From assembly GCA_025769875.1 (NCBI GenBank), contig JAGFNK010000033.1:124001-188000 (forward strand): 64,000 nucleotides of DNA, read 5' to 3'. Origin of the DNA: Russula earlei (lineage: Eukaryota; Basidiomycota; Agaricomycetes; Russulales; Russulaceae). Positions within the stretch are counted from its first letter, which is position 1. The number at the start of each line of letters is the position of its first letter. This document shows, one piece after another, positions 1 to 64,000 of the stretch. The notes under the pieces are model-generated. The model saw only the letters and a program-made list of their open reading frames with translations, searched no databases and was not told the origin of the DNA. The translations under genes and the position numbers were made by a program.

Positions 1-840
1 TGCTGGTGGCGTGAGGCGACGGCAGTGCGTCTGTGCTGGTGTCGTGCGTGACTGAAACTTTGGCGCTAGGCGTGACATCGACTGAGATTGAGGATGAAAC
101 CAAGAGGGCGACGGACTGAGCTGAGGCGACGGCGGCAGATAACACTAGAGCTGGGGCGGCGACAGGAGACGTTGGGGCAGTGGTGGCACCTGGCGATTGA
201 AGTGATACGGCGGGCCAGGCTGAGGCAGCGGACAGGGCAGAGACGGCGGCGGCTGGCGATGCTGGCGATACGGCGGACTGGGCTGAACTGATGGCTGATG
301 GGGCAGGGGAGGCAGCTGGCATTGTGGGCGGCGTGAGAACTGGTGAGGAGACGACTGAGGCAGGTGAAGGTGAGGCCATGTGAGACGGGATGGAGCCGGC
401 AGCGGCGGCGGTTGAGACGACGGTGGTGGAAACTAAGATAGCAAAACTGGCTGGCAATACGGATGCTACGGTGGATGGGGCGTGTACAGCAACAACGGAG
501 ACGGCTGGCGATGAGACTACTGAGGTGGCAGCGGGCGGTGCTGTACTGACGATGGCGGGCAAGGCTAAGACGGAGGCTGCTGATGATATTGGGACTGAGG
601 TGATGGCGACGGATGCGGATGAGTGTGGGGCGGTGGCGACTGAATTGCATGCGATGGTGTGTGAGCGCGGGGGTGAGGCAGCGGCTGTGACAATCGTGGG
701 CGAAGCAGGGACGGGGACAGGCAGGACTGAAGGTGCGGGGAGGACGGCTTGCATGGCAGAGATGGCGAAAGGAGCAGCAGGGATGACGGGAGCAGGAGTG
801 GGCGATGTGGAGGTGATGGTGGGCGAATGGTATGTGAAAT
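1..840. other. Purine-skewed low-complexity DNA with a doubtful ORF (390-1046)
   Basis: The plus strand is strongly G-rich and built from loosely repeated words such as GGCGATG, CTGGCGATACGG and GGGACTGAGG. Several frames stay open because of this composition, including a plus-strand ORF at 390-1046 whose product is mostly Ala, Thr, Glu and Gly with no recognisable motif. I do not treat it as a gene. From about 840 onwards the composition becomes ordinary. It could be a degenerate minisatellite or the edge of a decayed repeat-rich gene running off the left end. Confidence 0.4.
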
Positions 841-1046
841 CTGATCGCGAGTCGTCTTCATCGCGAGCCCACATTCGAGCCACAATTCGCTGCACTTCGA
901 GGGAGACCTTTTGGCTTCTTGCCATCAGAGAGGAAGCAGGGAACAAAGTGCTAGATGCCTACATCATTCCCACAACTGTGACCGTGCTTACCCGACATGG
1001 GCATGTCCGAAATTCAATGTATCTGTTCTCGGAACAGAATGTTTAG

Positions 1047-1714
1047 AAAGTACATTTTATTCCGGTTCGAATGGGCTATGATTTATGATTTTTTGCTTAG
1101 AATTCGGCGAGATACATCAAGTTCTTCTACCAACCCTTTTCTTTTCGGAAATTTCCGGCGCGTCACGTTATCTGAAAACGACAATAAGCACTAATATGTG
1201 TTACATAGTAACTGTTATAAGACGGCCAATAAATCTGGGGGGGTCAGGCGGATATGGTCTCAATATAAAGATTATTGAGCCATCGGTAGTGATCAATTGG
1301 CGCTAAAGTGTCATAGTACGCACTAAAGTCATAAGTGTGCGCTAAGTGTGATAGCACACATTCGGTACAATAAACGCAGTACTAGCAATATGCATGGTAA
1401 ATATTCAGGCAACTGTCGCTATTAGATGACGCCTGCGGACCACTGCCCATTTTGAGTTAATCTAAATTCAACATATGCAAGGTGAGTCGGGGATGACCAG
1501 TGTGTCGGGAAGTCCAGTGTGTCCGACTTGTTGATGTCTCGAATGAAAATATATCATCCCTTGATCGAGAAGCTCTGGCATGCAGTTTAGACGTGCTTCT
1601 GGACAAGGCGGCACGCTAACATGATGTCGGATCACCGTTGAATAGTAAGACGGCAGCGGTATGACGTGCGTGATGAATCCGAAGTGAGATGGCTGTGCCG
1701 TCAAAAAGTTCCGG
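1047..1714. other. Non-coding stretch; part is duplicated near 15.5 kb
   Basis: No gene is visible. About 1595-1672, just downstream of the RIB7 remnant, resembles 15493-15580: both contain CTTCTGGACA or CTCTGGACA followed by a shared GGATCACC.TTGAAT core. The second copy has several CG sites replaced by TG or CA. 1310-1370 holds a few short repeats of a GCGCTAAGTGT-like word. Confidence 0.4.
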
Positions 1715-2778
1715 TCACGATAAAAGTTTGAGCGCAACGAGGATATCCCGACCGAACAACTCCGTCTGAATGTATTCCAAACTAGGAATCTGTTCCCGTC
1801 CCTGAACCGTATCCCACACCGTCGCGGCCAACGAGTACGGGGGAGGTGGTCACGATCAGTGCATCGGCGAGGCGCTCGGATAAAAATGATTGAATGACAC
1901 GAGCGCCACCTTCGACCATGACTGAGTGGATGCCTTCCTCGCGAAGCGAGCGCAGGACAGCTCGGGGGGGAAGATTGGAGGTTGCTGGGGGAAGATCGGG
2001 ATCTGCCTGGCGTCAGCGGCGTCGCAAGGATCACGGAAGAGTAGACGGACGTATTGTCTCGGCTCTACGAGGATCACGGTGGCACTGGCGGCTTGCAGCA
2101 CGTCACGACGTGCCTCCCATCGTTGTAATTTCTCGCCGTGATCTTCGCTTGCGAAGAACCCCTCGATCTTTGGCGGAGGGGCAGAGATAACCCACGGTGA
2201 GACACCTACGCCCTTCGCCGCGTTGGTAATGGTGGTGAAAGCCGCAGAGGTGCGTCGAGAACAATAGGACGAGGGTGGTGGTAATACTGAAAATGCGTGT
2301 TTTGTGCCGGAAAAGGGAGAAGACGGACGGCCGAAATAGATCGATTAATGGGGTGGATTGTAATGCACGTGGACACGATGACGGGACGCGCACCGTTCAG
2401 CTGGAGATTGTCGTTCACGGCCGTGCCAACACCGATGAAAATGCCGTCATGCATCGTTCGCATCCTGTCTTGCGAAGCATCAACAAAGATGGCCTGGTCG
2501 AGGGGTAGGGCGGTGATGGCTCACCAGTGGGTCATCTTCATACTCTCTTCGCCGCTAAGAAAAAGTTGTCTCCCGCCTGTGCCGGCAATTTTTGCGTCGA
2601 TTGACTGCGCAAACGTGAGGGTAACGCGTGAACGCGTGTTGTCTGATGGCACGAGACCGATCTGGAAGCGGTGCGGTTCTGGTTGTACATCTATACCCAC
2701 AGGCAGAACAACGAATGTGGAGACAAGAATTTGAGGAGGACCCCTGCCATATTGTCTGGTTTGCTCGCAGATATACAA
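1715..2778 (-). pseudogene. RIB7: RIB7-like riboflavin biosynthesis reductase, broken
   Basis: Successive minus-strand reading blocks match the RibD_C family (fungal RIB7, the NADPH reductase of 2,5-diamino-6-ribosylamino-pyrimidinone phosphate in riboflavin synthesis). Seen in order: VTLTFAQSIDAKIAG near 2600, MRTMHDGIFIGVGTA near 2450, HHPRPIVLD near 2270, GVGVSPWVISAPPPKIEG near 2200, GIHSVMVEGGARVIQSFL near 1920, and the terminal block EYIQTELFGRDILVALK ending at a stop at 1715-1717. A 60-bp intron (2524 down to 2465, GTGAGC...ACAG) joins the first two blocks exactly. A second intron (roughly 2390-2287) and perhaps a third (near 2040-1975) are needed. The frame is also broken near 2225 and again near 1797, where one extra base gives a premature stop at 1782-1784. 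I therefore call it a pseudogene, although sequencing errors cannot be excluded. The start at 2778 is the first ATG of the open frame. Confidence 0.8.
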
Positions 2779-3254
2779 TCAAGACGACGAACGTTAGTCG
2801 CCTTCGCACGCACTTGACGCGCGGTGCCGATCCAGGCCAATCCGCATCTAAGTTGCCTTGCAGCTGAATTGCAGCCATCAGCTTACAATCATATCAATCA
2901 ACATAAAATATCATCGTAGGGTAAGACCGCATGGCACAGCTCTTCAATTCAAACCACTACAGCGGTGGTGTGCGCTCCACTTGAGACATTTTCGAGTGGC
3001 TTTCATGAGCAAGCCTGGAAATATCAATGATGCGTGATGTCCCATCATGACATCATGATACGACACATGTATAGCCCTCCGTATCCTGATCCGAGGTGGT
3101 GGGGATGCCACAGTATAAAGCTAGTCCCTGCAGTTACAATCCTCTCCAGCTGTGCTCCAACTCACCATCACTCACGACTAACGGGTACCGGTTACCTGCA
3201 GTCTACCCCGACAACTTTTATTTCAGAAACCTATATTCCTACGCATAAGTACAG
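2779..3254 (+). promoter_or_regulatory. Divergent upstream region with TATA box at 3114-3120
   Basis: This gene-free stretch lies between the minus-strand RIB7 remnant and the plus-strand secreted-protein gene. A TATAAAG box at 3114-3120 lies 135 bp upstream of the start codon at 3255, leaving room for a 5' leader of about 100 bases. A TGATGACATCATGA-like palindromic word near 3045-3060 could be a bZIP-type site; that is inference. Confidence 0.45.
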
Positions 3255-3606
3255 ATGCGCACCTCGTTTATTTTTGCCATGTTTTGCCTCGCTGGTGGCA
3301 TCGTTCCATCGCTCGCACGTCCCGCAACGTACGCCGACCTCTTCGAGTTCAGTTTCTCCCCTGAAGTTAACATTACGTTGCAGAAAAGAGCGATTCCCGC
3401 CCCTTGAAGAAATGGACTTGCCCACGCGGCAAAAGATATACAATCAAAAATTGAGATATTTGAATGATAATCGGCATTTGCTTTCCAGTCATGATTACGG
3501 GAAAGAAATGGATTATTTAAACTCGATCATGGCTCTGAAGAGAGCTGCCCTCAATGATCCGAAGACCAACGCAGATGCAACCACAACGCGAGGGGTCAAG
3601 GGTTGA
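3255..3606 (+). CDS. Small secreted protein, two exons
   Basis: Exon 1 (3255-3328) starts MRTSFIFAMFCLAGGIVPSL, a typical N-terminal signal peptide with a hydrophobic core of about 15 residues and a likely signal-peptidase site at SLA-R. A 55-bp intron (3329-3383) has a GTACGC donor, a GTTAAC branch-like site and a TTGCAG acceptor. Exon 2 (3384-3606) continues KERFPPLEEMDLPTRQK and ends ATTTRGVKG with TGA at 3604-3606. The mature part is about 75 residues, charged, Asn/Leu/Lys-rich and cysteine-free, with a short helical-looking stretch (LRYLNDNRHLL). Without splicing, the signal-peptide frame stops at 3407. Family unknown; small secreted or effector-like proteins of this size are common in fungi. 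A TATA box lies upstream. The intron is inferred from sequence only. Confidence 0.6.
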
Positions 3607-4164
3607 GCAAGCCAGAGATTGAGAGGTTTTATACATACAAGGAGAGGAGACAAGAAAGAAATCGAGAACATTCACGACGGTCAGGAAGGGATAAGTCGAC
3701 TCTGCTTATAAGGTAGACGACGCTCATAATCGACCAATGTCACGTGGTGTTACTTTTGTGTGACAATCCTGGTCGGATTAGGAAGTTTTGCCTCGGGGAA
3801 ACTGCGGGGTGCTCTTCCTGCAATTCTCGAGAAAGAATCGGGAAATCGGTGACCAACATTTTGTAATAGTAGTTGTTTATTGTATGTATTCACAATCTTA
3901 TGATGAAGGAGTAAGAAATGACTGAGAAATAAAAGAAACAAATTTGGCATCTATCTCCAATCACTGATTGTGGCGTGTGATCTGATGGAATGAGCGTTGA
4001 ACGTCGCATGTCATCTGAGAAACAAACTCAACATGTGAAAGGGGTTTAATTCGACACATAAACAATGTTAAATGATTCCCTTCAGGTGGATGGAGGATGT
4101 CTCTGAGATCCTGGAGTGCTGCTTGAGCCTGTGTCTGTGTTGGGGCTTCGCGTTCCTTTCCCGC
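3607..4164. other. Gene-free stretch containing one copy of a dispersed repeat
   Basis: No gene is seen. It includes 3670-3746, homologous in inverted orientation to 10960-11087. 3860-3950 is AT-rich and could be 3' untranslated sequence of the secreted-protein gene. Confidence 0.4.
3670..3746 (-). repeat. Dispersed repeat, empty-site copy
   Basis: This 77-bp block (AAGGGATAAGTCGACTCTGC, then TTATAAGG, then ATAATCGACCAA.GTCACGTG) is repeated as its reverse complement at 10960-11087. The only large difference is a 49-bp element inserted at the central TATA in the second copy, so this copy is the unoccupied version of that site. Confidence 0.75.
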
Positions 4165-4288
4165 TCATGTTTCCTCAACATTTGGACCTGTAAAGTTATG
4201 TCTGAGCCCTCTTGTTTCTCTGCTTGAGTCTGGTCCTCCAGTGGTATCCTTAAATCCTTCGGGTTGGTTTTCCGTAGGTCTGGAGTCA
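4165..4288 (-). pseudogene. 3' part of a hypothetical ORF split by copia-1
   Basis: When the copia-1 element and one copy of its GTGCA target duplication are removed, the minus-strand frame coming from 10542-10139 continues here without interruption for about 41 codons (TDSRPTENQPEG at first) to a TGA at 4165-4167. The encoded tail is hydrophilic and Ser/Thr/Gly-rich, with no recognised domain. It belongs with the piece at 10139-10542. Confidence 0.6.
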
Positions 4289-4293
4289 GTGCA

Positions 4294-4679
4294 TGTTGAA
4301 CCGGAACCCGAACGGATCAAAGAAGGCGAAGACCTTCATACAAGGTTCAAGATCCGCTCATAGATGTTACGTGTTAGACAGAACTCTAGTATATGCGCTT
4401 ATGGCAATAGGGTTACGCATAGTATGCTATCTATCACAAGATGCAGCCTTATGCTGCGTCTAGAACGTTTCCACATCACGCGTCACTTAATGCGCGATAT
4501 AGTGGACACCTGTAGTCACCTCTTTTGGACTTAGGAACAGCCCTGGGTCATAGAGGTATAAATACCATACTTGTAGATGAGTATACATATCGCTCTACAC
4601 CCCAATATCACTTGAGCATTAAGCACAACCTCTAAGGTGGGTTGCTTGGCCTGTTAGCTGCGCTCTATGCTGCGCAACA
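4294..4679 (+). repeat. Copia-1 5' LTR
   Basis: 386 bp, TG...CA ended, starting TGTTGAACCGGAACCCG and ending CTATGCTGCGCAACA. A TATAAATA box near 4558 lies inside the LTR, consistent with its promoter role. Confidence 0.95.
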
Positions 4680-4691
4680 GGTTATGGGCCC
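4680..4691 (+). other. Copia-1 primer-binding site, half-tRNA type
   Basis: GGTTATGGGCCC directly follows the 5' LTR. Its complement GGGCCCATAACC resembles the anticodon stem-loop of initiator tRNA-Met (CAT anticodon flanked by GGGCY and AACC). Drosophila copia is known to prime from an internal tRNA-iMet fragment. The copia-2 element in this window has the same site next to its 5' LTR. Confidence 0.6.
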
Positions 4692-4847
4692 TGTAAGCCA
4701 TGCGCCTTCATCGGCTGCAACGATGGCGAAGCATCCCTGAAGCCTGCATGCTGCGGCGAGCTAGTCTACCCTATGGGGAGACTATGTCGGCTTGTTTAAT
4801 ACAAATACTCTTACTGACGACCTCTAAGCCCTCTTCTAACAGCTACA

Positions 4848-6024
4848 ATGTCGTCGTCTCAACCCTCTGCCCCTGTTGTCCCCATCCTCGATGGTGCAAA
4901 CTATGGTATATGGTCAAAGGCTATGAAAGCCTACCTCATGTCCGTTGGACTGTGGGGTTATTGCAATGGCACATTTGAACTGCCAGTCCTTCCTGGACTT
5001 CCTCAGGCGCCTCTTGCTGAAGAGATTGCTGCCCAGAATGCTGCTATTGCAGCTTTGAAAGAATGGAACAAAGGGAATGATATGGCAGTCGGTCATATGG
5101 TCCTTAGATCGAGCATCGCGATCCAACAAGATCTTACGTCTTTGGATAACGCTGAGACAATCTGGAATCGCCTAGACACCCTTTATGGCACGGCGACGAC
5201 CACCACGATCTATAAGGACTTCAAAGAAGCCATCTCCATCCGCATTAACCCGAGCCAACATCCTGGCCCACAAATAGATCGGATACACGCTGCATTCCAG
5301 CGTCTTACCGCCTCCTCCCTTCACATCCCTGACACCCTGCAGGCGCTGATCATCCTTGCTGCCATTCCCCAGAAATGGGAAATGCTTGTCCACATTCTTG
5401 CTCAGAACTATGAAATAGCCGACCTTAATGCTAAGGACGTCCGAGAGGCTATCGTCTCTCAATATCAAACTGAGATCAATCGTGGAACAGGCAAGAAGCA
5501 CAGCTGCGCAGAAGCTTTCAGCTGTCAAGCGCAAGCATGGTGACCCTTCCTTCTCCAATCAGCAGCAGGGCAATAAGCCCAAGCGCGATGAAGATAAGGA
5601 CAAGCGCCAGCGCGGTAAGCGCGGCGGAAAAGGCAAAGGGAAAGGCAAGGAGAAGGCCGATCAAAGCCATGGTCCCGGGCACTCCCACATTGCGGACGTT
5701 GCCGCACTCCCACTCCCGACCAATACCACTATCGCCCATCTGGGTCCTTCGGGGATCCAACAACGTACCGTCCCGACTGCGACTGACCCTCGCAAACGCA
5801 CTCACGGCCCTTACAAGGCCTTAAACAAAGCGCTTGATCTTGCTGACGATCTTGGGGTAACTCCCACTATACAGACAGTCAAGACCCTCGAGCAGCGGAT
5901 CTCGACTCAATCCGCTGCCTCGACAAGTGCAGTCAAACTTCCGTCGCCCGTCCCTGAGCCTATGGACCAGGATGATGGCGACTTCGCACAAACAAATACT
6001 GTCGGATTTATTCGACATATATGA
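4848..6024 (+). CDS. gag: Copia-1 gag, with a frame change near 5490
   Basis: Frame one (4848-5543) starts MSSSQPSAPVVPILDGANYG and follows the copia Gag (UBN2-like) pattern: NYGIWSKAMKAYL near the N-terminus, IWNRLDTLYG and LIILAAIPQKWE in the middle. The frame then shifts by +1 near 5490 into a Lys/Arg/Gly-rich basic stretch (KRGKRGGKGKGKGKEK near 5630) and continues to 6024. The basic tail may replace the nucleic-acid-binding zinc knuckle, because I see no canonical CX2CX4HX4C in Gag. The shift is either a one-base insertion or a programmed +1 event as in Ty1. A further +1 step near 6000 leads into pol. Confidence 0.75.
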
Positions 6025-9000
6025 CGGTATTCCAGAAGGTGCTGCCACCCCTGAGCGTGCTCCGACTCCGTCGGATGAAGCGCTTGATTGGGGCAGCGAC
6101 CCCGAAGATAATGAAGCGTGCGTGCGCCTCCCTCTCTCCTTTCACTCGCTAAAGAACCTATTAGCATCTCCCCAGCCCCTAAGCGGGCTAGATATGTCTA
6201 ATAAATGTTCGCTTGTATCATATAATGTACAAATTAGCGAAGGGACTACTTCCCTTCAAAGTGAATGTAACAAAAATTGTTCGAGATGTAGAGGAAAGCA
6301 CGACTTGAGTAAAATGGGATCCTTATGGCTCCTTGACTCTGGCGCGTCCGCACACTTCACCTTCGAAATAAAAGACTTTATAGAGTATACGCCGGCTTTG
6401 CCGCACGAAAGATCCCCTGTTAAAACTGCCGATAACACTATATATGTGGAAGGCAAAGGCGCTGTGTTGCTTCGGCACACTGTCAACTCTAAAACAGTTG
6501 TCACGCGCATTTCTCCTGTTCTCTATATTCCGAAAATTAACACTCGGATATTATCTATGGGGGAGTTCTTACAACAAGGGATGCATGCATTAGGGAATAG
6601 AAATCATATTTCCCTACGAGAGGATGGACGTATAATCCTGTCCTCTTACCCCTTATTCCCGGGTCAAACCACATATTGGTTAGACGCCTCAATTGAAAGT
6701 GCGCAAGCGCATTCTCTTATCTACGCGGTAGATTATGATGTCATACACCGACGCCTTGGCCACCCATCTAAGGATGTCGTAACACGTGCTAAGACACATA
6801 CCAAGGGTCTCCCTGAAGACCTGAAAATCCCTCAGGAACAGCCGGTATGTCCTGGCTGCGCGCAAGGCAAAATGCCTGCATCTGTGCACCCCCCTTCTGA
6901 AACTCGTGCTTCCGCACCGTTCGAGCGTATCCACTCGGACCTCAAGAGTTTCCCTGTGAAGTCGTATCATAAGTACGAATATTTCGTCAGCTTCATTGAC
7001 GATTATTCCTCCTATGCATGGATCACACTCTTAAAAAATAAAAAGTCGACCATAATGGCCGTCAAGCAATTCCTTGCTATGGTGAAGAACCAATACAAAG
7101 CAGGAATCAAAGAGTGGATGTCCGATGCTGGCGGAGAGTACAAATCCGAGGCCTTTGATAACGTCCTAAAGGACGAAGGAATTAAAATCCTGCAAAGTGC
7201 CCCATACACTCCACAACAGAATGGACGTGCAGAGCGCTTTATGCGCACTGTAATGGACAAAGCTCAAGCAATGCGCCTTGAAGCTTGTCTACCTCCCTCC
7301 TGGTGGGAATTTGCAGTGAATCATGGGACACACTGTTACAATAGGACACCTGCCAGACGCCTTCAATGGCGTACACCCTACGAAGTCCTAAAGAACGAGG
7401 TCCCTGATATCTCACACCTCAGAGTATTTGGTTGCGGTGCATATGTGCACATACCAGAAAAGCGTCGAGTCAATAAGCTTTCGCCTAAAAGCGAGCTAAT
7501 GATCTACCTTGGTCACACTGAGGGGATCAAAGCCTCACTCTTCATAAGGCTTCCTAATAATACACTTTACACAAATGCTACCGCCCTGTACGATGAGACC
7601 CTGTACCCCAAATGCGACAAAGCGCGCACTAAAGGTACCACGCGGATTAATGAACCGTGTGAGGAACTACCGCAACAACCTGTCGAAGACACCATTCCTG
7701 GTGTTGACGACCCATTCCCTACAATTAAAAGTGAGGACGATGAGCAGCCTATACAGGCGCCAGAGGAAGAGGAACGCGAGCAAACACCCGTCCCTCCTAC
7801 ACCGTCCCCTCCTCCTGTTGAAGAACCTGTACCTCTTCGAAGGTCTCAGTGGTTGAGGAAAGTACCTACCCGTCCAGGCAACGTCTATGGTGAACGCAGA
7901 CACCCCACAGAAGTGGAAAAAGACGTTCGGCGCACACGCACATGGAGAACAATGACAGAAAACCAACCCGGTAGCTCCGGTGAGGGTAGTACGTCAGGAT
8001 CGGCCGCACCAGGCCCTTACCCTCCTGTCGTCCTTGACGATCAACCGCCGCAAGCCTCTGAGGATGAGGTAGAAGACATTCTACGTCTTGCAAGGGAAGG
8101 GGGAGTCAAATTTCTGAACTATCTGCTCGCCCAAGCAGTTCCACTAAGTTCAGATACACCTGATACTGCGAAGATTCGCGAATGGACCTTTAGGGACATT
8201 CTGCGAATGCCAAGTGAACTCCAAAAGGAGTGGAAAGATGCTTGTCGCGAGGAGTTGGAATCCCTCCGCAGACGCAAAGTCTTCGAACTAGTCGATCCTC
8301 CCAAGGATCGCAAAATAATTAAAAATAGATGGGTATTCGACCTTAAGTCTGATGGTCGTAAAAAAGCCAGACTAGTCGCCAAAGGCTTCTCCCAAGTAGA
8401 AGGCATTGACTATGACGAAATATTCTCACCCGTGGTACGGTTTGAGACAGTCCGCCTGATGATTGCGCTCGCAGCGCTCAAAAACTGGCACATTAGCGGA
8501 CTAGACGTCAAGACTGCCTTTCTCTATGGAGAGCTCGATGAAGAGCTCTATATGGAACAGCCCGAGGGCTTCAAAATAAAAGGCCAAGAGCGTAAAGTCA
8601 TGCGCCTTAAACGCGCAATATATGGACTTAAGCAAGCGGCACTTGCTTGGTGGAAAGCCCTTGACAAGTCCATGGCCTCGCTCGGCCTTATTTGCCTTAT
8701 GTCTGACTCTGGGCTCTTTGTTAGTAAAGACAAGAGCATCATAGCCATCGTCTATGTTGATGATGTGCTCTTCTTTGGAGCAGACAAAAAACAAATCAAT
8801 AAAACAAAGGAGCGCTTTATGAAGCTCTGGGAATGTCGAGATCTGGGCGATGCCCAAGAATTTCTACGCATGCGCATTCAACGCAAGTCTGGTCAAATAC
8901 ATCTAGACCAGACTGAGTATCTTATGAAAGTGTTGCAGCGTTTCGACTTGCTTAACGCAAACCCTGCTCCTACTCCGCTACCAGAGGGCTATCACCCCTC

Positions 9001-9703
9001 TCCCAACACTTCCGCTTCTGACCCAGCCTTGCGGTCAAAATTCCAGCAAGTTATAGGATCACTCCTGTATATAATGCTTGGAACGCGTCCAGACATAGCC
9101 TTTGTGGTCACTAAGTTGTCGCAACATGCTGCCAATCCCTCAGAGGACCATCTAAATCGTGCATTCTATATTTGCCGATACCTCTTGGGAACCGCCAATT
9201 ATGCCTTGGTCTATGATGGACCATCTAATGGCGGCTTGATGGCATATGCCGACTCTGACTGGGCTTCTGATCCGACTAATCGGAAGTCCACTACAGGCTA
9301 TATGGTGAACTTGGCTGGAGCAATATTTTCGTGGAACTCACGAGCGCAAAAAACAGTCGCGCTCTCCTCTACTGAAGCTGAGTATATGTTGCTCTCTGAC
9401 ACGAGCAGACAGTTGGTTTGGATTAAATCCTTACTAACAGAACTTGGCATTAATCTTGCTCCCATCCCACTGTTCGGTGATAACCAAGGCTCAATATTCT
9501 TAGCCTCCAACCCTGTGCAAGAAAAGCGCATCAAACACATTGATTTGCGCTATCACTTCATTCGTGAAGTCATACAAAACAAACAGGTGGAGCTATTCTT
9601 TATTGAAGGGGCTAACAACCCTGCCGACATGTTCACCAAGAACCTTGGTCGCGTCAAGTTCCTCAAATTCAGGGAGCAACTAGGACTAACGTTCTACCCC
9701 TGA
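5927..9703 (+). CDS. pol: Copia-1 pol polyprotein (PR-IN-RT-RH)
   Basis: One uninterrupted frame of about 1250 codons. Visible domains: aspartic protease LLDSGASAHF near residue 137; integrase zinc finger beginning HRRLGHPS near 274 with CPGCAQGK; integrase core with FIDDYSSYAW, SDAGGEY and PQQNGRAER; reverse transcriptase with FSQVEGIDYDEIFSPV, GLDVKTAFLYGE and the catalytic YVDDVLFFG near 942; RNase H with YADSDWASDP near 1107, LSSTEAEYM and KRIKHIDLRYHFIR. The IN-before-RT order defines the copia superfamily. The frame has no ATG near its 5' end, so it is expected to be made by frameshifting from gag. All catalytic motifs look intact; with near-identical LTRs this copy may still be functional. 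Confidence 0.95.
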   Translation: MQSNFRRPSLSLWTRMMATSHKQILSDLFDIYDGIPEGAATPERAPTPSDEALDWGSDPEDNEACVRLPLSFHSLKNLLASPQPLSGLDMSNKCSLVSYNVQISEGTTSLQSECNKNCSRCRGKHDLSKMGSLWLLDSGASAHFTFEIKDFIEYTPALPHERSPVKTADNTIYVEGKGAVLLRHTVNSKTVVTRISPVLYIPKINTRILSMGEFLQQGMHALGNRNHISLREDGRIILSSYPLFPGQTTYWLDASIESAQAHSLIYAVDYDVIHRRLGHPSKDVVTRAKTHTKGLPEDLKIPQEQPVCPGCAQGKMPASVHPPSETRASAPFERIHSDLKSFPVKSYHKYEYFVSFIDDYSSYAWITLLKNKKSTIMAVKQFLAMVKNQYKAGIKEWMSDAGGEYKSEAFDNVLKDEGIKILQSAPYTPQQNGRAERFMRTVMDKAQAMRLEACLPPSWWEFAVNHGTHCYNRTPARRLQWRTPYEVLKNEVPDISHLRVFGCGAYVHIPEKRRVNKLSPKSELMIYLGHTEGIKASLFIRLPNNTLYTNATALYDETLYPKCDKARTKGTTRINEPCEELPQQPVEDTIPGVDDPFPTIKSEDDEQPIQAPEEEEREQTPVPPTPSPPPVEEPVPLRRSQWLRKVPTRPGNVYGERRHPTEVEKDVRRTRTWRTMTENQPGSSGEGSTSGSAAPGPYPPVVLDDQPPQASEDEVEDILRLAREGGVKFLNYLLAQAVPLSSDTPDTAKIREWTFRDILRMPSELQKEWKDACREELESLRRRKVFELVDPPKDRKIIKNRWVFDLKSDGRKKARLVAKGFSQVEGIDYDEIFSPVVRFETVRLMIALAALKNWHISGLDVKTAFLYGELDEELYMEQPEGFKIKGQERKVMRLKRAIYGLKQAALAWWKALDKSMASLGLICLMSDSGLFVSKDKSIIAIVYVDDVLFFGADKKQINKTKERFMKLWECRDLGDAQEFLRMRIQRKSGQIHLDQTEYLMKVLQRFDLLNANPAPTPLPEGYHPSPNTSASDPALRSKFQQVIGSLLYIMLGTRPDIAFVVTKLSQHAANPSEDHLNRAFYICRYLLGTANYALVYDGPSNGGLMAYADSDWASDPTNRKSTTGYMVNLAGAIFSWNSRAQKTVALSSTEAEYMLLSDTSRQLVWIKSLLTELGINLAPIPLFGDNQGSIFLASNPVQEKRIKHIDLRYHFIREVIQNKQVELFFIEGANNPADMFTKNLGRVKFLKFREQLGLTFYP

Positions 9704-9743
9704 ATGTGGGAAAATGCTCATGGCATCTACCGATGCACTTAGC

Positions 9744-9752
9744 AAGGGGGAG
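9744..9752 (+). other. Copia-1 polypurine tract
   Basis: AAGGGGGAG lies directly before the 3' LTR, the expected place for the plus-strand primer of reverse transcription. Confidence 0.8.
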
Positions 9753-10138
9753 TGTTGAACCGGAACCCGAACGGATCAAAGAAGGCGAAGACCTTCATAC
9801 AAGGTTCAAGATCCGCTCATAGATGTTACGTGTTAGACAGAACTCTAGTATATGCGCTTATGGCAATAGGGTTACGCATAGTACGCTATCTATCACAAGA
9901 TGCAGCCTTATGCTGCGTCTAGAACGTTTCCACATCACGCGTCATTTAATGCGCGATATAGTGGACACCTGTAGTCACCTCTTTTGGACTTAGGAACAGC
10001 CCTGGGTCATAGAGGTATAAATACCATACTTGTAGACGAGTATACATATCGCTCTACACCCCAATATCACTTGAGCATTAAGCACAACCTCTAAGGTGGG
10101 TTGCTTGGCCTGTTAGCTGCACTCTATGCTGCGCAACA
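9753..10138 (+). repeat. Copia-1 3' LTR
   Basis: 386 bp, almost identical to the 5' LTR at 4294-4679. It is immediately preceded by the polypurine tract and followed by the second GTGCA target duplication. Confidence 0.95.
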
Positions 10139-10542
10139 GTGCATGGGTGATTCTCTGTCCTGAGGAATGGGAAGTCCTGTGGCATGTCGCCTTCATCGCC
10201 GCTGCCATATTCACCACTGCTATCCTCGGAATCATCAACTGAATCCACATCCTCAGCAAGTTCTGGCATCTTGGGGTCATCCATCAAGTCCTCAAGGTCA
10301 GGTTCAGTGCAAACATTGCAATAGAACTCATGGAATTGCCAGTCTGTCAGAACAGTGTGGGCCTGGAGTGCTCCTTTCGGGACTTGAACTCGAAATTTGC
10401 TTTGCATGTCATCAAAAGATGATTTGCCTCTCTTTTCGTGGTGACTTTTGCATATTGAAATGTTCTGACAGACCCAAGGTAGGTTTATGCAAGGATAATG
10501 TTTGGGTTTCTCGCTCACTTCCTTGGTGGATCTTCCCATCAT
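10139..10542 (-). pseudogene. 5' part of a hypothetical ORF split by copia-1
   Basis: Starts MMGRSTKEVSEKPKHYPC at 10542; the frame is open a little further upstream, including a basic NKKQKLDD stretch that could be a nuclear-localisation signal. It has two Cys/His-containing segments (CQNISICKSHH and FYCNVC) followed by a highly acidic Asp/Glu/Ser region. It then meets the copia-1 LTR in mid-codon and resumes in frame at 4288. Total length would be about 175 residues. I do not recognise the family. It may itself be transposon-related or a regulatory protein. Confidence 0.55.
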
Positions 10543-10959
10543 GTCGTCGAGTTTCTGCTTCTTGTTGGGATGTGTGCTACCATTCCTGGCAAAGTTTTCT
10601 AGCCTGCTGGTTGTAGATATCTTTTTTCATCCCATTTCTGTGTTACAAGAAGTGTACAGTAGCAACACAGAATATGCGTGATGCGTTCGACATGCTTGAG
10701 GTGTGTTGCTCCCCAACCCGATCTAGATCGCTTTGTTTCAATCTCCGCCTTGCCCTGATTGATGGGGTTTCTCGTATTTTTGCTATTTCGTTGAAAAATC
10801 ATAACTTTTTCTCAAAATAAGTATAGGTTTACGTGTCTTTAGTATGTACCAACAAAATGTTGGAAACCACTTTCCAACCAAAACATCCATTCTGCATGAA
10901 ACGAGCCTTTTGCTGTAAATTTTCAAAAAGTTTCCTCTTTCAGAAGCTGTCACGCTAAG
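10543..10959. other. Gene-free stretch
   Basis: No supported gene. 10780-10930 is AT-rich. The short minus-strand ORF at 10599-10802 lacks any motif and could be upstream sequence of the split ORF. Confidence 0.3.
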
Positions 10960-11087
10960 CACGTGACGTTGGTCGATTATGAGCGTCGTCTACCTTAGTC
11001 AACTCAGCACTTGAAATATTTTACTTTTATTATCCACTGAGTTGACTATAAGCAGAGTCGACTTATCCCTTACTGCCCGTTGTGATT
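10960..11087 (+). repeat. Dispersed repeat, occupied copy
   Basis: Reverse-complement copy of 3670-3746 with a 49-bp insertion at 10998-11046. Flanking bases match closely on both sides (GTCGATTATGAGCGTCGTCT left; TATAAGCAGAGTCGACTTAT right). Confidence 0.75.
10998..11046. mobile_element. 49-bp micro-MITE with TA duplication
   Basis: The element begins GTCAACTCAG and ends CTGAGTTGAC, a perfect 10-bp terminal inverted repeat, around an AT-rich core. It is flanked by TA on both sides (10996-10997 and 11047-11048). The homologous copy at 3670-3746 lacks exactly these 49 bp plus one TA. This is the footprint expected for a Tc1/mariner-type non-autonomous element, but it is far smaller than usual. 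Confidence 0.7.
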
Positions 11088-11160
11088 GTTGAAGTCGCGC
11101 CCGCCTGGATGCAAATGTGCATCACAGCCTCAACCCCCAGCCTGATTCAACCCCCATACC

Positions 11161-11692
11161 TATGGCAACAGGGACCGGCCAGCTTGTTATGCTGGCCTGT
11201 CCCTGTTTCTGACGCGAAGACAGCACACATTTGTAAACATCTGAGTGAGAAAAGTGATCAAGGACCCCAGAGACACTATTTTTTTTCACTGTTGTACCAA
11301 TTCTTGAAGCGGAAATCACATCATGGTTATATCAACACTCAGGTGTCAAACCCATGCCAAAGAGAAACGAGCACAATGCGTGAACAGAAACAACAAATGC
11401 ACTGAGACCAACATGACCATTTATTAAAATTTTAAAATAAATGTACTTTTGCAGAGGACTGGAACGAGGACGTGAGGCAAGTGACAAGGCAGCGATCAGG
11501 GATCACGTCGAGGAAAAGCCACAAGATGTCTGGGCTTTGAGCTCTCGCGTACGGCTGTGGAAGCAGGTGGCGATCAAGGAGTGGCAAGGTGGAAAGGTAG
11601 GACGAACAATGAATGAGAAAGAGGAAGCATACTACGAAAGAAAGCGGACAACGCCGCAACACAATGACACCTGCATGCACGTGATTCTGTGG
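11161..11692 (+). repeat. Left arm of the fold-back element
   Basis: Inverted copy of 13959-15041 (solo LTR removed). Shared landmarks are GAAAAAAAATAGTGTC, the ATTAAAATTTTAAAATAAAT word and a CACGTGATTC inner end. No gene: the small ORFs in both arms are composition artefacts. Confidence 0.85.
11168..11206. repeat. Subterminal hairpin, left end
   Basis: ACAGGGACCGGCCAGC, a 7-base TTGTTAT loop, then GCTGGCCTGTCCCTGT: a near-perfect 16-bp stem seven bases inside the element end. The same hairpin sits at 14996-15034 in the other arm. Confidence 0.8.
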
Positions 11693-12588
11693 TCAGCGTG
11701 TTGATGATGCATGCGATGACCTCGCTGAATGCCTCCATCATGCCCATGGCCGTCTTGGCGAACACCTTGACGAAGAGGCATCCCGAGCGCGCCACGAACC
11801 CCGTGCCTCCCGCTGTGGGCACCTGTCTGGAGTATTCTTGTTGGCAGAGAAGGATGTTTGGGGTAGTGACGTTGGGATTGGATGGAGATGTTTTGTTGTT
11901 CAATTGTATTTACCTAGTTACTGACGATGACCTTGACGACTTCCGGCGGGATGTAGTTCTCAATCTCCTCCGGCCAGAGTGGGAGTGCCTCAAATACCTT
12001 GCGACTCGACACATCGTACACTGATGTATATAATATGATGTGAGCACACACGCGAGAGGAGATGAGATGAGAACACAGAGGAGGATCCATGCCGAGGATG
12101 ACGCCTTGTGCAGCGTGGTAGTACAACGCTGTGATAGTGCAGAAGTGTTCTTGTCCCGCAGTATCCTGCAGCACGTCCCGTGACATTCAGCGTCTCTCTC
12201 CTTCCTTACACACAGGCGCCCATGCACCCATATACTCCTCTTGACCCTTCACCCATGGACCTCCATTTTATGCGCCTAATCACAAGCAGAGTGCCACATC
12301 GACCCGTGGGAGCGAAACAGCAACAACAGCGAAAACGACGTCATCGTCGAGTAAGCAAAAGAGAATGGGACTGACAGAAGGGGGGGGGGGGGGGGGGGGG
12401 GAGGGGTGGGGAGAGAAGGCGGGAAGAGGCATGTGCCACCTCACCCAAAATTTGACGCCAATCGTCGCGCTGGCCTCATCCTCAGGCAGCCACTGCTTAT
12501 TGGAGAAATGGAGCTTTAGGCTGCTCTTCCCCACAGACGAGTTTCCGATGAGGAGCAGCATGACGTTGATGAGCTCTTGCGACTGCAC
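11693..12588 (-). pseudogene. Rab18-like small GTPase fragment, broken
   Basis: Minus-strand exon-like blocks match Rab GTPases of the Rab18 type. The first starts MQSQELINVMLLLIGNSSVG at 12588 and holds the P-loop GNSSVGKSS plus EDEASATIGVKF (switch I). A second holds DTAGQEHFCTITALYYHAAQ (switch II) near 12170, then VYDVSSRKVFEALPLW and PPEVVKVIVSN. The last holds EYSRQVPTAGGTGF and GCLFVKVFAKTA near 11800. The exon ending IVSN runs straight into TAG: the NKxD guanine-recognition motif expected at that point is missing. One intron would need a GC donor, and the C-terminal cysteine tail is absent because the frame reaches the left arm. A 22-base G run (12380-12401) lies in the first intron-like gap. 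It is most likely a trapped, non-functional copy. Confidence 0.75.
12380..12401 (+). repeat. 22-base poly-G tract
   Basis: Homopolymer of G on the plus strand inside the Rab-like pseudogene. On the coding (minus) strand it would form part of a pyrimidine tract in an intron. Confidence 0.9.
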
Positions 12589-13338
12589 CTGCGAGTGTGA
12601 GCGTGCTTGTGGCGCTGTGCGATCACATGCATTTGCATGTCATGTAGTCGTGTGCCATGTGAGTGGCCGGCTGTCATCAGTCAGTCAGACATGGGTTGGT
12701 GGCGATTTCGTGGGGCTTGTACAGTTTGTGGTCGCTGTACACTTGCACACGTGTCGAGATGAGCGTGGGGTATTTACGTTGGGTGTTGGGAGACGGAGTG
12801 GTGGCATGTGTTGTGTATTGGACTGGTGAGTTGGCACGTTTGGAGATGCCATTGTAGAGGGCCGTGGTGGTAGGTAGAGGTGGGACTCACGGCCACTGCA
12901 GGATCCAAGGGGGCTTGGTCGCGCTCTCGGTCGTGTGGCTCGCGTTCCGGTGGGTATGGTATATGGCCGCGCACTAAGCGGCTGCATGTCCACTAAAAGT
13001 GGCTAGCCGCTCCAAACCAACCGAACTGAGAGAGAGAGCCTGAGAGCCTGAGAGCCATGTTTCCCTTATTGGAATACAAAATCCAAGGACAGGTATACTA
13101 GTACATACTACATCTATTTGTGCATCTGTACAGTCGATCCCTCCATATTCTGTGCAGGCATGGTTTGGTATTGTCAGCATCAAGCATTATCTGCCTTCGC
13201 TTTGTTCACTTGATTACAGCAAATATGATTCCCAAGAAACAGGAACATAACTACGGAGGATGAAAACTCCCACTCTTCCTCCATCTGTACTCCAACGAGT
13301 GGGCCTGAAAAGAGGGTGAGGTCTGTAAAGATTGCTTT
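12589..13338. other. Interior of the fold-back element without a recognised gene
   Basis: This lies between the Rab-like start and the M36 stop. One exon-like minus-strand stretch near 12890-12974 (MRGHIPYPPEREPHDRERDQ) ends at a GTGAGT donor, but I cannot connect it to a family. 13033-13055 is a short AGAGAGCCTG repeat. Confidence 0.35.
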
Positions 13339-13937
13339 CTAAATTATGTAGGTGAAAGCCTGAAGCATGTTGTCCTCCGGCTCATCCTCGTCAGGCTTGC
13401 CTGGCTCAGGTTCTGGGTATGGCTTGACCTTCTCCAGCTGGCATACGTCTGGGACATTGAAACCCTGCGAAAAAAGAAAACGTAAAACGTAACTCGGGGG
13501 TCACGTAATGGATGGTCCAGGCTGGCAGCAACTCACGTTCGTGTTGGATACCTCCTCATGGGGTACAGTTCACGACTTCGGCATCCACTCCCAGGCCCTT
13601 CTCCGCAAAGCCTAACCACAACTCACAGAAATTCTCGCCGCCTGTCAGGATGCGGTCAGATTCGATGGTCGCACTGCAGGCTTCAAAGAAACCTGGACGA
13701 CATGGCTGAAGTTTCGTGGCGTTGAGCACAAGCTGCACAATCAAGGAATTCAGCACAAGTAGCGCTCACGCGCCCGACAGAGATTCAGGCTTGCGACAAA
13801 AGTCACCGAAGGAGATTGTGCCATCTTTCGAGGGGAGCAGGTGGGAAAAGCAACTCAGTGAAGCTGTGCTTCGCAATCAGCTGCTGAGTGACGACCCAAA
13901 GCATCTCTGTTGCCCAGACCTTGATGTACTGTAAGCC
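13339..13937 (-). pseudogene. Fungalysin (M36 metalloprotease) C-terminal fragment, broken
   Basis: Read on the minus strand: WVVTQQLIAKHSFTELLFPP near 13890, GTISFGDFCRKPES near 13810, NATKLQPCRPGFF near 13700, LTGGENFCELWLGFAEKGLG near 13640, then a final exon GFNVPDVCQLEKVKPYPEPE ending at TAG (13339-13341). This order is diagnostic of the C-terminal half of secreted M36 fungalysins. An intron (GTGAGT near 13540 to TTCGCAG near 13466) separates the last two blocks. Breaks: TGA where family members have Trp (TP*GG, near 13559), other stops upstream, and no HEXXH zinc site because the N-terminal half is missing. It ends close to the inner edge of the right arm. Confidence 0.75.
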
Positions 13938-14246
13938 TAAGGTGTGTCATCCAGCTGGCCATGGAATCACGTGCGTGTAGGTGTCATTGTGTTGCGTCGT
14001 CCGCTTTCTTTCATAGTATGTTTCCTCTTTCTCATTCATTGTTCGTCCTATCTTGCCACCTTGCCACTCCTTGATTGCCACCTACTTCCACAGCCGTATG
14101 TGAGAGCTCACAGCCCAAACATCTCATGGCTTTTCCTCATGAGCAATCCCTGATTGCTGCCATGTCACTCACCTCGTGTCCTCATTCCAGTCCTCTGCAA
14201 GAGTACATTTATTTTAAAATTTTAATAAAATGGTCATGTTGGTCTC

Positions 14247-14793
14247 TGTTAGGATTCTCTCGTTCTCTGACTATCATTTGTTTTGCTGACTCATCTGTGA
14301 TTACTCATATGTCTGCTTACTGATCTTGATCATGGTCGCTTACTGATCGCTTACTGATTGCTTACTCACTGCTTACTGATTGATGAGTGATTGCTTACTG
14401 ATTCATGACTGATACTAGGAAAGAATGACTCACGCGTGAGTCATTTCTAACATTCTCGAATTGCGCTCTCTGTATTTGCATACTACTGGTTCTCAGCTAT
14501 GTGTACCCCGAGTTTCGTACGAATCGGATCAGTAGTTATCAAGATATCGCATAAATAGTCTGTGGTACCAAGAAGTCGAGCCTTACACTCGACTTACTCT
14601 CTGAACAAGATAACTATCTTGTTAACCAATCTAAACAACTTACAGTGCAGACTCTAACTGAAAGAGGACCCTCTCTCTTTTCTACATTTAATCTTCCTGA
14701 GATAATATCAAAGGGTTCGAAGTCTAGTGCTTGAACTATATCAAGCAACTCTTTCACTAAAGAGTCGGTACTAAGATCCGCAGGATCTTAACA
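14247..14793 (+). mobile_element. Solo LTR in the right fold-back arm
   Basis: 547 bp starting TGTTAGGATTC and ending GATCTTAACA, flanked by GTCTC on both sides (14242-14246 and 14794-14798). The left arm has the unoccupied site. It contains tandem GCTTACTGAT words and a perfect palindrome at 14424-14445 centred on CACGCGTG that holds two TGACTCA/TGAGTCA sites. No related coding region is in the window. Confidence 0.9.
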
Positions 14794-14995
14794 GTCTCAG
14801 TACATTTGTTGTTTCTGTTCATGCATTGTGCTGGGTTCTCTTTGAAATGGGTTTCACACCTGAGTGTTGATATAACCATGATGTGATTTCCGCTTCAAGA
14901 ATTGGTACAACAGTGAAAAAAAATAGTGTCTCTGGGGTCCTTGATCACTTTTCTCACTCAGACGCTTACAAATGTGTGCTGTCTTCATGTCAGAA

Positions 14996-15034
14996 ACAGG
15001 GACAGGCCAGCATAACAAGCTGGCCGGTCCCTGT
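14996..15034. repeat. Subterminal hairpin, right end
   Basis: Mirror copy of the hairpin at 11168-11206, seven bases from the outer end of the right arm. Confidence 0.8.
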
Positions 15035-15041
15035 TGCCATA

Positions 15042-15580
15042 CATACCTGATTTGCTTACATAGATATTTGATTTACCTGTTGGTTGCAGTTACCCTTTAA
15101 CAATTTAAGAATAGCTCCATACAGCAGCCTTTAAGGCAATTGCATATACACAGCTGGTAGGGCCCTTATATACTCGACCCCCTAGTTTGTTTAGGAACCT
15201 CAGTGTTCATGCCCCACATGTGAGACACTGAGGTGAGCACACTCATTGCTTTCTCACAGTACATACATTTACCCATAATGTAGTTCTCTGATTAGGTAAA
15301 TACATATTAAAGTGTTCATTCCCCACATGCAAGACACTGAGTTCTCTGATTAGATTTTGGCTGGGCCTGGGTCATGCACCCCTGGGGGAAAATGCTGCAA
15401 TACAAGACCTTAAGATCTTCTACAAACATAGGGATGTTTTGTTCTTATATGTATGTATATACTCAGGCTGTGCTGTACTAAACATGCCTCTGGACATTTT
15501 CAAGGTGGAACACTAGCATTATTATATGTATGTTGGATCACCATTGAATGGTAAGTCCGCAGTGGTATGAAGTGCATGAT
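15042..15580. other. Gene-free stretch with a duplicated RIB7 3'-flank fragment
   Basis: No gene seen. 15493-15580 resembles 1595-1672 downstream of the RIB7 remnant. Two short repeats of a CCCCACATGYRAGACACTGAG word lie near 15210 and 15320. Confidence 0.4.
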
Positions 15581-15727
15581 TGTCGAGACATGTACTGCTG
15601 ATCACTAAGGACTCAGGAGCAGGTGGGCAAGGGTTGGAACAGATGGTATGCAGCATAGGTGGCATTGAACAGGAGGATGAGCCAAACAACTAGAAGGTAG
15701 CAGATGGGGACTCATATGTGTTGCAGA
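15581..15727 (-). repeat. Fragment of a gypsy-1 LTR
   Basis: Matches the last ~145 bases of the gypsy-1 LTR in reverse orientation (starts TGTCGAGACATGTACTGCTG; contains AGGAGCAGGTGGGCAAGG), with many CG-to-TG/CA differences. Confidence 0.8.
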
Positions 15728-16304
15728 TGTCAAGACTCGCTGTTGAACTATCCAGTTCAAGAGCGAGGGATAAGCTCTAAGACAAGTCGATAGATGTCCA
15801 AGATGGCATGGGCAAGAAGTAGAGTCCAAAGCAGTACCAAATACTAAAGTGGTATGGTTACTGGTAGAGTCGAGCAGGTACGCAGGGAAGAGGCCAGAAT
15901 GGTCACAAGGGGACAGCCCTTAAAGGAGTATCCCAGGGATAGAGAGTGCTGTAAACAAATGGACAGTCTAAAGACTGTCTGTTACTTTATTGAGCGCTTA
16001 TATACTACAAGAGAACTGCTAAATAGGGAACAAGTCATAACCTTGTTATCAAGCACAATAGATGGATGAGTAAGAAGTCAGAGTACGCTTACTGAGCATG
16101 CTCAGTCATGATCAGTAAGCTGCTGAGTAAGAAGGCTTCTATTGATGAGTAAGAGCCTTTACTGTCCACGTGTTCACTGCTTTAGTACACGTGCAAAGCA
16201 CCTGATTCATTTGCTGTTAGTTAGTTTAGGGCCAGTCATTTGAGGACTTGTAGTTTGGTTCAGGGAATAGAGTTGCTTATAAGGCCCCTTATATAGTTCT
16301 ATTA
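15728..16304 (+). repeat. LTR family X, 5' fragment
   Basis: Starts TGTCAAGACTCGCTGTTGAA and matches the first ~580 bp of the complete family-X LTR at 31825-32788, stopping at the MITE boundary (TTCTATTA). Confidence 0.85.
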
Positions 16305-16837
16305 GGCCCCTTTTACCAACCGAGAATTCTTGAATCTTGAACTTGAACTTGGATTTTGGGATTTTCCAGGAGTGACAGGAGTGACAGGAGTGATGTAAGT
16401 GATATGATGTATATAATAAATTAATATGCATTATTTTATGTTGTCATTTGCATATTCACATATATGGGGTTACACATGATGTGTTAGCATCAAACTTGTC
16501 TGACTCGAGCTCAACATCTGGGTACTTGCAGCCCCATTTTCACCTGAGCTGCACATACAAAATGTGCACAAAGATGTGCACCCACACATTGGTGACACAT
16601 AATGACATGCTTGCAATACCCCACTTGGAAGGAGTGGAAGGAAGGGTTAGAAAAAATATTTTACATATCACATGTAAACCCAGCAAATCACACTGAAAAA
16701 TAACTAATATTTGAAATAGACTCATATTAGTTTATTATGTCACTTACATCACACCTGTCACATCTGTCACTCCCAGAAAATCCTGAAATCCAAGTTCAAG
16801 TTCAAGATTCAAGAATTCTTGGTTGGTAAAAGGGGCC
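16305..16837. mobile_element. 533-bp MITE with long TIRs
   Basis: Ends are GGCCCCTTTTACCAACC and its reverse complement. The inverted repeat extends inward more than 100 bp (AGAATTCTTGAATCTTGAAC, then a GTGACAGG-rich segment). TA flanks both sides (16303-16304 and 16838-16839), as for Tc1/mariner-type elements. No transposase; the small ORF inside is not convincing. It lies between two pieces of family-X LTR that are not adjacent in the intact LTR. Confidence 0.8.
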
Positions 16838-17120
16838 TAAAGGAGTATCCCAGGGAGAGAGAGTGCCATAAACAAATGGACAGTCTGGAGACAGTCTGGT
16901 ACTTTATTGAGTGCTTATATACTACAAGAGAGCTACTAAATAAGGGATACATTGTAACCTTGTTATCAATCACAATAGCTGGATGAGTAAGGCACCCAGG
17001 GGTGCTTGGTAAGCATGCTCAGTCATGCTGAGTAATCTGCTGAGTAAGTAAGGAGGGCTTCAGTGATGAGTAATAGCTCTTAGAGTCCATGTGATTGTCA
17101 TGTGAACTTCATGGGTTGTT
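16838..17120 (+). repeat. LTR family X, second fragment
   Basis: Begins at the internal LTR-X word TAAAGGAGTATCCCAGGG and follows that LTR (ACAAATGGACAGTCTGGAG, TATATACTACAAGAGAGC) to about 17120. 17121-17298 is unassigned. Confidence 0.75.
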
Positions 17121-17298
17121 TGCTGTACTTCAGGCTTACTAATACAGTTAGTAAACCTTGTTGACTCTCCCCTGGGAACCCAGGCATGTAGATCTCCATT
17201 TTAGGAGTCTCCGGGTTGAGCTTTCATTTCATGTGTTGAGTGGTTATAAGGGTTGAACCACTTTACTATAATAAAGACCAGATGGCTCACTGGCCATG

Positions 17299-18126
17299 TG
17301 TTACGAACCAAGGCCAAGTCCTGGCTGAAGATTGTCCTATTTTACTCAAGAAAAACCTCTCTCACTTTGCATTGCCGACTCCCTTCCATTTTCTGGGCTA
17401 TCCCTCTTGCGGTACAAGATATTGCTATTGCAAAAGCACTATAACACGACCAGGCACCAGTTTCCTAATCGGGTAATCATCGCGTGGCAGCCACATGGCC
17501 ACTCAGCCACCATGGACCCGAAACAGCGGCACAAACTCTTAGAAACTGTTGCATAAATCATCTGACGTCATCAAGGCTCCAATGACATCATGGCTGACTG
17601 AGCGACTCCACAGTGACCTCATAGGCTCACTAAGCGCTCCACAGTGACATCATAATGATGTCATCGCTCCACAATGATCAGTAATGCGCTCAGTAAGCCT
17701 GAAAGCTGACACAAGCAAGTTTATGCCTCTGTAGTCCTATTGGATGGTACCAAAGAGTCTAGAATAGTCCCAGTGCTTTGTAATCGACCCTGTACATTGT
17801 ATATAAGCCCCAATGAAGCATGGCAGTCGTCAGACTGTCCATTTGTGATACTCTCATACTCCTGGGTACTCCCCTGCGACCGCTCAGTTTAAAGACTTCC
17901 CTCGCCTCCAAGGTACTCTTCAACGACCGCCTTGTCTAAAGCCCCTTCGCTGCACTGGCCTCCAGTCTTCGCCTCTGCCTCTTGCAACACCTACCAGTCC
18001 CCATCTGGTACCTCCTTGTCGTTTGGCTCGTCCTCCTGTTCAACGCCGCCTTTGCCGCGTACCATCTGTTCCGACCTTGCCCACCTGCTCCTGAGTCCAC
18101 ACGGATCAGCAGTACGTGTCTTGACA
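17299..18126 (+). repeat. Gypsy-1A 5' LTR
   Basis: 828 bp, TGTTACGAACC...TGTCTTGACA. It contains a TGACGTCA palindrome and several TGACATCA/TGATGTCA words around 17560-17670, and a TATATAAG box near 17808. Confidence 0.92.
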
Positions 18127-18172
18127 TCTGGACAGTCTCTCATCATTCTTGTATTGACCAGCCAACGCTCAA

Positions 18173-19066
18173 GTGTCTACTCCCAACTCCCCCACTCTTG
18201 TCAATACCTCCCTGCGTCTCCCTTCTCCTCTCCAGCCCACTCCACGCACCGCTCTTCGCATCCTCACTGAAGACGTCGATCCGGTCGACACATCCTCACC
18301 CCTCAGCCTCTTGTACTCCCCAACGGCTCCCCCATCGTCTCCTACCACTGTCCAGCCTATCCCAGACAACTTTGTCCCTGTCGGCACTCCCCCTCCAGCG
18401 CAGAACGAGCAACAGCAAGCGGACCGTCCCCCCTGCACAGTATTTCGCTTCCATCCGCACCAGTACTTCGTCCTCCCTACCACCAATCGTCACCAGGAGC
18501 AGTGGCGTCCCCTCCACGACTTGAATCATCAAGACTACCTTGGACGCATCCCTACCTCAGACCAGTTAGCTCGTCGCGCATTCACAGACACCTTCACTAC
18601 CGCCTTTCGTGCACGCATCGTCCACACTTTTGCGGTAGAACCCTCCAACTCTGCCCTTGCCACCCAGTACAATCTCACCCCCTTCGGCATCTGCTCCAAC
18701 GTCGGGATATACGCCCCGGACGCTGACTTTCCCCTCGGACGCATCGCTTACATTTTTAACACCTCGTTATTTAGGAAACTACTTACCTTACCTGCTATTT
18801 ACCGCCCTGCTTACGAGGGCTCGTTTTGCTTATCTATCGTACACGACTTCTTGGACGGACGTCTCGCTTTCGCATACGGCTACTTACACTTCGAGGAGAA
18901 CAGTAACCGCGTGTCCCTACGTCACTATTCGACTTATACAGTCGACACCATCCGCTTTAACCCCCAGCTACTTCGCTTTTGCTTTACGCCTCGTATTCCC
19001 CTTAACCCTCTCGAAATAATTGAGAGGTACCAGCTCGAAACCATAGATCTTGCGCACGGTTCTTAA
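18173..19066 (+). CDS. Gypsy-1 accessory ORF-a, function unknown
   Basis: 297 codons starting MSTPNSPTLVNTSLRLPSPL just after the 5' LTR. The first ~100 residues are Pro/Ser/Thr-rich and look disordered. The rest looks folded, with aromatic, regularly spaced segments (FRFHPHQYFVLP, YNLTPFGICSNVGIYAPDAD, YEGSFCLSIVHDFLDGRLAF, DTIRFNPQLLRF). It does not resemble a Gag: there is no zinc knuckle and no capsid-like pattern, and a separate gag lies 1.6 kb downstream. The same ORF is recognisable, with breaks, in copy B at 33409-34377, so it belongs to the element. I do not recognise the family. The ORF ends just before a hairpin and two AATAAA signals, so it may be expressed from its own short transcript. 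Confidence 0.6.
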   Translation: MSTPNSPTLVNTSLRLPSPLQPTPRTALRILTEDVDPVDTSSPLSLLYSPTAPPSSPTTVQPIPDNFVPVGTPPPAQNEQQQADRPPCTVFRFHPHQYFVLPTTNRHQEQWRPLHDLNHQDYLGRIPTSDQLARRAFTDTFTTAFRARIVHTFAVEPSNSALATQYNLTPFGICSNVGIYAPDADFPLGRIAYIFNTSLFRKLLTLPAIYRPAYEGSFCLSIVHDFLDGRLAFAYGYLHFEENSNRVSLRHYSTYTVDTIRFNPQLLRFCFTPRIPLNPLEIIERYQLETIDLAHGS

Positions 19067-19111
19067 AAAGTAAGAACCACCCTTGTAACGCTTCAATAAA
19101 GATCAAATAAA
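19058..19111 (+). terminator. Hairpin plus two AATAAA signals after ORF-a
   Basis: GGTTCTTA, an AAAAG loop and TAAGAACC form a perfect 8-bp stem overlapping the ORF-a stop. AATAAA follows at 19095-19100 and 19106-19111. Copy B keeps the TAAGAACC side and both AATAAA words near 34340-34376. A role in transcript processing is inference. Confidence 0.4.
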
Positions 19112-19135
19112 GATCCTTTTCTTGTTTTAACTAAA

Positions 19136-20646
19136 GTGCCACGAGAATACGCCTTAGAAGAAGTCGAAGAAGAAGACGCTATTACTCGACACATCTTAAA
19201 CTTAAATCATTATCGAACTTGGACCTCCGTCGCATTCCCTGTCACCACTTTAACCAACTTACACGACGTACCAGGAGTTGAACCACCTCACGAAGATTTC
19301 CCCCATCTTATTGTTAAAGAGTTCCTTGAAGTCTTGCCTTTTGGACAACTCTTAAGCCACGACGAACACGCACTATATCTTGAAACCCTTAGTCGACTCC
19401 TACCTCCAGCACGACAACAACTACTATATTGGCACCTTGCTCAAGCAAAGAACATCCAAGGACAGCCAGTCGACTACCAATCCTTACGCGCTAGTGAATT
19501 AAACCTTTGGACCAGAGTCATTCAACCACGCCACCACATCATTGTCCACTCTTTAAGGACAGGGTATCGCTTGTTTTATCTGGGTTGGACATACATCAGC
19601 TACTACCGTCTCACCGTCCAGTTCTACCACCTACGCCTCAACAGAATACAAAGGGAAAATCAATCTTACGTCCAACTTGCTGTTGTACCAGGAATACACA
19701 ACACCTTTGACTGGGAAACTAACTCTTGGCTATACGACGCAGACTACAATCAACCTTGGGCAATTACCAGCCCAGACGCCTCATATACTGGTCCCCCTGC
19801 GTACTATTCTGTCCCAGCTATCCTAGAAGCCTCAAGTCTTGCCCCTCGACCCCTCACACCGATTCAGACCACTGTCCCAACTAGCCAAGAACGTTGGTCT
19901 GCCAGCACAGAAGATACTGTGTCAAATCTGTGGACAGCAAGGTGCAACTGCAAAACAGAGTATTGCACGTGCAACTTTCGACCAGACACACCCCCTACTC
20001 CTGACGGAATTACCTTGTGGACGCCGGGCGATTACCATCTCCCCATCCGATAAATCTGGCTCCTCGACACAGGAGACGCACGTCATCCCAACGACCCCCT
20101 GAGAGAGAAACAGTTCCCAACGCAAGAGGATTTCTTGTTGAAAGACCATTACCTCCTACCCCTCCTGACGCCTACGTACCCTTGTTTACCAATCGTATCC
20201 CTACCCCTGTCATACCTATCCAACCCTTTGCATCACCCCTTGTTGAATCCCCTGATAGTGCCGATCTTAGGAATACTGATTTACACTGTTATCTACCAGA
20301 ACAATCCTTCTTAGCATTAAACCTACCTACACGTTCAAGGAGAGAGTTAATTGAATTCAAGAATTATTGTACCCAAGCTTGGCATCAACGACTGACACAC
20401 TTTATAGTTTACAAGCACCCCACCAAGGAAATAAGTGACTTTGCCATCTCTCCAGCAGAATTTGAAGGATATCTGTGGAAAACCCGAGTAGTTCTAACAC
20501 AAAGCAGCATTACTGAAGAATACTCCCGAATCCAATTAAGAAAACATCAAGGAAGACCCGATACCATTCGACTAAAGCCAGCCTACACCATTGCATATCC
20601 TTGGAACAACTGGCCATTGGACTATAACAGTCGTCTAGATCTATGA
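19136..20646 (+). CDS. Gypsy-1 accessory ORF-b/c with an internal UAA
   Basis: ORF-b runs to TAA at 20051-20053 and contains LNHYRTWTSVAFPVTTL, VKEFLEVLPFGQLL, LLYWHLAQAKN and a Cys motif CNCKTEYCTC near its end. No ATG lies at its 5' end (first codons at 19136 read GTG CCA), so splicing or another start is needed. After the TAA the same frame stays open (DPLREKQFPTQEDF) and, after a one-base slip near 20135, continues as ORF-c (RPLPPTPPDAYVPLFTN, FKNYCTQAWHQRL, FEGYLWKTRVV) to TGA at 20644-20646. Copy B has TAA at the same place (35317-35319) and the continuing frame without the slip. The ORF-c stop overlaps the gag ATG as ATGA. Function unknown; the CXCX4CXC motif suggests metal binding. 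Confidence 0.5.
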
Positions 20647-22152
20647 GCACTAGGAGGGACATCACTGACGAAGAAGAAAATCTAATCCCACTCCTATTTG
20701 AAAACCTCAGTTACGACACCCAAGATCACTGTTACCGAGGAAAATTTGCAGGCACACCTATTATCAACCACGGAAATCTTTCTGACACTTGGTTATACGA
20801 AGACGATAACGACGAAGTCACCACCGAACAACTTAAAGCGGCAGCCCCAGGAGCAGAAAACGTTCCAAGACTTCAACCCCTATAACTACACAGGCCTCTT
20901 CCTAGACAGACCAGTCAAGTGGAGCCGTTCTAGAAGACATTGGGTTTACTATAACAATCGAGAAGTCGATTTCTCAGCCAGAACACCTCAAGAAGTTACC
21001 GCTATCCTAGGAACTGCTCAGAGCACTCGAAGCACCACTCCAGGACCTTCTACTCGGCGTAATACCCAACAACCTACTCCTCATACAACTAGCAACGTAC
21101 CACAAGCAGTCCCTCGAACGCTCACTCCAACTAGAATCCAACTACAAGGTTCAGCCCACCTATTGTTACAGCTACAACAACTCAGAATCCCACCATGTCA
21201 AGCAATCCACGCCTTGTCGGAACAGCACCAGAACCCTTTGATGGAAAGGCTGATAACGCAGAAGCCTTTTGGGCAGCTTTGGCCAATTATTATTACATCA
21301 ATGGCGACTCCTTTACAGATGAAAGCAAGAAAGTTGCCGCTGCACTGACCCACTTTAAAGTAGGAACACCCGCTGGAGCGTGGGCTAGAGAACAAACCAC
21401 CAAGGCTATGGCTCGTACCGTAGCAGACTATGGGTCATGGGACGACTTCAAGAAAGCCTTTGCCGATCATTTTATTCCCTGCAGAAGCAGAATTGGCCTC
21501 CGCTAATACCATGCACACCTATTATCAAGGAAAACTACCGTTTAATGAATGGTATCAGAAATGGTCGCACCACGCATCACGAGCTACCACCGATGAAAGA
21601 ACAAAGATGTACGCATTTAGGAAGAACATCAACCCGGCCTTACATCAGAAAATACTGGGAATCACACCAACACCAACTACGCTTGCAGCCCTTGTCAAAG
21701 CAGCAAGAGAGTTCGACAACCTTTTCCACCTATACAACTCCACTGCTTTTCGAGGAGGACGCTCTGTGCGTGCCCGAGGATTGAACACTCAAGGATCAGA
21801 TAATCCATTGGAAATTAACTTGTACCAAGGAGAGCCCAATGAACGACCCTGGGAATCCAGAAGTGAAAGGAAACCCCTCACAGATGCAGAGAAAGAATTT
21901 CGACGCAAGAACAATCTCTGTTATTATTGTGGAAAGAAGAATCATATGGCAAATCAATGTAGAGCAAAGAAAGCAGCTCAAGGACGCCAACGACAAGGAT
22001 CTCGCCCCCAAACAGTCAGAGCCACAACCATCCAAGATGAAAACATCGAACCTGCGCAAGAAGAACCCTGTTCCTGTTGCTTCACTAACGACTTGGAGAG
22101 AAACACTGCAGACTCGATCCTCCGCCCAAGATCTGCTCCTATGGATTTTTAA
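20643..22152 (+). pseudogene. gag: Gypsy-1A gag, with three one-base frame breaks
   Basis: Starts MSTRRDITDEEENLIPLLFE at an ATGA overlap with ORF-c. A region with WSRSRRHWVYYNNREVDF is followed by a Thr/Pro/Gln linker and the Retrotrans_gag core (GTAPEPFDGKADNAEAFWAA, GAWAREQTTKAMA, FADHFIPAEAELASA, YQGKLPFNEWYQKW). A canonical CCHC zinc knuckle CYYCGKKNHMANQC is near 21920. Relative to copy B, copy A has single-base indels in short homopolymers near 20880, 21150 and 21478. The stop follows ATGGATTTTTAA, where pol continues in the -1 frame. Confidence 0.8.
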
Positions 22153-23411
22153 TTGGACCCCCTTCTGCACCGAGGAGGGACGCGGTCCAAATCAGTACGA
22201 TACAAAGAGAAATCAATTACCCCAAAGTTTTTACCAAGAATATTCGCTCCCCTTCCATTGCCTTGAAAGTTACCTTAGTAGGGAAGACAAGCGGCAAAGA
22301 AATCGGTGCAAGAGCCCTGCTCGACAGTGGAGCAGAAGGAATGATAATCCATGAACGATTTGCACAAAGACACCACCTGCACCTTCGAACTATGATCAAA
22401 CCCTTGCCAGCACAAAATGTAGACGGAACACAAAATGCCAATGGACTAATACGCTTTAGCACCATCCAAAGACTTCGCATTCAAGCGCACACAGGCGCCA
22501 CTCATGACGAACAAGCAGAATTCCTTGTCACTAACATTGGAGATCACGACATTATCTTAGGAACAGATTGGCTACGACACCACAACCCAGATATTGATTG
22601 GGCAAATGATACAATCACACTGAGGAACTGCCCCCGAACTTGCCTTACCACACACCCAAGCATAACCATTGCATCTGCATCTGGAACACGGAATTACCAA
22701 ATACAAGCGCTTACTTTCCCTGAAGAAGAAGAACCCGAGTTTACAGACATTGCTGCACTAATCTTCCCAGATACTGAAGGACCATTGAACCCATGTGTTG
22801 ACGAACAAATCCACGATGCGTTTAGCCCAATAACAATCAACATAAGAGCCAAATCAACCACAGCTACCAAGCTAGCCAATGCAGAAACACCCCCTAAGAC
22901 ATTAGACGAACTTATCCCTGCCCAATTCTTGAAATGGCGAAAGGTTTTCGATGAACAAGCTTCTCAACGCCTTCCTGCTCACCAACCATGGGACCATGCA
23001 ATCAATCTAAAACCAGGGATCGCCCGACGCGATTCTGGCATTTATCGACTTACTCCCAAGGAACTACAAGCCCTAAAAGAATACTTAGACGAACATTTGA
23101 AAAGAGGCACAATCCGACCATCAAAAGCAGCTATTGCCAGCCCATTCTTCTTTGTAGAAAAGAAAGGAGGAAATCTACGACCAGTGCAAGACTACAGAGC
23201 CCTGAATACAGCAACTGTCAAAGACGCGTATCCACTACCCTTGATTCCTGAATTAATTGACAAACTCCAAGGAGCCCAATACTTTACCAAGTTTGATGTA
23301 CGATGGGGATACAACAATATTCGCCTCAGAGAGGGCGATGAACACCTCACAGCATTCAAGACAACCATTAGGACTCTTCGAACCATTGATAATGACATTT
23401 TGCTCTGCACC
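22153..23411 (+). pseudogene. pol: Gypsy-1A pol, part 1 (protease and RT N-half)
   Basis: The open pol frame overlaps the gag stop in the -1 frame (YGFLIGPPSAPRR). The aspartic protease has ARALLDSGAEGMIIHERFA near 22320. The RT fingers and palm follow: LDEHLKRGTIRPSKA, PFFFVEKKGGNLRPVQDYRA and FTKFDVRWGYNNIRLREG. One extra base near 23364 breaks the frame, and the family-X LTR cuts it at about 23412. It resumes at 24376. Confidence 0.85.
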
Positions 23412-24375
23412 AGTCTGAACCATTCCTCCGGAGAGGGCCCTTGAAGGACCCTTCCTTATAGGAGGAAACCCAGCCTCTATGGTGTCCACCCTGTTCACAT
23501 GAGCAAAAGGGGTGAGTAGAGGTGTCCACAATATCGCGCGACGCATTGTTGCGCGAGCGATTCTCGGCACAATCGACATACAGCAAGCCCCACTTAAAGG
23601 CAACCCTTCTAGCAACTAAAGGACAGTATTAGAGCCTTCCTAAGGACCCTTTGGAACGACCCTAGGAACTCTACAATAGGTACTAACCTAGGTATCAAAG
23701 GCCCTACAACGTGTTATTAGACCAACTCTAATAACTATAGAACGAACTATAAGGCACACTAAGGACCTTAATAGAAGTAATTAGGGTCGACTCTAAGGAC
23801 CCTAATAGAACTATATAAGGGCCTTATAAGATACACTATTCCATAACCAAACTACAAGTCCTCAAATGACCGGCCCTAAACTAACTAACAAGAAATGAAT
23901 CAGGTGCTTGCACGTGTACTAAAGCAGTGAACACGTGGACAATGGAAGCTCTTACTCATCAAGAGAGCTTCTTACTCAGCAGCTTACTGAGCATGACTGA
24001 GCATGCTCAGTAAGCGTCCTCCGACCTCTTACTCATCACTCTATTGTGCTTGATAACAAGGTTATGACTTGTTCCCTATTTAGCAGTTCTCTTGTAGTAT
24101 ATAAGCGCTCAATAAAGTAGCGGACAGTCCTCAGACTGTCCATTTGTTTACGGCACTCTCCATTCCTGGGATACTCCTTTAAGGACCATCCCCTTGTGAC
24201 TATCCTGGCCTCTTCCCTGCGTGATTGTTCTACTCTCACAGTAACAATACCTCTCTGGTATTTGTTGCTCCTCTGGGTTCTACTCCTTGCCCACGCGATC
24301 TTGGACCATCTATCGACTCGTCTTAGAGCTTATCCCTCGCTCTTGAACTGGATAGTTCAACAGTGAGTCTTGACA
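23412..24375 (-). mobile_element. Solo LTR of family X inside gypsy-1A RT
   Basis: Reverse-oriented copy of the family-X LTR: the right end reads CAGTGAGTCTTGACA, the left end is degenerate around 23400-23415 (CAGTCTGAACCATTC). It splits the RT between the MTF and NAPATFQRFM segments. No clean 5-bp duplication can be read because the left edge is altered. Confidence 0.8.
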
Positions 24376-26835
24376 ACGCCCCAGCCACTTTCCAACGCTT
24401 TATGAACACCATCCTAGCGAAATACATTGCCACTGAATGAGTGGTTGTTTATCTAGATGATATACTAATCATGGCGCAAACCTTGAATGAACTAGACGAC
24501 TGGACACATAAGGTCCTAAAAACACTCCAAGACCACGACTTATACTTGAAACCAGAGAAATGTGCTTTCCGACAAACCTCTATTAGTTACCTAGGCATCA
24601 ATATCTCCCAAGGACGAATATCCATGGACCAAGACAAGTTAATAGGCATTACAAAGTGGCCTACTCCGACCAATGTTACGGAAGTACAAGCATTTCTAGG
24701 ATTCTGCAACTTCTATCGACGATTTATCCACCAATACTCTCGAATAGCACGGCCCTTGTTTAACTTAACAAAGAAAGAAAACCCCTTCAAATGGGAAGAC
24801 GATGAAGAACAAGCATTTCAGAAACTAATCCAAGCATTCACAACGGCCCCAATCCTCATGTTACCTAACCACACAAAACCCTTTCGACTCATCTGCGATG
24901 CAAGTGACTTTGCAGTCGGTGCAATCTTGGAACAACCCGATGAATTTAACAGATATCACCCAGTAGCCTATTTCTCGAAATCCTTGGACCCCGCACAACG
25001 AAATTACATGATCTACGATAAAGAACTCCTTGCTATTGTTTTATCCCTCTGGCACTTCCGACACTACCTTGAAGGCGCTACACACCCCATTGATCTATGG
25101 ACAGACCACAATAACTTGACATACTTCATGACAAAACAGAAACTCACGAGACGACAAGCCCGATGGGCACTCCTCCTCAGCAATTTCGACTTCACCATCA
25201 CCCATCACCCAGGAACTATGAACAAAGCAGACGGTCTGTCCAGGCGGCCAGACTTTAAAGAGGGGATACAAAACGAAAATGATGGAAAGGTGCTCCTAGA
25301 TGACAAATTTTTTAAAATTAGAGCAACACGCACCTCTGCTACAGAACCAATCGGTGACCAGGAACTTCGACAACAACTACGATCTAGCAAAGACTACGAC
25401 CCAGAAGTATCTAACGCGTTAGCAATCATTATAAAGAATGGACCAAGGCGACTATCCAAAGGCTTACAGGACTGGAACCTTGAAGATGGACTAATACTAT
25501 TCAAAGGAAAAGTCTATATCCCAAACAACGACACCCTAAGAAAGAAAATTCTAAAACTACACCACGACTCCCTTGCCACTGGGCATCCTGGCCAATGGAA
25601 GACTTATGAACTAATCAGCCGAAACTATTGGTGGCCAGGAATGCTAACCTATGTCAAAAGTTATGTAGATGGTTGCGCAATTTGCCAAAGTACAAAGAAC
25701 CGTCCAAAGACAGAAACACCCCTTGTACCGATTACACCAGCTGGAGAAGTATGGAAAAGCATTACTATGGACTTTATCACGGACCTACCGATTTCACAAG
25801 GCTTCGACAGCCTCCTAGTCGTGGTAGATCGATTCAGTAAAGCAATAATCATTACCCCTTGCCACAAGACAATCACAGCAGATGAAACAGCGACACTAAT
25901 CATGAACAATGTCTGGAGAAGAATAGGGCTCCCAACACAAATAATATCGGACAGAGGCCCTCAATTCGCAGCAAAAGTCACTCAAGAACTATGGAAAAAG
26001 TTAAATGTCAAAGTATCATTAAGCACAGCATATCACCCACAGACAGACGGAGAAACAGAACGAGTTAACCAAGAACTAGAACAATACCTACGAATATTTT
26101 GCAACCATCAAGCAGACAATTGGGCAGAACTAGTTCCCTTTATGGAGTTCGCACATAATGCCAGACAACACAGTGCTACGAACAAACCCCCGTTTGAAGT
26201 CTGGTATGGCTTTAACCCAACATTTGCTCCGCCCCTTGCCTTTACATCAAAGTTCCCTTCAATCCAAGAAAGACTATCAAGACTAAACCAACTCAGAGAA
26301 GAAGTAGCTGCCTCCCTGAACCGAGCAACAGAAATCATGAAGCAATCAGGACCTCAATCCTCCACATTTCGTTTTAAAGAAGGGGATCAAGTATGGCTGG
26401 AAGCCACGAATCTACGAACGACTCACCCAAAAGCAAAACTAGCCCCTCGACGCTATGGGCCATTCAAAGTCACCACTGCCTATCCAGTAAACGTTCGCCT
26501 CGAACTACCAAAGTCTTGGAAGATACACCCAGGTTTTTCACCACTCCCTGATTAAACCTTACAAAGAAACCATTGCCCATGGTCCTAACTTTTCAAACCC
26601 ACCACCAATATTAGTCGAAGGTGAAGAACAATATGAAGTAGAGCAGATCCTAAACTCTCGGCTCTCCCCAAACCGCAAAGGAATCCAATACCTAGTTAAA
26701 TGGAAAGGGTATACGGTCGCAGAAAATACTTGGGAACCAGCATCTAACCTATCAAAAGCGCAATCACTTGTTAAAGACTTCCATCGGAAATATCCGAAGG
26801 CGCTTAGAACAATTCCCACCAGGAGTAACCCCTAA
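24376..26835 (+). pseudogene. pol: Gypsy-1A pol, part 2 (RT, RNase H, integrase, chromodomain)
   Basis: Resumes at NAPATFQRFM (RT). A TGA near 24437 precedes the catalytic VYLDDILIMAQ. RNase H follows with LICDASDFAVGAILEQ and WTDHNNLTYF. The integrase HHCC finger includes HHDSLATGHPGQWKTYELIS and CAICQS; the catalytic core has MDFITDLPIS, ISDRGPQFAAKV and HPQTDGETERVNQE. A one-base insertion near 26535 separates the chromodomain (EEQYEVEQILNSRLSP, YLVKWKGYTVAENTWEP) ending at 26835. The CHROMO domain after integrase marks a chromovirus, which targets modified histones in heterochromatin (family knowledge). Confidence 0.9.
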
Positions 26836-27086
26836 ACCAACAACTCTCATCATGACCTCTGTCGATGATTACCTTTATCCTTGTTACCAACAAACTTTTC
26901 AGAGAACTCCTGCGAATCACATGCACTCAATCGACCACAGCTATCCCCAAAGCAATCCATAGGAACAAGGGAGAACTCCCTCACGAACGAACAGACTTCG
27001 ACTCTTTCATATGCAAACTACTCCACCTTCCAAAGAAACAAATTCCTACTGTTGCAGGAGCAACAAGTCTATAAAGAGGGGATGAA

Positions 27087-27915
27087 TGTTACGAACCAAG
27101 GCCAAGTCCTGGCCAAGGATTGTCCTATTTTACTCAAGAAAGACCTCTCTCACTTTGCATTGCCGACTCCCTTCCATTTTCTGGGCTATCCCTCCTGTGG
27201 TACAAGATATTGCTATTGCAAAGGCACTCTAACACGACCAGGCACCGGTTTCCTAATCGGGTAATCATCGCGTGGCAGCCACATGGCCACCCAGCCACCA
27301 TGGACCCGAAACAGCAGCACAAACTCTTAGAAACTGTTGCATAAATCATCTGACGTCATCAAGGCTCCAATGACATCATGGCTGACTGAGCGACTCCACA
27401 GTGACCTCATAGGCTCACTAAGCGCCCCACAGTGACATCATAATGATGTCATCGCTCCACAATGATCAGTAATGCGCTCAGTAAGCCTGAAACTTGACAC
27501 AAGCAAGTTTATGCCTCTGTAGTCCTATTGGATGGTACCAAAGAGTCTAGAATAGTCCCAGTGCTTTGTAATCGACCCTGTACACTGTATATAAGCCCCA
27601 ATGAAGCATGGCAGTCGTCAGACTGTCCATTTGTGATACTCTCATCTTCCTGGGTACTCCCCTGCGACCGCTCAGTCTAAAGATTCCCCTCGCTTCCAAG
27701 GTACTCTTCAACGACCGCCTTGTTTAAAGTCCCCTCGCTACACTGGCCTCCAGCCTTCGCCTTTGTCTCTTGCAACACCTACCAGTCCCCATCTGGTACC
27801 TCCTCGTCGTTTGGCTCGTCCTCTTGTTCAACGCCGCCTTCGCCGCGTATCATCTGTTCCGACCTTTGCCCACCTGCTCCTGAGTCCACACGGATCAGCA
27901 GTACGTGTCTTGACA
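27087..27915 (+). repeat. Gypsy-1A 3' LTR
   Basis: 829 bp, same ends and internal landmarks as the 5' LTR, directly after the polypurine-like tract. Confidence 0.92.
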
Positions 27916-28489
27916 CAAGTCACCCCCTCAGACGCTCACGCCTTTCCATAACGCCATCGCCTATGCCCTTGCCTCTCACCACCCCATTGCCTCAAACGAC
28001 CATGCCTCAGCCTCTGCCATGACAGCAGCACCAGGATCAACAACAACAACCACAGCAGCAGCACCAATATCAGAAACATGGCCAATGCCTGGCAACACCA
28101 CGTCGCGATGACACATTTGACACACGACACAAGCACACTCCTCCCTCCTGCTTCCCTGCACTGTGCCTGCATTCCAATGCATGGCAACACCTCAGAACGT
28201 GCACACCCCCCTTTGCGACAATGTGACCACGCGGGCACGAGGCCGAAGACTCACTGAAGAAGCTACACGCACATGTACCCGTGCCGATGCCTATTGCTGC
28301 CTCGACGCACGCCTCGCATCATCATTTCAATTTTGTCTCTTTCACTCTTCCCTCAGTCCTTGTCCAGCCCCATGAACTTAAGTGTGCCCTTCTCGCGTGG
28401 TACAGTTGTAATAGTCATATCATATCATGGATGGATTCAGCTGTAGGGATAATGTAATATTATCATGCTTGGGGTTGGCACCCCAAAAC
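27916..28489. other. Gene-free stretch right of gypsy-1A
   Basis: Contains a CAACAACAACAACCACAGCAGCAGC low-complexity patch near 28040-28065 and short Pro-rich ORFs without motifs. No gene supported. Confidence 0.3.
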
Positions 28490-29100
28490 GTGAACATCCA
28501 ACGAGTGAAACATCTAGCTACAGTGCATGAGGTTCCACTGTCCAAGTTTCAAGACAATCCATTGAGAAATGGTTGAGACATGGCAGTACGAAATTTCGCA
28601 CGCAGCTCGGCACCCAAAAATTGAAACTTCAAAAACTGAATATTAGGCTCCCATATTTTCGCTGCACCTAGATACAGTATATAAGGTCCCACTGTCCACG
28701 TTTCAAGGCAATCTATTGAGAAATGGTTGAGATATGGCAGATCAAAATTTCGAACTCAGATCACACCCAAAAACCGAAACTTCAAAAACTAAGAATCAGA
28801 CCCCAACTCTTGGGCTGCACCTAGATACAGTACATGGGATCCCACTGTCGAAGTTTCAAGTCAATCAGTTCAGAAACAGTTGAGATATGGCAGTTCAAAG
28901 TTTTGCACTCATGTCACCACCCGAAAATCGACATTTCAAGAACTAAATATTAGGCTCCCATATTTCAGCTGCACCTAGATAAAACATATAAGGTTCTACT
29001 GTCAAAGTTTCAAGGCAATCTGTTGAGAAACTGTTGAGATATAGCAGTTTTATTTTCGCACTCGAAATGACATCCAAAAATGGCAAGTGCAAGGTCACGT
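28490..29100 (+). repeat. Tandem repeat, about 152-bp unit, four copies
   Basis: The words GGTTCCACTGTCCAAGTTTC, GGTCCCACTGTCCACGTTTC, GGATCCCACTGTCGAAGTTT and GGTTCTACTGTCAAAGTTTC recur near 28530, 28685, 28836 and 28989. Each is followed by TTGAGAAATGGTTGAGATAT-like and CCCAAAAA..GAAACTTC-like segments and a CTGCACCTAGATA.A word. Units are diverged. No coding capacity. This could be a satellite or the interior of an unrecognised element. Confidence 0.8.
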
Positions 29101-30745
29101 GAAAACGACAGTAAGTAAGCTGCATGGTTGGTGGGTTGGTGACAGTATGTAGTGGTAGTTACTCTACCACTTGTCACTCATGCTTCTCCACCTAACCAAA
29201 GTCCCCTTATCATCAATCATCATCAATCATCTATACTTAAAATGAAGGGGGTGGGAGGGTTGATGGATCATGTGGTCCCTGGTCAGCCCCAGATGGCAAC
29301 CTGATGACAAAGTTCAGTTACTAAGTGGTGAAAAAAATCTTTTCACCACCCTGTTGCACTGTGAATCACGCTGTCCTCTCCCATCCTCCACCTCCACCCT
29401 CTCCTCCACCACTGCCATCTCTACCACCCCACCCTCTCTGGATGTTCACAACTGGTCAATGCCATGTATGGTTACTAAGCAGAGAAAAAATGTTTTCTGA
29501 GCATGCAAACATGCTGTATCATGCTCCTGCACTAACCCTCCCTCTCATCTCCTCTACTCTACTCTACTCTCCCCCATCCTTCTGAATGCCACTCAAGATG
29601 CAACTGCCCTTACATTCAACATATTCACAACTGGTTGATGGGTCTCTCATGCATTGGGTACATGTTTGTTTATCCCCCATTTTTCTCTCTCTCCCACTGC
29701 CCTTACATTCAACACATTCACAACCAGTTGATGGGTCTCTCATGCATTGGGTGCATGCTTGTTTATCTCCCTTTTTCTTCCATTTTTCTCTCTCTCCCAC
29801 CCACTGGCACCCATTCCCCTGCAGTGGTGACCATGATGACTCAGCCATGGATATGATGACCTCACAATGGCCACAACCACATGCATTTTTTTGTTTTCAT
29901 TTCTATATGGTTTTTGATTTTTTCTTTTCCTCTCCAGCTCCTATACATGCCAGTTCCTGAGCACATGGCGTTCGTCTCCCCTTGCTCTCCTCCACCCACC
30001 ACCCCTGATGATGCAGGTGCTATTGCAAGTGTTCATGACAAGTCACATGCCTGCCTCATTTCAAACAGATTTTCATGTGCATTTTGTTTAGGTTTTTGTT
30101 GTTGCATTCTCTAACTTTTTTTCTTTCATTTTCCTCTCTCCAGTCACCTATACACAAGCATGCCACATCCTTGGGCTATTTGTGTGCATGCACTTTTCAC
30201 TTTTATTTTTGTGCTTTCAATCTTTTATTCTCCTCTGGTCATCTATGCACAAGCAAGCCACATCCCTTTCTAATGTGTTCTTGCAGTGATGGTGTGCTGC
30301 GTTGTGCTCTGCCACCTCTCTCGCTCTTCCTCCATGCTCTGCCATTGTTACAACCTCTCCCACCTGATGTGAAGACACAATTGGCACCCCACCCCCTGTG
30401 AGCATTGTTTTCATTTTCCTTTCCTCCCTTGCTTTCATCTGTCTACCTAGCATGCACCACCACAGTTTCCTGACCCCTGTGAGCCTCCTTATTTCCTTTC
30501 TTCACTTTTCTGTCATCTCTGACTCTAGATGTCAATCACCTTTTGCATGATGCCACACGCCCTGTGTGAGCATCCTTTTCCTTTCCCCCTTTCTTGCCTT
30601 TAGCCAGTGCTCGTGACCACCATTCCTTTTTTCAATCACTGTCTCTCACATGTTCTCACAGCAACAGTTGCACATCACATCACCCTCTGCTCTGTAAATG
30701 GTGGGCATGTGTTTTTCTTTCTCTTTCTTTCATTTTCAGTGGTGT
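29101..30745. repeat. CpG-poor, pyrimidine-rich degenerate repeats
   Basis: A ~98-bp tandem duplication is visible at about 29598-29790 (CATTCAACA.ATTCACAAC then GGTCTCTCATGCATTGGGT, twice). Further right, degenerate units recur: GCACAAGCAAGCCACATCC-like near 30150 and 30250, and CCCTGTGAGCATCCTTTTCC-like near 30400, 30475 and 30562. CG dinucleotides are almost absent. Several ORFs open here from T/C-rich composition; none has a motif. Confidence 0.6.
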
Positions 30746-31559
30746 TGTTACAACATTTTTTCTTTTATGTTCACTTCTTACTGTTTGCTATGGACTGCTT
30801 GCCTTTGTACATCCCTTTACTTACTGGTCTTGTGATCTCTTACATCTTGTGATCCCCTCTCTGTTGTCATGTGATCCATACATGTCCAGGTAACACTGGA
30901 TTGCTGTTACTTTCCCTTTGTTTGATTCTCTTTCCATTTATATTCACTTTTTAGTTTTGACTGTGCAATGCTGTGCACTTTACTGTGCAACACAGTTACT
31001 TGGTTCTGATTCATTCATGGCTTCATTTCTATGACTCTTACTTATTATGACTCCTACTATACTAGTAGCACAGTCAAAGCACAGCTATTGCTGCACTTCT
31101 CCTGTATATATAAGCTCAGTACTTTGTGACCAAAGCCATAAGCTTGGTCTCTTGTAGAATCCAACCTACTCTTGTCCAACATATTTGCCTGCAACCCACT
31201 TCACTCCTAATCTTCAAACCACATCCACATCTCCATCTCACCGACTCTTCGCACACATACACCACCTACCATCTGCTCTACCTTTCCCTTCCTCCCCTAA
31301 GAGTCTCTCTTCACTCTACTGAGAAGAGCTCTTCTCCTTAAAGACCTACCTTCCTCTTCTCTCTGCATGTTTAAGGTCTAAGACAGACTTGAATGCATAT
31401 AGCTAGTGGAACCAGCCCTAGTCTATCCCATTACAAACTTACCCTAACTTCTCAACAGACTGAGTTGTACTAGGAAGGGTCTATTGGCCATAACCTGCTT
31501 AGCATAAAACACTTTGACTGCTGCAGGGATCCTTCTTCTTTACAGTGGGAACCAGCCCA
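30746..31559 (+). repeat. LTR family Z, truncated by gypsy-1B
   Basis: Starts TGTTACAACATTTTTTC and matches the complete family-Z LTRs at 50412-51293 and 56561-57443 until GGAACCAGCCCA, where gypsy-1B begins (TGTTATGAACC). The missing ~70-bp tail of this LTR is not found at the far side of gypsy-1B. Confidence 0.85.
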
Positions 31560-33362
31560 TGTTATGAACCAAGGCCAAGTCCTGACAATATATTGTCCAA
31601 TCTCACTCAGAAGAAACCCCTCTCATGTTACATTGCCAATCCACTTCTATTTTGTGGGCTACTCTCCCTGTGGTACAAGATATCACTGTTGCGAAGGCAC
31701 TATAACACAACTAGACACCTATTTCCTAATCAGGTAATCATTGTGTGGCAGCCACATGGTCACTCAGCCACAAAAGACCCGATACAGTGGCATGGACTCC
31801 TATAACTCATTGCATAACTCAGATTGTCAAGACTCACTGTTGAACTATCCAGTTCAAGAGTGAGGGGTAAGCTCGAAGATGAGTTGATAGACGTCCAAGA
31901 TGGCATGGGCAAGAAGTAGAGTCCAAAGCAGTAACAAATACCAAAGAGGTATAGTTACTGGTAGAGTCAAGCAGGTACACAGGGAAGAGGCCAGAATGAT
32001 CACAAGGGGACGGTCCTTAAAGGAGTATCCCAGGGATAGAGAGTGCCATAAACAAATGGACAGTCTGAGGACTGTCCGTTACTTTATTGAGTGCTTATAT
32101 ACTACAAGAGAACCCCTAAATAGGGAACAAGTCATAACCTTGTTATCAAGCACAATAGAGTGATGAGTAAGAAGTCAGAGTGCACTTACTGAGCATGCTC
32201 AGTCATGCTCAGTAAGCTGCTGAGTAAGAAGGCTTCTTTTGATGAGTAAGAGCCTTACTGTCCATGTGTTCACTGCTTTAGTACATGTGCAAGCACCTGA
32301 TTCCTTTTCTGTTGGTTAGTTTAGGGCCGGTCATTGGAGGACTTGTAGTTTGGTTTAGGGAATAGTGTTATCCTATAAGGCCCCTTATATAGTTCTATTA
32401 GGGTCCTTAGAGTCGACCCTAATACTTCTATTAAGGTCCTTAGTATTGCCTTATAGTTCATTCTATAGTTATTAGGGTTAGTCTAATAACGCATTGTTGG
32501 GTCTTTGATACTGTGTCAGTGCTTATTGTAGAGCACCTAGAGTCATCCTAAAGGGTCCTTAGGAAGGCCCTAATACTGTCCTTTATTGCTAAAAGGGTTG
32601 CCATTAAGTGGGGCTTGCTGTATGTCGATTGTGCCGAGAATCGCTCACGTGACAATGCACGTGCAATATTGTGGACACCTCTACTCACCCCTTTTGCTCA
32701 GTGCGAACAGGGTGACACCATAGAGGCTGGGTTTCCTCTCATAAGGAAGGGTCCTTCAAGGGCCCTCTCCGGAGAATGGTTCATGACACAGATGATGTCA
32801 TTTAGCTCCAATGACATCATGGCTGACTGAAGTGACTCCACACTGACATCATATGCTCACCAAGCACTCCACAGTGACCTCATAATGATGTCATTGCTCC
32901 ACAATGATCAGTAATACGCTCAGTAAGCCCTAAACTGGACACTAGCAAGTTTATGCCTCTATAACCCTATTGGATGGTACCAGAAGGTCTAGAATAGTTC
33001 CCGTTCTTTGTAACCGACCATGTACACACTATATAAGCCCCAATGTAGCATGGCAGTCATCAGACTGTCCATTTGTGATACTCTCCTTCCAAAGTACTCC
33101 TCAGCGACCACTTTGTTCAAAGTCCCCTCCTTGTCTTCAAGGTACTCTTCAATGACTGCCTTGTCTAAAGCCCCTTCAGCTGCACTGGCCCCCAGCCTTC
33201 GCCTCTGCCTCCTGCAACACATTCCAGTCCCTATCTGGTACCTTCTAGTCATTTGGCTCGTCCTCCTGTTCACTCAACACTGCCTACTGCTGCATATCAT
33301 CTGTTCAGACCCTTGTCCACCTGCTCCTGAGTCCTTAGTGATCAGCAGTATGTGTCTTGACA
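31560..33362 (+). repeat. Gypsy-1B 5' LTR, interrupted by LTR X
   Basis: TGTTATGAACC...TGTGTCTTGACA once 31825-32788 and one CAGAT are removed. It retains the TGACATCA/TGATGTCA palindromic words near 32810-32900 and a TATATAAG box near 33030. Confidence 0.88.
31825..32788 (+). mobile_element. Solo LTR of family X (complete)
   Basis: 964 bp, TGTCAAGACTCACTG...GGTTCATGACA, flanked by CAGAT (31820-31824 and 32789-32793). It contains clustered TGAGTAAG and GCATGCTCAGT words near 32160-32260 and a TATATACT box near 32097. Other copies: 15728-16304, 16838-17120, 23412-24375 (reverse), 61456-62606. Confidence 0.93.
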
Positions 33363-33408
33363 TCTGGACAGTCTCTCATCATTCCTGTATTGACCAGCCA
33401 ATGCTCAA

Positions 33409-35880
33409 GTGTCTACTCCCAACTCCCCCACTCTTGTTAACACTTCCCTGCATCTTCCCTCTCCTCTCCAGCCCACTCCATGCACTGTCCTTCAACTTCT
33501 TGCTGAAAACCTTGAACCGGCCAACACATCCTCACCCCTCAGCATCCTATACTCCCCAGAAGCTCCACCACCTTCTCCTACCCCTGCCCAGCCTATTCCA
33601 GGTGACTTTTCCCTGTTGGCACTCTCCCACTGGCACAGAATGAGCAACAGCAAGTGGACTGTCCTCCCTTGCCTGAAGGCTTCCTCGATTGTCCCCCCTG
33701 CACAGCATTCCATTTCCACCCTTATCAGTACTTCATCCTTCCCACCACCAACTGTTCCCAAGAGCAGTGGTGACCTCTCCATGATTTAAACCACCAAGAC
33801 TACCTGCTGCACATCCCTCAAGCAGAACAATTAGCTCATCGCACCTTCACAGACACCTACACCACTGCCTTTCATGCATGCATTGTCCACACTTTTGTGG
33901 TGGAACCCTCCAATGCTGCCATTGCCACTGAATACAATCTCACTCCCTTCGGGATCTGTTCTAATGTGGGGATATATGCCCCAGATGCTGACTTCCTGCT
34001 CAGATGCATTGCATATATTTTTAATACTTCGTTGTTTTAGGAAACTGCTTACCTTGCCCCCTATTTACTGTCCCGCTTACAAAGGATCATTTTGCTTGTC
34101 TATTGTACATGACTTCTTGGATGGATGCCTAGCTTTCGCTTACAGGTATTTACACTTCAAGGACAACAGTAACTGCATATCCTTGCGCCACTATTTGACC
34201 TATATGGTTGACACCATACGATTTAATCCTCAACTACTTTGCTTTTTCTTTACACCTCATATTCCCCCTAACCCTCTTGAAATAATTGAGAGGTATCACC
34301 TCAAAACCATTGATCTTCACGCACAGTTCTTAAAAAGTAAGAACCATCCTTGTAACACTTCAATAAAGATCAAATAAAGTGTTGTTCTTGTCTTAAAAAA
34401 GTGCCTCAAGAATATGCCTTAAAGAAAACAAAGAAGATGATGCTATCACTAGACACATCATAAACTTAAATCATTATTGAACATGGACTTCCACTATATT
34501 CTCTGTCAACACCTTGACCAATCTTCACAACATACCAGAAATTGAACCTTCTCACAAGGACTTCCCCCACCTTATTGTCAAAGAGTTCCTTGGAGTCTTA
34601 CCATTTGGGCAACTCTTAAGCAATGACAAACACGCACTATATCTTGAGACCCTTAGTCAGCTTTTACCACCAGCACAACAACAGTTGTTATACTGGAACC
34701 TTGCTCAAGCAAAGAATATTCAAGGACAACCAGTAGACTATCAATCCCTACATACCAGCGAATTGAACCTCTGGACTAGAGTCATCCAACCACATCACCA
34801 TTTTATTGTTCATTCTTTAAGGACAGGGTATCACCTGTTTTATTTAGTGTGGACATATATCAGTTACTATTCACCTCACCATCCAATTCTACCACCTACG
34901 CCTCAACCAAATATAAAGAGAAAACCGATCCTACATCCAACTTGCCATTGTACCAGGAATACACAACATCTTTGACTGGGAAACTAACTCTTGGCTATAC
35001 GATGCAGATTACAACCAACCTTGGGCAATTACCAGTCCAGACACCTCATATACTGGCCCTCCTGCATACTATTCAGTCCCAGCAACCCTAGAAGCCTCAA
35101 GTCTTGTGCCTCGACCCCTTACGCCAATCCAAACCACTGTCCCAACCAGCCAAGAGTGTTGGTCTGCCAGTACAGAAGACACTGAGTCCAATCCGTGGTC
35201 AACAAGGTGTAACTGCAAAGCAGAGTATTGCATGTGTGGCTATCGACCAGATACACCTCCTTACTCCTAACAGAATCACCCTGTGGACACCAGGAGATTA
35301 CCACCTCCCACTTCAGTAAACCTGGCCCCTTGACACAGAAGGCATGCTTGGTCCCAATGACCACCCTCTAGAGAAACAGTTCCTAATGCAAGAGGATTCC
35401 TTGTTGATAAGACCATTACCTCCTACTCCCCCTGACACTTACATACCTTTGTTTGCAAATCGCATCCCCACACCTGTTGTACCTGCTCAACCCTTTGTGT
35501 CACCTCTTGTCGAATCCCCTGATAGTATTGATATTTGGAATACTGAATTACACTGCTACCAGAACAATCTTTCTTAAATTTACCCACACATTCAAGAAGA
35601 GAACTACTTGAATTCAAGAATTACTGTACTCAAATTTGGCATCAATGACTTACACACTTTGTAGTCTATCAACACCCCATCAAAGAAATAAATGACTTTG
35701 CCATCTCTCCAGCAGAATTTGAAGGGTATCTGTGGAAAACCCAAGTGGTTTTTACACAAAGCAGCATCACCGAAGAATACTCCCAAATCCATTTAAGAAA
35801 ACACCAAGGAAGACCAGACGGTATTCAACTAAAACCAGCCTACACCATAGCATATCTGTGGAACAATGGCCACTGGACTA
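33409..35880 (+). pseudogene. Gypsy-1B accessory ORF-a and ORF-b/c, decayed
   Basis: Broken counterparts of 18173-20646. ORF-a pieces: MSTPNSPTLVNTSLHLPSPL at 33409 and YKGSFCLSIVHDFLDGCLAF near 34090. ORF-b pieces from about 34400: VKEFLGVLPFGQLL, LLYWNLAQAKN, and CNCKAEYCMC near 35210. The TAA matching that in copy A is at 35317-35319, and the frame beyond it continues as DTEGMLGPNDHPLEKQ to RPLPPTPPDTYIPLF. Frameshifts and stops are scattered. Conservation of order and of the Cys motif between two diverged copies shows these ORFs are integral to the element. Confidence 0.75.
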
Positions 35881-35898
35881 TAACCTGTTGTCTAACTG

Positions 35899-37377
35899 AT
35901 GAGCACTAGAAGAGACATCACTGACAATGAAGAAAACTTAATTCCACTCTTATTTGAAAACCTCAGCTATGATGTTCATAGATCACTGTTACCTAAGGAA
36001 AATGTGCAGGAGCATCTATTATCAATTGCTGAAATCTTTATGATACTTGGTTATATGAGGACAATAATGACAAAGTTACTACTGCTCAACTTAAAGCAGC
36101 TGCCCCAGGAGCAGAGAACATTCAAGAACTCAATCCCTATACCTTCACAGGTCATTTCCTAGACAGACCAGTCAAGTGGAGCCATTCTAGAAGACATTGG
36201 GTTTACTACAACAACAGAGAAGTTGATTTCACTGCTAGAATGACACAAGAAGTTACCACTATCCTAGGCACTGCACCAAGTGTTTGAAGTGCTACTGCAG
36301 GACCTTCCACCCAACAAAATACTCAGCAACCTACTCCTCATACTGTGAGCAACATACCACAAACAATCCCTCAAGCACTCACTCCAACTAGAATCCAATT
36401 ACAAGGCTCAGCCCCACCCATTGTTACAACTGCAACAATCCAGAATCCCACAATGTCAAGCAATCCATGCCTTGTAGGAACTGCCCCAGAGCCCTTTGAT
36501 GGAAAGGCCAATAATGCAGAAGCCTTTTGGGCAGCCTTAGCCAATTACTACTACATCAATAGCGACTCCTTTACAGATGAGAGCAAGAAGGTTGCTGCTG
36601 CACTAACCCACTTTAAAGTAGGAACACCTGCTGGAGCATGGGCTAGAGAACAGACCACTAAGGCCATGGCTCATACAATAGCAGACTATGGATCATGGAA
36701 TGACTTCAAAAAGGCCTTTGCTGACCATTTCATCCCTGCAGAAGCAGAATTGGCCTCTGCTAATACTATGCATACCTACTTTCAAGGAAAGCTACCATTT
36801 AACAAATGGTATCAGAAATGGTCACACCATGTCCTCACAAGCCACCACTGATGAAAGAACAAAGATGTATGCATTCAGAAATAATATTAATCCAGCACTA
36901 CATCAAAAGATATTAGGAATTACACCAACACCAACTACACTTGCAGCCCTTGTCAAAGCTGCAAGGGAATTTGACAACCTATTCCACCTATATAGCACCA
37001 CAGCCTTTTGAGGAGGACACTCTCAAGTATGCACTCAAGGATTAAACACTCAAGGATCAGACAATCCACTGGAAATTAATCTGTACCAAGGAGAACCCAA
37101 TGAATGCCCCTGGGAATCCAGAAATGAAAGAAAACCCCTCACAGATTGCAGGGAAAGTTTCTGATGTAAGAACAACCTCTGTTATTACTGTGGAAAGAAG
37201 AACCACATGGCAAACCAATGTAGAGCAAAGAAAGCAGCCCAAGGAATGTCAAAGACAAGGTTCACACCCCCAAACTGTTAGGGCCACTACTATCCAAGAT
37301 GAAAACATGGAACCTACACAAAAGAACCTATCCCTGTTGCATCATTAACAACTTGGAGAGAAACACTTGCAGACTCA
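35899..37377 (+). pseudogene. gag: Gypsy-1B gag, decayed and split by gypsy-2
   Basis: Starts MSTRRDITDNEENLIPLLFE at an ATG overlapping TGA, as in copy A. The capsid-like core is well kept (GTAPEPFDGKANNAEAFWAA to FADHFIPAEAELASA, uninterrupted where copy A has an extra base). Stops and shifts follow near 36850 and 37009. The zinc knuckle region survives in part near 37185 (NNLCYYCGKKNHMA in a shifted frame). Gypsy-2 enters at 37378; the gag end with ATGGATTTTTAG is at about 46060. Confidence 0.8.
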
Positions 37378-37977
37378 TGTTAAGGCTCCAAAGTGCCTTA
37401 TATAAGATCAATGGTCGCGTCTATAAACGTGTCCTACCAATGCAGATATGCTTGAGTCAAGCAAGCAATACTCGTGGAGGGGAAGGAGTGTTAGATCCTT
37501 CTAGAGTATGACAACAAGATGAGAGGGGCTCTGCAGACGGGGTAGGAGTCAACTGTTTGGGATTGGCAAACTAAGTCGAGCTTAAGGGCTCAACTGTTTC
37601 TACTGGAGGCTTTATATAGCCCTACAGGGATAAGGTTCATGCTACTGTAGTACTGGTTGGTGCTATAGAAGCAAAAGGCGGCTCATAGAAGCGAGGTTGC
37701 TTCTATGTAAACGATCTCGGTGCTGGAAGCATTAAGTGCTTCCCCAATCAAGGAATCGACATACGTGGCGGTACAGGAACATCTGGGACAGAAGCAATGC
37801 TACTCATTGCTTCTTCAGTACATCTTCTGAAAGATACGATCAACGCGTTCTGAATGTGATATCAACGAACATAAACGATCAAGATCTGACGCACGCATAA
37901 TGCAAACAGTGCAGTCCATAGTTCAGGTGTTCCGGCATCTTCCTGGACCCCAAACCACTCGGTAACATTACCCCTCC
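37378..37977 (-). repeat. Gypsy-2 3' LTR
   Basis: Plus-strand ends TGTTAAGGCTCC and CTCGGTAACA. Related copies lie at 45441-46029 and, interrupted, at 51455-59882. Confidence 0.92.
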
Positions 37978-38183
37978 TTCAGATTGGTGGTCCCACACAC
38001 CAACGATTCTAAAATCGAGTGGTGGGGTCAACGCCATCATCATCAAGGGGAGGAGGTGATGCGGTGAAGGTGTATCGGCCTTCTTCTGCTGCCTCATAGG
38101 CAGCCAATGCTGAGGCTACTATCGCCTCTGACTCCTTAGCGGTGGCTGAAGGAGACATGATCTGTGGGAGTCTGTCAGAGTCC
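37978..38183 (-). other. Gypsy-2 3' untranslated segment with polypurine tract
   Basis: Between the end of ORF3 and the 3' LTR. On the minus strand CTGAAGGAGGGGTAA abuts the LTR, a typical plus-strand priming tract. Confidence 0.7.
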
Positions 38184-38966
38184 CTAGGTAACCTCCGGAC
38201 TGGAGGTGTGTCTGAGCGAAGAGGAGTCGTAGTGAAAGGATTCTTGAAAGGTCCTGGACCCTTCTCCTTTCGCTACCTGCAAGATGCGTGGGTTAGCAGT
38301 GTCCTCCCTCTCCTGGTCGGACTTCCTCTTCCTGCTCGGGTGTGCCTGTTCCCATCCTTGGTGAAAAGGGCATGATCTGACTGGTGTATAGGAACGATGA
38401 TAGGGAGGCACTAGGCAATGTGAGGCAGCGTCTGCTGCCAGTTGGTCGTGGCAATATTGGTGGGGCAGTGGACAGTACTTGTTAAAATGTCCTACCTCGC
38501 CACAATACTTGCATCGGTTCCTTTTCCTCCTCCCTTCTATCATGTTCAGTTGCTGAGGCTCCGGAATGAAGTCAGCCGTTGCAGTAGATGCTTCCCCACT
38601 GCTGCTATAGGAATGGTAATAGATAGAGCTCTGGGGGGAAGGGTTTGGTGACGCTTCCGATCCTGCTCCTCCTCGAAGGCGCATACCGGACATGGTTTGG
38701 AGGACGTTCATCTCCTCTTCCGAATACCCTAGCACCGTCGTAGGTGTGGGGCTGGCTGGTACTGGTTCTGGGTCGGGGGTAGCATACCCCTGAGCGATGT
38801 CTGCCAAAGGCAGCTGAGGGACGAAGATGGGTAGAGGGGGAGTGGGCTGCCCAGCCCGATAGTTGGTGAGGAGTTCTTCAGCCCAGACACCTGGAGGGGT
38901 TTCTCCCTGGCTACAGCCTGCTTCAATGAACTCCCAACAACGTGAGCGTACTTTGGCTGCCGCCAT
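38184..38966 (-). CDS. Gypsy-2 ORF3: CCHC zinc-knuckle protein downstream of pol
   Basis: Intact 260-codon ORF starting MAAAKVRSRCWEFIEAGCSQ, 11 bases after the pol stop. The N-terminal third contains GVWAEELLTNYRAG. A Pro-rich middle (PTPPLPIFVPQLP, PDPEPVPASPTPTT) is followed by a Ser-rich stretch, a basic segment EGRRKRNRCKYCGEVGHFNK and a canonical CX2CX4HX4C knuckle (CKYCGEVGHFNKYC, about residues 151-164). The C-terminal part is Lys/Arg/Ser-rich. It lacks a capsid pattern, and the element has its own gag upstream, so this is not simply gag. It would bind nucleic acid by analogy. It may be translated by reinitiation, splicing or as a fusion. The surrounding pol carries frame breaks while this ORF does not. 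Confidence 0.7.
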   Translation of the reverse strand: MAAAKVRSRCWEFIEAGCSQGETPPGVWAEELLTNYRAGQPTPPLPIFVPQLPLADIAQGYATPDPEPVPASPTPTTVLGYSEEEMNVLQTMSGMRLRGGAGSEASPNPSPQSSIYYHSYSSSGEASTATADFIPEPQQLNMIEGRRKRNRCKYCGEVGHFNKYCPLPHQYCHDQLAADAASHCLVPPYHRSYTPVRSCPFHQGWEQAHPSRKRKSDQEREDTANPRILQVAKGEGSRTFQESFHYDSSSLRHTSSPEVT

Positions 38967-38979
38967 TCTCTCCTTGGCT

Positions 38980-40077
38980 TCAGCCCTGTCCTCTCTCTAC
39001 TCCTCGCTTCTCAGCTAGGTACTTGCTGAGCTTGTAGCGCAGCTGCTTCTCCTCTTCTTCAAGCACCTTATAGTTAGCTTCCAGCGTCTCTTGTAAGGTG
39101 TAAGATGGTCCAAGCGGTAGAGTTCTGCCTGCAGCCCATAGTCGCCTAGCAGGTAGAGGGTCTGTCTCCAGCGCCCTTCGAACTGCCTCTCTGTGTCTGA
39201 AGCAGTCTAAGTCATGTTCGTCTTGGCCATAGTTATAGAGGTTATAGCAAGGGGTGGCCTGGAGGATCTCGCCATAGTCTGCATGGCCTTCTCCATTCTT
39301 CCCCCTCACTCTCGGCTCTCCCAAGGCAACGTCATAGGCCACATACCTGGCCGGTTTGTTGCCCCAAGTCATGCCATCAGGGATGTCAATCCCTGTGTGG
39401 TGTCTGTCAGCGTCCCATCGTACCCAAGGCTCTCCAGGGTGGGCATCCTGGTCAAGAGTGCTGGTGGGGGACGTCACATCCCAATCCCCAGGCTGAACGT
39501 CGACTTGGTCAGCAGGGGGTCCAAATTCGAGAGGACGCATATCTGCTTCTCCTTCTCCAGTGTTATGTTCATCCATTCCTTGGAAGAAGGCGAGGAGGGA
39601 AGCATCGGGAGTGGTGATTTCAAGTGGCCCCTCTACACCAGAGAGGTCGGATTGGGGAACGATTTCATTAGTGGGAGTTTGGGACATTTGTGAGCGACGA
39701 TATGGGGATGAGGAAGTAGAGGGCATCTTTCGCTGGACTTTTATAACCCGTATGGCCGTGGGGTTCTTTCTGTGATATTCCTCTATTAGTCTAGACGCTT
39801 TGATGTTCTCTACTGGCTCCCAAGAGTCATGGGCTTCGGAGTACCCTTCCCACCGGACTTGATACTCCAGTTGTTTCCTCCTTCCAGTTCGTCTCGAACC
39901 TAAAATCGTTGCTACTTCATATTCCTCTTCTCCTTCCACCAATTCTGCTTCTGGATTGGTGTAGTTGGCCCCATGCTCCTCGGTTTCCTTGTAAGGTGTC
40001 AATAAGGAGGCATGAAACGCGTTATGGATCCTCCAGCGGCTAGGGAGATCCAATCTGTATGTCACCGGACTAATCAC
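38980..40077 (-). CDS. pol: Gypsy-2 chromodomain with ~250-residue C-terminal tail
   Basis: Open frame containing the end of integrase (PVTYRLDLPSRWRIHNAFHA), a chromodomain (EEEYEVATILGSR, YQVRWEGYSEAHDSWEPVEN near residues 50-100) and then a long acidic, Pro/Ser/Asp-rich tail with no match I recognise. The tail has SLLAFFQGMDEHNTGEGEAD and GMTWGNKPARYVAYD. It ends in a Glu/Lys/Leu-rich probable coiled coil (ETLEANYKVLEEEEKQLRYK). It is separated from the integrase frame by one extra base near 40100. Most chromoviruses end shortly after the chromodomain, so the tail is unusual. ORF3 starts 11 bases downstream. Confidence 0.75.
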   Translation of the reverse strand: MISPVTYRLDLPSRWRIHNAFHASLLTPYKETEEHGANYTNPEAELVEGEEEYEVATILGSRRTGRRKQLEYQVRWEGYSEAHDSWEPVENIKASRLIEEYHRKNPTAIRVIKVQRKMPSTSSSPYRRSQMSQTPTNEIVPQSDLSGVEGPLEITTPDASLLAFFQGMDEHNTGEGEADMRPLEFGPPADQVDVQPGDWDVTSPTSTLDQDAHPGEPWVRWDADRHHTGIDIPDGMTWGNKPARYVAYDVALGEPRVRGKNGEGHADYGEILQATPCYNLYNYGQDEHDLDCFRHREAVRRALETDPLPARRLWAAGRTLPLGPSYTLQETLEANYKVLEEEEKQLRYKLSKYLAEKRGVERGQG

Positions 40078-40087
40078 CTCCGTGATT

Positions 40088-41105
40088 TCAAAGGGCCCAT
40101 ATCGTTTTGGGCAGTAGTTTCACTGTAGGATGTGTCGTTTTTAGGTTGGTGCTGTCGAGCCATACCCTTTCTCCTTTCTGATAAGGTTGGAAACTACTTC
40201 TTCGCTTCCACATTAGGGAAGCGATCTTCATCGCTTCTTGTGCCTGTGATCTCGCTTCCTGGATCCGGACTTTCCAATTGTCTATTCTTGGTATCTTGCT
40301 TCCCCGATTTGGCTGGTGTGCCTTGGGCGTAAAGCCCATCCATAAGAAGAAAGGGGATTGTCTGGTTGTCTCTGAAACGTTAGAATTCATCGTGTATTGC
40401 ACCAGAGGCAGCCAATCCACCCAATCATCTTGTTGGTGGTTGCAAAAGATTCTTAGCGATGTTTCCATCGTCTGATTCGTTCTTTCTGATTGTCCATCTG
40501 TCTGGGGATGGTAGGCAGTGCTGATATTCTGTTTGATATGCAGCTGGTCGCAAAGTTCCCTAATGAACTTGGAACTTATTAGTTTATCTCGATCGGATAT
40601 GATCTTGCTTGGTACTCCCACAAATGGGAATATTCTGTCCTTGTAGAGCTGTGCTAGCTCTTCTGCGTCCATTTCTTCTTTGCAAGGAAGCAAGATGACG
40701 CCTTTAGTACAATCGTGGTCAGTGACAGTCAATATACTGTCGCATCCCTTCGACTTTGGCAATTTGACCACAAAGTCCATGCTGACAGTCGAGAAGGGAG
40801 TAGCCCCTTCTTCCGGTGGAATGGGATACAAGGGAGGTCGATTTGGATGAGTGTTTGACTTGTTACTTTGGCAAATTGCGCATCCTTCCACATATCGGTC
40901 GACAAAGCATCTTATGGTGGGCCACCAGTAGTATCAGCATCATTCCCAGTAATGTTTTAGCTTTTCCTGGGTGTCCTGCTGTGGGACTATTCATGATACT
41001 GTTCCAGTAACGTCCTGTGGGTTCCTTCGTTGCCTGTAACCACCAAGGCTTCATTCTTCCACCATAAGTTATGTCGCTTCTCCAGTCAGGTGTCTCTGTA
41101 CCCAA
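40088..41105 (-). pseudogene. pol: Gypsy-2 integrase
   Basis: The upstream block (41105-40863) contains the zinc-binding part. The main frame from 40891 reads MEGCAICQSNKSNTHPNRPP, STVSMDFVVKLPKSKGCDS, IISDRDKLISSKF and HPQTDGQSERTNQTMETSL, matching the DDE integrase core; GERVWLDSTNLKTTHP closes it. The second catalytic motif reads ISDRDKLISS instead of ISDRGPQF, with the Asp kept. The frame breaks near 41000 and ends prematurely at 40088 because of one extra A in an AAAA run. Confidence 0.85.
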
Positions 41106-43494
41106 TCAAGTAACTTTAATTGGTGTCTTTCTTCCCCTTGTTGGTTCTTTATCCGTTCTTCCAATGCAGGAGTGTGCATTACTCGAATAAAAAGATGGTC
41201 AGGTAGTGCGACCACTTCTTCTTTATCCCCTTGTCCATCGTCAAGGTCAGGTCTCCTTGACAGGGCATCTGCTTTATTCCTTGCCCCTGCCTGATGTTTC
41301 AATTCTAAGTCGAAGTCCACCAAGAAGGTAATGTATCTTGCCACTCGACCATTTATTCGCTGAGGGTGTCAGTAATGCAACAGGTTCGCATGGTCTGTAT
41401 AGACCACCACCTTATGCTTTGCTCCCATGAGCAGGTGTCGCCAGTGTTTCAAGGCTCGCACCATGGCTAAGAACTCTTTGTCCCATATGTCGTAGTTCTT
41501 TTCTGCTTGTTTCAAGGCTGCTGAGAAGTAACCTATTGGCCTCCTCTTTCCTTGTTCGTCCTTCTGGAATAATACTGCTCCAATGGCATAATTGGACGCG
41601 TCTACTTCCAGTTCAAAGGGTCGCTCCTCATCAGGATGGAGCAGGACAGGGTCAGAAGATACTATCTGGATAAGTCGTTCCAGAGCATCTTTGCATTCTT
41701 GGGTCCATTCAAATGGCACCCCTTTCTTCGTCAAGGCAATAATGGGTCGAGCAATCTGACTGAATCCTCGAATGAAAGCCCTATTGTAACTGAGGACTCC
41801 CATGACTTTGCGCACTTCGTGTACGTCCTTGATTTCCTGAGGCCAGTCCGTGATTCCTCAGGACTTTGGAGGCCTCAATCTTCATCTTCCCTTCGTCTAT
41901 GTCCCATCCTAGCATGGTTAGTTTTTGCACCATGAACTGGCACTTCTGGGGTTTCAGGAAGTATGACTTCTTCTGCATCAATGTGAGTAGTTCGTTGACA
42001 CATTGCTCATGGATTTCTAGTTGTTCAGGACTGTCCCCCGTGGCAATTCCAAAGTCATCCAAGTAGTTGACCTGTGTATTCTGCCCATTCGGTCCAGCCA
42101 GTCACCGAAAGTCTCTTCTCATCAGCCTAGTAAAGAAGGCTGGTGCGTTCTTGAGCCCAAAATACATGACATTGGGCAGGTAGGTTCCATATGGCGTCTT
42201 GAAGGCTGCCTTCCAGCGATCTCCTTCTGCCAGTCAGCACATTATTGTATCCCCATCGTATATCGAATTTGGAGAAGACCTTTTTCCCTCGGAGTCTTTC
42301 CACCTCTTGTTCCAGATGTGGTAAAGGTTCATTGTCTCGTCTGGTCCACTGATTTAGTCGTCGATAGTCTACAATGATCCTCTTCTCCTTGCTGTCCTTC
42401 TTGCCAATGAAGAACACTGGAGATGTGTAGCTGGATGGACCTGGAGTGATGTATCGCTTCTCTACTTCATCAGCTAGGAATTTCTTGAGGTATTCTTGCT
42501 CATCTCGTGTTAGGGGGTACACTTTGCAGTTTAGTTCCTTTGGTGCATCAGGTAACAGCTCTATCTGCATGTCTGGTTCCCTTGGTGGTGGGAATCTCTG
42601 GGACTTCTCTTCTGAGAAGACATCTGCAAAGTGGTGGAATTGCTTTGGAACATTGGCAAGGGGATCCTCTCCTTCCTGTGGTTTAATCGACTGCTGGGCC
42701 CACTTCTGAGCAATAGTTGTCTTTGTAGGTAGATGGCTTCCCCCTTCTTCAATTGTCGGTTTTCATCTCTTGCTCGCTTTTGGAGTTTTGCGACATAGAG
42801 ATCCAGGTACTTGTATCGAGCAGTCTCAATCTGTACTGTTCCTTCCATCAGCTGTCCTTTCTTCCAGTTGATGGTGGGGTCAAATTCATATAGGAAGGGA
42901 TATCCCAGGATGACCCGATCCGTTCCTAAATCTGTGAGATAGAACCTTTGCAAGCTCTCCTTCTCCTTGTATTGGACGCGAAGCCAAGCAGTAATGGGTG
43001 AGTTCCCCTTGCTTATTCTGGGTTCCGTCAACATTTTGTACTAGGCATGGGTTCATGTAGTTCTTGTTTCCCAATCTTCAGTCTTTTCCAAGCTGAGTGA
43101 TCAATAAGTTCTCTGTTGCTCCACTGTCCAGTAGAGCAGATTCCTCGGCCGTTGTGTGTGCAGTGACGAAAGTGAATGGAATATTCATAGCATTCAGTCT
43201 TCTAATGTACACTTGCAACACACTATTCTTCCTAAGCCAGGCCGTCGACTTAGGTGTTCCTAAAAACCCTGTTCCATCAGTTCTTCCAACAAGTCCTCCT
43301 TCTGTTTGGTGGACATCTTCTTTATGGACGCTGAAGAGGAGCTCTTGTTATAGGTAGGAGGAGGAGATGTAGATCATCCGGAGATAGTGCTTTCATTTCC
43401 ACTGTCCCCTGAGTCGTCCTCCTTCTCTGTTTCCAGAGCTCAAGCTTTCCCTTTGTCCCTTGAGTTACTTGATTTCTTCTTGACTCTGTCCTTG
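41069..43494 (-). pseudogene. pol: Gypsy-2 protease, reverse transcriptase and RNase H
   Basis: Protease SALLDSGATENLLITQ near 43120. RT: IELLPDAPKELNCKVYPLTR from 42570, SPVFFIGKKDSKEKRIIVDY, FSKFDIRWGYNNV near 42250, and NYLDDFGIATGD (catalytic YLDD) near 42060. RNase H: FELEVDASNYAIGAVLFQKD near 41620, DKEFLAMVRALKHWRH and YTDHANLLHY ending at a stop at 41369. The tether ends with ARNKADALSRRPDLDDG near 41260. At least four frame changes interrupt it (near 43070, 42230, 41850, 41365). Confidence 0.88.
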
Positions 43495-45154
43495 TCAGGA
43501 CAGTTCCGAACTGATATGTCCTGCCTTCTTGCAGATGAAGCATTTCCCTTCTGCTAGCAGTTTCTTCTTTTCCTCTGTCAGAGGAGGACGTCGCTTGGTC
43601 CTTGCTGCATCAGTGGATACTGAGTCCACTTCCATTGCATTCGGATCTCTTTGGTTTCGCCTTTTCCCAACCTGTAGGGATTTCATGCGATTTTCCCTGG
43701 TGGTCAACGATCCACCTCCAGATCCAATATTGGCTTTCATGAGCTGGTCTCTGGCCTGTTCTTCCCTAGCAGCATTGATCCATGCTCGTAGATCATTGAT
43801 GGCAGGTATGTCTCTGACTGGTTGATTGTAGATTCGTCGCACCAGCCAGGTGATTAGGCCAGCCTTGTAGGCTTCTACTGCTCCTGGTGAATTCTGGTCC
43901 CATCCTGCTTTACTGAGCAGAACAAGGAATTTGCTGGTATAGTCATCCAGCGATGCTGCTTTAGACATGGACAATTGTTGTAGCTCCATGAAAGCGTCTT
44001 CAGGCTCTGTGGTGTCTTTGAATTCTCTGAAGAAGTCATCCACAAATTCGGTCCAAAAGAGCATGTCAGTTGGATCTAGCTGCACTGGTGCATAAGGAGA
44101 TGGCGGGTCCCCATTTCTTTTTGCTTCTACCAGGTTCATTTGATTGACCACCCATTCATGTACTTTCTCTCCTTTGATGTAGGTGAGAGCTAGGGCTACT
44201 CGCTTCATTGGAATAGTCATGGTCAGGTTGTCGCTGTTGAGCAGATTCCATAGATTGAAATCCTGGACAAAGTACTTCGTCTTTTTCCTGTCTCCTTTGA
44301 AGACTTCAGGAGGGTCTCCTTTTAGAGATCTGTTGCCTCCATGGGGGCCTGGTGCCGGCTGAAGGTGCCAGATTCGCCCCTGGTCCTACAGGAGGTGCTG
44401 CCGGTGGTCCCCCTGCTGGAGGGCCTCCTCCAGGTGGGCCTCCTCCTGGTACTGGTGGACCTCCAGGTCCGAAGGGGACTCCTCCACCTCCAGGTGGTCC
44501 TCCTCCTCCAGGTGGACCACCTCCAGGGTTTACTACGATGGTGGGCCCTGTTCTTCCACCTGCTGTCTGGGTGGCAATGGTGGCTGTCTGCGTTGCTGCA
44601 ATGGTAGCCATTTTGACTGATTCTTCTGGCTCTTCAACAATTGTTGGTTCAATGGGCGAGACGTGTACTGTCTGCTCTAGTCTTTCAGCTAGCTCCAATA
44701 CTTCTGGTGCTTCTGCTTTCTGATCTGTAGTCAGAGGGTCCGACTGTTCTGTTTCTCCACTTGATGACTTTTGTATCAATGGAGCTGGGTTGTCTACTAC
44801 TGGGCCTCTGAGTTCCCAATGAGTAGTATAAGGATCTGTCTTGGTTCCTAAACCTAGGACCTTATATTCGTTGATGTCTTCGTCCTCTCCTGCATAGGGA
44901 CGTCCTTTGTGGTAATCAACAAAGTACCACTGATCGTTGATATATTCACAAGGAAGGTAGCTTCCTTTGTATCAGACCTCGTATCTGTTAGGCCCTTCCT
45001 GGTCTGCCCAACACCAGATGGCAGTTCCTTTGATTCCTGAGGGTAGATTGTCCCTCTCTCTAGCTTTGAACCAACCAAATTTGGTTCCTTGCTTTGATTT
45101 CTGGTTGAACTTTACACGTATGCTATGTTCTCCTTCGATTTCCATTTTGTCCAC
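43495..45154 (-). pseudogene. gag: Gypsy-2 gag with large N-terminal region
   Basis: Starts MDKMEIEGEHSIRVKFNQKS. After one TGA near 44971 the frame continues YKGSYLPCEYINDQWYFVDY and into a Pro/Gly-rich linker (PGGGPPGGGGPPGGGG near 44470). A frameshift near 44310 leads to the capsid-like part (MTIPMKRVALALTYIKGEKV, FVDDFFREFKDTTEPEDAF) and the knuckle CFICKKAGHISSE near 43520. The frame changes exactly where the last Cys should be. The N-terminal ~120 residues (WYFVDYHKGRPYAG etc.) do not look like a known Gag matrix to me. Confidence 0.75.
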
Positions 45155-45440
45155 TCGCCACTGCCTTTCCTAGGGAGTCGGGACTTGTCTGCCCTCTTAC
45201 CACTGTCTATGCCAATGACAGTAGGGGTCTTTACAGAAGTATGCGTGTGTCCAACCGTGCTGCTCGTTGAGAGTCACGTAGTACACCTTCTTCTTGTCGT
45301 GGAGAGGTCTGTATAGATTCTCCCCCTTGACTACTTCAGTGTAGGTTGCTGACCATATGATGACTAGATCCTAGTCTTTAGGCTTCCTGCCTATTTCTGG
45401 TTCGCTTTCACAGCGATGTCTGTGATAGAAGCTCGACTTA
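45155..45440 (-). pseudogene. Gypsy-2 leader ORF remnant
   Basis: Between the 5' LTR and gag the minus strand encodes ATYTEVVKGENLYRPLHDKK, then VYYVTLNEQHGWTHAYF and CKDPYCHWHRQW ending at TAA near 45188, with an upstream in-frame TAG. Codon pattern and Cys/His content suggest former coding sequence, perhaps an N-terminal extension of gag. No family recognised. Confidence 0.4.
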
Positions 45441-46029
45441 TGTTAAGGCTCCAAAGTGCCTTATATAAGATCAATGGTCGCGTCTATAAACGCGTCCTAC
45501 CAATGCAGATATGCTTGAGTCAAGCAAGCAATACTCGTGGAGGGGGAAGGAGTGTTAGATCCTTCTAGAGTATGACAACAAGATGAGAGGGGCTCTGCAG
45601 ACGGGGTAGGAGTCAACTGTTTGGGATTGGCAAACTAAGTCGAGCTTAAGGCTCAACTGTTTCTACTGGAGGCTTTATATAGCCCTACAGGGATAAGGTT
45701 CATGCTACTGTAGTACTGGTTGGTGCTATAGAAGCAAAAGGCGGCTCATAGAAGTGAGGTTGCTTCTATGTAAACGATCTCGGTGCTGGAAGCATTAAGT
45801 GCTTCCCCAATCAAGGAATCGACGTACATGGCGGTACAGGAACATCTGGGACAGAAGCAATGCTACTCATTGCTTCTTCAGTACATCTTCTAAAAGATAC
45901 GATCAACGCGTTCTGAATGTGATGTCAACGAACATAAATGATCAAGATCTGATGCACGCATAATGGAAACAGTGCAGTCCATAGTTCAGGTGTTCCGGCA
46001 TCTTCCGGACCCCAAACCACTCGGTAACC
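45441..46029 (-). repeat. Gypsy-2 5' LTR
   Basis: Same sequence as the 3' LTR apart from scattered changes; the terminal CA appears as CC at 46028-46029, next to the ACTCA duplication. Confidence 0.9.
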
Positions 46030-48853
46030 ACTCAATCCTTCACCCCAGATCTGCTCCCATGGATTTTTAGTTGGACCCCCTTCTGCACCAAGAAGGGACA
46101 TGGTCCAAATCAGTACGATACAAAGAGAAATCAATTACCCCAAAGTTTTTACCAAGAATATTTGCTCCCCATCCATTGCCTTGAAAGTTACCCTTGTGTA
46201 GAAGATGAGCAGCAAAGAAATCGGTGCAAGAGCCCTACTCAACAGTGGGGCAGAAGTGATGAGAATCCATGAACAATTCGCACAGAAACACCATCTGCAC
46301 CTCCAAGCCATGACCAAGCCCTTGCCAGCACAAAATGTGGACAGAACACAGAATGCCAGTGGACTAATACGTTTTAGCACAATTCAAAGACTTTGTATTC
46401 AAGCACACACAGGCACTATTCATGATGAACAAGCAGAATTCCTTGTCACTAACATTGGAGATCATGACATAATCTTAGGAACAGATTGGTTATTATGACA
46501 CCACAACCCAGATATTGATTGGGCAAATGATACAAGCACTTACCTTCCTTGAAGAAGAAGAACCCAAGTTTGCAAACATTGCTGCACTAATCTTCCCAGA
46601 TACAGAAGACTTATTGAACCCATGTGTTGACAAACAAATTTACAATGCTTTTAGACCAGCAACAGTCAGTATTTGAGCAAAATCAACAACATCTACCAAA
46701 TTAGTGACATCAGAAACACCCCCAAAGACACTAGATGAACTCATCCCTTTCCAATTTTTAAAGTGGCAAAAAGTCTTTGATGAACAAGCTTCTCAGTGCC
46801 TTCCTGCTCACCAACCATGGGACCATGCAATCAATTTGAAACTAGGAGCCACCCGATGCAATTGTGGTATCTACCGACTAACTCCTAAAGAATTACAAGC
46901 CCTAAAAGAATACCTAGATGAACACTTGAAAAGAGGAACCATCCAACCATCAAAAGCACCTGTTGCCAGCCCATTCTTCTTTGTAGAGAAAAAATGAGGA
47001 ACTCTATGACCAGTACAAGATTATAGAGCACTAAATACAACAACAATCAAAGATTCATATCTGTTACCACTGATTCCTGAACTAATCGACAAACTCCAAG
47101 GAGCGCACTACTTTACCAAGTTCGACGTGCGCTGGGGATACAACAATATTTGTCTGAGAGAAGGTGATGAACACCTTGCAGCATTCAAGACACCAATAGG
47201 ACTTTTTGAACCTCTAATAATGACATCAGCCTTTTCAATGCCCCAGCTACTTTCCAACGATTCATGAACACTATTCTAGCAGAATACATCGCCACTGAAC
47301 ATGTGGTTGTCTACCTCAATGACATATTAATCATGGCACAATCCTTGAATGAACTGGATGATTGGACACACAAAGTTCTAAAGACACTCCAAGATCACAA
47401 CTTATATCTCAAGCCTGAGAAATGCACTTTCCAACAGACCTCCATTAGTTACCTAGGCATCAACATTTCTCAAGGACAAATATCTATGGATCGAGACAAA
47501 CTTGTGGGCATTACAAAATGGCCTACCCTGACAAACGTTACAGAAATACAAGCATTTCTAGGATTTTGCAATTTCTACAGATGATTTATCCACCAGTACT
47601 CACAAATCGCACAACCTCTATTTAACTTCACCAAGAAAGAAAAGACCTTTACCTGGGAAACAGAAGAAGAACAAGCATTTAGAACACTAATCCATGTGTT
47701 TACCACAGCCCCAGTCCTTGCATTACCCAATTATACAAAACCATTCCAACTTATCTGTGACACAAGCGACTTTACAATTGGTTTGATTCTAGAACAACCC
47801 AATGAACTTAACAGATATCACCCAGTAGCCTATTTCTTGAAATCTCTAGACCCAGCACAACAAAACTACATGATCTATGATAAAGAACTTCTCACAATCA
47901 TCTCATCCCTCTGGCATTTCCGACATTATCTAGAAGGCACCACATACCCTGTAGACCTATGGACAGATCACAACAATTTGACTTATTTCATGACAAAACA
48001 GAAACTTACTTGATGACAAGCCTGGTGGGCACTCCTCCTCAGCAATTTTGACTTCACTATCACGCATTACCCAGGAACCATGAACAAAGCAGATGGTCTG
48101 TCCAGGTGGCCAGACTTTAAAGAGGGGATACAATATGAAAATGATGGAAAAGTGCTCCTAGATGACAAATTTTTTAAAATTAGAGCAACACGCACCTCTG
48201 CCACAGAACCAATTGGTGACCAAGATCTTCAACAACAACTATGTTCTAGTAAAGACCATGACCCAGAAGTATCTAACACATTAACAATTATCATGAAGAA
48301 TGGACCAAGATGACTAACCAAAGGCCTCCAAGATTGGAACCTTGAGGATGGACTAATATTATTCAAAGGAAAAGTCTACATCCTGAACAATGACACCCTA
48401 TGAAAGAAAATTCTCAAACTACACCACAATTCCCTTGCCACAGGACACCCAGGCCAATGGAAAACCTATGAGCTAATCAGCCAAAACTACTGGTGGCCAG
48501 GAATGCTAACATATGTCAAATGTTATGTAGAAGGATGTGCAATATGCCAAAGCAAAGAACTGCACAAAACTGGAAACACCCCTGGTACCAATCACCCCAG
48601 CTGGAGAAGTATGGAAAAGCATCACCATGGACTTCATCACAGACCTACCAGTCTCACAAGGCTTTGACAGCCTCCTGGTTGTGGTAGACCTATTCAGCAA
48701 AGCAATAATCATCACCGCTTGTCACAAGATGATCACAGAAGAAGAAACAGTGACACTAATCATGAATAATGTCTGGAGAAGAATAGGCCTCCCGGCTCAA
48801 ATAATATCAGACAGAGGCCCCCAATTTGCAGCAAAAGTCACTCAAGAACTATA
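46030..48853 (+). pseudogene. pol: Gypsy-1B pol: protease, RT, RNase H, first part of integrase
   Basis: Continues from 37377 after gypsy-2. Protease: ARALLNSGAEVMRIHEQFAQ near 46230, with the catalytic Asp changed to Asn (DSG to NSG). RT: LDEHLKRGTIQPSKAPVASP, FTKFDVRWGYNNI, VYLNDILIMAQS near 47310, where YLDD reads YLND. RNase H: DTSDFTIGLILEQ. Integrase: HHNSLATGHPGQWKTYELIS and ITMDFITDLPVSQGFDSLL. Stops at positions that are CGA in copy A (for example 47583, 48013, 48311). It is clearly inactive. Confidence 0.88.
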
Positions 48854-49681
48854 TGTCAAGACACATACTGCTGATCACTAAGGACTCAGGAGCAGGTGGG
48901 CAAGGGTCGGAACAGATGATATGCGGCGAAGGCAGCGTTGAACAAGAGGACAAGCCAAATGACGAGGAGGTACCAGATGGGGACTGGTAGGTGTTGCAAG
49001 AGACAAAGGCGAAGGCTGGAGGCCAGTGTAGTGAGAGGGCTTTAAACAAGGCGGTCATTGAAGAGTACCTTGGAGACGAGGGGAATCTTTAGACTGAGCG
49101 GTCGCAGGGGAGCACCCAGGAAGATGAGAGTATCACAAATGGACAGTCTGACGACTGCCATGCTTCATTGGGGCTTATATACAGTGTACAGGGTCGATTA
49201 CAAAGAACTGGAACTATTCTAGACCCTTTGGTACCATCCAATAGGACTACAGAGGCATAAACTTGCTTGTGTCAAGTTTCAGGCTTACTGAGCGCATTAC
49301 TGATCATTGTGGAGCGATGACATCATTATGATGTCACTGTGGAGCACTTAGTGAGCCTATGAGGTCACTGTGGAGTCGTTCAGTCAACCATGATGTCATT
49401 GGAGCCTTGATGACATCAGACGAGTTATGCAACAGTTACTAAGAGTTGGTGCCGCTGTTTCGGGTTCTTGGTGGCTGGGTGACCATGTGGCTGCCACACG
49501 ATGATTACCTGATTAGGAAACGGGTCCTGGTCATGTTATAGTGCCTTCGCAATAGCAATATCTTGTACTGCAGGAGGGGTAGCCCAGAAAATGGAAGGGA
49601 GTTGGCAATGCAAAGTGAGAGAGGTTTCTCTTGAGTGAAATGGGACAATCTATGGCCAGGGCCTGGCCTTGGTTTGTAACA
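48854..49681 (-). mobile_element. Reversed solo LTR of the gypsy-1 family inside gypsy-1B
   Basis: 828 bp, plus-strand ends TGTCAAGACACATACTGC and GGTTTGTAACA. It interrupts the integrase after CAAGAACTAT. Flanks are CTATA and CTATG, a 5-bp duplication with one change (copy A has CTATG at this place). Confidence 0.9.
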
Positions 49682-51454
49682 CTATGGAAGAAATCAAATG
49701 TCAAAAATCGCTTAGCACTGCATACCACCCACAGACAGATGGAGACACAGAACAAGTAAACCAAGAACTTGAACAATACCTTCAAATATTTTGCAACCAC
49801 CAAGCTGACAATTGGGTGGAACTGATCCCCTTCATTGAATTTGCACACAACACCAGACAACACAGTGCTACTAATAAACCACCTTTTGAGGTCTGGTATG
49901 GCTTCAATCCAACATTTGCTCCACCCCTTGCTTTTACATCAAAATTCCCCTTGGTTCAGGACCAATTAACAAGATTAAACCAACTAAGAGAAGAAGTAGC
50001 TGCCTCTCTAAACCAAGCAGCAGAAATCATGAAACAATCTGGACCTCAAACCCCAACCTTCTGCTTCAAAGAAAGAGATCAAGTATGGTTGGAAGCTACA
50101 AACCTATGAACTACCCATCCAGAGGCAAAACTAGCTCCTCAATGGTATGGACCATTTTAAGTCATAACCATCTATCCAGTAAATGTTTGCCTCAAATTAC
50201 CAAAGTCTTGGAGAATACACCCAGTCTTTCACCACTCCTTGATCAAGCTGTATAAAGAGACCAATGCCCATGGTCCTAACTTTTCAAAACCTCCACCATT
50301 ACTAGTCGAAGGAGAAGAATAATATGAAGTAGAACAAGTCCTAAAATCTTGACTCTCTCCAAACTGAAAGGGGATTCAATATCTGGTCAAATGGAAAGGA
50401 TACACTGCTGCTGATACAACATTTTCCTTTTAGACTTACTTCTCACCTTTTGTTATGGACTGCTTCCTTTGTACATCCCTTTACTTACTGGTCTTATGAT
50501 CTCTTATGTCTTGTGATCTCTTCTGTGTTATCATGTGATCCATACACATCCAGGTAACACTGGATTGCTGTTACTTTCCCTTTGTTTGGTTCTCTTTCCA
50601 TTTATATTCACTTCTTAGTTTCGACTGTGCAATGCTGCGCACCTACTGTGTAGCACAGTCACTTGATTCTGACTCATTCATGGCCTCATTTCTATGACTC
50701 CTACTTATTATGACTCCTACTATACTAGTAGCACAGTCAAAGTGCAGCTACTGCTGCGCTTCTCCTGTATATATAAGCTCAGTACTTTGTGACCAAAGCC
50801 CTAAGCTTGGTCTCTTGTAGAATCCAACCTACTCTTGTCCAAACATATTTGCCTGCAAACCACTACACTCCTAATCCTCAAACCACATCCACCTCTCCAT
50901 TTCATCAACTCTTCACACACACACACCATCTGCCATCTACTCTTCACCTCTCCCTTCCTCACCTAAGAGTCTCTCTTCACTCTACTGAGCAGAGCTCTCC
51001 TCCTTCAAGACATACCTTCCTCTCTCTGCATGTTCAAGGTCTACGACAGACTTGAACACATATAGCTAGTGGAACCAGCCCTAGTCTATCCCATTACAAA
51101 TTTACCCTAGCTTCTCAATGGACCAAGTTGTACTAGGAAGGGTCTATTGGCCATAACCTGTTTAGCATAAAGCACTTTGACTGCTGGAGGGATCCTTACT
51201 CTTTACAATGGGAACCAGCCCGTTCATTTGAACAACACTTTACTATCAACTTGACTTCAGGCTTGAGAACTGACATGGCTCGTTACCATGACAGCTGCAG
51301 AAAATACTTGGGAACCAGGATCTAACTTGTCAAAAGCACAACTACTTGTCAAAGACTTCCACCAGAAATATCCGAAAAAGCTTAAAGCAATTCCCACCAG
51401 GGGTAACCCCTAAACAATAACTCTCACCATGACTTCCATTGATGACTACCTCTA
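49682..51454 (+). pseudogene. pol: Gypsy-1B pol end (integrase C-part, chromodomain), split by LTR Z
   Basis: Integrase continues STAYHPQTDGDTEQVNQELE from about 49715 and FEVWYGFNPTFAPPLAFTSK. Then come a stop near 50107 and the chromodomain start GIQYLVKWKGYTAA near 50370. LTR Z (50412-51293) cuts it; it resumes AAENTWEPGSNLSKAQLLVK at about 51295 and stops at 51406. The element is cut off at 51454. Confidence 0.85.
50412..51293 (+). mobile_element. Solo LTR of family Z in the gypsy-1B chromodomain
   Basis: 882 bp, TGATACAACATTTTCC...CGTTACCATGACA, flanked by GCTGC (50407-50411 and 51294-51298). Holds a TATATATAAG box near 50768. Confidence 0.92.
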
Positions 51455-51637
51455 TGTTAAGGCTCCAAAGTGCCTTAAATAAGATCAATGGTCACATCTA
51501 TGAACGTGTCCTACCAATGCAGATATGCTTGAGTCAAGCAAGCAATACTCGTGGAGGGGAAGGAGTATTAGATCCTTCTGGAGTATGGCAACAAGATAAG
51601 AGGGGCTCTGCAAACAGGGTAGGAGTCAACTGTTTGG

Positions 51638-52116
51638 TGTTGAAAATGCACAGTGTGTGTGATTAGATAGCAGCAGATGATAAGATCGCAGGCAGATCTA
51701 TCAGACAATAGTTCAGTTTAGTTGATACAAAACTGATATAAATAATGTACCTATCAGACAATAGCTACAATGCGTTATCAGTACAGAGCGATAAGATATC
51801 ATAGACTAAGTACTCACTTCAGTTTAGTTGATACAAAACTGAAGTGATCTACATGCTTTGTGGCGTTCTTAAGTACCTGAGACTGCCACTAAGTGCAGTG
51901 CAGCTAACTACCATTATGGATCACTAAGTATGTCCGAGGATCAGTGGTAACTAGCTACCGATTGTCTGAAATCATCTAATCAATGTCTCTAACACATGCT
52001 GCAGTGTATGAGCTGAAGCCGGTAATGCCTGGTCCAGGTGATCCAATGCGTCAACGCATCAGAGTTGTGATTGCATCACAATGCACCTGGGGCTCAGGCC
52101 AGTGCTGATCTCAACA
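51638..52116 (-). repeat. Copia-2 3' LTR
   Basis: Plus-strand ends TGTTGAAAATGCACAG and GATCTCAACA. On the minus strand it is preceded by the polypurine tract ATGGGGGAA (52117-52125). Confidence 0.93.
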
Positions 52117-52275
52117 TTCCCCCATGATTAGGACAGTCGGTAGGTCAGATCAAAGGAGACCTAGACCATCAACAAAGGCCTGAAGCAATGCGTGAGCAAG
52201 CAGCTTGGTGAGGCCATCAGCAAGCATCTCTCCTGTAGGTGTATGGATCAGTGTGACCAGTCCATCTTCAATATA
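52117..52275 (-). pseudogene. pol: Copia-2 pol C-terminus left of the Tc1 element
   Basis: After removing the Tc1 element and one TA, the RNase H frame from 53898 continues in frame here (EDGLVTLIHTPTGEMLADGL, TKLLAHALLQ) to a TGA near 52165. This is the usual LADGLTK ending of copia pol. Confidence 0.75.
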
Positions 52276-53895
52276 CAGTGACCCAAAAAACCGTTCAAAT
52301 GTTTTGTACATTTTCATTGTATTGACAATATCTAGAGAACCACTGCAGCTAATAATATGTAACTAGGTTTGTTTTCAAGCTCTACATCATAGCTTTGTAA
52401 TGGTATACTTTATACAGCATAAGCATAATTATTTAGGAATATATAAGGTATGTTTGCTGGTGTACCCATTTGAACAGTTTCTTGGCCTTGGTAAGTGAAT
52501 TCATTATTTCTCAGATTAAGATTCATATTCTTTCCCCAGAGGGCTAAAATCGAACATGGAGGTCATGTGACCTATAATAAACTCAAACCATGTGCAAATA
52601 AACCAAAACAGCTGCTTCTTCTTCACCAACAACATCATGAAGTCTCTTCTTCCTCATGAAGTCAACTACATCATCTCCCTTCTCCAGGCCAACCATTCAG
52701 TTTGTAACATTGCCAAGGCAGCACACAGAAGCATTGGTTCAATCACCAACATTTGCCAGAAATACCTTCCTGACCTTCCAAAGTCCTCTGGAGGTCGTCC
52801 TTCCAAGCTCTCTAACCTTGACATCCGCTTTGCCACACGCCTTCTTAGCTCTGGAGAAGCAGATACTGCTCCTCAGGTTGCTAGAAGGTTGGAGGTCATC
52901 AAAGAGTCCACTATCTCCAATCAGACCATTTGAAACTACCTTAACAAGGCAGGCTTGAAGGCAGTTACAAAGAAGAAGAGGCCTTACCTTAAACCAAGTC
53001 ACTATAGGGCCAGAAAGGACTTTGCAGAAAAGTACCTATACTGGACTGTGGAGGACTGGAAGAGGGTAATTTGGTCAGATGAGACCAAAATCAATCGTAT
53101 GGGCTCAGATGGCAAGAAATGGGCTTGGAAAAAAAGAGGAGAGCACCTTTCTGAACGCCTTGTTCAGCCAACAGTCAAACATGGAGGAGGTTCCTTGATG
53201 TTGTGGGGCTGCATGTCTTGGGAAGGAGTTGGGCATGCAGCAAAGATTGATGGAAAGATGGATGCTGAACTTTATTGCAGCATTTTGGAGGATGAACTAC
53301 TTGCATCTATCAAGTATTTCAAGAAGAAATGCAAAGATACCCTCTTTCAACAGGACAATGCCTCTATCCACAAGAGCAGGCTTGCCACATCTTGGTTCCA
53401 AGACCACAGAATTCAGGTCATGGACTGGCCAGCTCAATCCCCAGACCTCAATCCTATTGAGCATCTTTGGGCTCATCTCAAAAAGAAGCTTGCAGCTTAT
53501 CCAACACCCCCTAAGGGAATCAATGAACTTTGGGAGCACACACAGCTGGAATGGGAGGCCATTGATCAAACTGTTGTGCAGAATTTGATAGAAAGTATGC
53601 CTAGGAGGGTGGAAGAGGTGTTCAAAGCAAATGGAGGATACACAAACTACTCATTTTTGGCATATACCCTATTTAGATACCAAGGCAAAAAAACTGTTCA
53701 AATGGATACACTGGAAGAAATACCTTATATCTTCTTACATAATTATGTTCATAGTATATATAGTATTTCATTACAAAGCTATGATGTAGAGCTTTAAAAC
53801 AAGCCCACTAACATGTTATCAGCTGCAGGGGTTCTCTAGATATGGTTAATACAATGAAAATGTACAAAACATTTGAATGGTTTTTTGGGTCACTG
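52276..53895 (+). mobile_element. Tc1-like DNA transposon, nearly intact
   Basis: 1620 bp flanked by TA (52274-52275 and 53896-53897), with terminal inverted repeats of about 130 bp starting CAGTGACCCAAAAAACC. Inside each end a second, inverted TTCAAATG word occurs (52467-52475 and 53696-53704), giving paired transposase-site candidates per end. It disrupts the RNase H region of copia-2. The encoded transposase has a single in-frame stop. Confidence 0.92.
52592..53797 (+). pseudogene. Tc1 transposase, DD34E, one TGA
   Basis: The likely start is MKSLLPHEVNYIISLLQANH at 52637. The N-terminal helix-turn-helix part has HSVCNIAKAAHRSIGSITNI and GGRPSKLS. A TGA at 52931-52933 interrupts QTI*NYLNKAGLKAV; CGA (Arg) would be expected, so one C-to-T change at a CpG explains it. 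The catalytic domain has WSDETKINRMG (first Asp), FQQDNASIHKS (second Asp) and DWPAQSPDLNPIEHLWAHLK (Glu); I count 34 residues between the last Asp and the Glu, the Tc1 signature. The stop at 53795-53797 lies within the right inverted repeat. About 385 codons. Confidence 0.92.
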
Positions 53896-53897
53896 TA

Positions 53898-56560
53898 TTG
53901 GCAAATGGCATGACACTTGATAGGGATATGTTTTGATCGTCTTCCAGTGACTGGATTGAGCACGAGATCAACTGTGCCTTTGTTATCACCATGTATTGGA
54001 ATCAGATCAGAGATTTGGTAGCCAATCTTGGAGAAGAAGCTCCGATACCATGCAGCTTGATTAGCTGTGTCAGCTAATGCCATACTGTATATTCGGCTTG
54101 AGTGGTACTTTGGGCAACAGTCTTCTGTTTGCACGATGACCAAGAGATTGCAGCGCTAGATAGTAGGAAGACATAGCCCAAGGTGGAACAAAAGTCATCT
54201 GCATTGTCTCCGAGGCTAGAGTTAGAGAACCCATGTAGTCCGCTATCGCGCATGCCATCATAATGCAGCTTAAGATCTAAAGTGCTGTTGAGATAAGATA
54301 GCACATATTTAGCAAGGTGTAGATGTTGCGATGAGGGATTAGATGAGTATTGGCAAGTCGAGAGACTGCAAATGATATGTCTGGTCTTGTCCCAATCTGC
54401 ACAAAGAGAAGGCTGCCAATAATACGTTGAAAGTGTTTTATTTTGTCAGGCGTTGCCTTTCCAGAGTGCTTGACCAAGTGGACATCTGCCCCGGAGGGCA
54501 GCGGAGTGTGGACCGGATTGGAATCCGCCATCCCAAAGCGATTGACGATCTCTGAGATGTATCTAGATTGATCAATGTCTAGCCACTTAGCCAAGTGATC
54601 ATGCATGACATGAATCCCAAGATAGGACTCGATCTCGCCTAGATCAGTCATCTCGTAGCACGTGGACAATGATCTCTTAATATCTGCAATCAGTGGAAGT
54701 GAATCACCTAAGATGGTGACATCATCGACATAGAGGAGAATGATTATGGTCCCCCCCGCATCTTGGCGATGATAAACTCCAGCATCTGAGTGTGTGCACG
54801 TGAAGCCGAGTCCAGTGAGCACTCCATGGAACTGCAAGTTCCATGCACGCGAGGCTTGTTTGAGGCCGTAGAGCACCTTCTTTAAGTGACAGACTTTGTC
54901 TTCCTGGTTCGGAGTGATAAAACCTTGAGGTTGCTCCATGTAGATCTCTTCCTCCAGTGTGCCATTGAGGAATGCCGACTTGACATCCATTTGGTGGATC
55001 TCCCAATTTTCCAGCACAGCCAACGCTAGTAGCAGTCTCAAAGACTCAAACCTGGCAACTGGTGAGAAGGTTTCATCATAATCAATTCCCTCTACTTGGG
55101 TGAACCCCTTTGCAACTAAACGCATGCGAAATCTGCCATCAGATTTGTGTGGAAACACCCATCTTGATCTGATGGCCTTTCAGCCCAGCGGTAGATCAAC
55201 GAGATCCCAGGTACCATTTTTAGCGAGCGCGTCGATCTCATATTGACACCTGGCTCTCCATTCATCGGCAGATTCCAATGACATGGCTTCCCGAAATGTA
55301 GCTGGAGTGATCGCTTCTGCCATCGCTAACAGTGCTGTATGTGATAGGTGCCCCCCTGCATCTGCATTAGTAGTAACAAATCTAGGATTAGGATGCGGAT
55401 TAGACTGAAGACGTCTAGGTGAGGGTGGACATGGTGGACCAAAGGACAGTCCCAGTAAGGCCGAGTGAGGCTGGTGCAGATGAACTTGGCACACAGGCTG
55501 CACATGGTGTGGCGGAGTGTGCGGAATGGGCTGAGTGGAAGGGGTATGATAAAGTGAATTTGGTGTATCAGGATTTAGTGGTGTTTCCGGAGGTGCAGGA
55601 CTAGGTGCATGTGCTTCCGGTTGATAAGGATAAGGGACAGTGAGTATCTCCAGTCCTAAAGGGACCAAGGATTGCGCCGGAGGAGGAGCGACACTAGCAT
55701 CTCCCCTGGCTGGTAGTATGTGCTCATCAAAGATGACATCGCACGATAAAAATAACTTTCAGGTAGATTGATTTCAGAGTCGATAACCCTTAGACCCAGA
55801 CTCATACCCAATGAAGATCATCTTGACTGATCTCGGATTGAGCTTCTTCCGTTTGTTGGCAGGCATGTGTACATATGCCTTACATCCAAAGACATGGAAA
55901 TAGGAGACATCCGGAATGTGACCGTCCATCCATAATGTATGAGGTGTGCGCCAATTAAGAACATGAGTAGGAGTCCAATTGTGAATGTGAACAGCTGCGT
56001 CAGTAGCAAGCTCCCAGAACCCAAGACTGAGACCAGCAGCGTGAATCATGGTGTGCATCTTATCTTCAAGGGTTCAGTTCCATCGTTCAGCAACTCCATT
56101 CTGTTGTGGCAAACCTGGTATTGTTAATCTGTGTTTGATCCCCCGTTGATCTAAGACTGATCTGAGTGCACCTGACAAGTACTCCCCTCCACGATCCGAG
56201 TGCAATGCTTTGATTTTATTGCAAGTCTGATTTTCCAACCATGTGAGATATTTCTTAAACGCATCGGCACACTGATCTTTAGATTTGAGGAAGTACACTA
56301 CTCCATAGTGAGAGTAGTCATCAATGAACATTGCCCAGTAGTTGGCGCCTCGGATAGACCAGACCTGCATTGGACCAGCTAAGTCAGTATGGATGATTTG
56401 TAGCCGATGATCCGATCACTTAGGGGAGGCTGAGAAAGGTAGTTGTGTCTGTTTGCCAAGTTCACACCCCTGGCAAGGGGAGTGATCACGATCCTTGGGG
56501 TTAAGCGAGATTCCATTAACAGAATTGCTGTGAGTGATTAACGCACGGTGGAACATATGT
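53898..56560 (-). pseudogene. pol: Copia-2 pol: integrase core, RT, RNase H
   Basis: From the right: integrase core ANYWAMFIDDYSHYGVVYFL near 56340, LHSDRGGEYLSGALRS and LPQQNGVAERWN near 56090, then FHVFGCKAYVHMPANKRK near 55870. A Pro/His-rich linker (55668-55400) leads to RT: DEWRARCQYEIDALAKNGTW near 55240, FTQVEGIDYDETFSPVARFE near 55080, QMDVKSAFLNGTLEEEIYME, and the catalytic LLYVDDVTILGDS near 54730. RNase H: QKTVAQSTTQAEYTVW near 54090 and a GDNKGTVDLVLNPV segment near 53990. Several shifts and stops separate the blocks. Confidence 0.9.
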
Positions 56561-57443
56561 TGTCACACCATTTTCCTTTTACGTCTACTTCTTACCTTTT
56601 GCTATGGACTGCTTGCTTTCGTACATCCCTTTACTTACTAGTCTCGTGATCTCTTATGTCTTGTGATCCCTTCTGTGTTATCATGTGATCCATACACATC
56701 CAGGTAACACTGGATTGCTGTTACTTTCCCTTTGTTTGGTTCTCTTTCCATTTATATTCACTTCTTAGTTTCGACTGTGCAATGCTGTGCATTTACTGTG
56801 CAGCACAGTTACTTGGTTCTGACTCATTCGTGGCCTCATTCCTATGACTCCTACATATTATGACTCCTACTATACTAGTAGCACAGTCAAAGCACAGCTA
56901 TTGCTGTGCTTCTCCTGTATATATAAGCTCAGTGCTTTGTGACCAAAGCCCTAAGCTTGGTCTCTTGTAGAATCCAACCTACTCTTGTCCAAACATATTT
57001 GCCTGCAACCCACTTCACTCCTAATCCTCAAACCACATCCACCTCTCCATTTCATCAACTCTCAACACACCATCCACCATCTACTCTTCGCCTTTCCCTT
57101 CCTTCCCTAAGAGTCTCTCTTCACTCCCCTGAGAAGAGCTCTCCTCCTTTAAGACCTACCTTCCTCTACTCTCTCTGCATTGTTCAAGGTCTCTGACAGA
57201 CTTGAACGCATATAGCTAGTGGAACCAGCCCTAGTCTATCCCATTATAAACTTACCCTAGCTTCTCAACGGACCGAGTCATACTAGGAAGGGTCTATTGG
57301 CCATAACCTGTTTAGCATAAAACACTTCGACCACTGCAGGGATCCTTACTCTTTATACATGGGAACCAGCCCATTTCTTGAACACCTCTCTATCATCAAC
57401 TTGCCTTTACGCTTGTGAACTGACACGGCTAGTTACCGTGACA
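56561..57443 (+). mobile_element. Solo LTR of family Z in copia-2
   Basis: 883 bp, TGTCACACCATTTTCC...GTTACCGTGACA, flanked by TATGT (56556-56560 and 57444-57448). TATATATAAG near 56918. Confidence 0.93.
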
Positions 57444-58700
57444 TATGTCCCATGTGCTGATGCCAGATGTGGAGTGGTAATACACCTGATTGCATGTGGA
57501 GAGCTGGAGATGAGAAATCAATGTAGAATAGATTGTGCTCCAGGTATCCTTGTGCAATCTTCCGATCTTTGATGTAGATTTGACACTCCTTTTGAGTAAA
57601 TGTGATGTGTCCCCCCTTCCGGAGCAGCGCGCTGACTGAGAAGCAACGTGCGTCGGCCTCCAGAACATGCATAACATCTGTGAGGGTCAATTGAATATCT
57701 CCATTTCCTCCAGGTGGTAGGACAGACACTGATCTGGTCCTGATCTGCTTGATGATTGTGTGACCTCCAATATTGACTGACCTGGAGGCCAGAGTGTAGG
57801 TGACGAAGTTGGTCCAGAGCAGACTAATATGATGGGTTGCTCCGGAGTCAATCATCCAGCAGGATCTAGCCGCCGCATAAAGGGAAATTTGAATCTCATT
57901 TTCATCATCCGAGACCTCCATAATAGTAGCGCTAGTCTCTACTATGTGCATGTTGACCTTTCTGTTAGTTCCTGCACTGGTCTCCGACTCTTTCTTCACC
58001 TTCTCCTCCTCATCCTTTTTCTTCTTTCTGCACTCCAGAGACTTGTGTCCAAGTTTCTGACAATAATAGCATTTTATTTTGGGCTTGTCTTTGTCCTTTT
58101 TGACTGGAGCGACTTTGTTAAGAGACCCGGAGGAACCGGCCTGGTGACGTTCCTCATTGAGGATCCAATTTTGGATCATCTGGGGATTAAGATCAGCGGG
58201 ATCGCCACTGGCTAAGATAGTTTGAGCTAGACCTGAGTAAGCTTCGGGTAAAGCTTGGTGAATGATAAGACTGTAGAGGCCATCGGGAATGATGTATTTG
58301 TTGTTTTGGAGATTGATTCACGCATCATTTAGTTTCTGTAGCTGCAGGATCATCGGACTTGTGTCATCCAAGGATGTAGCAGAGAGTGCAGTCCATGTGT
58401 TGAACGTGGACATAGATCCGACGCTGCTGCTGATGCATTTGAGTTCGTCCCACTTGAGTTTGCAAGTATTGAATTTGGCATCACTTATCCAGACTAGTAT
58501 GTCCAGCTGAATATAAAGAAAAGATCAAAGATGCCTTCTAGTGCCAATTCTTCAGTGTCCCAGTTGGCATCGCCAGAAGGTTTGGTATCAGTTAAGTGAC
58601 AATTGAAGCCATTCATTTTGGTGATAGCTTCAAAGCACTTTGACCAAAGTGGCCAATTAGCTGCACCCAAGATCTCCATCAAGATCCTGGCGGGTTGCAT
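57444..58700 (-). pseudogene. gag: Copia-2 gag and protease
   Basis: Gag begins MQPARILMEILGAANWPLWS at 58700 and, after a break near 58494, continues TFNTWTALSATSLDDTSPMI and LYSLIIHQALPEAYSGLAQT. A CCHC zinc knuckle CYYCQKLGHKSLEC is near 58050, followed by a Lys/Glu-rich segment. The aspartic protease is CWMIDSGATHHISLLW near 57850. The integrase finger begins HIWHQHMGHMS near 57450 where LTR Z cuts in. Confidence 0.88.
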
Positions 58701-58948
58701 AAAGATGGGGGGAGTGTCATTTGGAAATGTTAGGTAATAGCCAATCCGGACCAGTGGAGCAATTATAGCCAGATCAATTAGAGATCAAATCAGTATCTTT
58801 GACATGTGATGTAACTGCACATGCGTCAATCCTTTGGCTCCAGGGACCAAGGGAGTAAGATGTCATCTGATAACAGAGGTTTGTGGGGAAGGGAGGTATT
58901 ATAGGAATAAACATGTGTGGTGATCTCTGTGGACTTTAGATACGGGCA
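58701..58948 (-). other. Copia-2 5' untranslated leader
   Basis: Between the primer-binding site and gag on the minus strand; no ORF. Confidence 0.5.
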
Positions 58949-58960
58949 GGGCCCATAACC
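58949..58960 (-). other. Copia-2 primer-binding site
   Basis: GGGCCCATAACC on the plus strand, i.e. GGTTATGGGCCC immediately downstream of the 5' LTR on the minus strand. Identical to the copia-1 site despite unrelated LTRs. Confidence 0.65.
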
Positions 58961-59439
58961 TGTTGAAAATGTGCAGTTTGTGTGATTAGATAGCAGCAGA
59001 TGATAAGATCGCAGGCAGATCTATCAGACAATAGTTCAGTTTAGTTGATACAAAACTGATATAAATAATGTACCTATCAGACAATAGCTACAATGTGCTA
59101 TCAGTACAGAGCAATAAGATATCATAGACTAAGTACTCACTTCAGTTTAGTTGATACAAAACTGAAGTGATCTACATGCTTTGTGGCTTTCTTAAGTACC
59201 TGAGACCGCCACTAAGTGCAGTGCAGCTAACTACCATTATGGATCACTAAGTATGTCCAAGGATCAGTGGTAACTAGCTACCAATTGTCCAAAATCATCT
59301 AATCAATGTCTCTAACGTGTGCTGCAGCGTATGAGCTGAAGCTGGTAATGCCCGGTCCGGGTGATCCGATGCGTCAATGCATCAGAGTTGTGATTGCATC
59401 ACAACGCACCTGGGGCTCAGGCCAGTGCTGATCTCAACA
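58961..59439 (-). repeat. Copia-2 5' LTR
   Basis: 479 bp, closely similar to 51638-52116; most differences by eye are C/T or G/A changes. Confidence 0.93.
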
Positions 59440-59882
59440 TTTGGGATTGGCAAACTAAGTCGAGCTTAGGGCTCAACTGCTACAGACTGGGGGCTTTATA
59501 TAGCCCTACAGGGATAAGGTTTGTGCTACTGTAGTACTGGTTGGTGCTATAGAAGCAAAATGTGGCTCATAGAAGCGAGGTTGCTTCTATGTAAACGATC
59601 TCAGTGCTGGAAGCATTAAGTGCTTCCCTAGTAGCAATCTCGGTGTCATAAGTACTTTCCTAATCAAGGAAGCAATGTACGTGGCAGTACAGGAACATCT
59701 GGAACAGAAGCAATGCTATTCATTGCTTCATTAGTACATCTTCAGAATGATACGATCAACGCGTTCCGAACGTGATATCAACAGACATAAACGGTCAAGA
59801 TCTGACACACGCATGATGCAAACAGTGCAGTCCATAGTTCAGGTGTTCCAGCATCTTCTGGACCCCAAACCACTTGGTAACA

Positions 59883-61455
59883 GGGAGCATGGTGTGGGGC
59901 AAATTTGACTGCAACTAGCCAGTGGTCAGTTGGTACTTGGGAGGGGGGTGATTTTCCAATTGTAGGTGAGGTTAGATTTTGTTTGGTTGATATAGATGTG
60001 GTCTAGGCAGGATTGGGAGAATTGTTCCCCTGTGTTGGTGTGGTAGGTGAAGGAGTGTTCAGTGGGGAATGATTTCTGCCCTGAGTCTTCAATGTCCCAT
60101 GTGTGTCTAATGTTTCTTAGGGCCTCAATTGCTGATGGATCATTGATGCAGGTTGGGGCTCTGTCTATTGGGTCTTTGGTGACATTGAAGTCCCCAAGGA
60201 CAAAGTCTGGGCATCTTAGTCTTTTGGTGCATCTGGCAAGTTTTACTTTGGTCCAGAAGGTTGAGTGCCTGGACTTGTCAGTTGGTGTGTATATGTTCAA
60301 CAGGGAGGTTTTCTCTGTCTCTAACCACTCAATCTCAAGGTGTAAGGCTCTGCCTGGAACAAGTTCTTTGGTTTGATTTTCTCCAGGGTAATGAGTGAGT
60401 TGTTAATCACGAAAGCTATGCCTGCAGTGCTGCATGGGTTGTTTGGGGCAGGGGAGAATAGAATTTTCATTTTCTTGCTGAAGCAAGCTCAGATGTGTTC
60501 TACTGTAGTTTCATCTAGGTGTGTTTCCTGTAGCGCTAGGATTGCGATTTTATGTTTATTAAGAGTGTGGTTTATCAGTGCCCATTTTTGCAGGCCAGAC
60601 AAGTTGGCAGCTGGGGCTGACAGCCCATTCATATTTAGGGTCACAATGTTTATGTTGGCTCTCATGTTACAGTCTATTTTTGTATGGGGGGTGTCTAGGG
60701 GTATTGTAGGTGTTTGGTGGCATTGGGATATGCCTCCATATAGGTCCGTGTTACAGTGTCGTGGCCATTGGAGCATTAGCTCAGGGTTCAGTGGGGTCAA
60801 GTCCCTATGACTTGGTTAAAGGGTTCAGTGGGGCCAGCTTCAAAGAGACCAGATCAAGGGTTTAGCATCTCAAGGCTGAGTCAGACAATGACTCAGTCTG
60901 CAGACAGAGTTGATCTTCTGGTTTCACAGAAGAGGAGGATGGTGAGAGAGAGGCAGAGGAGGAAGGGGAACACAAGGGTTCCTTGAGGTGTGCTTAGGTC
61001 AAGCAGAGTGTAAGCCAGCACAAGCAAGTTGTGATTCAGAAAGTATACAGGGCAAGAGATGTGACAGGAAATGGGACGAAGCTAAGCTTGGGGCATTCCC
61101 CAGCTTTTACCGGTGCTTGATACTGTATGTAGCAAGGCTGTACAGTACTATGTGCAGAACAATAGATAAAAGATTGACCAATAGAAAAAAAGGAGATTGA
61201 TGACAAGTGAAACACCAGTAGGTAAAGTGACAACTGTCAGTCAATATCAAGGGATGAAACGGTAACCAGGGGGATGAGGGTGACAGAAGAGAACAATAAC
61301 AGAGAAGGTTAGAGATGAACCAAAAGAGGGGGTAGATCATGACAGTCCGGCTCTGTGGATCCTTCTCTTATTCTTAGGTTATGTATGGGGGGTGATGGCA
61401 TTGGGCTATTTAGCCAGCATGGGGAGGGAAGGGGGGAGGACATGGGGGGTGTCAG
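59883..61455 (-). pseudogene. Truncated Tad-like LINE: endonuclease region only
   Basis: From the right, past the LTR-Y insertion: PPMSSPLPSPCWLNSPMPSP (61420-61360) continues as YGGISQCHQTPTIPLD, then MRANINIVTLNMNGLSAPAA near 60665 and HKIAILALQETHLDE near 60540. A break follows, then LLNIYTPTDKSRHSTFWTKV near 60300, VLGDFNVTKDPIDRAP near 60190 and QSCLDHIYINQTK near 59990; a frame change precedes PTDHWLVAVKFAPHHAP. LQETH, GDFN and the DH motif mark an apurinic/apyrimidinic-type endonuclease of non-LTR retrotransposons. The reverse transcriptase is missing because the sequence is cut by the LTR ending at 59882. LTR Y (60749-61344) is inserted with duplication GTCCG. Confidence 0.85.
60749..61344 (+). 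mobile_element. Solo LTR of family Y in the LINE
   Basis: 596 bp, TGTTACAGTGTCGTGG...GATCATGACA, flanked by GTCCG (60744-60748 and 61345-61349). Same family as 61893-62502. Confidence 0.92.
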
Positions 61456-62606
61456 TAAGTAAGAGCTTTTAGTGTCCACATGTCCACTGCTTAGTACATG
61501 TGCAAGGCACCTGATTCTTTTACTATTAGTTAGTTTAGGGCCAGTCATCTGAGGACTTGTGATTTTGTCCTGTGGATTAGAGTTGTCCATAAGGCTGCCT
61601 ATACAGTTCTATTAGGGTCCTTAGAGTTGACCCTAGCACTTCTATTAAGGTCCTTAGTATTGCCTTGTAGTTTGTTCTAAGGTTATTAGAGTTAGTCTAA
61701 TAATGCATTATAGGGCCTATAGTATCTTTGTTAGTGTCTATTGTAGAGCACTTTGGATCATCCTAAAGGGTCTATAATACTGTCTTATATTACTAGAAGG
61801 GTTGCTACTAATTAGGGTTTGTTGTATGTTGATTGTGCCTAGAATCAATCACATGACAATGCATGCACGATATTGTGGACACCTCTACTCACTGTTACGG
61901 CGTCGCGGCCGTAAGAGCGTTAGCTCAAGATTCAGTGGGGCCAAGTCCCTGTGACTTGGTTCAAGGGTTCAGTGGGGCCAGCTCAAAGAGACCGGATCAA
62001 GGGTTTAGCGTCTCAAGGCTGAGTCAAACAATGACTCAGTCTGCAGACAGAGTCAATCTTCTGGTTTCACAGAAGAGGAGGATGATGAGAGAGAGGCAGA
62101 GGAGGAAAAGGAACACAAGAGTTCCTTGAGGTGTGCTTAGGTCAAGCAGAGTGTAGGCCAGCACAAGTGAGTTGTGATTTTGAGAGAGTATACAGGGCAA
62201 GGGATGCGACAAGTAATGGGACAAAGCTAAGCTTGGGGCATTCCCCAGCTTTTACAGGCACTTAAATACTGTATCTAGCAAGGCTGTACAGTACCATATG
62301 TAGAACAATAGATAAAGGTGAACCAATAGCAAAAGGAACTCAAACAATAGGTGAAACACAATAGGTGAAACACAATAGGTGAAACACAATAAAAGATCAT
62401 CAGCATCAAGGGATGAAATGGTAACCAAGGGGACAAGGGTGACAAAGGAGAACAATAATGAGAGGGATTATGGACAAACCAACAAGGGGGTAAATTACAA
62501 CACTCACCCCTTTTGCTTGTGTGAACAGGGTGGCATCATAGAGGTTGGGTTTCCTCTAATAGGGAAGGGTCCTTCCAGGGCCCTCTCTGGGAAATGGTTC
62601 ATGACA
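61456..62606 (+). repeat. LTR family X, 5'-truncated, split by LTR Y
   Basis: Matches 31825-32788 from the GAGTAAGAGCCTTACTGTCC-like part to the end GGTTCATGACA. It is interrupted by LTR Y at 61893-62502. The left edge joins the LINE without a visible duplication. Confidence 0.85.
61893..62502 (+). mobile_element. Solo LTR of family Y inside LTR X
   Basis: 610 bp, TGTTACGGCGTCGCGG...AATTACAACA, flanked by CTCAC (61888-61892 and 62503-62507). It keeps more CG sites than its sister at 60749-61344 and contains a tandem AGGTGAAACACAAT run near 62350-62395. Confidence 0.93.
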
Positions 62607-63299
62607 CATGGGTGGTTTGGATTCATGTTTCTGTTATGGGTGTTAGCATGATCTGTCAGGAGTGTGTGTTTGTGCATCCAGATTCAATGTTGCTTTTGTG
62701 TGCTGGAAATCCATTCTTGAAAGGTAGTAGGATCTTCCTGGCCAATGATGGCTTCCACCAGGGGTTTGGGGAGGCCACACATGAATAGTCACATGACCAC
62801 CAGATCATTCATATAGAGCAAGCCTCAACACATGAGCAGTTCAAAATTGGTAATATATTTGTCAAGATTGTTATCCTTCATTTTGAGCTCACACAATTGA
62901 TCTTGGGCACGCTTGCATTCCACATAGTCTGTAAACATGTGTTTGAATTTCTGCTCCATTGCTTGCCAAGCAGTAAGTCCAAACGGAATTTCTGTAGGGT
63001 CGGTGACAACTTCCTCAAGCCAAACATTCATTTTTTTTAACCCACCTGTTGACCCATGGTCCTTCCATAAGTGACAGGAAGTAAGCACACTTTTTAATAG
63101 GATTCTGGGCAATCTTGCTGACATAGTTCATCCTCATAAATCATCGGAAGGCAGCAAGGAAGGCAGCAAGGAAGGCATGAGTGTGAGCACCATTGCTGTT
63201 GAATGCCTTTGGTGGAATGCCCTCAAGTTTCCCATTGTCGGAAGGGTGTTTGGTGGGGTCAGCGTACATGTCATTGTCATCAGGATCAGGGCTTGGAAG
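62607..63299 (-). pseudogene. gag: Gypsy-type gag remnant
   Basis: Minus-strand blocks match fungal Ty3/gypsy Gag: GKLEGIPPKAFNSNGAHTHA near 63210, MNYVSKIAQNP and KKCAYFLSLMEGPWV near 63090 in a shifted frame, VWLEEVVTDPTEIPFGLTAW near 62990, LCELKMKDNNLDKYITNFEL near 62860, and MCGLPKPLVEAIIGQEDPTT near 62760. Frameshifts and a TGA interrupt it. A short AAGGCAGCAAGG tandem (near 63150-63178) encodes a repeated LAAF. The copia-1 solo LTR sits at its 5' side. It is a different family from gypsy-1 and gypsy-2. Confidence 0.75.
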
Positions 63300-63686
63300 T
63301 GTTGCGCAGCATAGAGCACAGCTAACAGGCCAAGCAACCCACCTTAGAGGTTGTGCTAAATGCTCAAGTGATATTGGGGTGTAGAGCAATGATATATACT
63401 CATCTACATGTATGGTATTTATACCTCTATGACCCAGGGCTGTTCCTAAGTCCAAAGGAGGTGACTACAGGTGTCCACTATATCATGCACTCAGTGACAC
63501 GTGATGTGGAAACATTCTAGATGCAGCATAAGGCTACATCTTGTGATAGATAGTGTAGTATGCATAACCCTATTGCCATATGCACATATTCTAAAGTTCT
63601 GTCTAACACATAACATCTCTGAGTGGATCTTGAACCTTGTATGAAGGTCTTTGCCTTCTTTGATCCGTTCAGGTTCCAGTTCAACA
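63300..63686 (-). mobile_element. Solo LTR of copia-1 family
   Basis: 387 bp, reverse complement of the copia-1 LTR (plus-strand ends TGTTGCGCAGCATAG and CCAGTTCAACA), flanked by GGAAG (63295-63299 and 63687-63691). Several CG sites are TG/CA here compared with the 4294 element. Confidence 0.93.
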
Positions 63687-64000
63687 GGAAGTCATCTTCC
63701 ATGACCTCCAAAGCCCTGGAACAGGGATGGGTGTGGGTATGCATGTCACCGACTGGGGGGCGGTGTCGCTGACAAATACGTTCACGCGCGAGACGAGCGC
63801 AAGAGAGTCGAGCGAGACGACTAGTCCTCGCGAAAGTCGGGGATCTCGGTGACAACACAGCAAGAGCTAGTGTGTACCGCGGAGAGGAGATATGACAGGA
63901 AAGTCTTCGCGTTCGGAGACTTTAGAGAGCAGAGAGTATTTCCGAGTCGATTGCTTGATTTCCTGCAAGCCTACAGTCCGAAGCTAGAACCCAGTGATAT
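63687..64000. other. CpG-rich stretch at the right edge, no gene assigned
   Basis: Upstream side of the gag remnant. Base composition changes abruptly from CpG-poor to CpG-rich after about 63740. Minus-strand ORFs here lack motifs. It may be leader or LTR sequence of the gag-bearing element or ordinary host DNA. Confidence 0.3.

What the first reader, a model, noticed from the sequence alone, without database searches (positions are those of the whole stretch)
11161..15041. Fold-back element with 6-bp duplication that trapped Rab18-like and M36 protease fragments
About 530-bp inverted arms with identical TATGGCAACAGGG ends are bracketed by direct CATACC repeats, and the interior is made of two unrelated host gene pieces that end close to the arm boundaries. 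This is the structure of a gene-capturing non-autonomous element (comparable in spirit to Pack-MULEs), but the ends and 6-bp TSD do not fit a family I can name.
Basis: partly seen in the sequence, partly recalled or inferred. Interest (0 to 1): 0.8.

Follow-up and report, generated by a model that had tools for sequence, protein, structure and literature searches.

The report
Gene-carrying IS3EU transposon in a mushroom
A non-autonomous DNA transposon of the IS3EU type, in what is very probably a Russula mushroom genome, picked up one stretch of chromosome covering neighbouring parts of a Rab gene and an M36 protease gene and spread it to at least nine places, where the copies now decay mainly at CpG sites.

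Summary
Window 11161-15041 is a fold-back element: 536-bp arms (91% alike once a 547-bp solo-LTR-like insert in the right arm is set aside), TATGG...CCATA ends, and a CATACC duplication backed by paralogous empty sites. The family can be named: two 8.8-kb copies in the same genome share the ends and 6-bp duplications and encode an integrase-core transposase and an alpha-kinase, the published profile of fungal IS3EU transposons. The interior is not two separate trappings. Window 11696-13921 matches one locus, C149, where Rab and M36 are neighbours in the same order and orientation, introns included. It was probably captured once and amplified to at least nine loci. Rab carries an exon-2 stop in all eight readable copies, so the cargo is a passenger. 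Divergence from the donor is dominated by CpG transitions (16-29% of CpG bases against 3-5% of other C/G), suggesting methylation-linked decay. It works like a Pack-TYPE or transduplication element; membership in IS3EU is well supported. Gene capture by fungal DNA transposons is known for hAT and Tc1/mariner; in the papers I saw, none describes a non-autonomous IS3EU doing it.

The parts
11155..11160 (.). left target-site duplication CATACC
   Evidence: paralogous empty sites
11161..11696 (+). left arm; outer 216 bp 91-92% identical to the transposase-side end of the two 8.8-kb elements, inner part about 80% to their other subterminal region
11696..13921 (-). captured chromosomal segment, about 84% identical in two blocks to C149 (L059 1492-2694 and 2783-3534) with introns and intergenic DNA, same order and orientation; both genes read on the minus strand
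11696..12573 (-). Rab18-like gene, most of the GTPase domain, C-terminal end cut by the left arm; stop in exon 2 shared by the copies
12914..13181 (.). stretch absent from the donor, aligned through in 9 of 9 cargo loci (gaps of about 58 bp in C200 and 34 bp in C158, a nested insert in C1048); parts match dispersed repeats
13182..13921 (-). 3' end of an M36 fungalysin gene (ORF 13556-13765 matches profile 312-368 of 368); catalytic part not captured
   Evidence: PF02128
13947..15041 (-). right arm (inverted), interrupted by the insert at 14247-14793
14242..14798 (.). 547-bp solo-LTR-like insertion 14247-14793 (TGTTAG...TTAACA) with GTCTC on both sides; younger than the element copy
   Evidence: relatives beside the coding element in C897 and C664
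15042..15047 (.). right target-site duplication CATACC

Best explanation
The feature is one copy of a non-autonomous IS3EU DNA transposon family with long fold-back arms. A founder acquired, once, a contiguous piece of about 2 kb of host chromosome from the Rab-M36 neighbourhood now at C149, as genomic DNA with introns. It was then mobilised in trans by an IS3EU transposase such as that of the 8.8-kb relatives, which recognises the shared termini and makes 6-bp duplications, and reached at least nine loci. The Rab copy was already broken in the common ancestor of the copies, so the cargo is a passenger. The copies decay mainly by C-to-T change at CpG, as expected of methylated repeats. Shown here: arms, termini, duplications, empty sites, donor, shared junctions, coding relatives, CpG bias. 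Inferred: trans-mobilisation, methylation as cause of the CpG bias, and the capture step itself (repair synthesis with template switch, or co-mobilisation of flanking insertions).
For: 44 arm matches in the genome, which I group into 26 loci, a lower bound. 8 of 11 two-ended copies with perfect 6-bp duplications, both 8.8-kb elements among them. C325 and C24 are 96% identical over their length; C325 has an alpha-kinase ORF (PF02816, E 1.2e-5) and a transposase with integrase core (PF24764, E 1.6e-6; 286 homologues, 120 listed, 118 of them with a fungal species name that I recall as Agaricomycetes). Published IS3EU profile: 6-bp duplications, TAYGG..CCRTA ends, TIRs over 30 bp, alpha-kinase (PMC12730594). 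Donor C149 contiguous with both genes. The left capture junction is shared by 8 of 9 cargo loci (C1048 lacks that part) and the right by 8 of 9 (C258 ends before the arm). The tree puts the two C149 copies on one side (support 1.000) and the 9 element copies on the other. Exon-2 stop in 8 of 8 readable copies, absent in both C149 copies. CpG transitions enriched in 9 of 9 copies, odds ratio 5.4-9.7.
Against: C396 shows no duplication and C421 has one mismatch. The inner arm is only about 80% identical to the coding elements and joins sequence from both of their ends, so the exact parent may be another IS3EU subfamily. Each of the 7 contigs with transposase pieces has a stop in at least one matched piece read without introns, some in what I read as introns, and C325 has one in exon 1, so present activity is not shown. 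The C24 ORF matching the kinase ORF gave no Pfam hit. No expression, methylation or strain data.
Confidence: 0.93

Rival explanations
1. On the capture step, composite co-mobilisation: two inverted short IS3EU derivatives inserted on either side of the Rab-M36 segment and the outer ends moved everything as one unit; the arms are these two derivatives.
For: Arms are inverted and nearly equal, and the cargo is contiguous chromosomal DNA. Tandem insertion plus re-mobilisation is the mechanism proposed for plant Pack-TYPE elements (PMC8903248, passages seen).
Against: No terminus within 3 substitutions lies inside 11500-14200, so the arms lack recognisable inner ends; the donor stretches L059, L060 and L067 have no arm match. 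Loss of inner ends by deletion and excision at the donor would remove both objections.
Confidence: 0.3
2. On the capture step, repair-type capture: after excision or breakage of a fold-back IS3EU derivative, gap repair copied about 2 kb from C149 by template switching.
For: The left junction has about 9 bp shared by arm and donor (arm match to 11704; donor match from 11696); the right junction has about 25 bp of filler between donor match (to 13921) and arm (from 13947).
Against: Only one capture event is available, so the junction signs may be chance.
Confidence: 0.55
3. Not a mobile capture: a local inverted duplication of host sequence in which the Rab-M36 segment is a relic of segmental duplication.
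For: C149 itself carries a second, partial copy of the Rab region, so segmental duplication occurs here.
Against: Nine dispersed cargo loci with common junctions where covered, most with own 6-bp duplications; paralogous empty sites.
Confidence: 0.02
4. The amplified Rab-M36 copies have a function (protein, or regulatory RNA acting on the parental Rab).
For: The captured piece includes the presumed Rab upstream region and most exons.
Against: Stop in exon 2, and another at or near the end of exon 4, in 8 of 8 readable copies; CpG decay in 9 of 9. RNA effects cannot be tested here.
Confidence: 0.04

Closest known systems
IS3EU superfamily of eukaryotic DNA transposons (fungal families, PMC12730594; superfamily features, PMC10045372; passages seen)
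   Same: TATGG..CCATA ends, 6-bp duplications, long TIRs, integrase-type transposase and alpha-kinase in the coding relatives. Non-autonomous IS3EU as such are known: PMC10045372 counts 45 Repbase families, 17 of them autonomous; I have not seen the other 28
   Different: Chromosomal gene fragments as cargo and 536-bp fold-back arms; transposase and kinase lie on the same strand in C325/C24, whereas the TET-bearing families of PMC12730594 have them opposed
Pack-TYPE elements of plants (Pack-MULE, Pack-CACTA, Pack-hAT and others; PMC8903248, passages seen)
   Same: Non-autonomous TIR element with captured host gene DNA, multiplied in the genome
   Different: IS3EU is not mentioned in that paper (0 occurrences); a fungus; one capture spans two neighbouring genes
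Transduplication by hAT and Tc1/mariner elements in fungi (PMC3538342; histone H3 in Dothideomycetes, PMC6710886; passages seen)
   Same: Host gene carried between TIRs of a DNA transposon, amplified, and in P. fijiensis inactivated by cytosine-directed mutation
   Different: Other superfamilies; in P. fijiensis a single gene, apparently from a spliced transcript, with mutation in CpA context; here genomic DNA of two genes and CpG context
Styx element of Zymoseptoria (PMC10853768, passages seen)
   Same: IS3EU-type transposase, additional co-opted coding sequences
   Different: Styx is a coding element; here a non-autonomous derivative with dead cargo

Membership tests
IS3EU | 6-bp target-site duplication | tested here: met
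   8 of 11 two-ended copies perfect, window copy included
IS3EU | termini TAYGG..CCRTA | tested here: met
   TATGG..CCATA at both ends in 10 of 11 copies as placed (C158 left end carries a 7-nt repeat); definition from PMC12730594
IS3EU | TIRs longer than 30 bp | tested here: met
   152 bp in C325 and C24, 536 bp in the window copy
IS3EU | coding relative with integrase-type DDE transposase | tested here: met
   PF24764 above cutoff on a protein spliced by eye; homologues
IS3EU | alpha-kinase gene beside the transposase (fungal families) | tested here: met
   PF02816 above cutoff in the C325 ORF; the corresponding C24 ORF gave no hit
IS3EU | phylogenetic placement with reference IS3EU transposases | not testable with these tools
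   no named IS3EU reference set was available to me; Repbase is not among the tools
TET-bearing IS3EU families of PMC12730594 (subgroup) | kinase opposed to transposase, TET/JBP gene between them | tested here: not met
   Same strand in L031 and L032; no TET/JBP hit in the 7 ORFs scanned, not a full scan of the element
Pack-TYPE / transduplication | TIR element without own transposase carrying host gene DNA whose source is elsewhere in the genome, in several copies | tested here: met
   Donor C149 and 9 cargo loci; of 5 window ORFs scanned 2 hit Ras, 1 hit M36, 2 nothing; transposase search of the genome gave no match on C33
Pack-TYPE / transduplication | same arms with different cargo | tested here: inconclusive
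   Part of the C400/C768 interior is a high-copy repeat, not a gene; C192, C60 and C257 show one end only within the 4 kb fetched

The most novel reading that the evidence does not exclude
IS3EU is a general gene-capturing vehicle in mushroom genomes that can lift multi-gene pieces of genomic DNA with introns and a promoter, and the methylated copies feed silencing back onto the parental Rab-M36 locus.
Probability: 0.12. Interest if true: 0.6.

Novelty: new variant of a known kind. Interest (0 to 1): 0.4.

Why it matters
It extends transduplication in fungi to the IS3EU superfamily and to a mushroom, with donor, copies, coding relatives and empty sites all in one assembly. Because the donor survives, the nine copies are a natural record of mutation in repeats: transitions at CpG run about five to seven times those at other C/G in the same copies (4.7 to 7.5).

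Tried and rejected
Independent trapping of Rab and M36: rejected, since the donor holds both in one piece. Retrocopy origin: rejected, since intron and intergenic DNA is present. Other cargo in the same arms: the part of the C400/C768 interior searched proved a high-copy repeat; no second captured gene was found, but 16 of 56 arm candidates were not scored and several loci were fetched only in part. The left flank as an empty site gave only repeats ending short of the insertion point; the right flank led to the empty sites. A paper search with the host name found none. Paper searches for IS3EU, IS3EU with 'captured' (13 papers) and Pack-TYPE or host gene fragments in fungi gave the precedents named; no title or abstract start listed describes a non-autonomous IS3EU with captured genes, but most hits were not opened and subscription journals are not held. 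No absolute age was computed, for want of a rate.

Full report
What is there. The window lies in a 66.6-Mb, 1374-contig genome. Three of its contig lengths, 60049, 18819 and 26946 (C325, C897, C664), recur as the source contigs of transposase proteins named Russula earlei, so the host is very probably that mushroom; this is an inference. At 11161-15041 stands an element with 13-bp identical ends, arms of 536 bp and a CATACC duplication. The right arm is broken by a 547-bp insert at 14247-14793 with TG..CA ends and GTCTC on both sides, which reads as a solo LTR; I did not look for the full retroelement. Without it the arms are 91.5% alike.

Is it mobile. The arm matches 44 places, which I group into 26 loci, with 40 of 56 candidates scored. 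Eleven copies, window included, were read at both ends: 8 have a perfect 6-bp duplication, C158 has one if its left end is moved by a base, C421 has 5 of 6, C396 none; the next six bases outward match at 0-4 positions. The window copy sits in a dispersed repeat. In 6 of 6 fetched relatives of that repeat (of 10 rows starting within 9 bp of the point) the flanks run on across the point (four at 86.5-89.2%, two at 75.2-75.7%). Limits: the match reaches only 47-74 bp into the left flank, the relatives read ATACC or CACC, not CATACC, and the window has about 12 extra bases just outside the site on the left.

Which family. Two full copies of 8.8 kb, C325 and C24, are 96% identical, share the termini (outer 216 bp of the left arm at 91-92%, of the right arm at about 90%) and have their own duplications; C966 is a third, partial. 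C325 holds an alpha-kinase ORF (PF02816; the matching C24 ORF gave no hit) and, near the other end, a transposase that I spliced by eye from four exons, with an integrase core (PF24764). It has 286 relatives, of which 120 are listed. Transposase pieces occur on 7 contigs. PMC12730594 (abstract, outline and passages) gives for IS3EU in rusts 6-bp duplications, TIRs over 30 bp and TAYGG..CCRTA ends, with an alpha-kinase. PMC10045372 (passages) gives TA..TA termini and usually 6-bp duplications. All fit. Three 2.6-kb copies (C396, C74, C261) are internal deletions of the coding element. The fold-back arm is itself composite: its outer 216 bp match the transposase-side end, its inner part matches at about 80% a region 1.26-1.56 kb from the other end. 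Its immediate parent is therefore likely another subfamily.

Where the cargo came from. Window 11696-12913 and 13182-13921 match C149 at about 84% in one order and orientation, separated there by 88 bp. Rab and M36 are neighbours at C149; introns and the intergenic stretch are in the element. The M36 gene at C149 goes on through the HELTH motif, while the element has only its 3' end; the Rab copy lacks its C-terminal end. A second C149 locus repeats the Rab side only (93% to the first) and has a stop codon in exon 1, so the Rab-M36 locus is the better donor. The stretches fetched around both (L059, L060, L067) hold no arm match.

One capture, then spread. Nine loci carry the cargo (C33, C200, C258, C66, C158, C262, C421, C239, C1048). 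The left capture junction is covered and shared in 8 of 9 (C1048 lacks that part), the right in 8 of 9 (C258 ends before the arm). A stretch of 268 bp absent from the donor is aligned through in 9 of 9, with gaps of about 58 bp in C200 and 34 bp in C158 and a nested insert in C1048. In a FastTree of the cargo the C149 pair splits from the nine with support 1.000. A stop in exon 2 of Rab is common to 8 of 8 readable copies (C1048 gave no match there) and absent from both C149 copies. The founder was therefore dead cargo before it spread.

How the copies decay. Against the donor, C-to-T or G-to-A change hits 16-29% of CpG bases but 3.4-4.7% of other C/G, in each of nine copies (odds ratios 5.4-9.7, P from 2e-13 to 2e-30; sites and copies are not independent, so P is nominal). 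Read the other way, CpG of the copies differ by transition from the donor at only 2.2-7.5%. As a control, the second C149 copy against the first shows 4.9% at CpG against 2.6% at other C/G, so the bias exists in host DNA too but is far weaker. CpG observed/expected is 0.67-0.98 in copies, 1.20 and 1.32 in the C149 loci. Outside any CpG column the copies differ from the donor by 4.3-5.3% and from each other by 0.6-2.9%. CpG methylation concentrated in repeat-rich regions is what PMC13297926 (passages) states for most Basidiomycota; methylation here is inferred. Dating from raw identity would overstate age.

How it works, and what is not known. The working parts are the terminal repeats, recognised by an IS3EU transposase supplied in trans (inferred). 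Whether a functional transposase exists now is open: C325 has an in-frame stop in exon 1, and each of the 7 contigs has a stop in at least one matched piece, some in what I read as introns. The capture step left about 9 bp shared by arm and donor on the left and about 25 bp of filler on the right, which mildly favours repair with template switch over co-mobilised flanking insertions.

What is known already. Transduplication by hAT and Tc1/mariner elements is documented in Pyrenophora (PMC3538342, passages) and by hAT in Dothideomycetes with RIP-type decay (PMC6710886, passages). Pack-TYPE elements are widespread in plants (PMC8903248, passages). IS3EU with added coding genes is known from rusts, a truffle and Zymoseptoria (PMC12730594, PMC10853768; passages), and non-autonomous IS3EU families exist in Repbase (PMC10045372; not seen). 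A non-autonomous IS3EU with chromosomal gene fragments did not appear in the titles and abstract starts listed. I therefore rate it a new variant of a known kind.

Noticed in passing
window 14242-14798: Solo-LTR-like insertion in the right arm; relatives lie beside the coding element in C897 (87%) and, 85 bp beyond its end, in C664 (about 81%)
   Followed up: partly
window 11002-11089: One arm of a short inverted-repeat element; many genome matches come in opposite-strand pairs about 320 bp apart
   Followed up: no
window 16302-16840: 107-bp inverted repeat at 91% with 325 bp between the arms, near direct repeats of 154 bp at 15921 and 16838
   Followed up: no
L060 (C149:69917-71069): Partial second copy of the Rab region on the donor contig, 93% identical, with a stop in exon 1; a third weak match at C149:17344
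   Followed up: partly
L050 4048-4940 (C400) and L041 6332-7001 (C768): Part of the interior of two older relatives is a high-copy repeat of about 890 bp; 40 near-full-length places among the 40 scored of 1859 candidates, C400 itself included
   Followed up: partly
L031, L032: The coding IS3EU copies have transposase and kinase ORFs on the same strand, unlike the TET-bearing families described in PMC12730594
   Followed up: partly
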